A stretch of DNA of 64,000 nucleotides. It comes from Owenia fusiformis. Lineage: Eukaryota > Annelida > Polychaeta > Sabellida > Oweniidae. Under the pieces are notes generated by a model that worked only from the letters and a program-made list of their open reading frames with translations, did no database searches and was not told where the DNA came from. Location of the stretch: positions 13,376,714 to 13,440,713 of the forward strand of contig CAIIXF020000007.1 of NCBI GenBank assembly GCA_903813345.2, read 5' to 3'. Below, piece by piece: positions 1-64,000 of this stretch (positions are counted from its first letter, which is position 1; each line of letters begins with the position of its first letter). A program made the position numbers and the translations under genes.

Positions 1-58
1 GACACATTCCAACCATCTTGCGTCTACTAAGGCTTGTCCAATGGCTATGGCCTGTAGT
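1..58 (-). CDS. PIKFYVE: PIKfyve exon 8, DEP domain second part (cut by window edge)
   Basis: Acceptor TTATAG at 59-60 is followed by codons for LQAIAIGQALVDARWLECV, in phase with the previous exon (AG+A). The exon runs off the left edge. Confidence 0.88.
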
Positions 59-3000
59 CTATAATAGAATGTGTACAATTTACAATATATGAATATATGA
101 CCTGTTCATTTGGTGGATTGGCATTATTATTACAGGAATATAATTTTTCCTCATCATTTTAAAGGAACTTCCCAAATATATATATGCCGGTACTATTAAA
201 CCCCAATGTATTGAACATTTGATATTGCTGATCAGCCTTCCACCAATTGATAAAGACACTAACACTATTTTCAATCAAATTAAAAAATGTCTTACCTGTC
301 ATTTGCCTTATCTCGAGCAATTAACCAGTCAATCATGGTACTACCCACAATGCAGTTGTGATAAGTGCGCAACCGATGGCGATGACTCTGCATTTCAAGG
401 CCATCCTCCGGATGGCATACAAGCATCCATAGCTCTCGTAACTGGGCAGAATCCTGTTTAATAGAAACATGTATATACAGTAAAACACAATGCTAAACCT
501 CTGAAGACCCCTCTCTTAAAAGGGTAAAAAGTTCACAAAATAAGTATAATCCATTACTAATAATATAATATAATAATTATAATTATATAATATTAAGTAT
601 TTTATTAAAAAGATCGGCTGGGTTACATATGCGATCGATTGAGGCATAAGCAAACATATTCATTTCGATATGGAGACCTCCACTCTGTCTCAGAATTGTG
701 TAAGTCGCCGTATTGCCTTCTTTATTGTACTGCGCATGCTTGTATAATTAATGAGTGACATCACATCGACAGAGATCGGGATCAGTTTGACTTTGAGAAA
801 ATAAATAAAAAAATATTTAAAGATTAGACAACACCAGCACAAAAAGCATGTCAATTATCGCTAATTCACATCAAATAGAGTGTCAATGTAGGATTTAAGG
901 TATTCTAACATTTGTTCATGTTATTTGATACTTACATAAGCATATAGCTTGTAAAGAAACCCGGTTTAAACAGTGATTTTGACTGTTGACAAAAATAATG
1001 AAAAGAGAGAATGAGGCAACTTGTTAGAAACCATGACATGAAATTGTGAATTAAAAAAATATTAGTAGAATTATTTTTTAGAATTCATCATATACACTTC
1101 TGTGTATTAGTTTCTAAAGGTTAAAACTGATTGAAACAAAAAGCATGAAAATGTAATCTGGAAGTTGCGAATGGAGTTACTGAGCATTGCAATGTCTCGG
1201 AATAGATATGTTGAAGGCTAGCACTGCCACAGAGTTTGTTACTGAGTAGAATTGGAAATGGAGATTTATTTTTTAATTTGAAATTAATATCCCTGTTAAC
1301 ACCAAAATTCATCCCATCTATGGTAAGAAATCATTAAAAGACAGTAAAAGGCCAAACAAAATACATAAAAGACATGTGTGTATAGTGGTTATATGCCACT
1401 ATTATCAATATTAAAAAGTATTAAACATCATAAATAAATTCTTTATCTCAGAATTTGTCAGATGCTATTTTCATAACAAGTCTCTTCAAAGTCAGTAGTT
1501 AAACTGTGGCGATATTTTGTGCTTATCAGGGGCATTACACTGTCAAACCTATTTGAATTTTGTCTGGAATAAATGAATGTGTTTAAGTAAAGCAAGTTGG
1601 GCAAGTTTGTCAAAATATTGTTATGGGACATGTTTTAATTACCATCTATCTTGGGTTACAATATGGCAACCAACGTCGACATGACGTCACACTTCCGTTG
1701 ACCTTGATGCAAAATGGCTATCTCCATCAACTATGTCAGTGGGTCAGTTGATATTATTCTTTTCATTATAATCACCTAGCCTCCTATATTTTTTAAAAAA
1801 TTGTATTTTTATTTCCCCAATTACACATAAATCTACATATTGTAGATGAACAGAAAGCCAAATATTACTTCTGCTTTAAGTGAGCTCCTTGTACATGGAA
1901 ATACATGGATATAAATTAAATAAAACTTTGAAAAAACAATGTGATTCCATTCAGAAAGTATTCATTTTGCTTTGCCTTATAGTTGGTGTATCTATGCCTA
2001 AGTGATTACATTATAAAATTTCTGAAAGATCCCAGAAAAATGACTAGATTGATCCTCTCCAAACCTTCTGCTCCCAAATTTCAAAATAAAATTGAGGACA
2101 TTTATCTTCAATGTTCTATATTTAGACAGGATACCTTAATGCTGGTAAGACTGGTAAGAAAATAAATAAAACATATTGACAGGTAAAAAGTCTACAAGCC
2201 AAACAAAAGTTCAAATAAACCAATTTCTCACACCTTTGTTAATATCTTCCTCTCTTCAGTGATATTCTCAAGACTTGCATATTCAGACTGAGGGGTGATG
2301 TCAAAGGGGTTGCCTTTCAGTATTTCAGATACACTGTTTGACCTGGAAATATAACATTCGAATACAAAGTAGACTTAGACTTTAACATAATGCAAACATA
2401 AAACAAAACAACAAAAACATGATATATCTTATTAAAATCAAATGACCACTTATATCTTTTTTCTTTTGTCAGTTGTCATTACACAAACAATTAAAACAGA
2501 ATTGTGTAAAATGTTTTTCTTTAGAATGATGCTTTTATTTCAAATTATAATTGTAGATCCTTTCAATCGCATTATGCATTAGAGAAGTGTACAGCTAAGA
2601 TAGTATTTGAAAACAACTTCAGTGTTATGATGATTCCAATTGCACTTGCTGTTGGCCAAAGGTTGACAAATGAGTAATACTGAAGCACTTTCTAAAACAA
2701 AACAGTTAATAAATTGTAACCTTAACGTACCTCTGTCTGAACAGTTCTTCCTCAAGGAACAAGGCTGAGATTCTTTTCCTTGCAGTAGGTGTTCTCTTTC
2801 CAAGTTCTTGGTATGAAGTCCCTCCAGTCACCTCACTCTCAAGCTTCCCAAGTTTGTCAAGGTCTTGTCGTAGCATCCCTAAATCACCTGTAGATTCCAT
2901 GGTTCTTGCGTAACTAAGGACCACTTTGCAGCAGTATGTGCACACTCGGAGGTCACCTGTTCATCAAAATTAGTACTTAAGCAGACATATACAAACTTGT

Positions 3001-6000
3001 ATCAGCTTTTTATTTAATTGTTTTGGTACTTTCAATTATCAACTATCCCATTCTGGTTGTTATTAAATGGGTTTCTTAGATATAACTTAGATAATAGCTT
3101 TCAAAAGTGTAACTCGTAAGAATATTTTATGTTTTCCTTAGATTACAAAAATGTTTCAAATACATTTACCGTATATGTATATGTAATAGCATTTCATATT
3201 TTAAGAAGTGATTTTAATATAAGAGGACCTGAATCACTGGCGGATCCATGCCCCCATCCACCTCCCACCCCCCCCCCTTTGTGGGCCCAGAAATTTTTTA
3301 AGGACCCCAAAGATTTTTAGGGCCTCAAAAATAGGGCCTTTTTGGGCATTTTTTAGCCTTTTTAGGCCAAGTTATCAAAAATGGACCTTAAATTTACAAA
3401 ATTTTTCATATTTTTGGCCCCCTCCACTTGTTAGCTTCTGGATCCGCCAGTGTGAATCTTTATATCTTGAGCTTTGGAGAGTAATATTATACTGAATAAC
3501 AAGACCAACGTGAACAAAATCGTACCTAAACACAGCATTGTGGTCTTGTTGACCAAGAAAGCAAGATGGCCGCAGAAAAGTTAATCAGCTCTAGAACTTA
3601 TCACTGTGTAACATATGTAAAAATTTGAACGGTTTGGCTGGAAACCTGTAGACAAGTCTTGAAAGTGAAGATTTTAGGATGGAAAATCCAAAATGGCTAC
3701 CTTAAGATTCACCCAGAATGGCCAAAAACTAATCAGTTCTTGACGTTGATATGTAGAAACATCCCTGAAAATTTCAGATGAATCCCTCAAATGGTTTGGC
3801 TGGAAACCTGTAGACAAGTCTTGAAAGTGAAGATTTTAGGACGAAAAATCCAAAATGACCACCTTAAGATTTACCCAGAATGCCCAAAAACTAATCAGTT
3901 CTTGACGTTGATATGTAGAAACATCCCTGAAAATTTCAGATGAATCCCTCAAATGGTTTGGCTGGAAACCTGTAGACAAGTCTTGAAAGTGAAGATTTTA
4001 GGACGGAAAATACAAAATGGCCACCCTGAAATTTACCCAGAATGCCCAAAAACTAATCAGTTCTTGACGTTGATATGTAGAAACATCCCTGAAAATTTCA
4101 GATGAATCCCTCAAATGGTTTGGCTGGAAACCTGTAGACAAGTCTTGAAAGTGAAGATTTTAGGACGGAAAATCCAAAATGGCCACCATAAGATTTACCC
4201 AGAATGCCCAAAAACTAATCAGTTCTTGACGTTGATATGTAGAAACATCCCTGAAAATTTCAGATGAATCCCTCAAATGGTTTGGCTGGAAACCTGTAGA
4301 CAAGCTGAAAAGTGAGACGCCGCCCGCCCGCCCGCCCGTCAAGCTGACTACAATATCGTACCTTTTGTTAGGTACGATAAAAAAAAGATCTTAAATATCA
4401 TCTAAAATGTAAAGATCCAATGACATGATTTTAAATCACTTGATTTTAAAGAATAGCCACTTGTGATCCTGATTAAGATCATCAAACAAACAGAAATATA
4501 TCCGCAGAAGAAGGAATGGATGCTATCTCGAATTGTGCATTTGGAGGATGACAAGATTAAAGTGCATTTCATACATTTCTAATCATTTTAGTAATTAACC
4601 AACCAACCTGTGTATCCCATAATTTTCCCAGGCACTTCCTGATTGCAGCATCTGCTGCAGAAGATCTGCCCGCATATTCTGCAATGGTGACGTCTCCTGA
4701 ACGTGTTGAATTTATCACCACATTCATAACACTCCTTACAGTTACTGTCTGGCATCCAAAACTGGCGGAAGTCACTATCCTTGTAAGCCTGAGGAGTCTA
4801 AATAATAGACCATAAATGTTACAATTAAAATACAATATGCATGAGAATATTAAAGGGAATTACAATATGTATGAGAATATCAAAGGGAATTACAATATGT
4901 ATGAGAATATCAAAGGGAATTACAATATGTATGAGAATATTAAAGAGAATTACAATATGTATTGGTATATTTCCTGCTAACCTGACTCCGTCTGTCAACA
5001 ATGTTTGTAAGACGTTTGAGGACACCAGACAATGTCCTACGCTGGAAGTTCTCTGAACCCTGGGAGTCACTGAGGTTGGCTGAATCAGAGTCACCAGCTT
5101 GCTTCTTGTTAGACTCAAATACTTCACTAGCATCTGGAGAATTAATGATCATACATACAATACTTAAGTAGAAGGTAAGGTCAGCAGATAAATTCTTGTT
5201 CTTTGGAAGACAAATGCAAGAAAATTATAAATCAGGATTCAGCGATAATAGTTTATTCGGCAGTATTATATTTAGCCATATTGGGTTTGGGTTATTTTCA
5301 GGATTTATGACTAAGGTTGAGAATGATTAGCAAATTCAACTTATTTAGACTAACTGGCATTCAATCCATTGCCCAATTCAACTTATTTAGACTAATTGGC
5401 ATTCAATCCATTGCCCAATTCAACGTATTTAGACTAATTGGCATTCAATCCATTGCCCAATTCATCTTATTTAGACTAACTGGCATTCAATCCATTGCCC
5501 AATTCAACTTATTTAGACTAATTGGCATTCAATCCATTGCACAATTCAACGTATTTAGACTGGCATTCAATCCATTGCCCAATTCAACGTATTTAGACTA
5601 ATTGGCATTCAATCCATTGCCCAATTCAACGTATTTAGACTGGCATTCAATCCATTGCCCAATTCAACGTATTTAGACTGGCATTCAATCCATTGCCCAA
5701 TTCAACGTATTTAGACTAATTGGCATTCAATCCATTGCCCATTCAATGTATTTAGACTAATTGGCATTCAATCCATTGCCCAATTCAACGTATTTAGACT
5801 AATTGGCATTCAATCCATTGCCCAATTCAACTTATTTAGACTAACTGGCATTCAATCCATTGCCCAATTCAACTTATCTAGACTAATTGGCATTCAATCC
5901 ACTGCCCAATTCAACGTATTTAGACTGGCATTCAATCCATTGCCCAATTCAATGTATTTATTTACTAATTGGCATTCAATCCATTGCCCAATTCAACGTA

Positions 6001-7090
6001 TTTAGACTGGCATTCAATCCATTGCCCAATTCAACGTATTTAGACTGGCATTCAATCCATTGCCTAATTCAACGTATTTAGACTAATTGGCATTCAATCC
6101 ATTTCCCAATTCAACGTATTTAGACGAACTGGCATTCAATCCATTGCCCAATTCAACGTATTTAGACTAATTGGCATTCAATCCATTGCCCAATTCAACT
6201 TATTTAGACGAACTGGCATTCAATCCAATGCCCAATTCAATGTATTTATTTACTAATTGGCATTCAGTCCATTGGGTAACTCATTCATTGCTAAGAGTGA
6301 AGACTGGTTGTCATCTGCAGTCAGGCACCTATGAGTTTCGAACCTTAGTTATTTTTTCCTAGTTCTGAATTTCTTCATTTTTTCTACTATAGTCCAAAAA
6401 GGAAAATTATATGTTTGATACAGAAGGCATACAGAACAGTTGAAAAAGTCATATTTTTACAATGTTTAAGCTCATTGTGGTTTTTTCATTTGTTTTATAC
6501 TAGAACTCTAAGGTACACAAATCTTTATAAATCTGTATGTTAACACATGAAATATGCCTTTACTATCTTTACCTTCAAGCTCATCATACTGTTCCTTAGA
6601 AATGGTTCTCTGAGGGGAATCATTCGTGGACTGTGGGGAGCTCTGACCATTGGAACCATCTGAGTGCCATGTAGTATGAGAAGCTTGGACACTTGGATCA
6701 CTTGTAGCTATAGATTGATTATGAAATAATAGTGATTTCTATTATGGCCATGGAAAGTATCTACATTGTATTTATATTATTGGAAAGTGTAATTTGGATC
6801 TTATGTAATAAGACAATTACACGAAATATAATATAGTTAACAGTTCCACAACATACATGCCATATTATTTAAAGAGTATATCAGAGTTTTGAAAAAGGGC
6901 GATGGAAAAGTGAAATCAGCAAGGAATTACAAGAAAATAGGCCAGTTGTTTAATAGAAAGAGTACCTTTAACTTTGCCAAATATTCTAGAGAAGAATCCC
7001 TTTGAATTCTTTTCTTCGGGACTCAATGGTGCAAACTCTGTCAATGTTGTCTTGTTCTCAAGCAGCCGTGCCATTTCTGAACAGTTAATC
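1..7090 (-). CDS. PIKFYVE: PIKfyve (FYVE-type phosphatidylinositol 3-phosphate 5-kinase), 5' part of gene
   Basis: Eight exons on the minus strand (6966-7090, 6573-6707, 4982-5133, 4608-4788, 2731-2956, 2234-2342, 296-453, 1-58) join in phase into about 376 residues, and the gene continues past the left edge. In order they give a polar N-terminus starting MARLLENKTTLTEF, a linker, a FYVE zinc finger (WMPDSNC, RRRHHCRICG, then DLRVCTYC), a linker, and a DEP domain (LRELWMLVCHPEDGLEMQ, HNCIVGSTMIDWL, AIAIGQALVDARWLECV). This domain order is specific to PIKfyve, the endosomal lipid kinase that converts PI3P to PI(3,5)P2; FYVE binds PI3P. The chaperonin-like and kinase domains must lie further left. 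It is transcribed away from NUB1. Family assignment is from remembered similarity to animal PIKfyve and is strong. Confidence 0.93.
296..453 (-). CDS. PIKFYVE: PIKfyve exon 7, DEP domain first part
   Basis: 158 bp between AAACAG and GACAG|GTAAGA. Encodes the DEP segment with LRTYHNCIVGSTMIDWLIAR, matching the HPNCIVGKELVNWL region of the vertebrate protein. Confidence 0.92.
2234..2342 (-). CDS. PIKFYVE: PIKfyve exon 6, linker before DEP
   Basis: 109 bp, phase 2 to 0, encoding SNSVSEILKGNPFDITPQ and ITEERKILTK; the T-E-x-R-K-I-L stretch precedes the DEP domain in PIKfyve. The donor could be AAAG|GTGTGA or three bases later. Confidence 0.83.
2731..2956 (-). CDS. PIKFYVE: PIKfyve exon 5, end of FYVE domain
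   Basis: 226 bp; begins DLRVCTYCCKVVLSYART, supplying the RVC motif and last cysteine pair of the FYVE finger, then a Ser/Lys-rich linker. Donor CAGAG|GTACGT at 2730. Confidence 0.92.
3235..3452. mobile_element. MITE with CACTGGCGGATCC termini
   Basis: A 218-bp element with inverted ends CACTGGCGGATCC / GGATCCGCCAGTG, flanked on both sides by TGAAT (3230-3234 and 3453-3457), a 5-bp target duplication. The inside is C-rich then A/T-rich and noncoding. It lies in a PIKfyve intron. Confidence 0.82.
3519..4378. mobile_element. Short-TIR element with internal 162-bp tandem repeat
   Basis: Ends ATCGTACCTAA and TTAGGTACGAT are inverted repeats. Between them about four 162-bp units recur (GGTTTGGCTGGAAACCTG at about 3631, 3793, 3955, 4117 and 4279). 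A (CCCG)n stretch and a 24-bp palindrome close the right end. Noncoding; the 60-codon frames inside are chance. Confidence 0.75.
4608..4788 (-). CDS. PIKFYVE: PIKfyve exon 4, FYVE zinc finger
   Basis: 181 bp, phase 0 to 1. Encodes AYKDSDFRQFWMPDSNCKEC, then CGDKFNTFRRRHHCRICGQI and SRCC. All three FYVE signatures start here: WxxD, the basic RRRHHCR patch for PI3P, and paired cysteines. Confidence 0.93.
4839..4968. repeat. 30-bp minisatellite
   Basis: Just over four tandem copies of a 30-bp unit around TACAATATGTATGAGAATAT in the PIKfyve intron between exons 3 and 4. Confidence 0.9.
4982..5133 (-). CDS. PIKFYVE: PIKfyve exon 3, pre-FYVE linker
   Basis: 152 bp between acceptor TTCTCCAG and donor CAG|GTTAGC. 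The end RRTLSGVLKRLTNIVDRRSQ resembles the conserved helix just before the FYVE finger in animal PIKfyve. Confidence 0.85.
5331..6265. repeat. About 42-bp minisatellite, roughly 24 copies
   Basis: Tandem copies around GGCATTCAATCCATTGCCCA with long (about 42 bp) and short (about 34 bp) versions interleaved. The short form lacks the ACTAATT segment. Frames through it are chance. Confidence 0.93.
6573..6707 (-). CDS. PIKFYVE: PIKfyve exon 2, Ser/Pro/Gln-rich linker
   Basis: Acceptor CTATAG, donor GAAG|GTAAAG; 135 bp, phase 1 to phase 1. It encodes a low-complexity linker ending SKEQYDELE, as expected between the N-terminus and the FYVE domain. Confidence 0.8.
6966..7090 (-). CDS. PIKFYVE: PIKfyve exon with start codon
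   Basis: ATG at 7074 (minus) opens MARLLENKTTLTEFAPLSP and ends at a donor at 6965/6964 (AAAG|GTACTC), phase 1. An acceptor (TTTTAAG) just above 7090 implies at least one further 5' UTR exon upstream, which I could not locate. Confidence 0.82.
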
Positions 7091-7689
7091 CTTAAAACAA
7101 GATAAAGAGAAATGTAGAAAATAAATTATATTAGTGTTTGAAGTAAATGAACTTGAGTTAAAGGGATTCTGGGAGATACAAGTGACAAAATATTACATAC
7201 CATATTTAAGCAGACATCGGACAAATTCATCAAAATATTTTTTGATTGATAAAATCATTGATTATAAAACCGGATGTGTGCTCTGTGACGTCCATGTGTG
7301 TATATTTCAATTATTCAGATTTTGCCGTGGATTCGATTTTAAATGCTTCTAGATGATCTTCTAATGCTTACTATGATTTCTATTAGTAATGTTTTGAATT
7401 CCCCACTTCATAAAAAGAACATTATCACATTTTACTCAACTCAAAAATTCACGTCCGGTCTATCGTAATAAAGATGAGCTGAAAGTTGTCAAATACAACT
7501 TTCAATCCTCTGTCTTAATGAGGCTTTTCAAGGTTCAATAAACGACTTTGAATGGACCTTCATGCATAATTCATGAAAAAAAAATTTGAACCATTTTATT
7601 GGCAGTCACATTTTCAGAGGGCTGAAAAAGTTATTTCATCATGTTTAGGGTGATTCTGACCATGAACATCGTGATCCTTGTTCTGTAAA

Positions 7690-8410
7690 TGGTATGTAAA
7701 TGGGGTCATGGCTACATTTGCAAGAAGAATGTGCCAAAGTCGTATGGTCGCAGGGAAAAATTAGTAAAGGTGTAAATCTACTTTTGAGGATGGGACAAAG
7801 TAGCATAGGTTGTGACCCCTGGTCACAGATCTTACTGGCTAAAGGTATGCGGTTGGTTGAATGGCTACCTTTTGGTGGACAATCTTGTAAAGCATGACTA
7901 CTCTTGTCAAATTACGTCTGTCTTATAGTGGTGGCAGCTGCAGATTCCTCAGCATGGTGGTAGGGCTGCTGTAATCTTGTGTGATGAATCTGGCTGCTCG
8001 TCGCTGTACTCCCTCCACCTGCCCGATTGCCTTCTTCTTGTAAGGGGACAATACAGAAGAGACATATTCCAGCTGTGGTCTAACAAAGGTGGTATATGCT
8101 TGTTTCCTCACATTGCTGGGGCAGGAGCTGATGTTACGACAGAGGAAGCCCAGGGTGGAGTTGGCTTTCTTGGTGATGGCAGACATGTGAGGATTCCAAG
8201 ATAATGTGTTACTGAAGTTTACACCTAAGTACTTAGCAGTGTCAACTGCACATAATGGTTGGTCATGGATGCAGTACTGATGTAAGCGAGGTGATCTTTT
8301 CTAGTAGTAGTACCTCACATTTGTCTGGGTTGAATCGCATCAACCAAGAATCCTCCCATCTTTGTAGAGTGTCCAGGTCTGTTTGCATCCATCTCAGATT
8401 TCACTTTGCA
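7690..8410 (-). pseudogene. Decayed CR1/L2-type non-LTR reverse transcriptase, 3' end
   Basis: Read on the minus strand in shifting frames it gives DSWLMRFNPDKCEVLLLEK, then HMSAITKKANSTLGFLCRN and VRPQLEYVSSVLSPYKKKAI, VEGVQRRAARFITQDYSS, RRNLTRVVMLYKIVHQK and FPATIRLWHILL. These are the conserved C-terminal blocks of CR1/L2/Jockey-like reverse transcriptases. At least one frameshift (near 8270) and in-frame stops show it is dead. It lies between PIKfyve and NUB1. Confidence 0.85.
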
Positions 8411-9307
8411 ATACATCAAGTAGCCTTGCCCAAGTCGGTATTTTTTTACTAATCTGATCTTGAATTATTACCGCCTTGTACAATCCAATACATCTCCGCT
8501 GATATTATGCTGAGATATTCAACGGTTTCGAGATTTCCATAATACCTACGCTATCAGGGGTATCGCGAAACCTTATTGATTGACAGATCGCGTGGATGAC
8601 ACGATGTGTGACTTCAAGCTGATTGACCAATCAAAACGTTATCAGGTTGAGCTGCATTAACAAAGCAAACTTCCTGTCTACGACTTGAAATTCAATGATC
8701 TGATTGAGTGTTTCTTTAGAGTTGCAATATCATTCATGAATATATTATGTAATTATGTAATTGTGCGGCCAATGTTGACGGACATGCACCCTGGCCTACA
8801 TGTAAGTCTTCCAGTTTGAGTTTAGGAGCTTTAGAGTAGATTTCATGGCCTGACTTCGTTGGTAGAACTTGAAAAATAAGATTTACCTGAAGATTAGGAG
8901 TCTTGCTTACCCTCTAGAGGTTAGAACACACATTTTAATGAAACCCTGTCACCTTTGTTGCGTCAACCATAGAGCATTTAGCACAATATCCAAGAGGTAA
9001 ATTATGGATCGTGAAAATGAATGATTTCCTAGTAAGTACCGGAAGTTTCAATACGATAAATTACCGAACATTTGTGAAAATTGAATCCTTGTTCGTTGAT
9101 TTTATAATTTACACGTGCGTGTATTCGTCTACACTTTGGTCTAAATTATAAAGCATCACGAACAGGTCCTAGAGTATTAATAGACTAATACAGCAGACGA
9201 CCCATTCATACTTTCCGCACAGCATTTCATTCAGACCAATAGTTTAATTGTAGATCATGCACTTTTTCTATCTTAGAAAAGGCCATCATCCTCTGCCCTG
9301 TCCTAAA

Positions 9308-9455
9308 CACAGGAAGTTGTATCAAGACCTTTTTGGGCTTTTGCCCCCCCCCCACCTCTCATAAGAGATGAATTTCAACTCTTATGAGAGTTGGGGGGGG
9401 GGGCAAAAGCCCATAAAGGCACAAAAAGGTCTTGATAGGCCTACAACTTCCTGTG
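9308..9455. mobile_element. Near-perfect palindromic foldback element
   Basis: Arms start CACAGGAAGTTGTA and end TACAACTTCCTGTG; inside, TCAAGACCTTTTTG, a C-run and CTCTTATGAG are mirrored. About 148 bp could form one long hairpin with an oligo-C/oligo-G stem. No target duplication is obvious. Confidence 0.7.
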
Positions 9456-10139
9456 ACTTCAAATGCAGTTCAGAAATTTTGGACTGATCAGATTCACTTC
9501 AGATTCAGATCTGTTAGTGCATCTGATTCTGACTCGAAGAATACCAAATTCAGTATCGAATGCATGAATTATACTCACCAAAACAACGAAGATGCCTTAT
9601 ATATTGGTCATATTTTTTTTTTCAAGATTATATTTTTTCCTCCTTCTCACGTGATCAGAGAGGTTGCCAATATTCCTATTAATGTTTCGGATTTTCAAAT
9701 GTAGCTAATACGAAATGATTGATTGACATTAATGAATAAAAGGATAGTGATAATTTTGTTCTGTATATCGTAGTTGATAATTTCTGTCGAACATGTTTTT
9801 ATAGATTAATTTGTGCAGTTGTACTTAATACGAAAACTAGTATTGAGAACCATTGTAGCTCTGATGATAAATCAAAACAACATTTTCCTTCGCAGGTTTG
9901 TATTCATTATATCTCAATATTGACAGTTTTTGCGCTATAAATTCGTTAAGTGATGATCATTTTGTAAACTAACAATGTTTTAGACTAGCACGGCATAGTT
10001 TCAGCCAGTTTTACTTACTAAAAGATCATTCTACAAAATGTGAAATTGTCCGTCCAAAACATGCAAGTCATCAGTTTTACATCATCACAGGCATTACACA
10101 TTTATATTTCATTTTTGTACTTAAGTAGTTTGTAGTTAT

Positions 10140-10205
10140 TTGTATGCTTTGTATATGATCCCTGATGGGGATTGAAATACAATAAAGCTAATAAATTTGA
10201 AATTT
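10140..10205 (+). mobile_element. Non-LTR retrotransposon 3' tail
   Basis: CCCTGATGGGGATTGAAATA followed by CAATAAAG resembles the 3' ends of CR1/L2-like retrotransposons. Only the tail is recognisable. Confidence 0.45.
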
Positions 10206-10253
10206 GAGCACGGATAGTGCCCAGTGGTTACCTTATTCTTCAGTTGTATAAGT

Positions 10254-11190
10254 GAATCACACAATCGTGATCGTGACTAATATATAGGTACGCGTCACGA
10301 TCGTAACAATTGTCCCTATTATACAGATTCAGCTAGAATGAATGATTCAGAGTGATTGTGTGATTCTACTAAATATATAGCATGGGCGTAGCGCCCGGTA
10401 CGTTGGGTACGCACAGGCGTACCAGATGATTGCAAATTCGCTCCAAATACAACCAAATTTCAAAATTTTCCTGACCCCACTGAATTCTGAATTTTGATTC
10501 ACTCAACTCTTAATCCTGTGGTGGTGGCGTACTACTTAGAAAAATAGCGCTAGGCCCATGTATAGGTATGCAACAAGATCGTAACGATCGTCACTATTAT
10601 ACAGATTCAGCTAGAATGAAGGATTCAGAGTGATTCTGCTAATATATAGGTATGTATCACGATCGTAACGATTGTCACTATTATACAGATTCAGCTAGAA
10701 TGAAGGATTCAGAGTGATTGTGTGATTCTGCTAATTTATAGGTATGTATCACGATCGTAACGATTGTCACTATTATACAGATTCAGCTAGAATGAATAAT
10801 TCAGAGTGATTGTGTGATTCTGCTAAATATATAGGTATGCGTCACGATCGTAACGATTGTCACTATTATACAGATTCAGCTAGAATGAAGGATTCAGAGT
10901 GATTCTGCTAATTTATAGGTATGTGTCACGATCGTAACGATCGTCACTATTATACAGATTCAGCTAGAATGAATGATTCAGAGTAATTGTGTGATTCTGC
11001 TAAATATATAGGTATGCGTCACGATCGTAACGATTGTCACTATTATACAGATTCAGCTAGAATGAAGGATTCAGAGTGATTCTGCTAATTTATAGGTATG
11101 TATCACGATCGTAACGATTGTCACTATTATACAGATTCAGCTAGAATGAATGATTCAGAGTGATTCTGCTAATATATAGGTATGCGTCAC
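10254..11190. repeat. 83-95-bp minisatellite rich in dyads
   Basis: Eight to nine copies containing CACGATCGTAACGATTGTCA and ACAGATTCAGCTAGAATGAA. The unit carries internal dyads (CGATCGTAACGATCG; GAATC...GATTC). One copy is interrupted by a MITE at 10381-10560. Confidence 0.9.
10381..10560. mobile_element. 180-bp MITE with 5-bp target duplication
   Basis: Ends CATGGGCGTAGCGC and GCGCTAGGCCCATG are inverted repeats (one mismatch), flanked by TATAG at 10376-10380 and 10561-10565. It is inserted inside a minisatellite copy. The termini resemble the MITEs at 51886 and 53561. Confidence 0.82.
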
Positions 11191-11395
11191 AATCAACAAG
11201 CCCCCACCGAGTTGGCTGAGGCATCAGTGTCTACCAGAAAATCCCTATCAAAACAGGGGTATGCCATCACCTGATAAGATACATGTGTTTTCTTCAGAGT
11301 CTCCACTGCCTGGAGTTGATCTGCATTAAGTGTCAGTAACTTAGTTTTATGGAGTCTGCTGTTGTTAATGCTGTCATATACCCAATATGTCAATC
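11190..11395 (-). pseudogene. Ty3/gypsy-type RT/RNase H fragment
   Basis: A minus-strand frame reads QAVETLKKTHVSYQVMAYPC then FLVDTDASANSVGA. Together these match the junction of reverse transcriptase and RNase H in Ty3/gypsy polyproteins (the YPxFxxxFxLxTDAS block). No other part of the element is visible nearby. Confidence 0.7.
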
Positions 11396-11939
11396 ATTGA
11401 ATGATATGCCATCATAATGATCACTGTATCATGTTATTAGGCTCCTATATGGTCGCTCTGGTACATATTCTGTCTGGTTCTTATTGTAATTGTTGATCAC
11501 AGCAATTTGTGACATACTATAACTACTAGTGCCAATCAATTAATGTTATAACACCATAATAGTCAATGAATATGGGGGTACTCTGTATCGATATCTTCCT
11601 ATGAATCACTGATATTCATTCTGGTCTCCAGTTCACGTTTGAATACTGAACACTGATAATATACACTATGAATACTACACTAGGCAAATCAGTTAATGTT
11701 ACAAAACTACATCTACAAGCAACACTGATCACATGCTATAAATCGTGCAATTTGTATTGCTGCTATATCCTGTACAACAGACCACCTCCACAAGCGTTAG
11801 TATAAGGCCACTGGGAAGAATAATCTACTTTACTCTATACCTGAAAACACATAAAAATATACCAAAGAATGCAAAGGTCCAAATATCAAATAACAATAAA
11901 TAATGTAAATTATGTTCACATGTTTTTCTATCAGCATCG

Positions 11940-12345
11940 CAGAATCATAAAAATGTATGAAGGATTCAGCCCATGATTGTTAAAATTGCGATGATTGTGA
12001 CTATCATTTAAACTTCAATATTTGTCAGAATCACTGAATCAACAAAATGAATGATTCAGCTCACGAGCGTTACGATTGTGACGAACGTGATTATCATTTA
12101 AATATCGATATTTGTCAGAAAAACTGAATTAATAAGATGAACAATTCAGCTCACGATTGTTACGATTGTGACTATCAATTTAAATATCAATATTTGTGAG
12201 AATCACTGAATCATCAAAATAAATGATTCAGCTCACGATTGTTACAATTGTATTTATTGAAGCAAAATATATTAAAAAATATCAATCAAAATCGCTAAAT
12301 CATTAAACTGTATGATTCAGATCACAATTGTAACGATCATTAGAA
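11940..12345. repeat. Minisatellite related to the 10254-11190 array
   Basis: Four to five copies of an 85-90-bp unit with AATGATTCAGCTCACGATTG, TTACGATTGTGACTATCA and AATATCAATATTTGTCAGAA. It shares the GATTCAG and CGATTGTNACGATTG words with the array 750 bp upstream. Confidence 0.8.
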
Positions 12346-12577
12346 TCGTAAATTCAAGAATGAATCAACAATTGTGGGATACCATGCCTTTTTGCATTTC
12401 TAGGGGTAATCTGTCGCTGCAAGCTAATATTGCTTAGTTCTTTGTGCTTGTTTGTTTGTTTATTTGTTCTTATGGAAAATTAAGAACTTATATTCACTTT
12501 TTCAGAGCTAAAGTCTGATACATTGGATGAGTAAATTGTGACACCAGAAATGTAACTTCATCACTTACACAAACAAG

Positions 12578-12700
12578 ATGGCTGAGAGCTTTAATGAGCA
12601 TATGGAGAGTCTGATCAGAGACAAACTAAACCATGAGAAAATCAAGCTATGGCTTCCACCGTATACTACTGAACTGGGAGAAAAGGGGGAAATACCAAAG
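12578..12700 (+). CDS. NUB1: NUB1 exon 1
   Basis: ATG at 12578 opens MAESFNEHMESLIRDKLNHE and KIKLWLPPYTTE; donor CCAAAG|GTTTGT, phase 0. The IxLWxPPYT motif marks the NUB1 N-terminus and supports this start. Confidence 0.9.
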
Positions 12701-15700
12701 GTTTGTCATTAAACCTACACAATTTTCAGTTCATCATTCATCATCATCATTTCGTCCTCATCAAGACAGATGGGTGGCTCTATGAAGCGTTTTCCGTTGA
12801 AGCAGTAGTTCAGATTGCCTTTCCCTTTGCCCTGATGTTAGTTTTGACAATGAGCTTTGTCTTTCTAAGACATTTGTGTTGGAAAATTTCATGTGCCATT
12901 TTATGACCATAATCTGATGTAGGCATCTTTGATGGAATGTTTCAAGTTGCTTTAGGTGTTTAGACAAGGTTGGCCATGTTTCACAACCATAGAGCAGACA
13001 TGGAGGCACAGTGGCTTTGTATACAGTAATCTTTGTAGATAAACGTAAGCCTTCTCTATTCCATACTTTTGAGAGCAAGGACTGAGAGGCCCCTGCAGCT
13101 GTGGCAATTCCGCTGTTTTGAGCTGATGTCCCAGCAGTGTGAACGCAGGAGGGTTGTCACACAGTTGGTGCATTACTTCTATTTTTATCACACCATCGGT
13201 GGGATATAGGATATCAAGTTCTAGAGCTGATTAACTTTTGGGTGGCCATTTTGTTTTCTGGTGGCCATTTTGAAGGTTTTTCGCCCAAAAAATGATAACT
13301 CGAATACTAGTGGATGGATTTGCTTCAAAATTTGTGGAAAAGTGTATATTGGTAAAAAGTTTTACGCAAAAACATATTTGGCGAAAAGTTATCATTTTGA
13401 ACCAAAGAAATGAATATTATTGTTTGAAATTTTGATAGTATATTTACAACATCTATCGATGTCACATATATTCTGAGTTTTTCAGCCTGACATCCAAGGG
13501 CTGTGTATGGGGGGTCGGGAAAACAGGAATTTGCGTTAATTTTGAGATCTTTCTTAAGTATATTTAATGTGTAATGACCCGAGGGCGTCCCAAGGGAATA
13601 AATAACTAATGACCACGAGCATAGGTCCAACAAGCCAGATAAAGAAATTGAAAGAAAGTGTGCTAAGTTTGATGCCCCGAGTGGGAATCGAACCCAGCTG
13701 GGATGTAGTAGCAACTTGCTATCAAGGGTCGTTACAAATGCATCTATAATTCATCATAAACTAAGATTTAATAAACTAAGATCTTTAAAATTGAGCCCTT
13801 CAAAGACTGTATCACTGTATATACATCAGCATTTATGTTGACCAATAATGTACTGTAGGAGGCCAATTGTGCCTTAACCGAGACAATATATATTTTGCGC
13901 CAGACTATTGATGGATGATATCAGTTGTAGTTTATTATTTCTCTAGGAAATGGTTGAGAGATTTTCTACTGATCTTGGTCTCTGTGAAGATGTCATACTG
14001 ACTGTTTGTGAGCATTTGCGTTGTCATGCATTAGAGAAGTTGGCAGCCAGGAAGAAGTTTCAACAATCTGGAATAGCTTCATTGAAGATCAAACTGAGTG
14101 GTAAATTACCTGATGAGGTAAGGGTGTCTATTTAATACATTTAATAATGTACATACATGAAAGTACAATAACGCAAATGTGAGTAGGTAGTTACCAGTTT
14201 CACCACCAGGTGGCTCACTCGGGTCCGATAGCATGGCGGGTATAGTAGAAAGTTCCCTTTAACTTAAATTACATAGGTTTTAGTGGTTCAATTTTCATAT
14301 AGCCCTTATATATCGAATAGTTATGCAAATTAAAGTATGTCCAGTAAAAGAAAATGTTATATGTCCAATACAAGAAAAGATATTTCACTTTTTGTGATTT
14401 TGTAATATGGGGTCTATGGGGAATCAACCCGAACTAGAAGTCACATTTTCAAAAATTATTAAATTTTCAAAGTTGATAAACAATTTTCAAAACCATATTT
14501 TTAGATGTGTTTTTACATGTAGATTTCAAATATGACATCACTTTGACTGAATTTTGAATATTTAATGACATAAATCAAGATCATTTCTACTCGCATCTAG
14601 TCTATTAGTACATATCTGGAAAAACATACAGAGCTCAGAGAGTATAAACAGGGAAAGTACAATGTACATGTACGTGCATGGAAATTTCATGGAAACTCAC
14701 CCAGTTGAAAAAAGCCTTGAGTGAACACTGATCATGATGGGCGAGCAATTGTGACAATATCAATTTGTAACAGAATATGAACCAGTGTGTACTCATTTAT
14801 TTGGTTCTGAATATAATCAACTACTTTAGACTTAAATGGACATTTACTTTAGGTGCATGATAATACATATTTGCATATATGAATACTTTGATGGGCTTGA
14901 TAAATATTGCCCACATACTTAACTGGAATTATTTGCCTTTTAGAAATTATATAAGAGGGGTATTTTAGGGTTAACCGACGTCAGTCTAATCACAGGTTCA
15001 TTTTTCAGATGACAAAATGCCAGAAGCTGCTTTCACTTGAAGTTGGCTTACAGCAGCATGGTCAAGTGCTGAAGAATGAAATCTCCAAACACTCCGGGTT
15101 AGATCCACACAGGTTGAAGATAATCTCAGGAGGCAGAGTGATAGAAGATGATCAATCCCTCCTTGAACAGAATGTAAAGGTAATGTATCATTAACATAGA
15201 ATAAGCACACTTGGTTATATCCACACAGGTTGAAGATAATCTTAAGGGGTAGAATGATAGAAGATGATCAATCACTCATAGAGCAGAATATAAAGGTAAT
15301 ATATCACTAACATAGAATAAACACACTTGGTTATATCCACACGGGTTGAAGATAATCTCAGGAGGCAGAATGATAGAAGATGATCAATCACTCATAGAGC
15401 AGAATATAAAGGTAATATATCACTAACATAGAATAAACACACTTGGTTATATCCACACAGGTTGAAGATAATCTCAGGGGGCAGAATGATAGAAGATGAT
15501 CAATCCCTCCTTGAACAGAATGTAAAGGTAATGTATCATTAACATAGAATAAACACACTTGGTTATATCCACACAGGTTGAAGATAATCTTAAGGGGTAG
15601 AATGATAGAAGATGATCAATCACTCATAGAGCAGAATATAAAGGTAATATATCACTAACATAGAATAAACACACTTGGTTATATCCACACAGGTTGAAGA

Positions 15701-18700
15701 TGATCTCAGGGGGCAGAATGATAGAAGATGATCAATCCCTCCTTGAACAGAATGTAAAGGTAATGTATCATTAACATAGAATAAACACACTCGGTTATAT
15801 CCACACAGGTTGAAGATAATCTCAGGGGGCAGAATGATAGAAGATGATCAATCCCTCCTTGAACAGAATGTAAAGGTAATGTATCACTAACATAGAATAA
15901 ACACACTTGGTTATATCCACACAGGTTGAAGATAATCTTAAGGGGTAGAATGATAGAAGATGATCAATCACTCATAGAGCAGAATATAAAGGTAATATAT
16001 CACTAACATAGAATAAACACACTTGGTTATATCCACACAGGTTGAAGATAATCTCAGGGGGCAGAATGATAGAAGATGATCAATCCCTCCGTGAACAGAA
16101 TGTGAAGGTAATGTATTATTAACATAGAATAAACACACTTGGTTATATCCACACACAGGTTGAAGATAATCTCAGGGGCAGAGATGATCAATCCTTCCTT
16201 GAACAGAATGTAAAGGCAATGTATCATTAACCTAGAATAAGCACACTGGGTTAGATTTACACAGGTTGAAGATAATCTCAGGGGGCAGAGTTATAGAAGA
16301 TGATCAATTCCTCCTTGAACAGAATGTAAAGGTAATGTATCATTAACCTAGAATAAGCACACTGGGTTATATCCACACAGGTTGAAGATAATCTCAGGGG
16401 GCAGAGTTATAGAAGATGATCAATTCCTCCTTGAACAGAATGTAAAGGTAATGTATCATTAACCTAGAATAAGCACACTGGGTTATATCCACACAGGTTG
16501 AAGATAATCTCAGGGGGCAGAGTTATAGAAGATGATCAATTCCTCCTTGAACAGAATGTAAAGGCAATGTATCATTAACATAGAATAAACACACTGGGTT
16601 AGATTTACACAGGTTGAAGATAATCTCAGGGGGCAGAGTGATAGAAGATGATCAATTCCTCCTTGAACAGAATGTAAAGGTAATGTATCATTAACATAGA
16701 ATAAACACACTGGGTTAGATTCACACAGGTTGAAGATAATCTCAAGGGGCAGAGATGATCAATCCCTCCTTGAACAGAATGTAAAGGTAATGTATCATTA
16801 ACATAGAATAAACACACTTGGTTAGATCTACACAGGATGAAGATAATCCCAGTGGGCAGAATGATAGAAGATGATTAATCCCTTCTTGAACAGAATGTAA
16901 AGGTAATGTATCATTTACATAGATAAGCACACTTGGTTATATCTACACAGGTTGAAGATAATCTCAAGGGGCAGAATGATAGAAGATGATCAATCCCTCC
17001 TAGAACAGAATGTAAAGGTAATGTATCATTAACATAGAATAAACACACTGGGTGATATCTACACAGGTTGAAGATAATCTCAGGGGGCAGATTGATAGAA
17101 GATGATCAATCCCTCTTAGGGCAAAATATAAAGGTAATGTATCATTAACATAGAATAAACACACTGGGTTAGATCTACACAGGTTGAAGATAATCTCAGG
17201 GGGCAGAGTGATAGAAGATGATCAATCCATCCTTGAACAGAATGTAAATGTATCATTAACCTTTTGAGAAATTCACATGTGTGTAAATGGACATGTCCAT
17301 CTCCTGATGCAGATGGGTGATGCAGTAAAGAATATGAAATGGATGTTGCACCCAGTTGAAATATTAGATGAGCGGTTAGTTATGGTATCCAGAATTTTTG
17401 TGAACAAATTAGGAAATTGATATTTTAATAAATTACTTTTACAGCACGGAAGTCAGGTGATGGCAATATGTTTGTCTGAGACAGAAACAGAAGCTAGACT
17501 ACAACAACAACAGATGGATAAGTTTAATCAGACAAAACAAGCTGCTGAACTTCTTGCAGGAACAACACAGAGCAGTGATGGGGATGATTATTATCTTCAA
17601 ATAGCTGACCAATCAGGCAAATCCCTCAATTTGCCAAAAGAAGAGAGACAGGTAAAACAAATACTTCATACTTTATCCAAACAAATATAACAAGAAAATG
17701 CAGCAAACTCCTCGAGTCGAGGTCTCCAAGTCAAAAAAATTCCTGACCCTATCATATATCTGTTGATTATCCGAGCGTGGCACTGAACGAACCTATATGC
17801 CTATTAGTTATTATTTGTTTAGTTGTTGGTTGGGTAACATGTTTATGACGTCACAAATGATGCGAAGAATCTTTAAACCAATCAGTGAAGTCTATATTAA
17901 TTGTTTTAGTTGTTGATGTGGCGATACGTGTCTGTGACGTCACGGGTGATTGCATCATATTCTAGAAACGCCATTTTACGACATTGCATAATTTTAGCTG
18001 ATTTTGGCTCCATTTCACTTTATTTGAAAGACTTTTAAAAATATAACAATGAGTCAGTATTTTTTCTTATAAATATCTATATTTGAAATTGAGGTCAAAG
18101 TCCGAAGATTTGATCAACTGATTGAAATCTCATTTTAAAGAGGTGAAGAAGTGAATAATTACAGGAGCAAACGTGATCAATGGTTCGAGGTCTCCCGCAA
18201 AGTAGTCGCTACGCTCCTACTTTGCGCTGCCTTCGGCAGAGGAGACCTCGAAAAAATCATGAAATTATACAGAGAAATACATGTATGTATGTACGAGCAA
18301 GTTCAAGCTGAGTATAGTCCTGTTTATTTGTATCACTTTGGAAAATGGACCAAAAGAAAATTACTGTTCTTTGATACTCTGGCAATACTTTAAAAACAGA
18401 TATGTTTGACAAACAATGAAATGAAAAATGATTCTTTTTTATTGTATCTATGGTATGATAAGGTATGATATTGTTGACAACTTTGCGGGTGGCTGGGTGG
18501 GCCGGCAGGCGTCGGGCGGCTTCTTCTTTCTTGTCATCACGATTCCAGGAAAACCACTTGACGGATTTACTTCAAATTTTCACACATGTTACATGGTAAG
18601 AAGTTCTAGAGCTGATTAACTTCTGGTGGCCATCTTGGAAGTTTTAAGAGAAATCTTGTCATCGGATTTACTTCAAATTTTCACACATGTTACATTATAG

Positions 18701-21700
18701 TAAGAAGTTCTTGAGCCAGTTATCTTGCATTCTGGTGGCCATCTTTTATTGTTAAAATAAATGCAATAAATATGATTTACATACTCCATAATACATATTT
18801 GATCAATATGGTATGTATTGATAAGTAACTGTGCAATTACGTCTGCCATGGGGGTCGAAATACATAAATAAATGTGTTTCAGCGGCCCCGCTGAAAAAAT
18901 GAGGAGGCCCCGCTGAAAACTTGAGGAGGTCCCGTTTCAATCGTGAGGAATGTAGCTTCATTATTATTCGTGAAGATATTGAGTTTCTTTATATGAATGT
19001 ACAAGAACTTGCCAATAATGTATTAATAACAATCACACAACATCATTCTATGGCAACATCGCAAATATATCTTCTACAACTTCTGGCAGTTTGATCCATC
19101 TGTCAGCGTCATCATAAATTCTACATAATTCAATGTTCCAAGGAGTATACTTCTGAGGACACACATTCATTGACTTGTTAATTCTTTCGACTGTTCAATC
19201 GTGCGTGAGTTCATTCGTGCATGCATTTGTTCGGCCGTCCGTTTGTTTATGCGATTGTCAAACCGTCCATTTGTGTAAGCAAATCGTCCGAGTGTCCATT
19301 CGTTCATTCCTGTGTTTGTTCGTCCCACCGTCTGTTTGGGCGTTCGTCAGTCCGATCTTCAGCGTATGCGTGTCCATCCGACCGCCATTTGTTCGAGCGT
19401 ATGTTGGTTCGACCATCGGTTTGTTCAAGCGTGTGTTCGTCCTACCGGTCATTCATTCGTGCGTGCTTGCGGTTGTTAGACCGTTTGTTGGTGCTTGCAT
19501 GCGTTTGTCCATCCGTTCATGCTTGCCTTGGTCTGACTGTCCATTCATTCATGAGTCCATCCGTCAACAATTGGCCCGTTTTAAAACCTCTGTCAATAGG
19601 ATTCCTGTTTTAAGTTTTAAATTCTTTTAGATATGACCTTAAAAGCCTTCAAATAGGGGTGTGGATATATATGACACACACTATGAAGATACTGGTATAT
19701 GTCTTCATAGGGGGGGGGGCATACTTTGGGGACACCATGTATAGTAAGTACATGGTACATATGTTTTATATAACTGGCTAATATTGTTAGCCAGTAAAAT
19801 ACTGTATACTTGCAGGCATTAACTCTGGCTATGACTTTACATGAAAAAGGCAGAGCAGCCTTGAAGAAAAAGGAATATGCTGAGGCACTGCTGCTATTGC
19901 TGGAAGCAGACAAACAGTTCAGGTTTGTGTCAAATTTAGATCTTAATAATTTCAGATCTTATAATGAAAATGAATTAAGGATGAAGTGTTATTTAGTTCT
20001 CTGGTATTTTCATGTGCTCCATTGTAAACTGTGTTTAATTCATTGAATATGTGCTACTATAACATTCTTGGAACAGCTATATTCAACGGAATTCTCATCC
20101 ACTTGTTTCATGTACTGTTAAAAGACATATACATATATGCCTTTATTGCATTGACGTTTCAGAGAAAGGCCTACACTGTAGCTGCTTGTTGGTATTTTCA
20201 TAAACTATGTTATTTTCAAAGGGGAGAAAATCTTAGCCATCGTTGTTCACTCTTGAAATTATCATTTCATTACCTCTTCTGCCCACTGCATCTGTTATGC
20301 AATCACCAGCGATTACATGAATACAACAAAATAATGTTGACATTGCCATTCAAGGAAAACAGCTCATTGCTAAAATTCATAGACATGTTACAGATTTCCA
20401 AGTTCTACAGTAATGTTGATAACCTTTTGGACGACTTGTTTTCTGTAAGCCATTTTAGAAGTTTTTTATCACACCATCGGTGGGATATAGTCGTCATACT
20501 GGTCGTGATCGTGGTCGTGATCGTGATCGTGGTCGTGATCGTGATCGTCCCGCTTTTTGTCATCGCCGTTTAAGGAAAACTGCTCATCAGATTTTCTCCA
20601 AATTCGCAGAGATGATAGAGCATATGAAGTACTAGAGCTGATTAACTTTTGGGCGGCCATCTTGTTTTCTGGCGGCCATTTTGAAGGTTTTTCGAAAAAT
20701 CTTGTCATCGCCATTTCAGGAAAACCGCTCATCGGATTTCTTTCAAATTCACACAAATGATAGAGGATATCAAGTACTAGAGCTGATTAACTTTTGGGCG
20801 GCCATCTTGTTTTCTGGTGGCCATTTTGAAGGTTTTTCGAAAAATCTTGTCATCGCCATTTTAGGAAAACCGCTCATCGGATTTCCTTCAAATTTACACA
20901 AATGATAGAGGATATCAAGTACTAGAGCTGATTAACTTTTGGGTGGCCATCTTGTTTTCTGGCAGCCATTTTGAAGATTTTTCGAAAAATCTTGTCATCG
21001 CCATTTCAGAAAATCCGCTCATCGGATTTCCTTCAAATTTACACAAATGATAGAGGATATCAAGTACTAGAGCTGATTAACTTTTGGGCGGCCATCTTGT
21101 TTTCTGTTGGCCATTTTGAAGGTTTTCGAAAAATCTTGTCATCGCCATTTCAGGAAAACCGCTCATCGGATTTCTTTCAAATTTACACAAATGATAGAGG
21201 ATATCAAGTACTAGAGCTGATTAACTTTTGGGCGGCCATCTTGTTTTCTGGCAGCCATTTTGAAGATTTTTCGAAAAATCTTGTCATCGCCATTTCAGAA
21301 AATCCGCTCATCGGATTTCCTTCAAATTTACACACATGATAGAGGATATCAAGTACTAGAGCTGATTAACTTTTGGGCGGCCATCTTGTTTTCTGGTGGC
21401 CATTTTGAAGGTTTTTCGAAAAATCTTGTCATCGCCATTTCAGGAAAACCGCTCATCGGATTTCCTTCAAATTTACACAAATGATAGAGGATATCAAGTA
21501 CTAGAGCTGATTAACTTTTGGGCGGCCATCTTATTTCTTGTTCTTGAAATTTGTAAACATAATAGGAGAACAGTGTCTGCCTAGTGTCATAGTGTCTGCC
21601 TATTTGATGGTGTGATCTCGTTCACGTCCTGTGCCTTGTTTTTTGGCTCACACAGTGAGCCTATGGGATCGACCAGGCGTCCGTCCGTCCGTCCGTTGGT

Positions 21701-24700
21701 CCGTCCGTCCGTCCGTCTGTCCGTCCGTCCGTCAACATTGGCCGCACAAATTAAAACTGCTATTCGGATTGAGTCATATCCACATTCATTTTATGCATAT
21801 CCATAATGCCTATTTGACCTATCATCGCCATTTCCCAAGTTCGCCCGGTTTCCGAGAAATTGCTGATTTTGACGTCAAAAAGTCAAATTTTCTGTAAATA
21901 CTAGACACTTTGTTGAAGTAGAACTTTCAAATAACTCGTAGTAGTTGCTGTATATGCAACTTATGTCCTCTGAAGATTTCAAAGCTCTTGGAATTACAGT
22001 TTTTGGTGTTTACTCTATAAACTACCATTTTTGAGATATTTGACGTCAAAAAACAGTAAAAATAAGTTATTTTTCAACTTGCTTCAATTTGACCAAATTT
22101 TTTTTTGAAAATCATCTACAAGTTACCAGGAGTTCAAATCTGAAATTAGTTTTAGGATTTGACCTTTGAAAGGTCAAAAAGTTTTCAAATTGATTTTTGG
22201 ATGTAAATTTTGGTCAGCTTAATCACAAAAGACCTTACTGAGCTCTAAATAAGTAAAATTTTCAAGGTCAAAGGTCATCAAACTAGGTCACACTACTTGG
22301 CTGTCTTAAGTTTCTCAAAGTTCGAGACTACAAATCCAAATCAACATTTTTGTTTGAAAGTCAGGATATACATTCCTCTGAAGGTTCCAAACTGTGTGAG
22401 CACAGGACAGTGGGTCCTATTTTTATTATATTATAAACCATGTCATCACCATTTTTACATGAAGATAATACATGAAGGTAGGGCCATGGTTGTGGGATGT
22501 CATTGGCATCTTTACATGAAGATAAGGCAATAATATGATGGGATGTCATTGGCATCTTTACATGAAGATAAGGCAATAATATGATGGGATGTCATTGGCA
22601 TCTTTACATGAAGATAAGGCAATAATATGATGGGATGTCATTGGCACCTTTACATGAAGATAAAGCAGTCATTGGCACCTTTACATGAAGATAAGGCAAT
22701 AATATGATGGGATGTCATTGGTACCTTTACATGAAGATAAAGCAGTCATTGGCACCTTTACATGAAGATAAAGCAATAGTATGATGGGATGTCATTGGCA
22801 TCTTTACATGAAGATAAGGCAATAATATGATGGGATGTCATTGGCATCTTTACATGAAGATAAGGCAATAGTATGATGGGATGTCATTGGCATCTTTACA
22901 TGAAGATAAGGCAATAGTATGATGGGATGTCATTGGCATCTTTACATGAAGCTTTGTTTTGTCTGATTATGATGGGATGTCATTGGCACTTTTACATCAA
23001 GGTAGTGCCATGGTATGATGGGATGTCATTGGCACTTTTACATCAAGGTAGGGCCATGGTATGATGGGATGTCATTGGCACTTTTACATCAAGGTAGTGC
23101 CATGGTATGATGGGATGTCATTGGCACTTTTACATCAAGGTAGTGCCATGGTATGATGGGATGTCATTGGCACTTTTACATGAAAATAAGGCAATAGTTT
23201 GATGGGATGTCATTGGCGTTTTGCCTGATTATGATGGGGTGTCATTGGCACTTTTACATCAAGGTAGGGCCATGATATGATGGGATGTCATTCCACCCTC
23301 TTGTATTTCCAGTAAATGCAGGGCAGACATCTTGAATGCAGTTGACAACTATGCCATTGTTTGTCTGGACATTGTCTGGTGTTACTTGTGCCTTAAGAAC
23401 ATTAGGGAACTACCTAATGCAGGTATATAAAACTGGTTTAAATTGATACATGCATGAATGAAATCCAATACATTAGCATTAGAAATGTTATATTGAACTT
23501 TATAGTTATTCCTCTCGACATTATCATATTCTTGTATTGTTTGTTTCTAAATCATGTCAGGTTTTTCAAAAAATTTAGATATTGACATTTTCCTCAAAGA
23601 TTTTCATAATAATTTTGAAATGTTGGATTTAAACATTTCAAAATTCCAAAACTTTTAAAGATTTGAATACTAGGTCATTGGTAAATGCTCTGGCAGTTAA
23701 AAACAGATTCAGGGAAAGGACTTAAAAATTGCATGACTCCCTGATCCTTTGTTTCTCTTAGTACATTGATATAGTTATTTTCAGGCTCAAACATCAATTT
23801 AAACACTCCTGCCCCAAAGTAAAAAAGTTACACTGAATCATATTGTTAACATATGAGAGCTACATTGAAGTTGCAATGAGTTTATTATTACCCTTTGCAT
23901 TTGTTCGATTTTGCTTCTTAAAAAAGAGTTTGTCTTCACTCTTTTAGTTTACAATAAATCTCTGAACTCACCAAGCCAATCAGAGTTCGTCGTCTTGCTA
24001 AGAATGCTTTATATTCAATGTACAGTGTATATTATACTGCATGTTGTTCCGGCGTCCAGGTTGAGGTCTTGTTAAGAATGCTTTATATTCAATGTACAGT
24101 GTATATTATATGTTGTTCCAGCATCCAGTTTAAGGTCTTGTAAAGAATGCTTTATATTCAATGTACAGTGTATATTATATGTTGTTCCAGCGTCCAAGTT
24201 GAGGTGTTGCTAAGAATGCTTTATACTTAGTGTACAGTGTATATTATATGTTGTTCCAGCGTCCAAGTTGAGGTGTTGCTAAGAATGCTTTATACTTAGT
24301 GTACAGTGTATATTATATGTTGTTCCAGCGTCCAAGTTGAGGTGTTGCTAAGAATGCTTTATACTTAGTGTACAGTGTATATTACTATATCATATGTTGT
24401 TCCAGAGTCCAGGTTGAGGTCTTGTGAAGAGTGTTTTCACAGGAGCTATGGGCAGAACCTTGAGAGGCTCACAATGGTGAAGGTAAGAGGCCCCCTTTGG
24501 GAAATATATATTCATATAATCTGTTTAAAAACACTATTCAATAGCTATTCAATCATAGGAAAATAGACTCCTTCTGTATTAGTGCAGGGTAAATCATTTT
24601 TGAGTCAACGAAGAAATCATTTGTCTGAGCTTTACAGTTAAGACTAGCAATGTTTAACAAATCCAGTTAAATTAATTGTTTTGATTCTACAAATTTAATC

Positions 24701-27700
24701 AAATTTCTAAATAGGGCTCTAACATAGTGCCAGAAATGACTCACTGTATAACATTTGATATATCTTAAATATTTGAAATAATGTTTAAAACATCAAACAA
24801 GAAAAAATCATATCAAATTCAAAACAAAAAAATTCAAAGAGAAAGTTGAGAACTTGAGAATGTTGAAAAATCGAAGTAATCTGATTGGCCCACTTGAACC
24901 TCTGAATGGATTTGCATGGGCGTACTCATGATACAACATTACATCAAACATGCATATGTATGTTTATGGAGATATCATCCGACAGATATTCCCTATATCG
25001 ACCCGACAAGTGAATAACAACCTTATTCTAGTCAAGAGCAATATCTACCCAAAATCTTCTGTTGAATGAGAAAAAAAGGATTGACTCTTGGAAATATTAT
25101 GTTACATATTATCCCACTCCTAAGTACATTGAGAATTAAAGGGCAAGAAAAACATTTTACTGAAAAAATTAAAAGAAGAAGAGTATTTGAAAGAATTTGA
25201 AAAATGAAATTTTAAATTTTTCATAAAATGGAAAATTTTGGAAAAAATAAAAAGGAGGAGGGAAGTTAGCGCAACAGATTTTGGACAATCATATGTTGGA
25301 TTTCAGCCATTTCCTGGGGATTTAAACAGTACCATATGTTAGGCGAATGTTTTACCTCCAGGAAAATCACTTCTAGAGATGATAAAATAATTTTGACTTT
25401 GAGACAGGGTAGATGCAAACAACCCACCCACATGTTTTTTCTGAAATGATTGATTTTCAACCCCTTCCATCCTTTATTTTTTAATTTTTCTTGCATCAAT
25501 ATGTTGAGTTTTGACACACAGTTGATCCCTTAAAAGGAATAAATGATTCCATTTAGATAAAGTGGAAAACAATATTTCCCATGTTATTTTCCCATAGGAA
25601 AAATCATTGCTTTCAGCTAAGTTTGGTCACCCATAATGGGTATCTTTAAAACCCCTGAAGGAATCACTTATTCCTTTAAAGTGGTTAACTATGTGTCAAA
25701 ATGCAACATATTGATGCAAGAAAAATTAAAAAAGCAGGGATGGAAGGGTCGAAAAATAGGAAAACATTTCAGAAAAATCATGTGGGTGGGTTGTTTGCAT
25801 CTAACCTGTCTCAAAGTCGAAATTATTTTATCATCTCTAGAAGTGATTTTCCTGGAGGTAATGCATTGGCCTAACATATGCAATTGTTTAAATCCTCAGA
25901 AAATGGCCAAAATCCAACATATGACTGTACAAAATCTGTTGCGCCAATTTCCCTCCTCCTTTTGAAAAGTGTAAAATTTTGAAAAATGAATTTCATTTGG
26001 ATACTAGTATACTTTTTGAATTTACCCAGGATAATATCAATGTAATGACCTTGAATGACTGGACATTGAATTTAGCATATTCCCTCTCAGGTCTAGTATC
26101 TGGCTCGTTACACTGCAGCTTCTCGACGGGCATGTAATGACCTTCGTTATCAAGTCGCTATTACAGTCTCGGCTGTAGTGGCTAGCCTTTATGGCCAAAT
26201 CGGTGGAGTGTCTGCCTCGCGAGAGGAAGGTCTTGGGTTTGATTCCCGCACTGGACATTGAAATCCTGATATCACCCCTGTCCCAAATATTTTTTATCAC
26301 TTGCTATTATATACTTGATATTGCTCTGACCATGGTATAAATATAATAATATATTTATAACAGTATATATTTATATTCTCACTATGACGTGAAGTATGTC
26401 CGAGTTATACCAATATAGGCCAACCTTGGGAGTCTCTATACTTGGGCAAGAAGGAAGGCATATTTCATGTCATAGTGACATAACTGATGTAATACATACC
26501 TTTATTCCCATGGCTACTTTGTATCAATGATGTCACATACCTGAAATGAAACATGACAATATCAAAAGGAAGTAAGGGGGCTATATCGGGGTAGGGCAGG
26601 GTAGCACTGGGGTTGAACTTGCTCTATTTGTAAGGCTTCACCTAATACAAGCCTTCCACCAGAATAGAATGAATATATGTATATGTTGCAGGGTGGCACT
26701 GGGGTTGAACTCGCCCTATTTGTAAGGCTTCACCTACTACAAGCTATACTAGCCTTCCACCAGAATAGAATGAATGACTCAAGAAACCTGCTGGAGAAGG
26801 TATACAAACAGTAGTACCGGAAAAGGAATATTTCAATGATGTGATCGTAGAGATTATATTTTTCAATTCAATTCAATTTATTCAATTGAAAATCAATCAT
26901 ACAATGTTTCATACAATACATGAAAAAGACCCCAGGGGGCATATACATTTCATGGCTCATTAGATTTTGAACAATCATGTTTTAGTTGTTAACCGGAAGC
27001 AATTTGAATTTAATTGAAAAAAGAACCGATGGAAGCACAAAGCACAAAGTATCACTGGTATTGATTAATAAGATCATATTTTATCATTTTTTTAAACTGT
27101 TGACAAGGAATTATAAAGTATTGCTCCACTGTCCACAATTGATTTTTGACCAGTTTCAGCTCTTAATCTCTCTATGACCCAATTATATTTATTTCTCATA
27201 TCATGGGAATGTATATACATGTATCTATTCTCTTTTGAAAAAATACTTGAAATTATGAGATTGAAAATCTTTTGATTCAGTCACAGTTTTCTGCACAAAT
27301 GTAGCGATCTGAAATTTATTTATGTTGAAGATATTTGATATTTTGAACTTTCTGAAAATAGAATTCAAAGGTGCAGTTCTTGGAGAGTCTGTCATACTCT
27401 AACGAATTTCTTTTGTAAAATAAAAAGTCTGTTCAAATGATTTTTCATTGTATTGTCCCACAGAATAATCCCATAACTAAGATAAAAATAAACTTTACCG
27501 TTGTCCGGCTATTCTGTTGTGTATATGTGGTTTTTTAGGGAGTAGTCATTACTGTAACTGCTACACATTTTAGTTTTTTTTAAATTAACTAGATTATCTC
27601 TAAAAATATGAAAGTACATCTGACCAATAGAATACTCCAGTGATTACTTTGGTTGCTTACCTTCATGTATCACGAACAGTATCTCTTTTACCATTTTCTT

Positions 27701-30700
27701 GATTTCAACTGGGGGATGATTCATGGCTTGTATTTGGGGGAGTGTTGGCAGGCAAATACTGTACTTACAAGATTCACTCAGATATCAACGCTTCCTCCAG
27801 CCTCAATAAAAAATGGATGGAAATGGCAATCTTCTACACATACGCAATCAATTTTTGATTAACTGTTTTTTATATTCTTTTAAATACATGTTGAAACATG
27901 TATGATGAGAATTGTAAAATAGGAATAAAGTCCAAAAATATTAATCTCTATAACAGGCTGAATTGGAACTTGGAAAATTGCACATTGACAGTGATAAAAT
28001 GACAGAGTTGATGACCATGGGATTTACTCAACATGAAGCTCGTCTTGGTCTGAGAGCTTGTCAGAATAATGTCACTAGAGCTGTGGCCCATATCACGCAG
28101 AAAAAGCAGGTAAGTTGAAACTCATTTAACTACAGTATGTTGATTTCTGTTACTCTTCCTTAAAATTGTCTAAAAGAGGCAGTGCTTCTGAACAGATTAA
28201 CTCTTATAGTCATTTATTTTATGCTGGTCCACACTTGTAATAGTAACAACCAGGGGTCACACTCAACAAGTGGTGACATAATACAAAAATATCAGAAATT
28301 TAATGTTAAAATATTTGAAATTACTATGGTAGCGTATGGCTAGAGTGTGTGATGGTTGTTATAAGATTTTAATCTGCTGTAAAACTAATATACTGTCTTA
28401 CTCCCAAAATGATGATTGGTTTATATATACAGGGTGTCAAAAAACAACGGCACCCCCCTCTACAGCAAAAAGTACTTAATGTTACATGGTGTGTCATGTC
28501 TCATTTTAAAGACAATTTAATTCTATTTATATGTAACTGTATCATAAAACTTATCTAAAATGATATGAAATATATACAATGAATATTTACAGGGTAAGGT
28601 CTCACAGAAATGTGTATCAAATAAGATCTGTTTCAAAAACAGCTTTCGATCCCATAACAAATCTGACCTTATATAAATTACATGACCTCTACATGTTTCA
28701 CAAACACTAACTGAACACCCTGCCATCTATCATCAAATACTCAAACTGAAATAACACATGCTGGCATTTCACGATCTGTCTTCAACTAATCAACTTGCTT
28801 GAATCTCACTAAAGTTGCATATAACTTAACTAGTAATATTCAGAATATAAAATGACATAGCCGTAGGGACTGGGACTTCGGTCAGGATATCCCCAAAAAT
28901 TGCGGGATAGCAATAACCAGAAACACTCAATTATTGTCCAATTTGAAAACCTTATATGACCAGTAAATAAAGTAATATTGTAATGGTGAACACATAAGTT
29001 TTAGACCTCTATTTTGTAAATAGTAAATATAGAAGTTACACTTCTCTCCAAAGGTTTGGCAACTTTAGCCACGTGTTGGGATCGTCTAGTTTGGGAAACC
29101 CTTGAGCATGACATTTTACAAAGAAATATCAACAATTTTATCTTTTGAGCTGGTTCTCCTTGGACAAAATCAACCACCTCAGGCAATGACTAAAAATCAT
29201 CAATCAATTTCAAGAATTTATGGTCTAATTCGAAGGTGTTGAAAACAACGCAGATGTCCTATACTCGATGGATCGTGTTTCTATAATTTTTTACATTTTC
29301 ACGAACACCTTTGAAAAACCTGGAAAAGTCTTATCTGATGAAAACACACACTCTTTAAAATTTGCGCCCCTTCGTTTGTTTTATTTTTATCATTTTCTTT
29401 TTATCATCAATTCTTGGGATGTCCTCGAAGCTAGTAAGTCCCCCGAAGCAAATCAATTGCATCAAATAATTCAAATATTTTGAAATGAGTTATAATATAA
29501 AAAGCATATATCTAAGTTATAAGCACAAGCATTTGTTCGAATGAGTATTGTGATGACCCGAGGGCGCCCCAGGGGAATGACTAACTAGCGAGCATAGTGT
29601 AACAAGCCAGATAAAGAAATTGAAAGAAAGTGTGCTAAATTCAATGCCCCGCATGGAAATCGAGACTTCAACCACTTGTCCTGATCTAAATGTACTATCT
29701 TACCCTGTTAAAGCATGGTGTAAGTTATCCTAACAGACTTATGCAAATGTAATCAAATGAGCTTTAAAACCTTACAATAAATTGAAATACTAGTACTGTA
29801 TTTACATTGACAGATGTGTGAAATAATTATATCTGGGCATAACATATGAAAAGTAACAACCCAGGGTTGTTACATAATTAATTGGTCCTTGCTTCTCTTT
29901 TGCCTCATTTTGGAGAAATCATTCATTGTGTCGTCTCCAGTTGTGGTGACATATTGTTATAGTCTCACTTTGTTTTGGACATTGCTTGTTATTGGGGTTT
30001 GGCTGTCTTCATCTGTAACAAACAAGTGGTGACATTTTGCATAATAACTTGTTTAAGTCTAATGTAGGGTCTCATTTTGGTGGCAAGAGTTTCAACACTT
30101 TTAATTTTGTAAATCTAGCTTCAAAAGTTTCCTAATCCTTCAGCACAATTGAATAATAAGTTCTTCAATTGATTTGTTATTTGGAATTTTTAGGAGAAAA
30201 GGGAAATTCGAGAAAAGGAAAAAGAGGAAAGAAAGCAGAACAAACTCGCAAAGAGGTTTGGAAAAACTGCAGCTGGTCAAATGTAAGTGTTTTGTCTTTC
30301 ATTTTAGTAGTAAGCTCCTGATTGACATTTGATGGAAAGGTTTGTATACTGTTATACAAAAAATACCTTTTTAGGTTAGGGTCACACTCGCTTCTCTGGC
30401 CTTACATTTGTAGGACAAGATATTCTGATGAAAGCTCCTTGGTAGCTTTTCAGTCTTAGTGGTGATCTGGAAATAACTGAATTCTTATTTGTCTTATTTG
30501 GTTATTTGTAGGATAGATATGACCAAATATGATCAATTAGTTTCCATGGGGTTTCCAAAGGGAGCATGCTCAGAGGCTTTAAAGCAATCAAACAACAACT
30601 TGGACCTGGCCCTTCAGGTGAGTGAATACACTAATGAAAAATTATGAAGATTATCCAACAATGGGGAGAAATTGACCATTAAAGGAGCACCTCTCCTAAT

Positions 30701-33700
30701 AATAATGAAGGAAATGTATTTCTTGTTATGTAAGAGAGGTGTAGTATATAAAGGGAAGTTACTAAATATCAAACAGAAGGTATCCCTTCCCTTATAACAT
30801 CCGTGTATGGATGTCATCTCAAATGATTAACATATTGTTGGTTTTCGATTTAGGGTTTATCACTCATGTAATATCACCCCATGCAGAAAGATAGCTTAAA
30901 ATAACATTCGTATGATGTAAGACTCGACATTTGTCAGGAAAGTAGAAACATTTTGTCACCCATGAAGCAAATTAATTTTTTACTACTTAATACATGGTCA
31001 AGGACAGTTACATTGAGTTTTATGTATGAGAATCGCATGACGTCTTGATATTTCAAGGTAACTTTTCAAAAAGTGATGGCGGTGATCGAAGTATTTGTAG
31101 ATTTCTTTGAAAAGCTAAGAAATATCCATCACATATCGAATATTTCAAAACAGAAAAAAACATGTATAAAATGTAAGGCCTGCAGGTCATATTCCCCCTG
31201 GTAGCATTAACATTGGTCTCATACATGTCATACAATTGATATTTGAAATACAACTATCATTCGAACTTATGATTGGGCATAAGTATGATGTTACTTTATC
31301 AATATTACATTGAAGTACGCATCATACCGTCATCATTTTTCGAACGAGTTATCTTGAAATATCACAACGGCATGCTATTCTCATACTTATAGAACTTAAT
31401 ATGATGGTCATTCATCATTAATTAATCAGTAAAAAATTAATTTGCATTATGGGTGACGAAATGTTTCTACTTTCCTGGCGAATGTTGTTTCTCACATCAT
31501 ACAAATGTAATTTTAAGCTTTCCTGATGAATGTCGAGTCCTGCATCATACACATGTAATTTTAGGCGATCTGTCTTCATGGGGGTGAATATGGCACTTAG
31601 CCCTCTGTCTAAAACCTCTCAACACATAATGTATGTATGTTACCTTGTTACATTTTATCATACACAGCTTCCCCAGATAGCCTCTGCCTGTGTTATTTAG
31701 TTCACAGAGCTTGTGAAACCCAATCTGCTGCTTTAATATTCAATGAGCCTGCATTAATATTTAATGAGCCTCATTCTGAGTTATTGCCTGGCAACTGATA
31801 GCATCATCAGCCATGATGGAGAGTGATGTTTACTTCATCTTACAACTTTCTTCAACTATAAACAGTGTTAAGCCATACATCTGGGCAATAAATTATAAGT
31901 CTATCTGCTGTGTAACTACTTCTGTGGTCTAAAATCTTGATTTCAAAGTAAAGTTGACTTTAATAAATGTGTTATCAGAACCACATGTCTTGTGGGAGTT
32001 GAAATCAGAATTTAGTGAGATAAGCTAATGTTCTCTCCTCTTTAGCACTAAATATCTATGTTTCTTGCACGTCCATATCAATGATTTTTCAGATATGTTA
32101 ACTTTTAAGTGTTCCCTATCAGATTGAAAAGGTTTGAAGTGAGGGGCAAAGCAAGTTTTCCTGAAATTAATGTTCCAAGTAGATGCCTTAATTAGGATAA
32201 GAATTTGTTACAACTTACTCAGTTGATGCTAGATGCTCTGGATGTAATATTTTCATGATGGATAATCATACAGATCATCACAAATGTGCTTTAGAAACAT
32301 TATGCAGACTTTGTGGATTAAAAAACAGAGTATTTCGTAAAAAGTATGTACCAAAATCGTGTACATTGATTCAAGCTGAACTTCTACAGTACTGTCCAGA
32401 CATAAAGTTAGATTTAGATAATCCAAACATTCACCCAAATAAAGTCTGTGAAAAATGCTATAGAACTTTAAAAGATTCAAAGAAGCAGGGAAGAGGCAAT
32501 GAAAAAAACAAGGACACCAAAGTGAAACATTATGTAAGCATAAATAGCAAATGGAATAACATTTCGGATAATTGTGAAGACTGCTGGGTTTGCAATGAAT
32601 ACTCAAATAACAAAGTACTAGGAAAGAAAAGAAAGTTGCCAAATTCGTTGGAGGGCTGCCCTGTTAGTCCAATAGCTAGTACCCCTAAAAAACAATGCGC
32701 TAATATGGACGTCAGTCTTGATATGTCAACGGAAATGACACCTGGCCGTGGGAGAGAGGCAACAATACAAGAAATTATGTCTAGAAGTATAAATGATCAT
32801 CTCTCAGTTATGGAGGAAAAGCTACTTACATGTCTTGTAAAGAGAAAATTGAAAAACTCTGTTAATAAAGAACAATTGACATGTAAAACCCGGGGAAAGG
32901 TATGTTACTTTGCTTTAAAAATCATTATAAGATAATTAAGTAAATGTATGTAAATATGGAGAATATGATTAGATATAAAGATAAGCTGATGGAAATCTGA
33001 AATACTCATACTCAGACATTTGATATCAAAATCCATAGTTTCAAATACAGCTCTTTTACTAAACGCTAAATTAAATTTATTTCAGCCACTTGTGTTTTTA
33101 AGAGTTGAAAGGGCACAGGTCAATTCATCAGTTGCTTCCTCGCCCCTAAAGAGGAGACGTGCGAGAAAGATGAATATATATAGAAAAACATCATCTGGGA
33201 AAAACAATGAAGCGGTTTTAAAGCAAATATCAAAAGAATGGCTCATTCAGTATCGAAAAAAGGCAAACAGAGAAACTCTTAACTGTTATGAGAAAAATAA
33301 AATCAAGATATCAAGGAAACAAGCCCTAGCAATAAAATCATCCGCCAAATTGTCATGGAGACAATTCAAAAACATTACTAGACATTTAAAATCGTGCAAT
33401 GTTAGTGTAGAAAGTCAAAATAAACAAAGGGAGTACAGGAAGGAATTATTGAAAGCAATTGATTTGAGAGGGGAAATGATAAAATTAGCAACAAGAAATA
33501 CTATATCACCAAATTCAAGGAAGGGTAAAGTATACAAAAAATTACCCTTAGCCTATATGAGTGATTTACCTATACATGTACACAACCATTTGGACAAGTT
33601 AAACAAATACAATATGTTACAACAAAACGAATCTATTATACCAGAAAACAAAATTTGGATAAAACTTGGTGGGGACCATGGGGGCAAAAGCCTAAAGATG

Positions 33701-36700
33701 ACTTTACAAATAGTCAATACTGAAAATCCCAACTCGACAAATAATGTGATTGTTTTTGCAGCGATGAATGCAAAGGACAGCAGGGAAAACCTTGAAACAT
33801 GTATAGGAAGATATAAGGACCAGATTTTGACATTGCAAAATATGAAATGGCATGACAAAACTATTGAACTTTTCATATGTGGTGATTACCTGTTTCTGTG
33901 CACATGCATGGGAATTTCAGGGGCAGCTGGTTGTCATCCATGTTTATGGTGCAACATAAAATCAGAAAATCTAAACGTACCACAGAACATGCGAGGAAAG
34001 TCTCCATGCAGAACATTAGATAAAATGTCAACTGACTACGAAAAGTTCTCTACTGAATCTAAAGGTAAATTGAGTCATGCAAAACTTCACAATAACGTGA
34101 TTAACAAGCCTCTACTCCCTATAGAGATAGATCATATTTGCCCCCCATATTTACATGTCCTGCTGGGTGTTGTGAAAAAACACCATGACCACCTCCTGTC
34201 ATTATGCCACAGACTTGACCTCCTAATAGCTGATAACATCGCCAGTGAAAACAGATTAATTATGGAAAGGGCAGACACACCATATGGCAAATATATCATA
34301 GAGACTGGAAAAATTCAAAAATTGAGAGACAAGTTAAATTCAATAAGAAACGAACAACAGAGGGAACAATTAAAAACAGAAATTGAAGAAAGGGTAGCAA
34401 AAAATACATTAAATGAAGAATCTGGCACTGTGGCAGCAAGTTTAGATGAAACGTTAAAAAAACACCATATAAACAGAGCTCCATATCACGGCAAGTCATT
34501 CGTTGGGAATCACTGCCATAAGTATTTGGACCCCACAGTGTACAATGATGTGTGTCAAAGTGTTGTCAGGGCTTCAAAGAAAATATGCAAGGGACTAAAA
34601 AATGAACGAAAAATTATCAAGAAAGCTGAAAAAATAAGAGAGAGGCTACAAGCTGTAAATGAAAAATTTTCTTCAGTTCATAAAATGATTTCCCATATGA
34701 ATTATATAGATGGATCAGACACATCAAATATCCAAGATGCCATAGATGACTATTTAGATGTTTACAGAGTTTGCTTCCCTAAAGCAAATATCATCCTAAA
34801 GCAACATCTGTTAGAAGACCACATGGTTGATTGGATAATAAAATACAAATGTGGTATGGGTCTCATGGGTGAGCAGGGAGTGGAAAGTATCCACGCTGTT
34901 TACAATGATCTTGGAGATAGAATGCGTGGAATTAAAAACAATTTAAATAGACTCGTAGCAACCATGACTGAACATTTTGTAAGCTGCCAACCAGAACTAT
35001 TAACATCAAATCCGATCATCAAGAAACGTAATTTTGTCAAAAAACTTCTGGATTAATTGTAAGTACATTTTAGTTTATATTCAACATACTATGGTTGGTT
35101 GTATAAATCAATTAATAGGCATCTGTAGAAGAGTTAGCTTGCATGGTATGGGGAGCTTATTGAAAGATATCTCATTTTATATAGACATTTTGGTGTGATA
35201 TATTTGGATTTACAAGCTTTGCCCCTCCAATTAAAATTAGTTACATACATAGACCATACTTTAAACTAATCATTTTACTTTACAGCAATTTATTCTAGAT
35301 GCAAAATAATGTAAAAAAGAATAAAGAATAATGCTATAATTTGGTCAAATATTGCCTTCATAGTGAAACACTGATACTTCCCACTGTACAGCAGATAGGC
35401 TTGTAATTGATACTCTGTCTTATCAGAGGCATGCAGTTAAGAAACTTAAGCAGCGCCACTTGTGGTTAATCTAATAATTACAGCTAAGTATCAGATCTGG
35501 GGAAGCTGTGCATATGATATTAATATTATTGTGCTGTATAATGTTTGTGCTTTTAAGGTGTTAGAAGAGCATCCTGAATATCTAAGTCTACCAGACCCTC
35601 CTGTTGAAAAGATTGCCATACCAGATGAAATGATTGCTCAGGTAATTATCGCAAACAACATTGTAATCCAAGACTGCAGGCCAGAATTAAGCAATGAAAT
35701 TGAGTATTTAGCAAAAGGCTAACACTATAAGCACTGTTTAGATGCCAATTGAGAGAGCACTGCCAAGATTTTGGCATTCAAATGAATATAATCAATATTC
35801 TAGGCATTAACTGTCAGAATGTTTAAATTGATAGTAATGCAGTATATTGCTACACCACCAAGCTTAAATCTAAATAACTTGCATATTTATATCAAAGAAT
35901 AATATTTCGGCCAAGTCAATGAGTCAACATGAACCCCTAGGGCCAACCATCCAATTCATTGACAGTATGGTTTATAAGTATGGTATTGTAGTGTTAGCGG
36001 TCACAGATTGACAACGTCAACGCGGTAGCCTGGCGTCGGTCAACTGGAGGGAGTTAATTATCTGTTTGTAAATATACATGTATATGTATTATTTTTTCCT
36101 TAGTTCATGTATATGTAATTGACAATGTATTCATCTATTTAACAATATCAAATGATAACATTTCGACAGGGTAATTGAGTCAGTGTGAACCCCCAGGGTC
36201 AACCAGGGGTTTCCTTGATTCATAGACAGTGTTATCATTATGGTTCTGGAATGTCAGCTATGAATACAGTTTGGCAACGTCTACGCAGTAGCCTGGCGTT
36301 AGTCAACAAAGGTGTGTTGTCTGTTTGTAAATATACTTTTTTTCTTAAATTCATGTAATATACATGGTGTCAAATAAGTCCCGTCCCCCCTGCTATAGCT
36401 AAAACCATAACAGACGGTACCTAGTGTGATATACCATTGGAAAGATCATCCAAAGTTATGTTAACTCACCAACTCTCAAGTATTTTGGATGAAATTTACC
36501 TATATTTTTATGATGTCTTTTATAGTTAACGTGCCCTCCATTAAGTAGCTTTTTTGCGTCAAAATGACAAAGATATGACCTCAGAAATATGTCAAAAAGT
36601 TAATCTTTTTCGCATTTCACTTGTTACAAAAAGGTTTCACCACTTTCCTTGCACCTCTATTTTCTACACATCTAACCCTATCCAGATATTGGTTAAATTC

Positions 36701-39030
36701 ATTGCAAAATATGTTTTGTTCGGTCGGATTTGCTACTCCGTGGAGTTTCTGTTTTTCTAGTTATGTCACAGCTGTTGCTTTAAGTAACACTCTAAACTTA
36801 GAGTATCCTTTTTAAAATGAAAATGCCAGTACGCACATTTTTTGTCAAAATCACAAAATTTTATTGTGGAGCATTTCTTATATCTGAAGATTTGTGAAAT
36901 TTAAGGATGTATAATTTCCAAGTATTATTTGACAGTATTTTAGGTAAATATTCGACAATTGTCATTGTATATTGCAATTTAATTGTATCAGTTTTGTACT
37001 CCAGGTGGTTTCAATGGGATTTGATCCACAAGTAGCCCGCACAGCTCTAGAACGTTTTGGCCTAAATGTGACAAGTGCTCTGGATGAGCTCATAAAATAT
37101 GGTGGTGTTTTACCAGAAAACCTCCATTCACCTAGTACAAGAAGACCCCACTCTGGTGAGTATTGTAAAACTTAAGGCTGTTAGGTGTTAATGAATAATA
37201 TATTTGTTAACTTATTTTTATCTACTCAGGATGAATTAATTTAAGGAATTTTGAACAATAGTAATGCAGTTTCACTTGTTTCTGGACAAATATGAAAGAC
37301 CTTGACTGACCTTATAAACCCACCTATTGTACATTCAAAAGAAATATACAGCCACATTTAATCACATATCATCAAAGTAAAATACATTCCATTACAGATA
37401 AATTGCCACTGGAATCTGTAATACATTTTGGATCTGATTCTCTGATGTCCGCTTAAGATCAAAACTTTAATACAAAATCTTCTTTGGATCTTAATGCTTC
37501 TTAACAATCTTCTATTGATCACTTTGTTTGATTTCCAATAGACTTGTCCATTCATAAAATGAGAATTATCACAATTTTATTGACTAGAAAGTGTGTATTC
37601 TGTATATTGAAATGAAGATGAGATGAAACATTGTTTTCTATACATAAGATGAATTAATTGATTGATGAATTGGTAAAATATATGGGCGTCAAACAGCCTT
37701 GGTTTACATATGAAAACAGGATGATTAGTAAACAGATTGACGAATTGGTGAAATATATTGGCGTCAAACAGCCTTGGTTAACATACGAAACAGGATGATA
37801 AGTAAACAAATTGATGAATTGGTAAAATATATTGGCGCCAAACAGCCAGCTTGGTTTACATACGAAACAGGATGATTAGTAAACAGTACAAATGCTAAAA
37901 ATCATACCATCATGGGAGTATGGGGGTAGACATTAGAGAGCTTTCTGCTTTCAGTGTTATTTGGTCAACTTGTACGTAAACTTGTACTTTTAAATGGAAA
38001 TACAAGGTGACTATTAGTTAAAAATCGCCAGATGTCAGATTTAATAAAACATTCAAATGCAAACGATTTGTAACTTTATTTATTTTCACAGGTGAGGTAT
38101 CTCTTGGTCTAAAATGAAATAGGAATACCTATATGATATATACATTACAAGTCTATCTTATATCAAATTGACTTTGGAGGTGAACATTATGAAGCACCCT
38201 GTACAAATACCAGTGAGGGAGTTTAATATGCAACCAAATTACTTCATCAAGGGTTTGATTTGATACTTTACATATTCAGCTTATTAATTTTTTGAATAGG
38301 AATCATGGTCCATTGGTCGACACATATGAGTATGTTAGAGTTTATGAGTAGACACAATTTACAATCATCATCTAAATGCCATTCTATACGTTCTAAACTT
38401 ATATCTCAACTTTAACTTTTATAAGAACTGTGAAATAATTCACTCGTCCATGTGATGAGCCATGTTAAAGGGTCTTGTGTGTAGAACACCATGCCACAAG
38501 AGCTAGGTATTGAGTTGATGATATACAGATTACAACTATGCTACAGATATTACATTCGCGATCGTCACTGATTGATGAATGGGGTTTACAAATCAAAAAC
38601 TATTAATGTCAACTGGGTACAATTCATGAAAATCATTTTCAAATTTATTTTAGTGTGTCAAGACCCTTTAAAGTACAAGTTTAAGTATATGTTTTCGAAA
38701 CAACTTTTATAGAAAGCTCTCTATTATTATACTACTGACTGGTATTCTTATACCAGTCAGTAGCATATTATCCCATTGTGCTACTTGCATGGATTCTATT
38801 TGGAAATTCTTGTCATAAATATATATCATACTAACCAATTAATCTGCATTCTAGGTTCTTCCTCACAAAAAACTGCTGAGCAAATACAGCGTGAGAAGGA
38901 AGCGATGGAGAGGATTTCTGATGATATCCCAGATGAAGAAGATGATTACTTGGATTTAACTTTAGAGGAGGAGAAAGAGTTCCTAGCTGAATATAAAGCT
39001 CTGGTGGAGTCTTCCACTACTCTCAGGTGA
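12578..39030 (+). CDS. NUB1: NUB1, NEDD8 ultimate buster 1 (complete, 14 exons)
   Basis: Fourteen exons (12578-12700, 13947-14117, 15009-15179, 17445-17651, 19816-19922, 23322-23422, 24406-24482, 26692-26799, 27957-28109, 30194-30282, 30512-30617, 35558-35641, 37005-37155, 38855-39030) join with consistent phases into 607 codons plus stop, close to vertebrate NUB1 length. The order is: N-terminal helix (KLWLPPYT), ubiquitin-like domain (about 90-165), helical middle (LTLAMTLHEKGRAALKKKEY, VDNYAIVCLDIVWCYLCL), three UBA domains (about 367-403, 439-471, 500-537), and an acidic tail DDIPDEEDDYLD. NUB1 binds NEDD8 and FAT10 conjugates and delivers them to the proteasome. The assignment rests on collinear similarity along the whole protein. 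Confidence 0.95.
12750..13190 (-). pseudogene. RTE/L1-like non-LTR reverse transcriptase C-terminus
   Basis: Minus-strand frames give LLSKVWNREGLRLSTKITVY, LLYGCETWPTLSKHLKQLET and FHQRCLHQIM. These are typical of the C-terminal blocks of RTE/L1-like polyproteins (YGCETW, FHxRCLRxI). Frame breaks after that mark it as decayed. It lies in NUB1 intron 1. Confidence 0.8.
13187..13560. repeat. Fragment of ATCACACCATC-type element fused to ATCCCAACGAAC-type interior
   Basis: Begins ATCACACCATCGGTGGGATA like the element at 20468. After about 90 bp it switches to sequence shared with the interior of the element at 39875 (GTTTTACGC, ATATTATTGTTTGAAATTTT, ACATCTATC, GGGGGGTC). It is a composite or nested remnant. 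Confidence 0.6.
13560..13745 (-). mobile_element. tRNA-derived SINE fragment
   Basis: On the minus strand GCTGGGTTCGATTCCCACTC is a tRNA-type B box with its stem. The body (TAGCACACTTTCTTTCAATT, TTTATCTGGCTTGTTGGACC) recurs at 29550-29665. The A box is not clear. Confidence 0.6.
13947..14117 (+). CDS. NUB1: NUB1 exon 2
   Basis: 171 bp, acceptor TTTCTCTAG, donor GAG|GTAAGG, phase 0. Encodes EMVERFSTDLGLCEDVILTV and the start of the ubiquitin-like fold, SGIASLKIKLSGKLPDE. Confidence 0.93.
14118..15008. other. NUB1 intron 2, no gene seen
   Basis: Unique-looking AT-rich DNA; no exon, tRNA or clear repeat boundaries seen. Confidence 0.5.
15009..15179 (+). CDS. NUB1: NUB1 exon 3, ubiquitin-like domain
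   Basis: 171 bp, acceptor TTTTTCAG, donor AAAG|GTAATG. Encodes LKNEISKHSGLDPHRLKIIS and GGRVIEDDQSLLEQNVK, the central ubiquitin-like fold. Its 3' half plus donor is the source of the tandem array that follows. Confidence 0.94.
15180..17255 (+). repeat. About 116-bp tandem array made from NUB1 exon 3 and its splice donor
   Basis: About 18 copies follow exon 3. Each unit carries the last 65-70 bases of the exon (AGGTTGAAGATAATCTCAGG ... GAACAGAATGTAAAG), the donor GTAATGTATC and about 45 bases of intron. Several copies (near 16271, 16388, 16505, 16621 and 17190) still read SGGRVIEDDQ in frame; others read GRMIEDDQ or have lost bases. The true exon differs by CTCCGGGTTAGATC where copies have CACTTGGTTATATC. 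Confidence 0.95.
17445..17651 (+). CDS. NUB1: NUB1 exon 4
   Basis: 207 bp, acceptor TTTTACAG, donor GACAG|GTAAAA. Encodes HGSQVMAICLSETETEARLQ, a Gln-rich coiled stretch, and YYLQIADQSGKSLNLPKEER, matching YLDIANQTGRSIRIPPSER of vertebrate NUB1. Confidence 0.94.
17710..18255. repeat. Possible inverted-end element
   Basis: GTCGAGGTCTCC near the left and GGAGACCTCGAAAAA at the right are inverted. A GAGGTCTCC...GGAGACCTC hairpin of about 65 bp closes the right end. No target duplication found. Confidence 0.4.
18450..18760. repeat. Degenerate copies of the 20468-type repeat unit
   Basis: Contains CATCACGATTCCAGGAAAAC and two copies of ACTTCAAATTTTCACACATG with AGTTCTAGAGCTGATTAACT and TGGTGGCCATCTTG, related to the 144-bp unit at 20468-21616. 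Confidence 0.65.
19190..19600. repeat. Degenerate TTCG/TCCG simple repeat
   Basis: Imperfect tetranucleotide runs (TTCGTCC, TCCGTTTG, CATTCGTTC). The repeat opens long frames on both strands with a Cys/Val/Arg-biased composition, which are not genes. Confidence 0.75.
19816..19922 (+). CDS. NUB1: NUB1 exon 5
   Basis: 107 bp, acceptor CTTGCAG, donor CAG|GTTTGT; phase 0 to 2. Encodes ALTLAMTLHEKGRAALKKKE and YAEALLLLLEADKQF, the TPR-like helical region. Confidence 0.93.
20468..21616. mobile_element. Short-TIR element carrying about seven 144-bp repeats
   Basis: Ends ATCACACCATC and GATGGTGTGAT form 11-bp inverted repeats. Inside, a GTGGTCGTGATC microsatellite is followed by about seven units of about 144 bp, each with AGAGCTGATTAACTTTTGGG, CGGCCATCTTG and GGAAAACCGCTCATCGGATT. 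Serial 60-120-codon frames come from the repeat and are not genes. Confidence 0.8.
21640..22290. repeat. Dispersed repeat headed by (TCCG)n
   Basis: TTGGCTCACACAGTGAGCCT (a hairpin), a (CCGT)n tract, then AT-rich sequence ending CAAGGTCAAAGGTCATCAAA. It has the look of a dispersed marine-invertebrate repeat; boundaries uncertain. Confidence 0.5.
22480..23300. repeat. About 48-bp minisatellite upstream of NUB1 exon 6
   Basis: About 18 copies of TGATGGGATGTCATTGGCAT plus CTTTACATGAAGATAAGGCA. Later copies switch to ACATCAAGGTAGTGCCATGG. The array ends about 20 bp before the exon 6 acceptor region. Confidence 0.92.
23322..23422 (+). CDS. NUB1: NUB1 exon 6
   Basis: 101 bp, acceptor AAATGCAG, donor GCAG|GTATAT; phase 2 to 1. 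Encodes ADILNAVDNYAIVCLDIVWC then YLCLKNIRELPNA, matching LLDTVDNYAVLQLDIVWCYF. Confidence 0.93.
24000..24405 (+). repeat. Tandem array made from NUB1 exon 7 acceptor and exon start
   Basis: Five to six units of about 60-70 bp, each with ATATGTTGTTCCAGCGTCCA, AGTTGAGGT and AAGAATGCTTTATA. They copy the polypyrimidine/acceptor of exon 7 and about its first 30 bases. The real exon is the last unit (CCAG|AGTCCAGGTTGAGG). Confidence 0.85.
24406..24482 (+). CDS. NUB1: NUB1 exon 7
   Basis: 77 bp, acceptor TTGTTCCAG, donor AAG|GTAAGA; phase 1 to 0. Encodes SRLRSCEECFHRSYGQNLER LTMVK in two blocks. Its acceptor and first 30 bases are copied in the upstream tandem array. Confidence 0.88.
25200..26000. 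mobile_element. Foldback element with arms of about 270-300 bp
   Basis: Left arm reads AAGGAGGAGGGAAGTTAGCG then CAACAGATTTTGGACAATCA. The right arm is its reverse complement, ending AAATCTGTTGCGCCAATTTC and CCTCCTCC. About 170 bp separate the arms. A single arm of the same family lies at 41735-42005. Frames through the arms are chance. Confidence 0.85.
26140..26330 (+). mobile_element. tRNA-derived SINE
   Basis: TATGGCCAAATCGGTGGAGT resembles a tRNA A box; GTCTTGGGTTTGATTCCCGC has the B box. They lie about 50 bases apart, followed by an unrelated AT-rich tail. A tRNA gene is unlikely because no acceptor stem closes. Confidence 0.65.
26600..26676 (+). pseudogene. Partial tandem copy of NUB1 exon 8
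   Basis: After GGGCAG the sequence GGTAGCACTGGGGTTGAACT through CACCAGAATAGAATGAAT repeats the first two thirds of exon 8, 92 bp upstream of it. It lacks 9 bp in frame and has no donor where the real exon has one, so it is probably not spliced productively. Confidence 0.85.
26692..26799 (+). CDS. NUB1: NUB1 exon 8
   Basis: 108 bp, acceptor GTTGCAG, donor GAAG|GTATAC, phase 0. Encodes GGTGVELALFVRLHLLQAIL then AFHQNRMNDSRNLLEK, matching the VLFLRLYLLQGIRNYH helix. A decayed copy lies just upstream. Confidence 0.9.
27957..28109 (+). CDS. NUB1: NUB1 exon 9, UBA domain 1
   Basis: 153 bp, phase 0. Encodes MTELMTMGFTQHEARLGLRA and CQNNVTRAVAHITQKKQ. The MGF loop and LGLRAC helix are the UBA1 signature of NUB1. 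Confidence 0.95.
29550..29665 (-). mobile_element. SINE body fragment
   Basis: Shares TGACCCGAGGGCG, AACAAGCCAGATAAAGAAAT and TGAAAGAAAGTGTGCTAA with 13560-13700; the B-box end is truncated. Confidence 0.55.
30194..30282 (+). CDS. NUB1: NUB1 exon 10, charged linker
   Basis: 89 bp, acceptor TTTTTAG, donor CAAAT|GTAAGT; phase 0 to 2. Encodes a Lys/Arg/Glu-rich helix (EKREIREKEKEERKQNKLAK) between UBA1 and UBA2, as in vertebrates. Confidence 0.9.
30512..30617 (+). CDS. NUB1: NUB1 exon 11, UBA domain 2
   Basis: 106 bp, acceptor TTTGTAG, donor CAG|GTGAGT. Encodes YDQLVSMGFPKGACSEALKQ and SNNNLDLALQ. Confidence 0.94.
30860..31600. mobile_element. Foldback element with arms of about 250 bp or more
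   Basis: Left arm CAGGAAAGTAGAAACATTTT, GTCACCCAT and AAATTAATTTTTTACT is mirrored on the right by AGTAAAAAATTAATTTGC and ATGGGTGACGAAATGTTTCT. The mirror continues inward through GAGAATCGCATGAC / CATGCTATTCTCATA and outward through ATGATGTAAGACTCGACATT. Noncoding, 60 bp upstream of the RAG1-like transposon. Confidence 0.85.
31663..31678 (+). repeat. Left TIR of RAG1-like transposon
   Basis: CACAGCTTCCCCAGAT; the first five bases match the V(D)J heptamer CACAGTG. I see no nonamer at 12- or 23-bp spacing. Confidence 0.8.
32255..35056 (+). CDS. RAG1-like transposase (two exons, 871 aa)
   Basis: Exons 32255-32899 and 33086-35056 join in phase 0 (AAAG|GTATGT ... TTATTTCAG), with no stop. The N-terminal part (residues 17-113) has CRLCG, IHPNKVCEKCYRTL and CEDCWVC, the pattern of the RAG1 region ahead of the RING finger. 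The C-terminal part follows the RAG1 core: GGDHGG (D412), paired cysteines in CHPCLWC (C501/C504), EIDHICPPYLHVLLG (D564), SFVGNHCHKYL, H789-x4-H794, and GEQGVESIH (E815). RAG1 uses D600, D708 and E962 with zinc at C727, C730, H937 and H942 in the same order. No RING is visible. As I recall, N-RAG-TP elements of Aplysia carry this N-terminal domain. Function as transposase is inferred. Confidence 0.85.
35320..35325 (+). promoter_or_regulatory. Polyadenylation signal of transposase gene
   Basis: AATAAA 264 bp after the transposase stop, inside the element and in the same direction as NUB1, so it could also truncate NUB1 transcripts. Confidence 0.5.
35495..35510 (-). repeat. Right TIR of RAG1-like transposon
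   Basis: ATCTGGGGAAGCTGTG, exact reverse complement of the left end, followed by CATA. Confidence 0.8.
35558..35641 (+). CDS. NUB1: NUB1 exon 12
   Basis: 84 bp, acceptor CTTTTAAG, donor CAG|GTAATT, phase 0. Encodes VLEEHPEYLSLPDPPVEKIA then IPDEMIAQ, linking UBA2 and UBA3. The RAG1-like transposon ends only 47 bp upstream. Confidence 0.88.
35890..36350. repeat. Diverged tandem duplication, about 270 bp
   Basis: GTCAATGAGTCAACATGAAC ... CGGTAGCCTGGCG ... CTGTTTGTAAATATAC recurs as ATTGAGTCAGTGTGAACCCC ... CAGTAGCCTGGCG ... CTGTTTGTAAATATAC. Noncoding, in NUB1 intron 12. Confidence 0.75.
37005..37155 (+). CDS. NUB1: NUB1 exon 13, UBA domain 3
   Basis: 151 bp, acceptor TACTCCAG, donor CTCTG|GTGAGT, phase 0 to 1. 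Encodes VVSMGFDPQVARTALERFGL and NVTSALDELIKYGGVLPENL. Confidence 0.95.
37665..37890. repeat. Three tandem copies, about 78 bp
   Basis: TTGATGAATTGGTAAAATAT, GGCGTCAAACAGCCTTGGTT and ACAGGATGATTAGTAAACA repeat three times with small indels. Confidence 0.88.
38855..39030 (+). CDS. NUB1: NUB1 exon 14 with stop
   Basis: Acceptor CATTCTAG; ends TGA at 39028-39030. Encodes the acidic tail DDIPDEEDDYLDLTLEEEKE then FLAEYKALVE, matching the vertebrate EDIPEHEEDYLDSTLEDEE end. Confidence 0.94.
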
Positions 39031-39137
39031 CTTAGTTAAGAGAGGCATTCAAGCATGTAATGTAGTTAAGCTCTGGGCTATCACAAATGATGGACACTAA
39101 ATATATATTGAATAATAGTGCTTTAATTTTATTTTAA

Positions 39138-39143
39138 AATAAA
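39138..39143 (+). promoter_or_regulatory. NUB1: Candidate NUB1 polyadenylation signal
   Basis: AATAAA 108 bp after the NUB1 stop; a second one is at 39652-39657. Which is used cannot be told from sequence. Confidence 0.4.
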
Positions 39144-39874
39144 ATTTTATTGTTGGAAGAGTATGATACATTAATTAACAGATTTGACATGTCGGTATTT
39201 TTAATATTCTGGGTTATCAGTGTTGATCGCAACTAAAAAAAGAGTCTTATAATGAGTCATAAATATGTAAAGCCATTTAAGATTTTTATAGAATCTGTTA
39301 ATATGACTGAAAATAGATGGCAACCTTATTCTGGGTTAATTTCCATGAATGACATGTAAATATCTCCATTTAAATCTGTCTAAGATGATTTAATATCAAA
39401 AATATTGATTCTGTCTTCAATTTATGTAAATTGATGATTATGCTGTATTTTATTTAAGTTTAATTGGAGCTATATTTACATGTTAGATATCCAGTGGAAT
39501 GGAATAATGAAAACTAGTTTTCAATGATTCATATAAATGTTAATGCAAAACTTAGGGGTATATTTTTAGAGAATTTATGCATATTATATACTGCACAATG
39601 AAATGTGTATAAAAGTGCCTCTGTATAACTTAAATTATTTATAAAGCATATAATAAATTAAATCAATGACTGTGTCAACTATATATGAATGTATTTTGTC
39701 AATATCTTAATTAATTGAAATTTATTTACATGTTAGCTGTTTACTACACATTTAAATCGCTTATATGATCACATTTTATTTGCATATTTATTTGTTTAGA
39801 ATGTTATTCATACTTAAATGTAAGGTTTATCTATACAGTGGACCATTGATATTACATGAACATTTCTTATAATT

Positions 39875-41050
39875 ATCCCAACGAACGAAGTTCGGTAGGG
39901 ATATAGTGAAGCCCTCCGTCCGTCCGTCAGTCCGTCAGTCTGTCAGTCCGTCCGTCCGTCCGTCCGTCCGTCCGTCCGTCCGGAAGATAACTCAAATATT
40001 AGTAGACGAATTTTCTTCATATTTGGGGGAAAGATGTATATTGATGAAAAGTTTTACGCGAAAATCATAAATTTTTCATTCTAAACCAAAGTAATTAATA
40101 TTATTGTTTGAAATTTTGGTAGTATATTCGCAACATCTATCTTTTTCACATATATTCTGTGTTTTTTATCCTGACCCCCAGGGGCCCTGTATGGGGGGTC
40201 AGGAAAACAGAAATTTTCGCTAATTTTTAGATCTTTCTGAAGTATAGCTTTATTATACTCAAATGAAAGGCAATTAAGAGTAGATTGCAAATATTGTATC
40301 TTTTTTCTGATTCGAGCCTCGTAAAATTCAAAATGGCCGTCTAATGTACGATTTCGCAATGATTTTTCGATCCCTTCAAAGTATGGCTATATAATACTCA
40401 AATTGAAGGAATTTTGGAGTAGATAACAATTATGGTATTATTTTTCAGATTTGTACCTCAGAAAATTCAAAGTGGATTTTTTCAAGATGGCCGCCGCTTT
40501 AAAAATGACGGGACTTTTTCGCAAAAATCATAAATTTTCCATTCTAAACCAAAGTGATTAATATTATTGTTTGAAATTTTGGTAGTATATTCGCAACATC
40601 TATCTATTTCACATATATTCCGTGTTTTTCATCCTGACCCCCAGGGGCTGTGTATGGGGGGGGGGTCAGGAAAAACAGAAATTTTCGCTAATTTGTAGAT
40701 CTTTCCGAAGTATAGGTTTATTATACTCAAATGAAAGGCAATTAAGAGTAGATTGCAAATATTGTATCTTTTTTCTGATTCGAGCCTCGTAAAATTCAAA
40801 ATGGCCGTCTAATGTACGATTTCGCAATAATTTTTCGATCCCTTCAACGTATGGCTATATAATACTCAAATTGAAGGAATTTTGGAGTAGATCACAATTA
40901 TGGTATTATTTTTCAGATTTGTACCTCAGAAAATTCAAAATGGCTGCTTTGCAGGAATTCGCAATTTTAAAATCTAAATTTTTCAATTTTAACCAAAGTA
41001 ATGAGTATAATTGATTGGAATTCAGTAATTGATATTTTGTTCGTTGGGAT
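39875..41050. mobile_element. Element with ATCCCAACGAAC termini
   Basis: Perfect 12-bp inverted ends ATCCCAACGAAC / GTTCGTTGGGAT enclose 1,176 bp. The left has a (TCCG)n tract; the interior holds two copies of a block of about 530 bp (starting TCATTCTAAACCAAAGTAAT near 40077 and CCATTCTAAACCAAAGTGAT near 40538). Noncoding. Confidence 0.8.
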
Positions 41051-41144
41051 TTGCTACTCCGCGGAGTTGCCATTATCTAGTTACATCTTTCTTTCTAATT
41101 CTAAAATTATATTATTTCAAATAATTTATCATGTTCAGCTCCAC

Positions 41145-41300
41145 ATACAAGGATGGGGTTGATCTGCAGGGAACCTTTAAGAAATTAGGATGGGGTGGAT
41201 CTGCAGGGAACCTTTAAGAAATTAGGATGGGGTTGATCTGCAGGGAACCTTTAAGAAATTAGGACGGGGTTGATCTGCAGGGAACCTTTAAGAAATTCAG
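41145..41300. repeat. 37-bp minisatellite, four copies
   Basis: GATGGGGTTGATCTGCAGGG plus AACCTTTAAGAAATTAG repeats four times. Confidence 0.93.
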
Positions 41301-41734
41301 GGTTGTCTGATAGGCTCCATTAAAATTGAGCTGCTTGTCTGAATATGTTTGTGTCATCTAGTATGGGTCCTATTTTAATTGTTTAGTTAAGAAATCAAAT
41401 ATTTTGCCCAAGAACAAAATATTTATATTTTAGATATGTTTTTTACACACACATATAAGTATGGTGTTCAAAAATTATTAGGGATTTCCTGTAATTTTTA
41501 GAACATTCTGCATATATTGCATTAATCTTTTAGTTAATTTTGAAATGCACTCGCCATATAAATTACCTAGTTTTTAGTACAATCCACAAAACTTGCTTTT
41601 GGATGGTTATCCAAACTTAAACCTCCTCATTGGACTAATGACAAAACTAGATTGGAGTATGTTTCTTATTCATGTAATAATTTCAATTTTAACAAAATAT
41701 CAGTCCACACAACATTGAAACACATTCAAAATGT

Positions 41735-42005
41735 CCAAAGGAGGAGGGAAATTAGCGCAACAGATTTTGGACAGTCATATGTTGGATTTTTGCCATTTTT
41801 CTGAGGATTTAAACAATTGCATATGTTAGGCCAATGCATTACCTCCAGGAAAATCACTTCTAGAGATGATAAAATAATTTCGACTTTGAGACAGGGTAGA
41901 TGCAAACAACCCACCCACATGATTTTTCTGAAATGTTTTCCTAATTTTCGACCCCTTCCATTCCTGCTTTTTCAATTTTTCTTGCATCAATATGTTGCAA
42001 AATTG
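41735..42005. mobile_element. Single arm of the 25200-26000 foldback family
   Basis: AAAGGAGGAGGGAAATTAGC through TTCTTGCATCAATATGTTGC matches one arm of the foldback element in NUB1 intron 8, with no opposing arm nearby. Confidence 0.85.
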
Positions 42006-42689
42006 GTACTGCCCAAATGATATTTTAATCTCTTAACACAACGTGAGCCCCAATTCCAAGAAAAGACCACTGGAAATCACTAAAATGAGGTCTACATTCC
42101 CTCTTCTTTTTGACCGGAAGTGTTTTCCTGACCTTGGTGTGTTGCTGATTTTTTTGTTTTTTCCTGGCTGGATTTTATTTTTAAACCTTCTTTACAATGA
42201 TCTAATGATTACCTTAAATGAATTATACACAATTTAAATTCCTATCCTCATTAGATCAGAATTGATTAGTTTTCTTTCCATCATTTGTTTACTTCCAGTT
42301 TGCTGTTGAATAAACATTTCTTGTAAACATTGACGTAAGCATATCATTATAGTTGTTAGTTCAAAATGCAATCTGGACAATAGCAAATATTTATGATTAT
42401 AACTATTACATACGATGCAGATCATGACTTACCCACTAGTCTCCCAGTTTATAACCCAGTCCTGCTGATAATATGTGAAACTTTTACAAGATAATAGTTA
42501 TGTTATCGTCTCCACTGCTCTAGTGAACACCTTTGTCTAGTGAACACCCTTTCTCAGTACATACTCCACTGACTTCTGTATAACATTGCCTCTCTGTAGT
42601 GAACACATTTTTGTGTCTCCATTCGTGTTCACTGTACACAGGTTTTATTTTAAAAATGCACAACCTAACACCAGTAATTTGTTTTCTGA

Positions 42690-43160
42690 TTTACCCTTAA
42701 AGTTCCCATATAAATTTTAAACCACTTTGGCTTATATACTGTAGTCTTACCCAATGTTATCAAAGTGTGATATGTGAAACCTTTTTTTTGGTTGGTTTTT
42801 GAAGGACTTTTTGCTCAAGAATTTGTGAATTTACTTAAAATTAACTTTTAGAGGTCACGCATATCTTTTAGTAGGCCATAATTCATACCAATGCATAGCA
42901 TTCATCCTCGCATGTTTTTTGCCGAAAAAATTAAGAAAATTGGTTCATAAATAAGTGAGAAATGAACTCATCAGTGCATGAAAATGGTTCCGAGAAAAAT
43001 GCATTTCAAAATTTTAGCTGTCATAGAAACCAGTGGTACAATGATATGTAAAACATAATATATTCTTCCTTTTAACCTGGTTAGACATTCAACATTGGTT
43101 TATTATTGAAGTCTAGCATATTTAGAAAAGATTCACACACGAAATTTTTTTTTCGATATT
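42690..43160. repeat. Dispersed repeat, copy 1
   Basis: Shares with 63360-63780 (inverted) the blocks ATGCGAGGATGAATGCTA, GGTTAGACATTCAACATTGG and AAGTCCTTCAAAAACCA in reverse complement. About 450 bp, noncoding. Confidence 0.85.
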
Positions 43161-45679
43161 TTTCAAAAAGTTTTTGCCACCTGAGTGAGTCATAATGACA
43201 TCACTAATGTTGCAATATATTTTTGATATGCTAAAACATTGAAGTGGCCCATTAAATATGGCATTTTATTATTGAAATGGTGTGTCCTTTGGCCATGATC
43301 TTAACATAGGGTCTCTTAGTATTTACCAATTCTTGAGAATGAAATAAAATGTCTTTCCCAACCTTGTTGGAAAAAATATCATAAACAACTATACAAAGGA
43401 AATTTTGGTTGACTTTACAAAAAGTATTCAAAAAATTAAAACAATACCCCCAAAATATAGAAAAATTAAGATAAAATTTTTATTCCATTCACAAGATACT
43501 TTTTTAAAATCAACCAAACTTTCCTTTGTACAATTACACTATTGAGAGACCTTTTTACTTTTCAGTTCTGATGAGAAATTCTACAGTTACACTAGATATT
43601 GAAAAGTAAAATGAATACTTTAAAATGAACTCCATCCTGGTAAATAGTAGCTGCAGATGAAATAATTTGACACAAGATTGTATTTTAAATCCCACTACAT
43701 TGTTTATTTGAAAAGCACATATCATGTGAAATAAATCACATATCTAACAAATATTGCTTCAAAAGCCACGACAAAGAGTTAGAATGCTAAAGTGGAATAC
43801 TATCTACATATAGGGTCATTTCATATAAATCATATTTGATGAAGCATTCAATAAAAACAGTAAATATGTAAAATGTGTTTATCATAAATCAATAACATTT
43901 CAGAAATCTCAAAAACACCATATTTCTAGAAGTGTCACTTGATCAGGTATCACTTTTTACAGATTTAATATTCTTTATGAACTGTTCACATTTTAAATTT
44001 CATTTCTTACAATTCATAAAACCATAGTTATACAAAAGTTCACCCCTGAAGTTGAAATACAACACATTTATTACTTGTATCAGCGCACATATTGATAACG
44101 ACATACACTCCCCTCCATAAGTTTGGCAACACGTCTTAAATTGATAGCATGTTAAAACCTATTTATGTTTAAATCTTTATTTTTTCCATTTATTACAATA
44201 GTTGGGATTTGTGACAAATTGATAATTTTTTTAAATCACCAAATATAAAAGGCTTGAATGCATCAAAAAAGTTTCAAAATTGGACTTCCAGTTTCCAAAC
44301 TTATGAATGGGGTGTATCTCAAGAGAAAATGAAATGACATTTGCATGTCCAGATGAAATGGAATGCCATTTGCATGTTCAGATTCAGTTCTTACCTATCT
44401 GATATGCTGTTAACTACATGTACCTAAATGGTCAGACATTGTTAAGTAAATGAATGACTACCAGTTAAGAAACTGAACTTTAGGTGATGCCCTGTTGATT
44501 CTGTACAATGCATTGAAATGGCTACAATCAGTTATACCTATAGTGACATTTAATGTCTGCACCAATTCAAATTAGCATTATGAAATACATGTATCAATAA
44601 CAACTTTGTTTACTTTCTAAGTATATATTGAACACATGTATTTCCTATAACTATTAACAATATTTGTCACCTTGGGTGCATTAGTTTAGAGTCAGCTAAG
44701 TATTTTTGTTACTTTCTGACAGACACACATTGACAGAGAAAATGAAATATCAGATTGAGGTTCAAATGTCTATATATGATTTGATCTGTGAAGTATTTGA
44801 AATATTATTAAAATATTTGTATTTATTTGAGAATCCTTCTTTGAATATATTTACTGCATAACAAAATCTACCTAATACAGAAATGTGTGAAATCCAATAT
44901 ATCCAAACAAAAATATAGTTTTCATATGGATTCATTGTGTTTCACCTATATGTTTTATTAAATTGCACAAGAAATATTTTACATTTGGCTTTTCAAACAT
45001 TCAATCAAGCTGGAGTTTGTACATTCCATCAATACTGAATCAAACCAAGATAGATAGAGCTATTGGTCCTCATAATAATCATCTGTCTGTTAAAACTGAC
45101 TTCAATACAGCCTATTTAATCGATCTTAATAATCTCAATTCCATCTTGGTGTGTTTTGATTGAAGAGTCTTTACTGCAACTCCACATAAAATTATATATT
45201 AATTATATTATATAAACAATTATTCCATCCCTCATTAATGGATTTTCCCTTTATCATAGAATACACAAGCATATCTACATATTAAATATGTGCAGTGATA
45301 TATTGTTGAACTTGGTGATATCAAATCTATAATGACCTAAACACATTACACACTACTTAAGATTTATCACAAACTTGTTTCATAGATTTCATACCACCAG
45401 GATCAGTTAGAGTTTTACTCCAGTCGTTATACTACAAAATAATTACATATGTATATAAATGATTATAATGACTTTGTGATGAATTAAACATACCAAAGAG
45501 CAGTTGATCTGTATGTGTCAAATAATATTCATCTATTATGAACAATTTATGATATTGCTCTAGTTCACAGTATGTATGTTATGCCAGATAAGATTATTAG
45601 TATTTTATGAAAACAAGCGAAATGAAACACTAGATGGCTTTAAGACTACAACATGGAAACTAAAGAACTATATGGACAT
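43161..45679. other. Intergenic, no gene seen
   Basis: AT-rich DNA between convergent NUB1 and the thyroid receptor gene; no coding frame, tRNA or bounded repeat recognised. Confidence 0.5.
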
Positions 45680-46135
45680 AATAAATGTACAATATGTTCA
45701 TAATGAATGTACAATATGTTCATAATGAATGTACAATATGGACATAATGAATGTACAATATGTTCGAAATGAATGTACAATATGAACATAATGAATGTAC
45801 AATATGTTCATAATGAATATACAATATGTTCATAATGAATGTACAATATGAACATAATGAATGTACAATATGTTCATAAGGATGTACAATATGTTCATAA
45901 TGAATGTACAATATGAACATAATGAATGTACAATATGTTCATAATGAATGTGCAACATGAACATAATGAATGTACAAGATGAACATAATAAATGTACAAT
46001 ATGTTCATAATGAATGTACAATATGTTCATAATGAATATACAATATGAACATAATGAAGGTACAATATGTTCGTAATGAATGTACAATATGTTCGTAATG
46101 AATGTACAATATGTTCATAATGAATGTACAATAAG
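45680..46135. repeat. About 21-bp minisatellite, some 22 copies
   Basis: Tandem AATGTACAATATGTTCATAA with variants AACAT/TTCGT. Reads as HYEHIVHSLCSYC-type frames that are artefacts. Confidence 0.95.
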
Positions 46136-47324
46136 TATCACTGCTTACTGCCTGTCAGTTTCATCACATCTTAAACAGATAAATACTGCAAAGGCTATAA
46201 TAATATGTGACTTCTTTCTTACATAAAGTGCAATGTTACATGAGGTAGAAATGTGTATAGTCAAGCTTATAGAGCAAATACGCAACAAGCCTGCATTCTG
46301 CAATCTGGTCTTATTCATACAACAACTACTAAGAAAACATTTCCTACCAACTATAATAGTTCAGTCAGAATAATTATTAAAAATCAAATCTGAATAACAG
46401 TGTATAAAAGATGTTGAATCCATTGCATTTGGTGCAATAGAAGTCTATTAAATGTCTTATGACTGTCCAAAGTTTCCATTTATTATTGCTAACAATTGTT
46501 TTGTTTCACTGTAGTGATACAGAATGAACAAATGTTCTCTGGTAAACTTATGTATTCAGTGTTTTATTAATTCAAAATAAAACATTTGTAAAATGATGTT
46601 CATGGACTTTTCCAAAAGCTTCAGAAATTGAAGTGCTTCTAGCAATCCGAATTGCGTTGTAAATGTTATGATACTAAGCATGGCACGTATAGAGTTATTT
46701 ATAATAATATATAATATGATGCTAAAACTACCTATACTTTGCATGCTCTGCACGTCAAAGCAATCTGATGCAAATCACAGTCATTCTTAAATCATTGCAC
46801 CCTTAGGTGTGATTTTAAACAAATATATAACTCTTTCGAAAAACAATACTGTACACGATTCCTCCAACTAAATTTGAGAACCGTCCAAACATAACTCACC
46901 TAACATAGACATACAATGCCAACAATTCGATAAAATAAGTTTAGAATTGGTTTTTCATCACAAGCATTTTAAATTGGTGTGTAATTAAAATATATTTTAC
47001 ATGATACATCCTTCTAAGAATGTGCCATAATGATATCTCTAGCTGTTGAAGCATAACTAATCTACAAGCGTTCTCAACAAATTTTATTTCATTTAATGAA
47101 GGGTGAAAGTGTAAGTTAAAAAATAAATATAGGTTAATTTTTATCTATACAGAGATTAAATCATAGTACATGTTGAAATGCATTAGCAAATTAATTATAT
47201 CTTATATTATACAATTTATATATGTATTACAACGAGCAGTGTTTTAATTTTAACACTGGGCCATTATTAAGGTTAGTCTTTAATGCTTTAAAGTTATCAC
47301 CAGCTAAGTGAGGTATCCCATCAT
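46136..47324. other. 3' flank and UTR of the thyroid hormone receptor
   Basis: No coding frame seen. TTTATT at 47083-47088 gives a minus-strand AATAAA about 237 bases past the alternative stop at 47325, a candidate polyadenylation signal. Confidence 0.4.
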
Positions 47325-47523
47325 TTAGAGTTGCGTGTAATGTGGCATATCATATTCTGGTGGTAAATTGGGAACAGGCGCCAGGGGTGGCATTGTGTCC
47401 GCCATAGCGTACTGAGGCATTCTGTACTGGGGTGGAGCAGGCGGGCGTGGAGCCTGTTGAGGCATTCCCATTTCATATCGTAATTGGGGGACGATGTCTA
47501 CAAGAGGAGCCAACAGCAGTTCC
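47325..47523 (-). CDS. THR: Alternative Pro-rich C-terminal exon of thyroid receptor
   Basis: If GGCAA|GTAATT (exon end at 48467) is spliced to the acceptor TATTCTGAG, the frame stays open. It adds about 66 residues: [20 protein letters not shown], then a Pro/Met/Tyr-rich stretch with PPEY, ending at TAA. The composition looks coding, but the use of this acceptor is inferred; the acceptor TTTTAG at 47540 would leave the frame. Nuclear receptors call such tails F domains. Confidence 0.6.
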
Positions 47524-50500
47524 CTCAGAATAACAGGCATTACTAAAATGGCAGAAAAACACAAAGGTCAATATATCTGCACTGACTTAGTGTTGCCTAG
47601 AATTCTGGGTTTTGAGACTGGGGAACTACATTGGCCTATCCTCAACCCCATGATATACGCCACACCCACGTGACAAACGTCACGCCCACGTGACATATGC
47701 CAAGCCCACGCGACATACGTCACGCCCACTTTACCCATCATAATGTCAATGAACCAGTCATGGACTGAAAAATTTTGGGTCAGTTACCATGGGTACCAAT
47801 GCAGCATCTTATTTTGATGATGCAGTGTTCCCAGCCTCAAATCTCCAAAACCCTATAGCAACAAAGTAGTAAGTACATACACTACCAATGAATCTGTATT
47901 GTTATTTCTTACACTCTTATATTTTATCTGTGATTTGCATCAGTTACTTATACATGAGCTGAAACATGAGAGCATCGGTGGTGGCTATCAATTTGGCAAA
48001 TTCCATGTGATGTGGTGCCGAGTCCCTTTGAATGCATAAAGCAATTTAATCATCACGCAAGTTTTGGCATTGAAATGTTAAAATTGAGATCTATAGAATA
48101 CTTCTACTAAGAACACTGTAATATATCAAGACTACTGGATGCTCGTCACATATGACATCCCAGTTTTAGTCATATGTAATAGCATTATAAACTTCGCTTC
48201 AATGAGCATTGTTATATGGTTGACTGAGTGCTACAATTCTTCTTATAAAAAGGTATAATCACACTGACAAACATACTGTACTACTTTTACATTGCTTCAG
48301 TTATTTTCAACCTTTGAAATAGTTTTACAACACTACTTATTAAGGAATCATTTTTGGAACTGTCCAATTGCACTCGGTGCTATCCTGAAACATCCTTCTG
48401 TGTCATATTCATTTTTTCAGGACGTTTGCCGATATAAGCTTAATTTTATAGGAACACTTAAATTACTTGCCCCCTTCATCGAACATCTCCAAGAACAATG
48501 GAGGAATATTTCCTGGGCAGTCAAGCTTTATACACAACACACGCTCTGCATGTCTTGTGCTAATTGTACGTAGATCAGTGACTTTCATTAAAATCTTGGC
48601 CCAGTGGACTGGCTGATGCGGTCTAACTTCAGCAATGTAACGTTTGTAAGCGCCCAATACAGCATCTTGAAGTTTTTCAACAACTTCTGGTTCACGCAAA
48701 CCTGTTCGATCTACAAATACAAGTTGTACGCATTCAAATATTATTAGGACACGAGGGAACAAATCAAATACACAAGTCATTCAGTTGATATTGCAAATCT
48801 TATCTTGAGAATGGGTTCTTCCGGCAGTGTGTACAATTGCATTTTAACATCACAAGATAGTAAAGTTAAATCTGCTTCCGTAGAATGGCACATCTGCTAA
48901 GATAAAATGGTAGATTCTTTTAAAATATGAGTAGAGGTTTACCTGATTGCATTAATAATACAGCAGCAAGCAATGCAATTTCAGTTTGGTCCAAATCTAG
49001 TTTAGCAAGGCCTACTGCAAACTCAAATATAGGTTCAACTAGTAAACCAAGTCCTCCAGTATGCATCTGGGATTTGTGCAAAGTTAGACCATTCTGCAAT
49101 GTTAATGTCTGGGCCTCTGGGTTGTACCGACAGGCAGCTCGCAAACATATAATTTCCATGCAGCAGGATTTCAGTAGTAAAATCTGGTCATCAACGTTTA
49201 ACTGCAAGTAGAGTTATTATTTAAATTTTGAGTTTCTTTTTGTGGACATGACACTATTAAGATATGATCTGAGTTGTATATTTAGTTTGTTTCATATGTT
49301 CCAAGATCTGGATAGCATATCTATTGTTTCACTTACTTGGCAAAAGCCTGGAACTCGCTTTGCAAATTCCACAACTTTAACAATGGATGGGGTCATAACT
49401 TGCGCCAATTGTTGCCAAACTTCGGGGTCGGTTCGCTCCCTCGGTTGGGCTTCGCACTCAGGCTGGAAAATCGAATTGATGTGTTACGCAGGGCTACAGT
49501 AAAACATTTATTATTATGTAGGTATAAAACTAGCTAGAATGCCTATGGCTGATTGATAGTATGTATTCTGATGAATAAGGAAAATCAAAACTATCTGATA
49601 TTTGAAGAAATCGTGTGTTCAACAGTTGTGAAAATCATTTTCCATGTATTGACCCATTGATACTTCTTTTTGAGCCCTTCCGTTAATGTTTGAATCATAT
49701 GACGCTTCAACATAGTATGTTTATTTTGTTTTGGAGTCATTTGCTCCTCTGACCAATGGGTTGGATTTAATTCTTGCTATGTAGTCTTTATATATTTTGG
49801 TTAAAATAATCATGAGTCATATGACCAGATGACGTAAGTAACATCGGCTTTTTTTAGCTCATTATTATTTGTTGTTATCGAAGGTTTATTAAGGACATGA
49901 GATTGTGATAATTATAATATGGGCTAGAGAAATAATCTGAAATCGGGAACCATGATAAAAAGGTCTTTTAGAGCCAGTCTGCGGTTTCGTCCAGTCTTTG
50001 TGTTGTAAAAGTTCCCAATTTTGCACACAGAGGAAAAGGATATTGACATAATCAGAAATATTTCTATTATTTACTTCTCAAGAAATAGTTGACTGATATG
50101 CCAGATATACTTCTGCCAAACAAAGCATCGAAACATATAACACTGAAAAAGTAAAATAATATTCTTATATTTGAGGCTCGGGTTGCGGGTGAGTTTACCG
50201 ACTTGCTTGCAATATTGCTTTCTAGTTGTTGTTTACATGTAGTTTTCTGGTGTCGAAGAACTACATGTAATATACAGATATAGTGACATATCTATAATAC
50301 AACACAAACATGTCTAGGGTGCTAAGCTATGTGAAATTAATAACTTACAGTAATAACAGGTCCAATACTCAGCAATTATCACTTAAGAGTCATCGGCTGT
50401 CCTTAGTAAGGTTACTTATGTAATACGAATACGATAAACATATTAACATACACATTATATTACTCCTGTTGTATAATATATTCAATTGCTATACAGGTAG

Positions 50501-53500
50501 GCTGTCCTTAAAATGAACCCAACGCTTCTGACAGAAAATTTCTATACGAATGTATTCTGAATCAAAGTTATAGTTAAGTAACAAAGTTTGAGATTTATCT
50601 TGAGTCCATTACATAGGGTTGAGACTTCCAAGTTTGAAATGGATGGAAATCATTTAACATGTAATTGAGGCCAATATTGAAGTTTGATTTATATACGCTT
50701 GGTCATTGCGTGAAAAGCAGATGAGCTTTATCCACATACTAGCGTTTATTTACTGTCCTATATGACAAGAAATGTGTTCCTCCACATGTCATGGGCTTGT
50801 ATTAAGAGGTGTACAATTAATTGAATATCAAAATAATCATTCAACGGGGAATATGCTCTGTTGATTATGGTGTATAATATATTGGGCTCCACCAAGAGGA
50901 TTATAGAAATGTATAATTAATAAGATTTATAGGCATTTACTTTGAATTTATTGACAGAAATATAAATGATAACACCTGAACTCTCGTTGCCTTCAAGTAA
51001 ATCCTTCAACCCCCGTGATACTATTCTTGTATTTGTTAACAGGCAGATATGTAGGCGGCAAAAACTAATTATATATGGTGTTCGGCTCTAATAGGGTACA
51101 GTTCGAACCGTGGTCAGAATAGTTTATTTGTTAACAGAAACAATGATGGTCAACAAATACATTATAGGTAGGAATATTGCTAACATTGTGACATTACTGT
51201 TTTTGACCCCATAGACATAAGGTTCGCTTGGACGACTGGACACATGTGTCACATTACCCTGTACTACCTGACTTGCATTGTTATCACCTCATCATTGTAA
51301 TAATGCATTTATAATTTGTAGCTTTGTTGGTTGATATACCAGAGAATGATATATCACCATTTCTATGATAGTTTATTTCACCAAAAGGCAGATGGACTTT
51401 CAACGCGCATACAAATGGTGTTCATTATTTTATGTAACGTTGACGACATTCTACTGTTGTCTAGGGCCAACAGATGGCATATTATGTGATAGTGGAACTT
51501 AAAGCTTAATTAATTTGACGGGGCATAATACAGCATTCATGAGATGTCTCTATTTCAATGTGATTTATGCCTTTCTTAGAGTTACATAATGGGAACTCGG
51601 GTAGAATATCTGATAGACGAAGTTGCGTAAGAGTATCGACATGATCCACATTACAGTCCAGGAGTAAACGACTGAAACACATTAAATTCTCAGAAATTTA
51701 GCTGGCCATAAATATTGTGTCAATGACAGAACAGATTATCTTAATGTTTCAGTTTGAAATTCTATATCTCTGTTTATACGAGTATGAGTATACTAGTAGA
51801 TAGAATATCTGTATCAGCTATTTGAATGTGAAAGCAACTTTTAATATGTGTAGTTCAATGCAGAGTTTTAACATTTCAATTAGACCATAGGCATAGCCAT
51901 GGGGGGGGGGTGCAATTGGCGATCGCACCCCCCCCTCCCATAACCAATAAAATATAACCATGAGAAGAAAAGAGCTTTGGAATGCTTTTTATTTGAAGCT
52001 TCTAGCTCAATTTATTATGAAGGAAGTTGCATAAATTTTTGAAAAATTCAAGATACAGTAAATCTTAATTATTGGCTTTTTATGCCATAATCGCATCCCC
52101 TGACTGAAAATAGAATTTTTTGGCGATCGCACCCCCCCCCCCCTGCACTGACTGAAAGCTGGCTACGCCCCTGTAGACATTTCCATTCTTAAACTTCATA
52201 TCCTGCAAATTCCTATATATTAGGCAATAAAATAAAATAAAGTTCTGTCTGCATAATATCACATTGTGATCTAGATAGATAACTAGCTTGACTGACTGAT
52301 ATTCATTTGCCTTCATCATGTTATTTGGCTTACAATAGCCAGGATTTTGTGACTGGGAGGGGGTGGTTCATTTTTTAAATTCATGCAAAAATACTTCCCC
52401 ACCCTCCCCCACACTAAAATTACCTCATCTTACATTAAGTAATAAAGGTATCATAATTTGATCATTGTGGAATTTATTTTATGAAAGTTTAAGATGCAGA
52501 AATTGGTCATTGGTCTTTAATTGGTCTTTAAAAAATAAAAGTATCTTGTATCATTATGAAATAAAATCACAACCATTTTTTAGGGATAAACATGAAGTCC
52601 CATGCGCAAAAGTATTCAAAACATTTTCAAAGTCGTGAATTACTTATAACACATATCTAGACTTAGATACCCTTTGAGACAGTAATCCATTTAGGCTCAT
52701 TCTATTTTCAAGATGACATCTGAATCCATTTTAGAATATTTAACTTGAAACTGGAATAAATATAACATCTGTCTCTGGGTAGTATAGTACATGTATTGTA
52801 TACTAGTAACATCTTATTTAGTCTTGAATACTTCAAAGAACACTAGATATTTGCCTTTAAAAATACATTGAAACAGACTGCAATCTGTCTATGAGTGGAG
52901 GACAGTGAATTCACTCTAGACTAAAACCAAGAAGACAAACCCATAACTTACATCTTATCTAAATAATCTGTCAACTTAAACACTAACGAGTTTTCCAGAG
53001 CTGATCAGATTTGATCAGAACTTTGCAGTTATCTGGAGGACTAATTACACATTGTCAGGTAAACCACCCCATTGGCAAGCCTGTTGGTTGAATGTTCATT
53101 TTGCTTCAAGATATCCAACATACTTGTATCTGAGGTGCTTTACAAAATTTGCCACCGTGATCATATCACAAAACTCAAATACAATGTCTATCCACGAACA
53201 AACCAACAGATTGTTTCTCATCAAAATATTTAATCTCAAGAAAACTGAAATACTTTTCCCAGAATGGTTGTTTAAATACAAATGTTTGTGAAGGTTTTCA
53301 ATGGTAGCGCCCAGCAGATTGATCTTGAATTCAATACATTTACATAATTACATTCGGTCAGACTTGTCGAATTATGTATTTGTTAGGATATCAATATGAC
53401 CGGGGGATTTTCCAGATGGTATTGCAATCCTGATATAAACTAGAAAAAGATCCGAATTCGACGAATACCTCTTGAACAGACACCGTGGGTAGATTACTTC

Positions 53501-56364
53501 AACACGATGAAAAAATACACCTAATCCGGTTCGTGACACTATGAATATGACAACAATACACAGGGGCGTAGCCAACTTTCAGTCAGGAGGGTGCGATTGT
53601 GGCATAAACAAGCTAGAAAATCCTTTAAAAGATTTGTTTCGAATTTTACAAAAATTGATGCAACTTCCTTCAAAATTGAGCTAGGAGCTTCAAATAAAAA
53701 AAGCATTCTAAAGCTCTTTTCTTCCATTCTTCCATTTTTGTTGGTCATCGGGGGGAAGGGGGAGGGGGGGGGGGGGTTCGCACCCCCTGGCTACGCCTAT
53801 GATACAAAACTTCATCCATGTTCAAATACAATTGCTTTCTAAATATCATCAAGACAACATGGCAATTTCATCAAACCATTGGGTCAGTTATGCAAGATTT
53901 TTAGTATTCATGTATGTATGGCAACAACTTCAGTCAGTGACTTCGAAAGCAATTTTAATTAATGACTCTTTGATTTAATCAGGGGAAGGGTAATGATGGG
54001 TCTCAGAGGGGAACAAAGAGATGAATAACCTCCAGTTTCTTAGGTAACCTTTCCCTAGAATTATGTAACCGTTGAAAAGTCCTAAGGATAAGCTTGATTC
54101 ACGTATTTATTCAAGCACCCGCTTCTCAGTGCCTTTTACAACTCGTCTTTTGTCAGCTTCTGTTTGAAGATTCAATTAATTTTGTGAACACGTATTTCTT
54201 CTGAGGTATATTTCATAACATTGTTATATTAAGACAAGCCACACACTTCAATGTGATTATTACATTTATGTCAACCCATTCACAAAGCATCCATCAAAGA
54301 TGCGATTACGAAGAGCATCGGCGACAGCTGCCACAAATGCACTTTCATAGCCAGCTCAAGTAGATGACTGGGGAGAAATCAAGTGAGAAATGATACAAGA
54401 CTACTGGACGTTTCCGGTTATCTTCTATTTCTGAGTGTCAAAGGAACCCGGCTGTTTTGGTTCATCATGAACTGGGAATTATTCAAACGTGCATGGTGCA
54501 TACTATATCTACTAGCTAACTGTATCTTTTACTCTTCATTGTTCTGTATACTTGCTACATACATGTTTCGTTTATTTGAAGATATCTTAAGACTCTTCCC
54601 CACTAGGCTGAATAGTATACTTACTAAAGTATATGTTTTGTTGATTTGTACTGCTGTTTGATCATAAGCTGCTTGTATTTCATCTATAAGGATTCTATCT
54701 TCGTCTGTCAGTTCCTCTCCATAACACCCTTCCTGTTTGGGAACTTTGGCTAGACTGTGTTGTTCCACCCGCCGCCTTTCTCTATTCTCCTCTATCAGCT
54801 TCCTTTTGGCTACCCTCTGTTTGTCGTTTAGTACAACTGAAATATATTAAACAAAATATATGCATACGCTGATTAAGGTAATCTCGGAAAGGGTCTTCCA
54901 AAAGGGTGCTTATTTCCAGAAACTCATTTCACGATAGATCCATATAGGCTATGGTAGCATATATGACACTGATTTGCCGAATTTCGTATGTCAGTTACAT
55001 CTTTTCAAATTGGATGAAGCAAGATAATAAGAGAAGGAGAGAACTTTAAAGTAATTAAAACTTGATTTAATGCTACATTTACTTCTTTTTAAATAACACT
55101 GGCAAGACAGCACGCAACTTTCACTTTGGGAACAAAGCGGTGACAGAGTCCATTGTAGCTGGCCAACCGACCGTACATTCGCACACGGTAGCAACACAGT
55201 ATTGTTACGTCATCCAATATAGAATCACCCTTCATACAACAGACGCGAAGGTGAAAGTGCAAATTCTATTAAAATTGACCATTGTCATTTTCGCCTTTAT
55301 ATAAGAGTTACGAGTCCAGGTGTTGCGCGAATGCCGCTTCTACAAAGGCAGTTTCAATTTTAATTAACGGCGATTCTATGGCAAGACCCCGGTTATGCAA
55401 TTTTTGGCCAGTTAATTTGACGACAAAGTGTTTTGGGGTCATTCGGATCAGTGTTTATGTATAGGGACGGTGACCCGAGGAGTGATCCCAGCCCGATGCA
55501 ATTACTTCTCTTCAATAGTCAGACAATGGATCTAACATTACCATAAAAATGCCTCATAATTCAATCGTGAATCACAAACATGCACTGAATTGTATTGTGC
55601 CCTTCCTGCTCTATGAGGAGATTCCCAAAGACACTTGACATTCGTTTAAGAACCTTATTTACACTATTTGAAAATAATAAAATCGGAAAACTGAGATGCC
55701 TAATCACATTTTCCTCGAAGAACCATGGCAACATTTCGCTATGCTGGTCCATGCAGTTTTTGTGTTTTTTCAAATGTTTTCCATTTGGTATATGGAATAG
55801 CCATGTCTGTATAGTTTTGAAAATATGATTTCTCTTTTTAGGTTATTAAATATACCAGTAATTCACTTACGATCTGTGGCCATGCCAACTGCTAAGCATT
55901 TTCTATAACGGCATTGTTGACATTGGTTTCGTGTTGTTTTGTCGATGACACAATTATTGTTCCACTTACAGTGGTATTTGAGATTTTTCTGTATCGTCCT
56001 TCGAAAGAAACCCTGCAAAGGAAAATATGAATCGTAATACCTGTTATGAGATGAAATTATTGCAATAATATTGAAAAATTACCATATACTTGACTTAAAC
56101 TCTCGTGATTATTTACTAAAATTTGATAAATGGTCCAGGTTTGAAAAAACTTTCGTTTCGTATTGATTTATGGATGGATTTCAAGCCATTCAAACTAATG
56201 AAGAGGGACGTATCAATATTCTGTTATTGTGAGTCCACGCACCTTGCAACCTTCACAGGTCATGCATCTGTAATGATATCCTGTTGCCGCGTCACTGCAC
56301 ACTACACATGGTTCTGGTCCATTCGTTAAGTCCATATAACTAGGGATGTATGGAGTCCCTCCCA
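47325..56364 (-). CDS. THR: Thyroid hormone receptor (nuclear receptor NR1A), N-terminus not located
   Basis: Minus-strand exons 56243-56364, 55871-56012, 54625-54836, 49337-49462, 48943-49201 and 48463-48710 join in phase into 369 residues plus stop; exon 47325-47523 is an alternative end. They encode [20 protein letters not shown], a C4 zinc finger with P-box CEGCKGFFRR, a second finger ending CLAVGMATD, the hinge [20 protein letters not shown], and a ligand-binding domain ([51 protein letters not shown] as AF-2). These are thyroid-receptor hallmarks: a DNA-binding, hormone-gated transcription factor, usually as RXR heterodimer. Only the variable A/B domain is missing; see the finding at 60587. 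Confidence 0.93.
47650..47735. repeat. Four imperfect about 20-bp repeats with E-box and CRE-like words
   Basis: CACGCCCACGTGACATATGC and variants repeat in the thyroid receptor's last intron. They include CACGTG twice and TACGTCA/AACGTCA three times. Regulatory role unproven. Confidence 0.5.
48463..48710 (-). CDS. THR: Thyroid receptor exon, LBD helices 9-12 and AF-2, with stop
   Basis: Encodes [40 protein letters not shown] and [13 protein letters not shown], then TAA (48465-48463). The stop overlaps a possible donor: GGCAA|GTAATT. Confidence 0.94.
48943..49201 (-). CDS. THR: Thyroid receptor exon, LBD helices 4-8
   Basis: 259 bp, acceptor CTTGCAG, donor TCAG|GTAAAC. Encodes [35 protein letters not shown] and [19 protein letters not shown]. 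Confidence 0.95.
49337..49462 (-). CDS. THR: Thyroid receptor exon, LBD helices 2-3
   Basis: 126 bp, acceptor TTTTCCAG, donor CCAA|GTAAGT, phase 0. Encodes [19 protein letters not shown], matching TPAITRVVDFAKKLPMFCE. Confidence 0.93.
49463..51885. other. THR: Thyroid receptor intron, no gene seen
   Basis: Long intron between the hinge and LBD exons; no coding frame or bounded repeat before the MITE at 51886. Confidence 0.5.
51886..52173. mobile_element. MITE with CATAGGCATAGCC termini
   Basis: 288 bp; ends CATAGGCATAGCC and GGCTACGCCCCTG are inverted repeats. TAGAC flanks both sides (51881-51885, 52174-52178), a 5-bp target duplication. G/C homopolymers lie near each end around GCGATCGCACC. 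Confidence 0.85.
53561..53801. mobile_element. Second MITE of the same family, opposite orientation
   Basis: 241 bp; ends CAGGGGCGTAGCC and GGCTACGCCTATG, flanked by ATACA (53556-53560, 53802-53806). Shares AACTTTCAGTCAG and the G-run with the copy at 51886. Confidence 0.85.
54625..54836 (-). CDS. THR: Thyroid receptor exon, hinge
   Basis: 212 bp, acceptor ATATTTCAG, donor TTTA|GTAAGT. Encodes [20 protein letters not shown] then a charged hinge and helix 1 ([20 protein letters not shown]). Confidence 0.92.
55871..56012 (-). CDS. THR: Thyroid receptor exon, second zinc finger
   Basis: 142 bp, donor AGATC|GTAAGT. Encodes [39 protein letters not shown] and LAVGMATD. It is three residues shorter than vertebrate receptors between KNL and the next cysteine. 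Confidence 0.95.
56243..56364 (-). CDS. THR: Thyroid receptor exon, first zinc finger
   Basis: 122 bp, acceptor TTTATTTCAG, donor CAAG|GTGCGT, entering at phase 1. Encodes [20 protein letters not shown], then [18 protein letters not shown]. Confidence 0.94.
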
Positions 56365-56469
56365 CTGAAATAAAAAAATCAGTTAAGAAAATTGGAACAT
56401 ATGAGTATGACCGGTTCGAGTTGGCGTATTTGCTTATCAGTTTTATTAATTTCAGTTGAAAACATCATA

Positions 56470-56475
56470 CCTTGT
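56470..56475. repeat. Left target-site duplication CCTTGT
   Basis: CCTTGT immediately before the AGT terminus, identical to 60587-60592. Confidence 0.9.
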
Positions 56476-56909
56476 AGTAGATATAAAATGTCAGGTTCTG
56501 GCTCGCCACGGGCCGCCACGGGCCGCCACGGGCCCGGGGCTTTCAAAATCTCTGAGAGATAAAGATGAGCAGGAGATATAGATGAGCAGGAGATAAATTA
56601 ATTGAATGGGGATTAGGAGATAACTTAATTGGATGGGGCTTTCATCTTAAATGAGTGTTAGATAAGATGCGCATGACATCATTGTTATCTTAAATGAGTG
56701 TTAGATAAGATGCGCATGACATCATTGTTATCTTAAATGGGTGAGAGATAAGATGCGCATGACATCATTGTTATCTTAAATGGGTGAGAGATAAGATGCG
56801 CATGACATCATTGTTATCTTAAATGGGTGAGAGATAAGATGCGCATGACATCATTGTTATCTTAAATGGGTGAGAGATAAGATGCGCATGACATCATTGT
56901 TATCTTAAA
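56476..56909 (+). repeat. Left TIR of the Polinton, with six 43-bp units
   Basis: Begins AGTAGATATAAAATGTCAGG, then three CCGCCACGGG-type units, then a spacer. About six 43-bp units follow (ATAAGATGCGCATGACATCA TTGTTATCTT...): two with GAGTGTT and four with GGGTGAGAG. Confidence 0.92.
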
Positions 56910-57641
56910 TGGGTGAGAAATGTATTTCTTGGACTGAATAGTAAAGTACAAAATAAATCCCTTTAATATTATTTTAAATTTGGTATAATCCATTGACAGT
57001 GTTTACAATTCTACTTTCAATATTAACCCAACATTGAAAAGAATCAATAATCCTATTGAGCTGGTCAAACAAATACTGTTGGCATAAAAGGAAAGAGAAC
57101 TGGATTTTGGATTAAATATGAGTACAGATGAAAAGGTTTATTTATTTAAGTCCTATATTGAATTGACCGTTGAAAAGGTTTATTTATTGAAGTCCTATAT
57201 TGAATTGACCATTTGATCTTACTCTACTTGATTTCAACAATAATGGTCTTTTAATGTAATAATTGAATGTTGACATTTAACTGTGTCATCACAATGTTAA
57301 TCCTTCATATTCTAGAACATCTTTTGTTTACAGTGTTAATCCCCTTTTTCAAAAACAGATTATAGCGATGAGTCATTATTCTGGAAGGTTCCAGAAGTTT
57401 GACAGAAAAATCTATTGAATGTATCTTAAGAATATAAATAATCTTTCAACTTTCTAATCTGGAATGGTCAATAACAACAAGAACTACATTAATTCACGAC
57501 ATCAGTTTCTAAGAATATCACGACATCAGATGTTGAATAGAAGTTGATATTGATGCCACTTGACAATATATATTGAGTGAAATATTCAAATCTTTATCAT
57601 TTCAATCCTCATACTTGATATATACACATCAACTAAAAACC

Positions 57642-58016
57642 ATGAAACTAGTACCATATGTAGACAACCCAGAACACTGGTTGAAACTTATTAGAGCTGG
57701 TAGACAGAATAGATTGAAAGTATCTCAAACAGGAAGAGGGTGGATAGGCATAGATGACATTAAAGAAGATACTAAACCGGTACAAATCATTTCACCCATG
57801 ACTGCAGTTGTCGACAGAGCAAAGGCACAATTGAAACGTCAACATGAAGATATGAAATATGAAGAGTATAGACCATCTAAAGAGAAACAACAAAACTCTG
57901 TAAATATAAAGAAGAAACATCCATTCAAACAGAAAAAACGAAACACTTCGAATACAAGAAAGAAACGGACATTCTTATACAAACCACCTGGTATCCCAGC
58001 AAGGATGGACGATTAA
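57642..58016 (+). CDS. Small basic Polinton protein (124 aa)
   Basis: Starts at ATG 57642 (MKLVPYVDNPEHW); the open frame extends 23 codons further up but without a better ATG. The first half is globular-looking with GRGWIGI near residue 43. The second half, about residues 75-118, is very Lys/Arg-rich (KKKHPFKQKKRNTSNTRKKR), suggesting nucleic-acid binding. I do not recognise the family with certainty; a DNA-condensing core protein of a Polinton/adintovirus-like particle would fit the position and charge. It lies 496 bp upstream of the ATPase on the same strand. Confidence 0.7.
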   Translation: MKLVPYVDNPEHWLKLIRAGRQNRLKVSQTGRGWIGIDDIKEDTKPVQIISPMTAVVDRAKAQLKRQHEDMKYEEYRPSKEKQQNSVNIKKKHPFKQKKRNTSNTRKKRTFLYKPPGIPARMDD

Positions 58017-58109
58017 AGTTATTTGTATATAATACTGAACGATATGAATAAAAATAAATAACTAAAGTTTCAAATGTTGTTTGCTATTTACATTCATTTA
58101 CAAATGTTT

Positions 58110-58420
58110 GAATATGTATGAACATTAGTTAGCATTACCTCATTAGCATCTGTTAGCATTATCATTAGCATATGTTAGCATCTGTTAGCATTATCATTAG
58201 CATCTGTTAGCATTAGCATTACCATTAGCATCTATTAGCATCATCATTAGCATATGTTAGCATCTGTTAGCATTAGTATCTGTTAGCATTAGCATTACCA
58301 TTAGCATCTATTAGCATCATCATTAGCATATGTTAGCATCTGTTAGCATTAGTATCTGTTAGCATTAGCATTACCATTAGCATCTATTAGCATTAGCAAC
58401 TGTTAGCATACATTTAAATT
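58110..58420. repeat. Degenerate TTAGCAT(CTG) repeat between the two Polinton genes
   Basis: About 25 imperfect copies of TTAGCATCTG/TTAGCATTA in nested higher-order units, just upstream of the ATPase gene. Confidence 0.85.
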
Positions 58421-58511
58421 AGCATTATTGAACATGCCTTTGAACACATATACATAACAGAATGAAATTATGAATTGCATCCATTTTGTTATCAGTCTTT
58501 GAAGCGGTAAC

Positions 58512-60062
58512 ATGTATTACTGTCATTGTGGTAAAGAATTTAGACATGCTTCAAGTTTAGCGAGACACAAAGGCATGCACTCTGCACAAGGTAAAGAAGA
58601 CATACATGTAGGTATGAACAAAGTGTTGCATCACCCCTTTACCATGTTGGTCACTGGCCCCACAGGCTGTGGGAAAACTACCTTTGTCAAGCAACTTTTG
58701 GAAAATGTAGAGCAACGCATCCAACCCCCTCCACAGCGTATTATCTGGTGTTTTGGACAATGGCAACCACTTTACATAGAGATTAAGAACACACATCCTG
58801 GAATAGAATTCATGATGGGAATTCCAGATGATTTAAACAGTCCAGATTTCTTAAATCCTAGAGTGCGTAATTTAATGATTGTTGATGACTTGATGTCAGA
58901 TGCTACCAAAGACAGGAAGATCTCTGATTTGTTTACTAAAGGGAGTCATCACAGAAACCTGAGTGTAATCTGTTTACTGCAGAATATCTTCCATCATGGA
59001 AGGGAGAATCGAACCATCAGCTTGAATACACATTACATTGTACTGTACAAGAATCCAAGAGATCAAAACCAAGTAAGAGTACTTTCTCAGCAGATGTATC
59101 CTGGGAACAGTCACAAACTCTTAGATGCTTATAATGCAGCTACTCTAAAACCATATGGGCATTTACTGATTGATCTAAAGCAAGAAACCCCAGAGCATTT
59201 AAGACTGTGTTATGATAAGACTCGTCAAACAATGAATGAGCATGATAGTAGTCATCTAAAGGGAGAACCATTTACTAAGACAGTACAATCCAATGACATA
59301 GCACTACCATATGATTTGAATTCTATTGAAAACCCATTTAAAGAGATGTCACAGTATGATACTTCAATAATGAAACCTCCATATCAGTTCACTGCGAGTA
59401 TAAAAGATACTATCCCCAGCAACGTTATGCATTCTGACAACAAAAATTACAACATGAAAGAAATATGTCATTGTGACTATTGTGGCGTCATGTTAATATC
59501 AAGAATGGATCTACAGAATCATATCCAAAACTGTCCATTGAATGAAGATATAGACGACCCTCCAATGAAGAAGGTATGCACTGAAGGGTTTCAGGAAAAC
59601 CCTGTGTATATACGGCTAAAGGATAAAGCTATTAATAAATTTAAAGATCAAATTGAAGAACAAGAGGCAAAATATATAGACAAACAGAAGGGGAATTCTG
59701 AGTATGATAGAAGATATATGGCGAATCAAAAATTCCTACCCAAAATAAGAGAAACGTTTAAGACATACTACAAATATTTAGTTGAAGATTTACTAGATTT
59801 ACAATGTAGTCCAACACATAAAGAAATCATGGTAGACATCCAACAATTAATGAGTACAGGCATACCATTTGAAGATGCTTTTAAGAAGACCATGTTACAC
59901 CACAACTATATGACAGAAGACATTATTAATGTAGGACTTTATGATGATGCAAATGTTTCAGATGAATCGTATACTGACTCTAGTGACAATGACGAAGCTA
60001 GTGAATCTAGTGATAATGAATCTGATGAAACCAATGATTCTGCTAGTGATAATAAAGATTAA
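58512..60062 (+). CDS. Polinton FtsK/HerA-type packaging ATPase with zinc fingers (516 aa)
   Basis: ATG at 58512. The ATPase core has Walker A GPTGCGKT (residues 49-56), Walker B LMIVDD (121-126), then a polar motif SVICLLQN (151-158) and YIVLYKNPRDQNQV. These are typical of the A32-like DNA-packaging ATPases of Polintons, adintoviruses and related viruses. A zinc finger precedes it (C4, C6, H19, H23; the first pair has one residue between cysteines instead of two). A second, C2HC, follows (C321, C324, H337, C341). The last 40 residues are Asp/Ser/Glu-rich. Viral packaging ATPases are usually 200-300 residues, so the added halves are unusual. Function is inferred from family. Confidence 0.85.
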   Translation: MYYCHCGKEFRHASSLARHKGMHSAQGKEDIHVGMNKVLHHPFTMLVTGPTGCGKTTFVKQLLENVEQRIQPPPQRIIWCFGQWQPLYIEIKNTHPGIEFMMGIPDDLNSPDFLNPRVRNLMIVDDLMSDATKDRKISDLFTKGSHHRNLSVICLLQNIFHHGRENRTISLNTHYIVLYKNPRDQNQVRVLSQQMYPGNSHKLLDAYNAATLKPYGHLLIDLKQETPEHLRLCYDKTRQTMNEHDSSHLKGEPFTKTVQSNDIALPYDLNSIENPFKEMSQYDTSIMKPPYQFTASIKDTIPSNVMHSDNKNYNMKEICHCDYCGVMLISRMDLQNHIQNCPLNEDIDDPPMKKVCTEGFQENPVYIRLKDKAINKFKDQIEEQEAKYIDKQKGNSEYDRRYMANQKFLPKIRETFKTYYKYLVEDLLDLQCSPTHKEIMVDIQQLMSTGIPFEDAFKKTMLHHNYMTEDIINVGLYDDANVSDESYTDSSDNDEASESSDNESDETNDSASDNKD

Positions 60063-60162
60063 TTAGATTATGTGGTACTTTTGTTTGTAAAATAAATGCA
60101 AACAAATTAAACAATATTGTACATTAATTTTTTCTCAGTTATTTAGTAATTGATGTTTGATT

Positions 60163-60586
60163 TTTAAGATAACAATGATGTCATGCGCATCTTATCTCTC
60201 ACCCATTTAAGATAACAATGATGTCATGCGCATCTTATCTCTCACCCATTTAAGATAACAATGATGTCATGCGCATCTTATCTCTCACCCATTTAAGATA
60301 ACAATGATGTCATGCGCATCTTATCTCTCACCCATTTAAGATAACAATGATGTCATGCGCATCTTATCTAACACTCATTTAAGATAACAATGATGTCATG
60401 CGCATCTTATCTAACACTCATTTAAGATGAAAGCCCCATCCAATTAAGTTATCTCCTAATCCCCATTCAATTAATTTATCTCCTGCTCATCTATATCTCC
60501 TGCTCATCTTTATCTCTCAGAGATTTTGAAAGCCCCGGGCCCGTGGCGGCCCGTGGCGAGCCAGAACCTGACATTTTATATCTACT
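60163..60586 (-). repeat. Right TIR of the Polinton
   Basis: Exact reverse complement of the left TIR by my reading, including the 2+4 pattern of 43-bp units, except for one missing GGGCCGCCAC unit (10 bp). Confidence 0.92.
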
Positions 60587-60592
60587 CCTTGT
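60587..60592. repeat. Right target-site duplication CCTTGT
   Basis: CCTTGT immediately after the right terminus. Confidence 0.9.
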
Positions 60593-60615
60593 ATAGTAAG
60601 TAATTTTATATCCAT

Positions 60616-63125
60616 GGGAGACGTAATATACAAAATTACTTAAGAAATATATGGTTTATATTAAAAACTAAAACTAAAAACTGGTTAGCAAATAAGAAAT
60701 TGAGCCTTGTTTTGCACGTAGATTATTAGCGAAATAAAGGATAAATCTCACATTTCACTTCCCATATAATATTTAACTGATATTAGACATGATTAGAACC
60801 TGGCATTGTCTTTCAGTTGATAATTAAGAACGTTACATCACTTGTCCTTTCTCACCTTTCCAATTGACACAAAGTTGAACTTGATATTTGACAGTTGGAT
60901 CAAGACACAGGCCTTTCGGGTTAATTCTTTACAAAACTTAAATTCGTTTTGGCAAACGTAGCCATTTTTAATGATATATGTTGAACCAGGCCCAGAAAAA
61001 CGGAATATTATGCATACAGTTTTGAATACGTCTTTGTAATATTTAAAAGTAAATGGGTGTACTTTATATTAGTTGCATAATAGTCAGACATGACCCAACA
61101 CACTTGGCTAAGGTCAACCACATAATGTAGAGAGAGAGACGATAAGAACATTTGCAAATAAAGGGATATTTCAATTGGATCATTCATTGATCTCTCAGCT
61201 TATGTGATTTATGTCTACTTTTGACGACTTTCGTAGTTTATATTCAGTGTTCAGAAAGGCAAAGAATACGAATGAAAATGAAGACTATATATGGTATGGT
61301 AGACATACTTGATGAACAAACAAATAATTTAGTAAATTAATTTTGGTTTATTTTTGTAAATATTTGTTGGCAATCAGTTCTATTTTTCATTCACTCAATT
61401 CCTCAAAACTTCGATATGATTAATTTATTCAACGATATTTGGTTTCTCGGAACCATATACGTACATCTTGATCGATCAAGGTATTACACATATGACTGAA
61501 GGAATACACTGTTTTAACAGTATGATATAACTCAGTGTGTTGATAGTTTTTGAAGCTTGATAATAAATAGATAGTCTGGCATGTCTATTAATCGACGGCG
61601 TCCATCATCGCGTGGTCAATCAGTACGCGCATGTGCAACCCTCTCGTCGATTCCTGAATAATCGATCTCTAACAGGTAGCCAGGCATACGAAATACATCT
61701 ATAAAAAAGACTTCACCTTTTGTGAAACATTCTTTGTACCTGGTACGATAGACTGAGTTTTGAGACGATCGATGTATTTCTTTCAAAAACACGCAAAGTA
61801 TGTCATGGAAGAAACGTCACTTGTAATTTACAACGCTTTTGAATCATTTAATGTTATTAAGATGTGAGTCACTGTTCTGTAATGAAAGGGAATTTTAAGC
61901 CCTTTCTTTTTGAATTTGAATTGAACGATAATTGCTTTGGGCATAAGCTAAGACTAAGATGGTCGAGGTCACTTTAGCTAAGACGATGCTTGGGGCTGGA
62001 CCTCAATGGTCGAGGTCAATATAGCTTGAGGATTGGTCATTTCCTTCATCGTGAATTCCTTAGACGTACCGATAATTGTTTCATGTTTGCCAAAATTAAA
62101 CTTTGTCTAGCACTTGTAGTTTGATAAACAAATTGAGAAACTAAACGCCAAATACGCATAGTGCAATTGAAAACCATGTAAAAGAGCTGATCTGATGAGA
62201 AATTGAGAAGCTAGACTACTACTGAGAAGTTTATTAAAGCTCTCTATGAGGTTTGACCTAGTCGGACGTCAGACTGACCACTAGACCCTATCAATAAATA
62301 GAACTTAAAACTGGCAATTGCTTGACTTTATGGAAAATTGGTCTCCGTCTGATCATGCTTGAAACATTTTGGTGTATGACCAATTGATCAATTGGCGTTC
62401 ATTTTCTGCTTTGGATGCAGATTTGTAGTTTTGATAGATGTGACCGAGAACATTTTCCTGGATTGGTTTTTAGGATGATAAACACCTGGTGTAATTTGTT
62501 CATCATGAATGATTCGCGACTCGGGGGTACCGATATCATTTTCAGATGCTTTATTAGCTCCATCTCATGTTTATCTGTTAATAGTTTGTACCTTTGGTCA
62601 TGGGGGTCGCTTATTCTTTCTTGAACTATTTTATCAAATATCCCAAGATTGAAATTCGAGTAATGCATAATGTGTTTAGTATTAAATTGCTTGGCCTTTA
62701 ACCTCACGGTTCGTATTAGTAATGTCCTGGAGCGGGTACACGGTCAGGGGCGCACACTTGTAATTCAAGATTACTTCGTCTTCGCCGGAGATAAGTGTTC
62801 ACTGTATACATTGTTAGATATCCCTACGCTTAGTAAACAACTCTCCTCTTTTGTAGGGTCATAACTTGTGCGATAATTATTATCTGTATACAATAGTGAA
62901 TTTATATTCAATCATTATTGACATATCTATGTTCTGTCCAGAGAAAAATCTCCGATGTCACATGTGTAAACACGAAGAGAGTTTGTATGTCACGTAGAAA
63001 GTTTATATGACACTTCACCGTGTCAGGACATTCAGTTCCCACAGAATATGTTTAATTATTCAAATAAATTGTAATTCATCAATAAAAACTAAAAGAACAT
63101 GTATTGAGTAGACTTGCCTTTGACT
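60616..63125. other. Right flank, no gene recognised
   Basis: AT-rich. A 102-codon minus frame at 62399-62707 (HSNFNLGIFDKIVQERISDP-like) is not recognisable and has no supported splice sites. Upstream exons of the thyroid receptor are expected on the minus strand here or beyond the edge. Confidence 0.4.
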
Positions 63126-63880
63126 TCGTTAAAGTCCCCGTCTAAAGTTTGAAAATATTTTTTTATCATTCATTTACTATTATGACTTAAAAAGTTATTT
63201 CCGAGATTTTTTTTAAAATGTTGTGAGTTCATTTCTCAAATATTCAAATTTCCCGCCATTTTTAAAAAACGTTGACATTTTTTAATCATCAAATATTTCT
63301 TAATGCATTTAAAAAAGATTATCTTTTTAACACCAATGCAAAAACTTTTTGAAATTTTTCGATGTCAATCTTTTCTAAATATGCTAGATATCAATAATAA
63401 ACCAATGTTGATTGTCTAACCAGGTTAAAAGGAAGAATATAATAATGTTTTAGATATCATTGTACCATTGGTTTCTATGAGAACTAAAATTTTGAAATGC
63501 ATTTTTTCGGAACCATTTTCATGCACTGATGAGTTCATTTCTCGCTTTTTATGAACCGATTTTCTTAATTTTTTCAGCAAAAAACATGCGAGGATGAATG
63601 CTATACATTGGTATGGATTGTGGCTTATTAAAAGACATGCGTGACCTCTATAAGTTCGTTTTAAATAAATTCACAGATTTTTGAACAAAAAGTCCTTCAA
63701 AAACCACTTTTTCAATTTTAAAAAAGGTTTCAATTATCACACTTTGATAATTATTATAAGCCAAAGTGGTTTAACTTTTTATCTTATAGACATTGCTACG
63801 TAATTAATAACTGTAACCACAATTAGAAAAAGTTTATGGGAAATGGTGCAACTGTACACTCATTTCATTCGAGAGACCGC
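63126..63880. repeat. Dispersed repeat, copy 2 (inverted relative to 42690)
   Basis: About 450 bp at 63360-63780 is the reverse complement of 42690-43160 with scattered mismatches (ACATGCGAGGATGAATGCTA, GTCTAACCAGGTTAAAAGGA). GTTAAAGTCCCCGTCTAAAG at the left may be the element end. Confidence 0.8.
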
Positions 63881-64000
63881 CATTTTGTTTACCATTTGAC
63901 GAGAGTTCATTATTTGGTTATTTCGTAATTGCAATATTGTTGAAAATAAAATATAAATGATATTGATCATTATATTGTTGCGTTGTTATCACGTTGTCAG

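What the first reader, a model, noticed from the sequence alone, without database searches (positions are those of the whole stretch)
56476..60586. A 4.1-kb Polinton with only a packaging ATPase and a basic protein: a candidate satellite element
Seen: AGT termini, CCTTGT duplication, TIRs of 434/424 bp, two intact genes. Known: Polintons normally encode polymerase, integrase, protease and capsid proteins; the ATPase packages DNA. Keeping only a motor and a probable DNA-condensing protein, with intact frames, suggests selection for being packaged by a helper, like a satellite or virophage strategy, rather than random decay.
Basis: partly seen in the sequence, partly recalled or inferred. Interest (0 to 1): 0.88.

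Follow-up and report, generated by a model that had tools for sequence, protein, structure and literature searches.

The report
Two-gene satellites of animal Polintons
This 4.1-kb mobile element carries only a DNA-packaging motor and a small basic protein, and shares its ends with larger virus-like elements of the same animal genome that carry the missing capsid and integrase genes, so it looks like a satellite that travels on them.

Summary
Observation confirmed: 4,111 bp, AGT ends, CCTTGT duplication, 434/424-bp TIRs, two intact genes. The window's genome holds 9 full-length ORF2 copies (98-100%, no stops), all in 3.9-4.5-kb elements with ORF1. Of 25 related-TIR elements read, all with exact 6-bp TSDs: 9 two-gene, 7 of about 8 kb (capsid, protease, integrase, ATPase, no polymerase), 1 of 14.5 kb with polymerase, 8 palindromic without ATPase. 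The two-gene kind is no simple deletion of the capsid-bearing kind: type-matched pairs share about 690 bp of left end at 97%, but the ATPases only 39-43% aa identity. Each ATPase has its own repeat array upstream (TTAGCAT 9 of 9; TGTTCAC 8 of 8); all 8 ATPase-less elements carry the capsid-bearing elements' array. Two more ATPase families (17 and 16 loci) pair with ORF1 without capsid, integrase or polymerase hits within 12 kb, by coordinates only. Best reading: recurrent satellites that bring their own packaging motor and its cis array and borrow capsid, integrase and polymerase. Packaging is inferred, not shown; constraint is clear on ORF1 (P=0.0003), borderline on ORF2 (P=0.058).

The parts
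56470..56475 (.). left target site duplication CCTTGT
60587..60592 (.). right target site duplication CCTTGT
56476..56909 (+). left terminal inverted repeat; its outer 40 nt are identical to those of L051 (8-kb capsid-bearing) and of the 14.5-kb element
60163..60586 (-). right terminal inverted repeat
56644..56921 (+). 43-bp tandem units in the left TIR
60163..60428 (-). 43-bp tandem units in the right TIR
56816..57348 (+). left-end stretch 98.7% identical to the capsid-bearing element L042
57642..58016 (+). ORF1, 124-aa basic protein; homologue of the gene between penton-like and major capsid genes of the capsid-bearing elements
57641..57836 (+). part of ORF1 shared with the capsid-bearing elements (83-84% nt; 84% aa over residues 1-67)
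58129..58425 (+). TTAGCAT repeat array (27 motif starts); last unit 93 bp before ORF2; proposed packaging address of this ATPase
58512..60062 (+). ORF2, 516-aa A32-type packaging ATPase with N-terminal finger, helical C-terminal domain and acidic tail
58521..58580 (+). N-terminal C2H2 finger (aa 4-23)
58656..58679 (+). Walker A GPTGCGKT (aa 49-56)
59472..59534 (+). second finger-like motif (aa 321-341)

Best explanation
A non-autonomous two-gene satellite of Polinton-type elements in the same genome. Shown: it shares ends, a left-end stretch and part of ORF1 with elements that carry capsid, protease and integrase genes (one also polymerase); it has its own diverged packaging-type ATPase and an ATPase-specific repeat array; 9 copies are intact; ends and cores have been recombined between copies. 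Inferred: the helper's protein-primed polymerase and integrase copy and insert it through the shared ends; its ATPase reads the TTAGCAT array and drives satellite DNA into helper capsids; ORF1 is the DNA-associated virion protein whose N-terminal part fits the helper's shell. It brings packaging specificity and borrows the rest.
For: 9 of 9 full-length ORF2 copies without stop, each with an intact ORF1, in complete elements with exact TSDs. No simple deletion: type-matched pairs share 684-690 bp of left end at 97% and 244-250 bp of right end at 96%, while ATPase genes align over about 520 bp at 66-67% nt. Six of 9 satellites have both 40-nt termini identical to those of capsid-bearing elements, of three types, and ORF2 differences do not follow the types. 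Array and ATPase type match in 17 of 17 elements; the TGTTCAC array is in 0 of 9 satellites and 8 of 8 ATPase-less elements. ORF1 constrained (11 synonymous, 4 nonsynonymous sites, P=0.0003). Families B and C: 17 of 17 and 16 of 16 loci with ORF1 beside the ATPase and no MCP, integrase or PolB hit within 12 kb. Best Foldseek hit of the model: STIV packaging ATPase B204. Adenovirus IVa2 binds left-end packaging repeats (PMC5033970, passages).
Against: No evidence of particles, transcription or binding. ORF2 constraint is borderline (19 of 50 sites synonymous, P=0.058) and copies are young (mean dS 0.019). ORF1 occurs without a motor in 4 of 8 ATPase-less elements, so the motor is not strictly needed. 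The arrays could be promoters or fold-back points: they lie near the centre of the palindromes, whose shared descent weakens the 8-of-8 count. Both ATPases have similar N-terminal fingers, so what would read the array is unknown. Seven of 8 capsid-bearing elements read lack polymerase themselves. Families B and C were not read as sequence; integrase scoring covered 112 of 575 candidates, PolB 53 of 126, ATPase 83 of 254; 14 ATPase loci with integrase have no MCP hit (13 of them with PolB), so the MCP query may miss lineages. Foldseek hits to RAD51 and KaiC score nearly as well as B204.
Confidence: 0.68

Rival explanations
1. Plain non-autonomous transposon: ends are recognised in trans by integrase and polymerase, and the two genes are passengers left over from an unseen Polinton lineage.
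For: Sharing of ends alone explains mobility; the ATPase-less palindromes move with no motor; ORF2 constraint borderline and copies young.
Against: Same gene pair in three ATPase families with three gene orders (two of them by coordinates only); ORF1 constraint; motor-array pairing; no parent with this ATPase among the 83 loci scored.
Confidence: 0.13
2. The array serves expression or replication, not packaging: the finger-bearing ATPase or a host factor binds it as promoter or origin.
For: Fixed distance of 93 bp to the ATPase start in 9 of 9 satellites; adenovirus IVa2 is also a transcriptional activator (PMC5033970, passages).
Against: 8 of 8 elements without an ATPase gene keep an array. 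The two roles can coexist, as in IVa2.
Confidence: 0.13
3. An interfering or immunity element: ORF1 and ORF2 act as competing versions of virion protein and motor that block the capsid-bearing elements, for the host or for the element.
For: ORF1 copies the N-terminal part of the capsid-bearing elements' ORF1 and differs in the rest.
Against: Copies are mobile and have exchanged ends, as expected of a co-replicating parasite; nothing here shows host use. Interference and satellite life are compatible.
Confidence: 0.06

Closest known systems
Polintons/Mavericks (polintoviruses)
   Same: 6-bp TSD, AGT-starting ends, long TIRs, A32-type ATPase; ORF1 homologue lies where vertebrate Mavericks have PW, between minor and major capsid genes (PMC8097293, passages)
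   Different: 4 kb against 15-20 kb (PMC4028283, passages); no polymerase, integrase, capsid or protease gene
Phage satellites that redirect packaging (PICI/SaPI, P4)
   Same: small elements that use a helper's particle, some by redirecting packaging (PMC11389934, passages)
   Different: animal genome, Polinton-type ends; here a whole motor ATPase is kept; redirection not shown
Virophages
   Same: dependence on a larger viral element
   Different: virophages encode their own structural genes (PMC11389934, passages); this element has none
Defective-interfering genomes of adenovirus type (recalled)
   Same: the palindromic elements with doubled left ends resemble such genomes
   Different: the two-gene element is not a deletion of the capsid-bearing elements read here

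Membership tests
Polinton/Maverick, autonomous | 6-bp TSD, AGT-starting ends and long TIRs | tested here: met
   ends read AGTAGA, not the (AGT)2 motif of vertebrate Mavericks
Polinton/Maverick, autonomous | A32/FtsK-like packaging ATPase | tested here: met
Polinton/Maverick, autonomous | protein-primed PolB, RVE integrase, MCP, protease | tested here: not met
   only two ORFs of 100 aa or more in the element; no PolB, integrase or MCP hit within 12 kb; protease only by ORF reading
Satellite (works like) | lacks capsid genes but shares cis ends with a capsid-bearing element | tested here: met
Satellite (works like) | packaged in helper particles and dependent on them | not testable with these tools
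   needs particles or a mobilisation assay
Packaging-redirecting satellite | own recognition factor paired with a cis signal | tested here: inconclusive
   motor and array co-occur in 17 of 17 elements; binding untested
Internal-deletion derivative of the Polinton found here | remaining genes nearly identical to the parent's | tested here: not met
   ATPase 39-43% aa identical, 66-67% nt over about 520 bp
MITE | no coding capacity | tested here: not met
   ORF1 and ORF2 intact in 9 of 9 copies

The most novel reading that the evidence does not exclude
One animal genome hosts a community of split virus-like elements: capsid-and-integrase elements without polymerase, polymerase elements, and at least three families of two-gene satellites, each pairing its own packaging motor with an ORF1-type virion protein and, in the family read, with its own repeat-array address. 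Packaging specificity would be a module that changes by swapping motor plus array, and the set would work as a multipartite, mutually complementing endogenous virus.
Probability: 0.33. Interest if true: 0.95.

Novelty: new variant of a known kind. Interest (0 to 1): 0.86.

Why it matters
Polinton virions are predicted but, as the 2021 vertebrate Maverick survey says in its abstract, have not been observed (PMC8097293, abstract start in the listing). A capsid-less satellite that keeps a packaging-type motor and a constrained virion-type protein is indirect evidence that packaging happens in animals. It names a candidate packaging signal (TTAGCAT against TGTTCAC arrays) and a genome to look in, which makes the question testable, and it would bring phage-satellite-like competition for packaging to animal dsDNA viruses. 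Seven text searches showed no such element in their listings (open-licence PMC papers only).

Tried and rejected
No relative of ORF2 was confirmed in viral contigs or phage records. GTDB contigs gave 4 contigs, taken as eukaryotic contamination, whose Polinton-type ATPases are 205, 207 and 242 aa, one cut by the contig end. My first idea, that fingers and a long C-terminal part mark satellites, was dropped: the capsid-bearing elements' ATPase here has them too and so do many database relatives (that search could return only proteins of 0.55-1.75 times the query's length). The idea that the TTAGCAT array is common to all elements was dropped too: capsid-bearing ones carry another array (then 80). 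Simple deletion was rejected. The host was not identified: 12 chromosome-sized contigs in about 500 Mb recall the annelid Owenia fusiformis, but that is recall and one search did not settle it. The weak Pfam match of ORF1 to MBR1 (below its cut-off) was ignored.
Full report
What is there. The window is G000:C7:13376714-13440713 of a 498-Mb assembly in 525 contigs. The element at 56476-60586 has AGT...ACT ends, a CCTTGT duplication and 434/424-bp TIRs with 43-bp tandem units. It encodes a 124-aa basic protein (ORF1) and a 516-aa ATPase (ORF2): N-terminal finger, A32-type motor, a second finger-like motif, a helical C-terminal domain, an acidic tail. The AlphaFold model (mean pLDDT 75, pTM 0.46) has STIV packaging ATPase B204 as best PDB match (E 1.2e-5, TM-score 0.54 by target, 0.24 by query); RAD51 and KaiC follow closely, so the fold says RecA/FtsK-like and the family assignment rests on Pfam.

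Copies. The TIR search scored 40 of 70 candidates (41 matches) and led to 24 further elements that were fetched. With the window's own, 25 were read, and 25 of 25 start AGTAGATA and have exact 6-bp TSDs (24, L050). They are: 9 two-gene elements of 3.9-4.5 kb (window, L035, L037, L038, L050, L052, L054, L055, L057); 7 elements of 8.0-8.5 kb with ATPase, integrase, penton-like, ORF1-like, major capsid and protease genes but no polymerase (L039, L042, L045, L046, L051, L053, L059); one 14.5-kb element that also has polymerase B (L048, L049); and 8 elements of 3.8-7.2 kb without an ATPase, all with inverted arms of 1.4-2.9 kb, of which 4 hold two inverted ORF1 copies (L040, L041, L043, L047) and 4 hold no recognised gene (L036, L044, L056, L058). 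This is the best-scoring part, not a census: the ORF1 search shows three more inverted ORF1 pairs that were not read.

Intactness and selection. The ORF2 search of the genome (83 of 254 candidates scored) finds 9 full-length copies at 98-100%, none with a stop, and one 95% fragment. ORF1 is intact beside all 9. Pooled dN/dS is 0.37 for ORF2 and 0.07 for ORF1. Against random change with the observed transition share, ORF1 has excess synonymous sites (11 synonymous, 4 nonsynonymous, P=0.0003); ORF2 is borderline (19 and 31, P=0.058). For comparison, in the capsid-bearing elements: ATPase 34 and 57, P=0.005; integrase 20 and 28, P=0.011; ORF1 6 and 7, P=0.11; capsid 2 and 4, P=0.60. Lack of stops is partly youth: mean dS of ORF2 is 0.019.

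No simple deletion. Type-matched pairs share the left end (L055 and L042, 690 bp at 97.2%; L038 and L053, 684 bp at 97.5%) and the right end (244-250 bp at 96%). The window element matches L042 at 93% in the outer TIR and 98.7% over positions 341-873. The ATPase genes align only over about 520 bp at 66-67% nt, and the proteins at 39-43%, well in the motor and poorly in linker, second finger and C-terminal part. Among the 83 ATPase loci scored, every match over 440 or more ORF2 residues outside the 98-100% group is at 48% or less; shorter, mostly core-only matches reach 50-65%. ORF1 agrees with the capsid-bearing elements' ORF1 in residues 1-67 (84%) and not in its C-terminal part; over codons 1-72 dS is about 0.6 and dN 0.16, and the first 35 codons or so are nearly identical in DNA, which suggests exchange. 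So the two-gene element joins ends and an ORF1 start of this Polinton group with a motor from elsewhere.

Exchange of ends. Six of 9 two-gene elements have both 40-nt termini identical to those of capsid-bearing elements, of three types: with L051 and the 14.5-kb element; with L039 and L053; with L042, L045, L046 and L059. L050, L052 and L054 match none exactly. ORF2 does not follow the types: L035 and L057 differ at 6 of 1,551 ORF2 sites but 13 of 40 terminal sites; L035 and the window copy have identical termini and 16 ORF2 differences. Recombination of ends points to co-replication. Left and right TIRs of one copy are nearly identical in 6 of 9 two-gene elements, but differ at 13, 64 and 70 aligned sites of about 240 in L054, L050 and L057 (the larger figures may reflect repeat shifts).

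Arrays. All 9 two-gene elements have a TTAGCAT array between ORF1 and ORF2 (27-80 motif starts) whose last unit starts exactly 93 bp before ORF2; none has a TGTTCAC array. All 8 capsid-bearing elements have a TGTTCAC array (35-95) that ends 131 or 152 bp before their ATPase's finger motif; none has a TTAGCAT array. All 8 ATPase-less elements have TGTTCAC arrays and 7 of 8 also TTAGCAT. So among the 17 elements without capsid genes, the capsid-bearing elements' array is in 0 of 9 with an own motor and 8 of 8 without (1 in 24,310 by hand if independent, which the palindromes are not). I read motor and array as a matched pair, and an element without a motor as needing the helper's address. A precedent is adenovirus IVa2, a packaging ATPase that binds repeats of the left-end packaging domain, also activates transcription, and is reported to bind core protein VII (PMC5033970, passages).

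More families. Hits of the capsid (94 of 96 candidates scored), PolB (53 of 126), ORF1 (132 of 132) and integrase (112 of 575) searches were crossed with the 83 ATPase loci. Family A, this one: 9 of 9 full-length loci have ORF1 and no capsid, integrase or PolB hit within 12 kb. Family B (45-51% identical to ORF2): 17 of 17 the same, ORF1 downstream on the opposite strand, mostly 300-500 bp away. Family C (36-38%): 16 of 16 the same, ORF1 just downstream on the same strand. Two further loci have ORF1 alone, one of them a piece. The other 38 loci have capsid and/or integrase hits, 16 of them with PolB; the C6 fragment has none. About 0.6% of random places would have an ORF1 hit within 12 kb. Three gene orders suggest that the pair arose more than once.

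How it most likely works. Shared ends let a helper's polymerase and integrase copy and insert it (inferred from Polinton biology). The satellite's motor reads the TTAGCAT array and loads satellite DNA into helper shells (inferred). ORF1, homologous to the protein encoded between penton-like and major capsid genes, fits the helper's virion through its shared N-terminal part and binds DNA through its basic part (inferred; pI 10.3). ORF1 without a motor in 4 of 8 ATPase-less elements suggests that ORF1 is the more general requirement. Since 7 of 8 capsid-bearing elements read lack polymerase, even the helpers would need polymerase from elsewhere.

Known or new. The listings of seven searches showed no paper on Polinton satellites of this kind. 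I saw passages of PMC10294476, PMC6431247, PMC10120064, PMC8097293, PMC11389934, PMC4028283 and PMC5033970, no whole paper. Subscription journals and Repbase could not be searched; non-autonomous Polintons may be catalogued there.

Noticed in passing
L039, L042, L045, L046, L051, L053, L059: Complete 8-kb Polinton-type elements with exact TSDs and frames for capsid, protease, integrase, penton-like protein and ATPase but no polymerase (7 of the 8 capsid-bearing elements read).
   Followed up: partly
G000:C91:97615-100188 and G000:C11:3248236-3250812: PolB at 94-96% identity to that of the 14.5-kb element, without capsid, integrase or ATPase hits within 12 kb: possible polymerase-only partners. 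Not read; a nearby contig end of C91 was not excluded.
   Followed up: no
L036, L040, L041, L043, L044, L047, L056, L058: Palindromic elements with arms of 1.4-2.9 kb at 97.7-100% identity and exact TSDs, resembling doubled-end defective genomes.
   Followed up: partly
G000:C369:4566-15898: A second locus with PolB, ATPase, capsid and ORF1 hits; its integrase match is split over two frames.
   Followed up: no
G000:C1:9399204, C1:15586883, C2:1939710, C3:13026829 and others: A group of integrase frames of 373 aa, 74-75% identical to the Polinton integrase, many with the same score and so probably near-identical copies; possibly another element type.
   Followed up: no
G000:C6:19885021-19885854: Lone C-terminal fragment of ORF2 (aa 239-516, 95%), no stop, no ORF1 hit nearby; not read.
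   Followed up: no
L001-L004: GTDB MAG contigs that carry animal-type Polinton genes (two from an Escarpia laminata symbiont MAG), apparently host or eukaryotic contamination.
   Followed up: partly
window 32201-35056: Two long frames (244 and 688 aa, stop to stop) of another unidentified gene or element.
   Followed up: no
P0070: A predicted Pinctada protein has a Polinton integrase domain joined to an ATPase of this type, so such ATPases also sit beside integrase in other animals.
   Followed up: no
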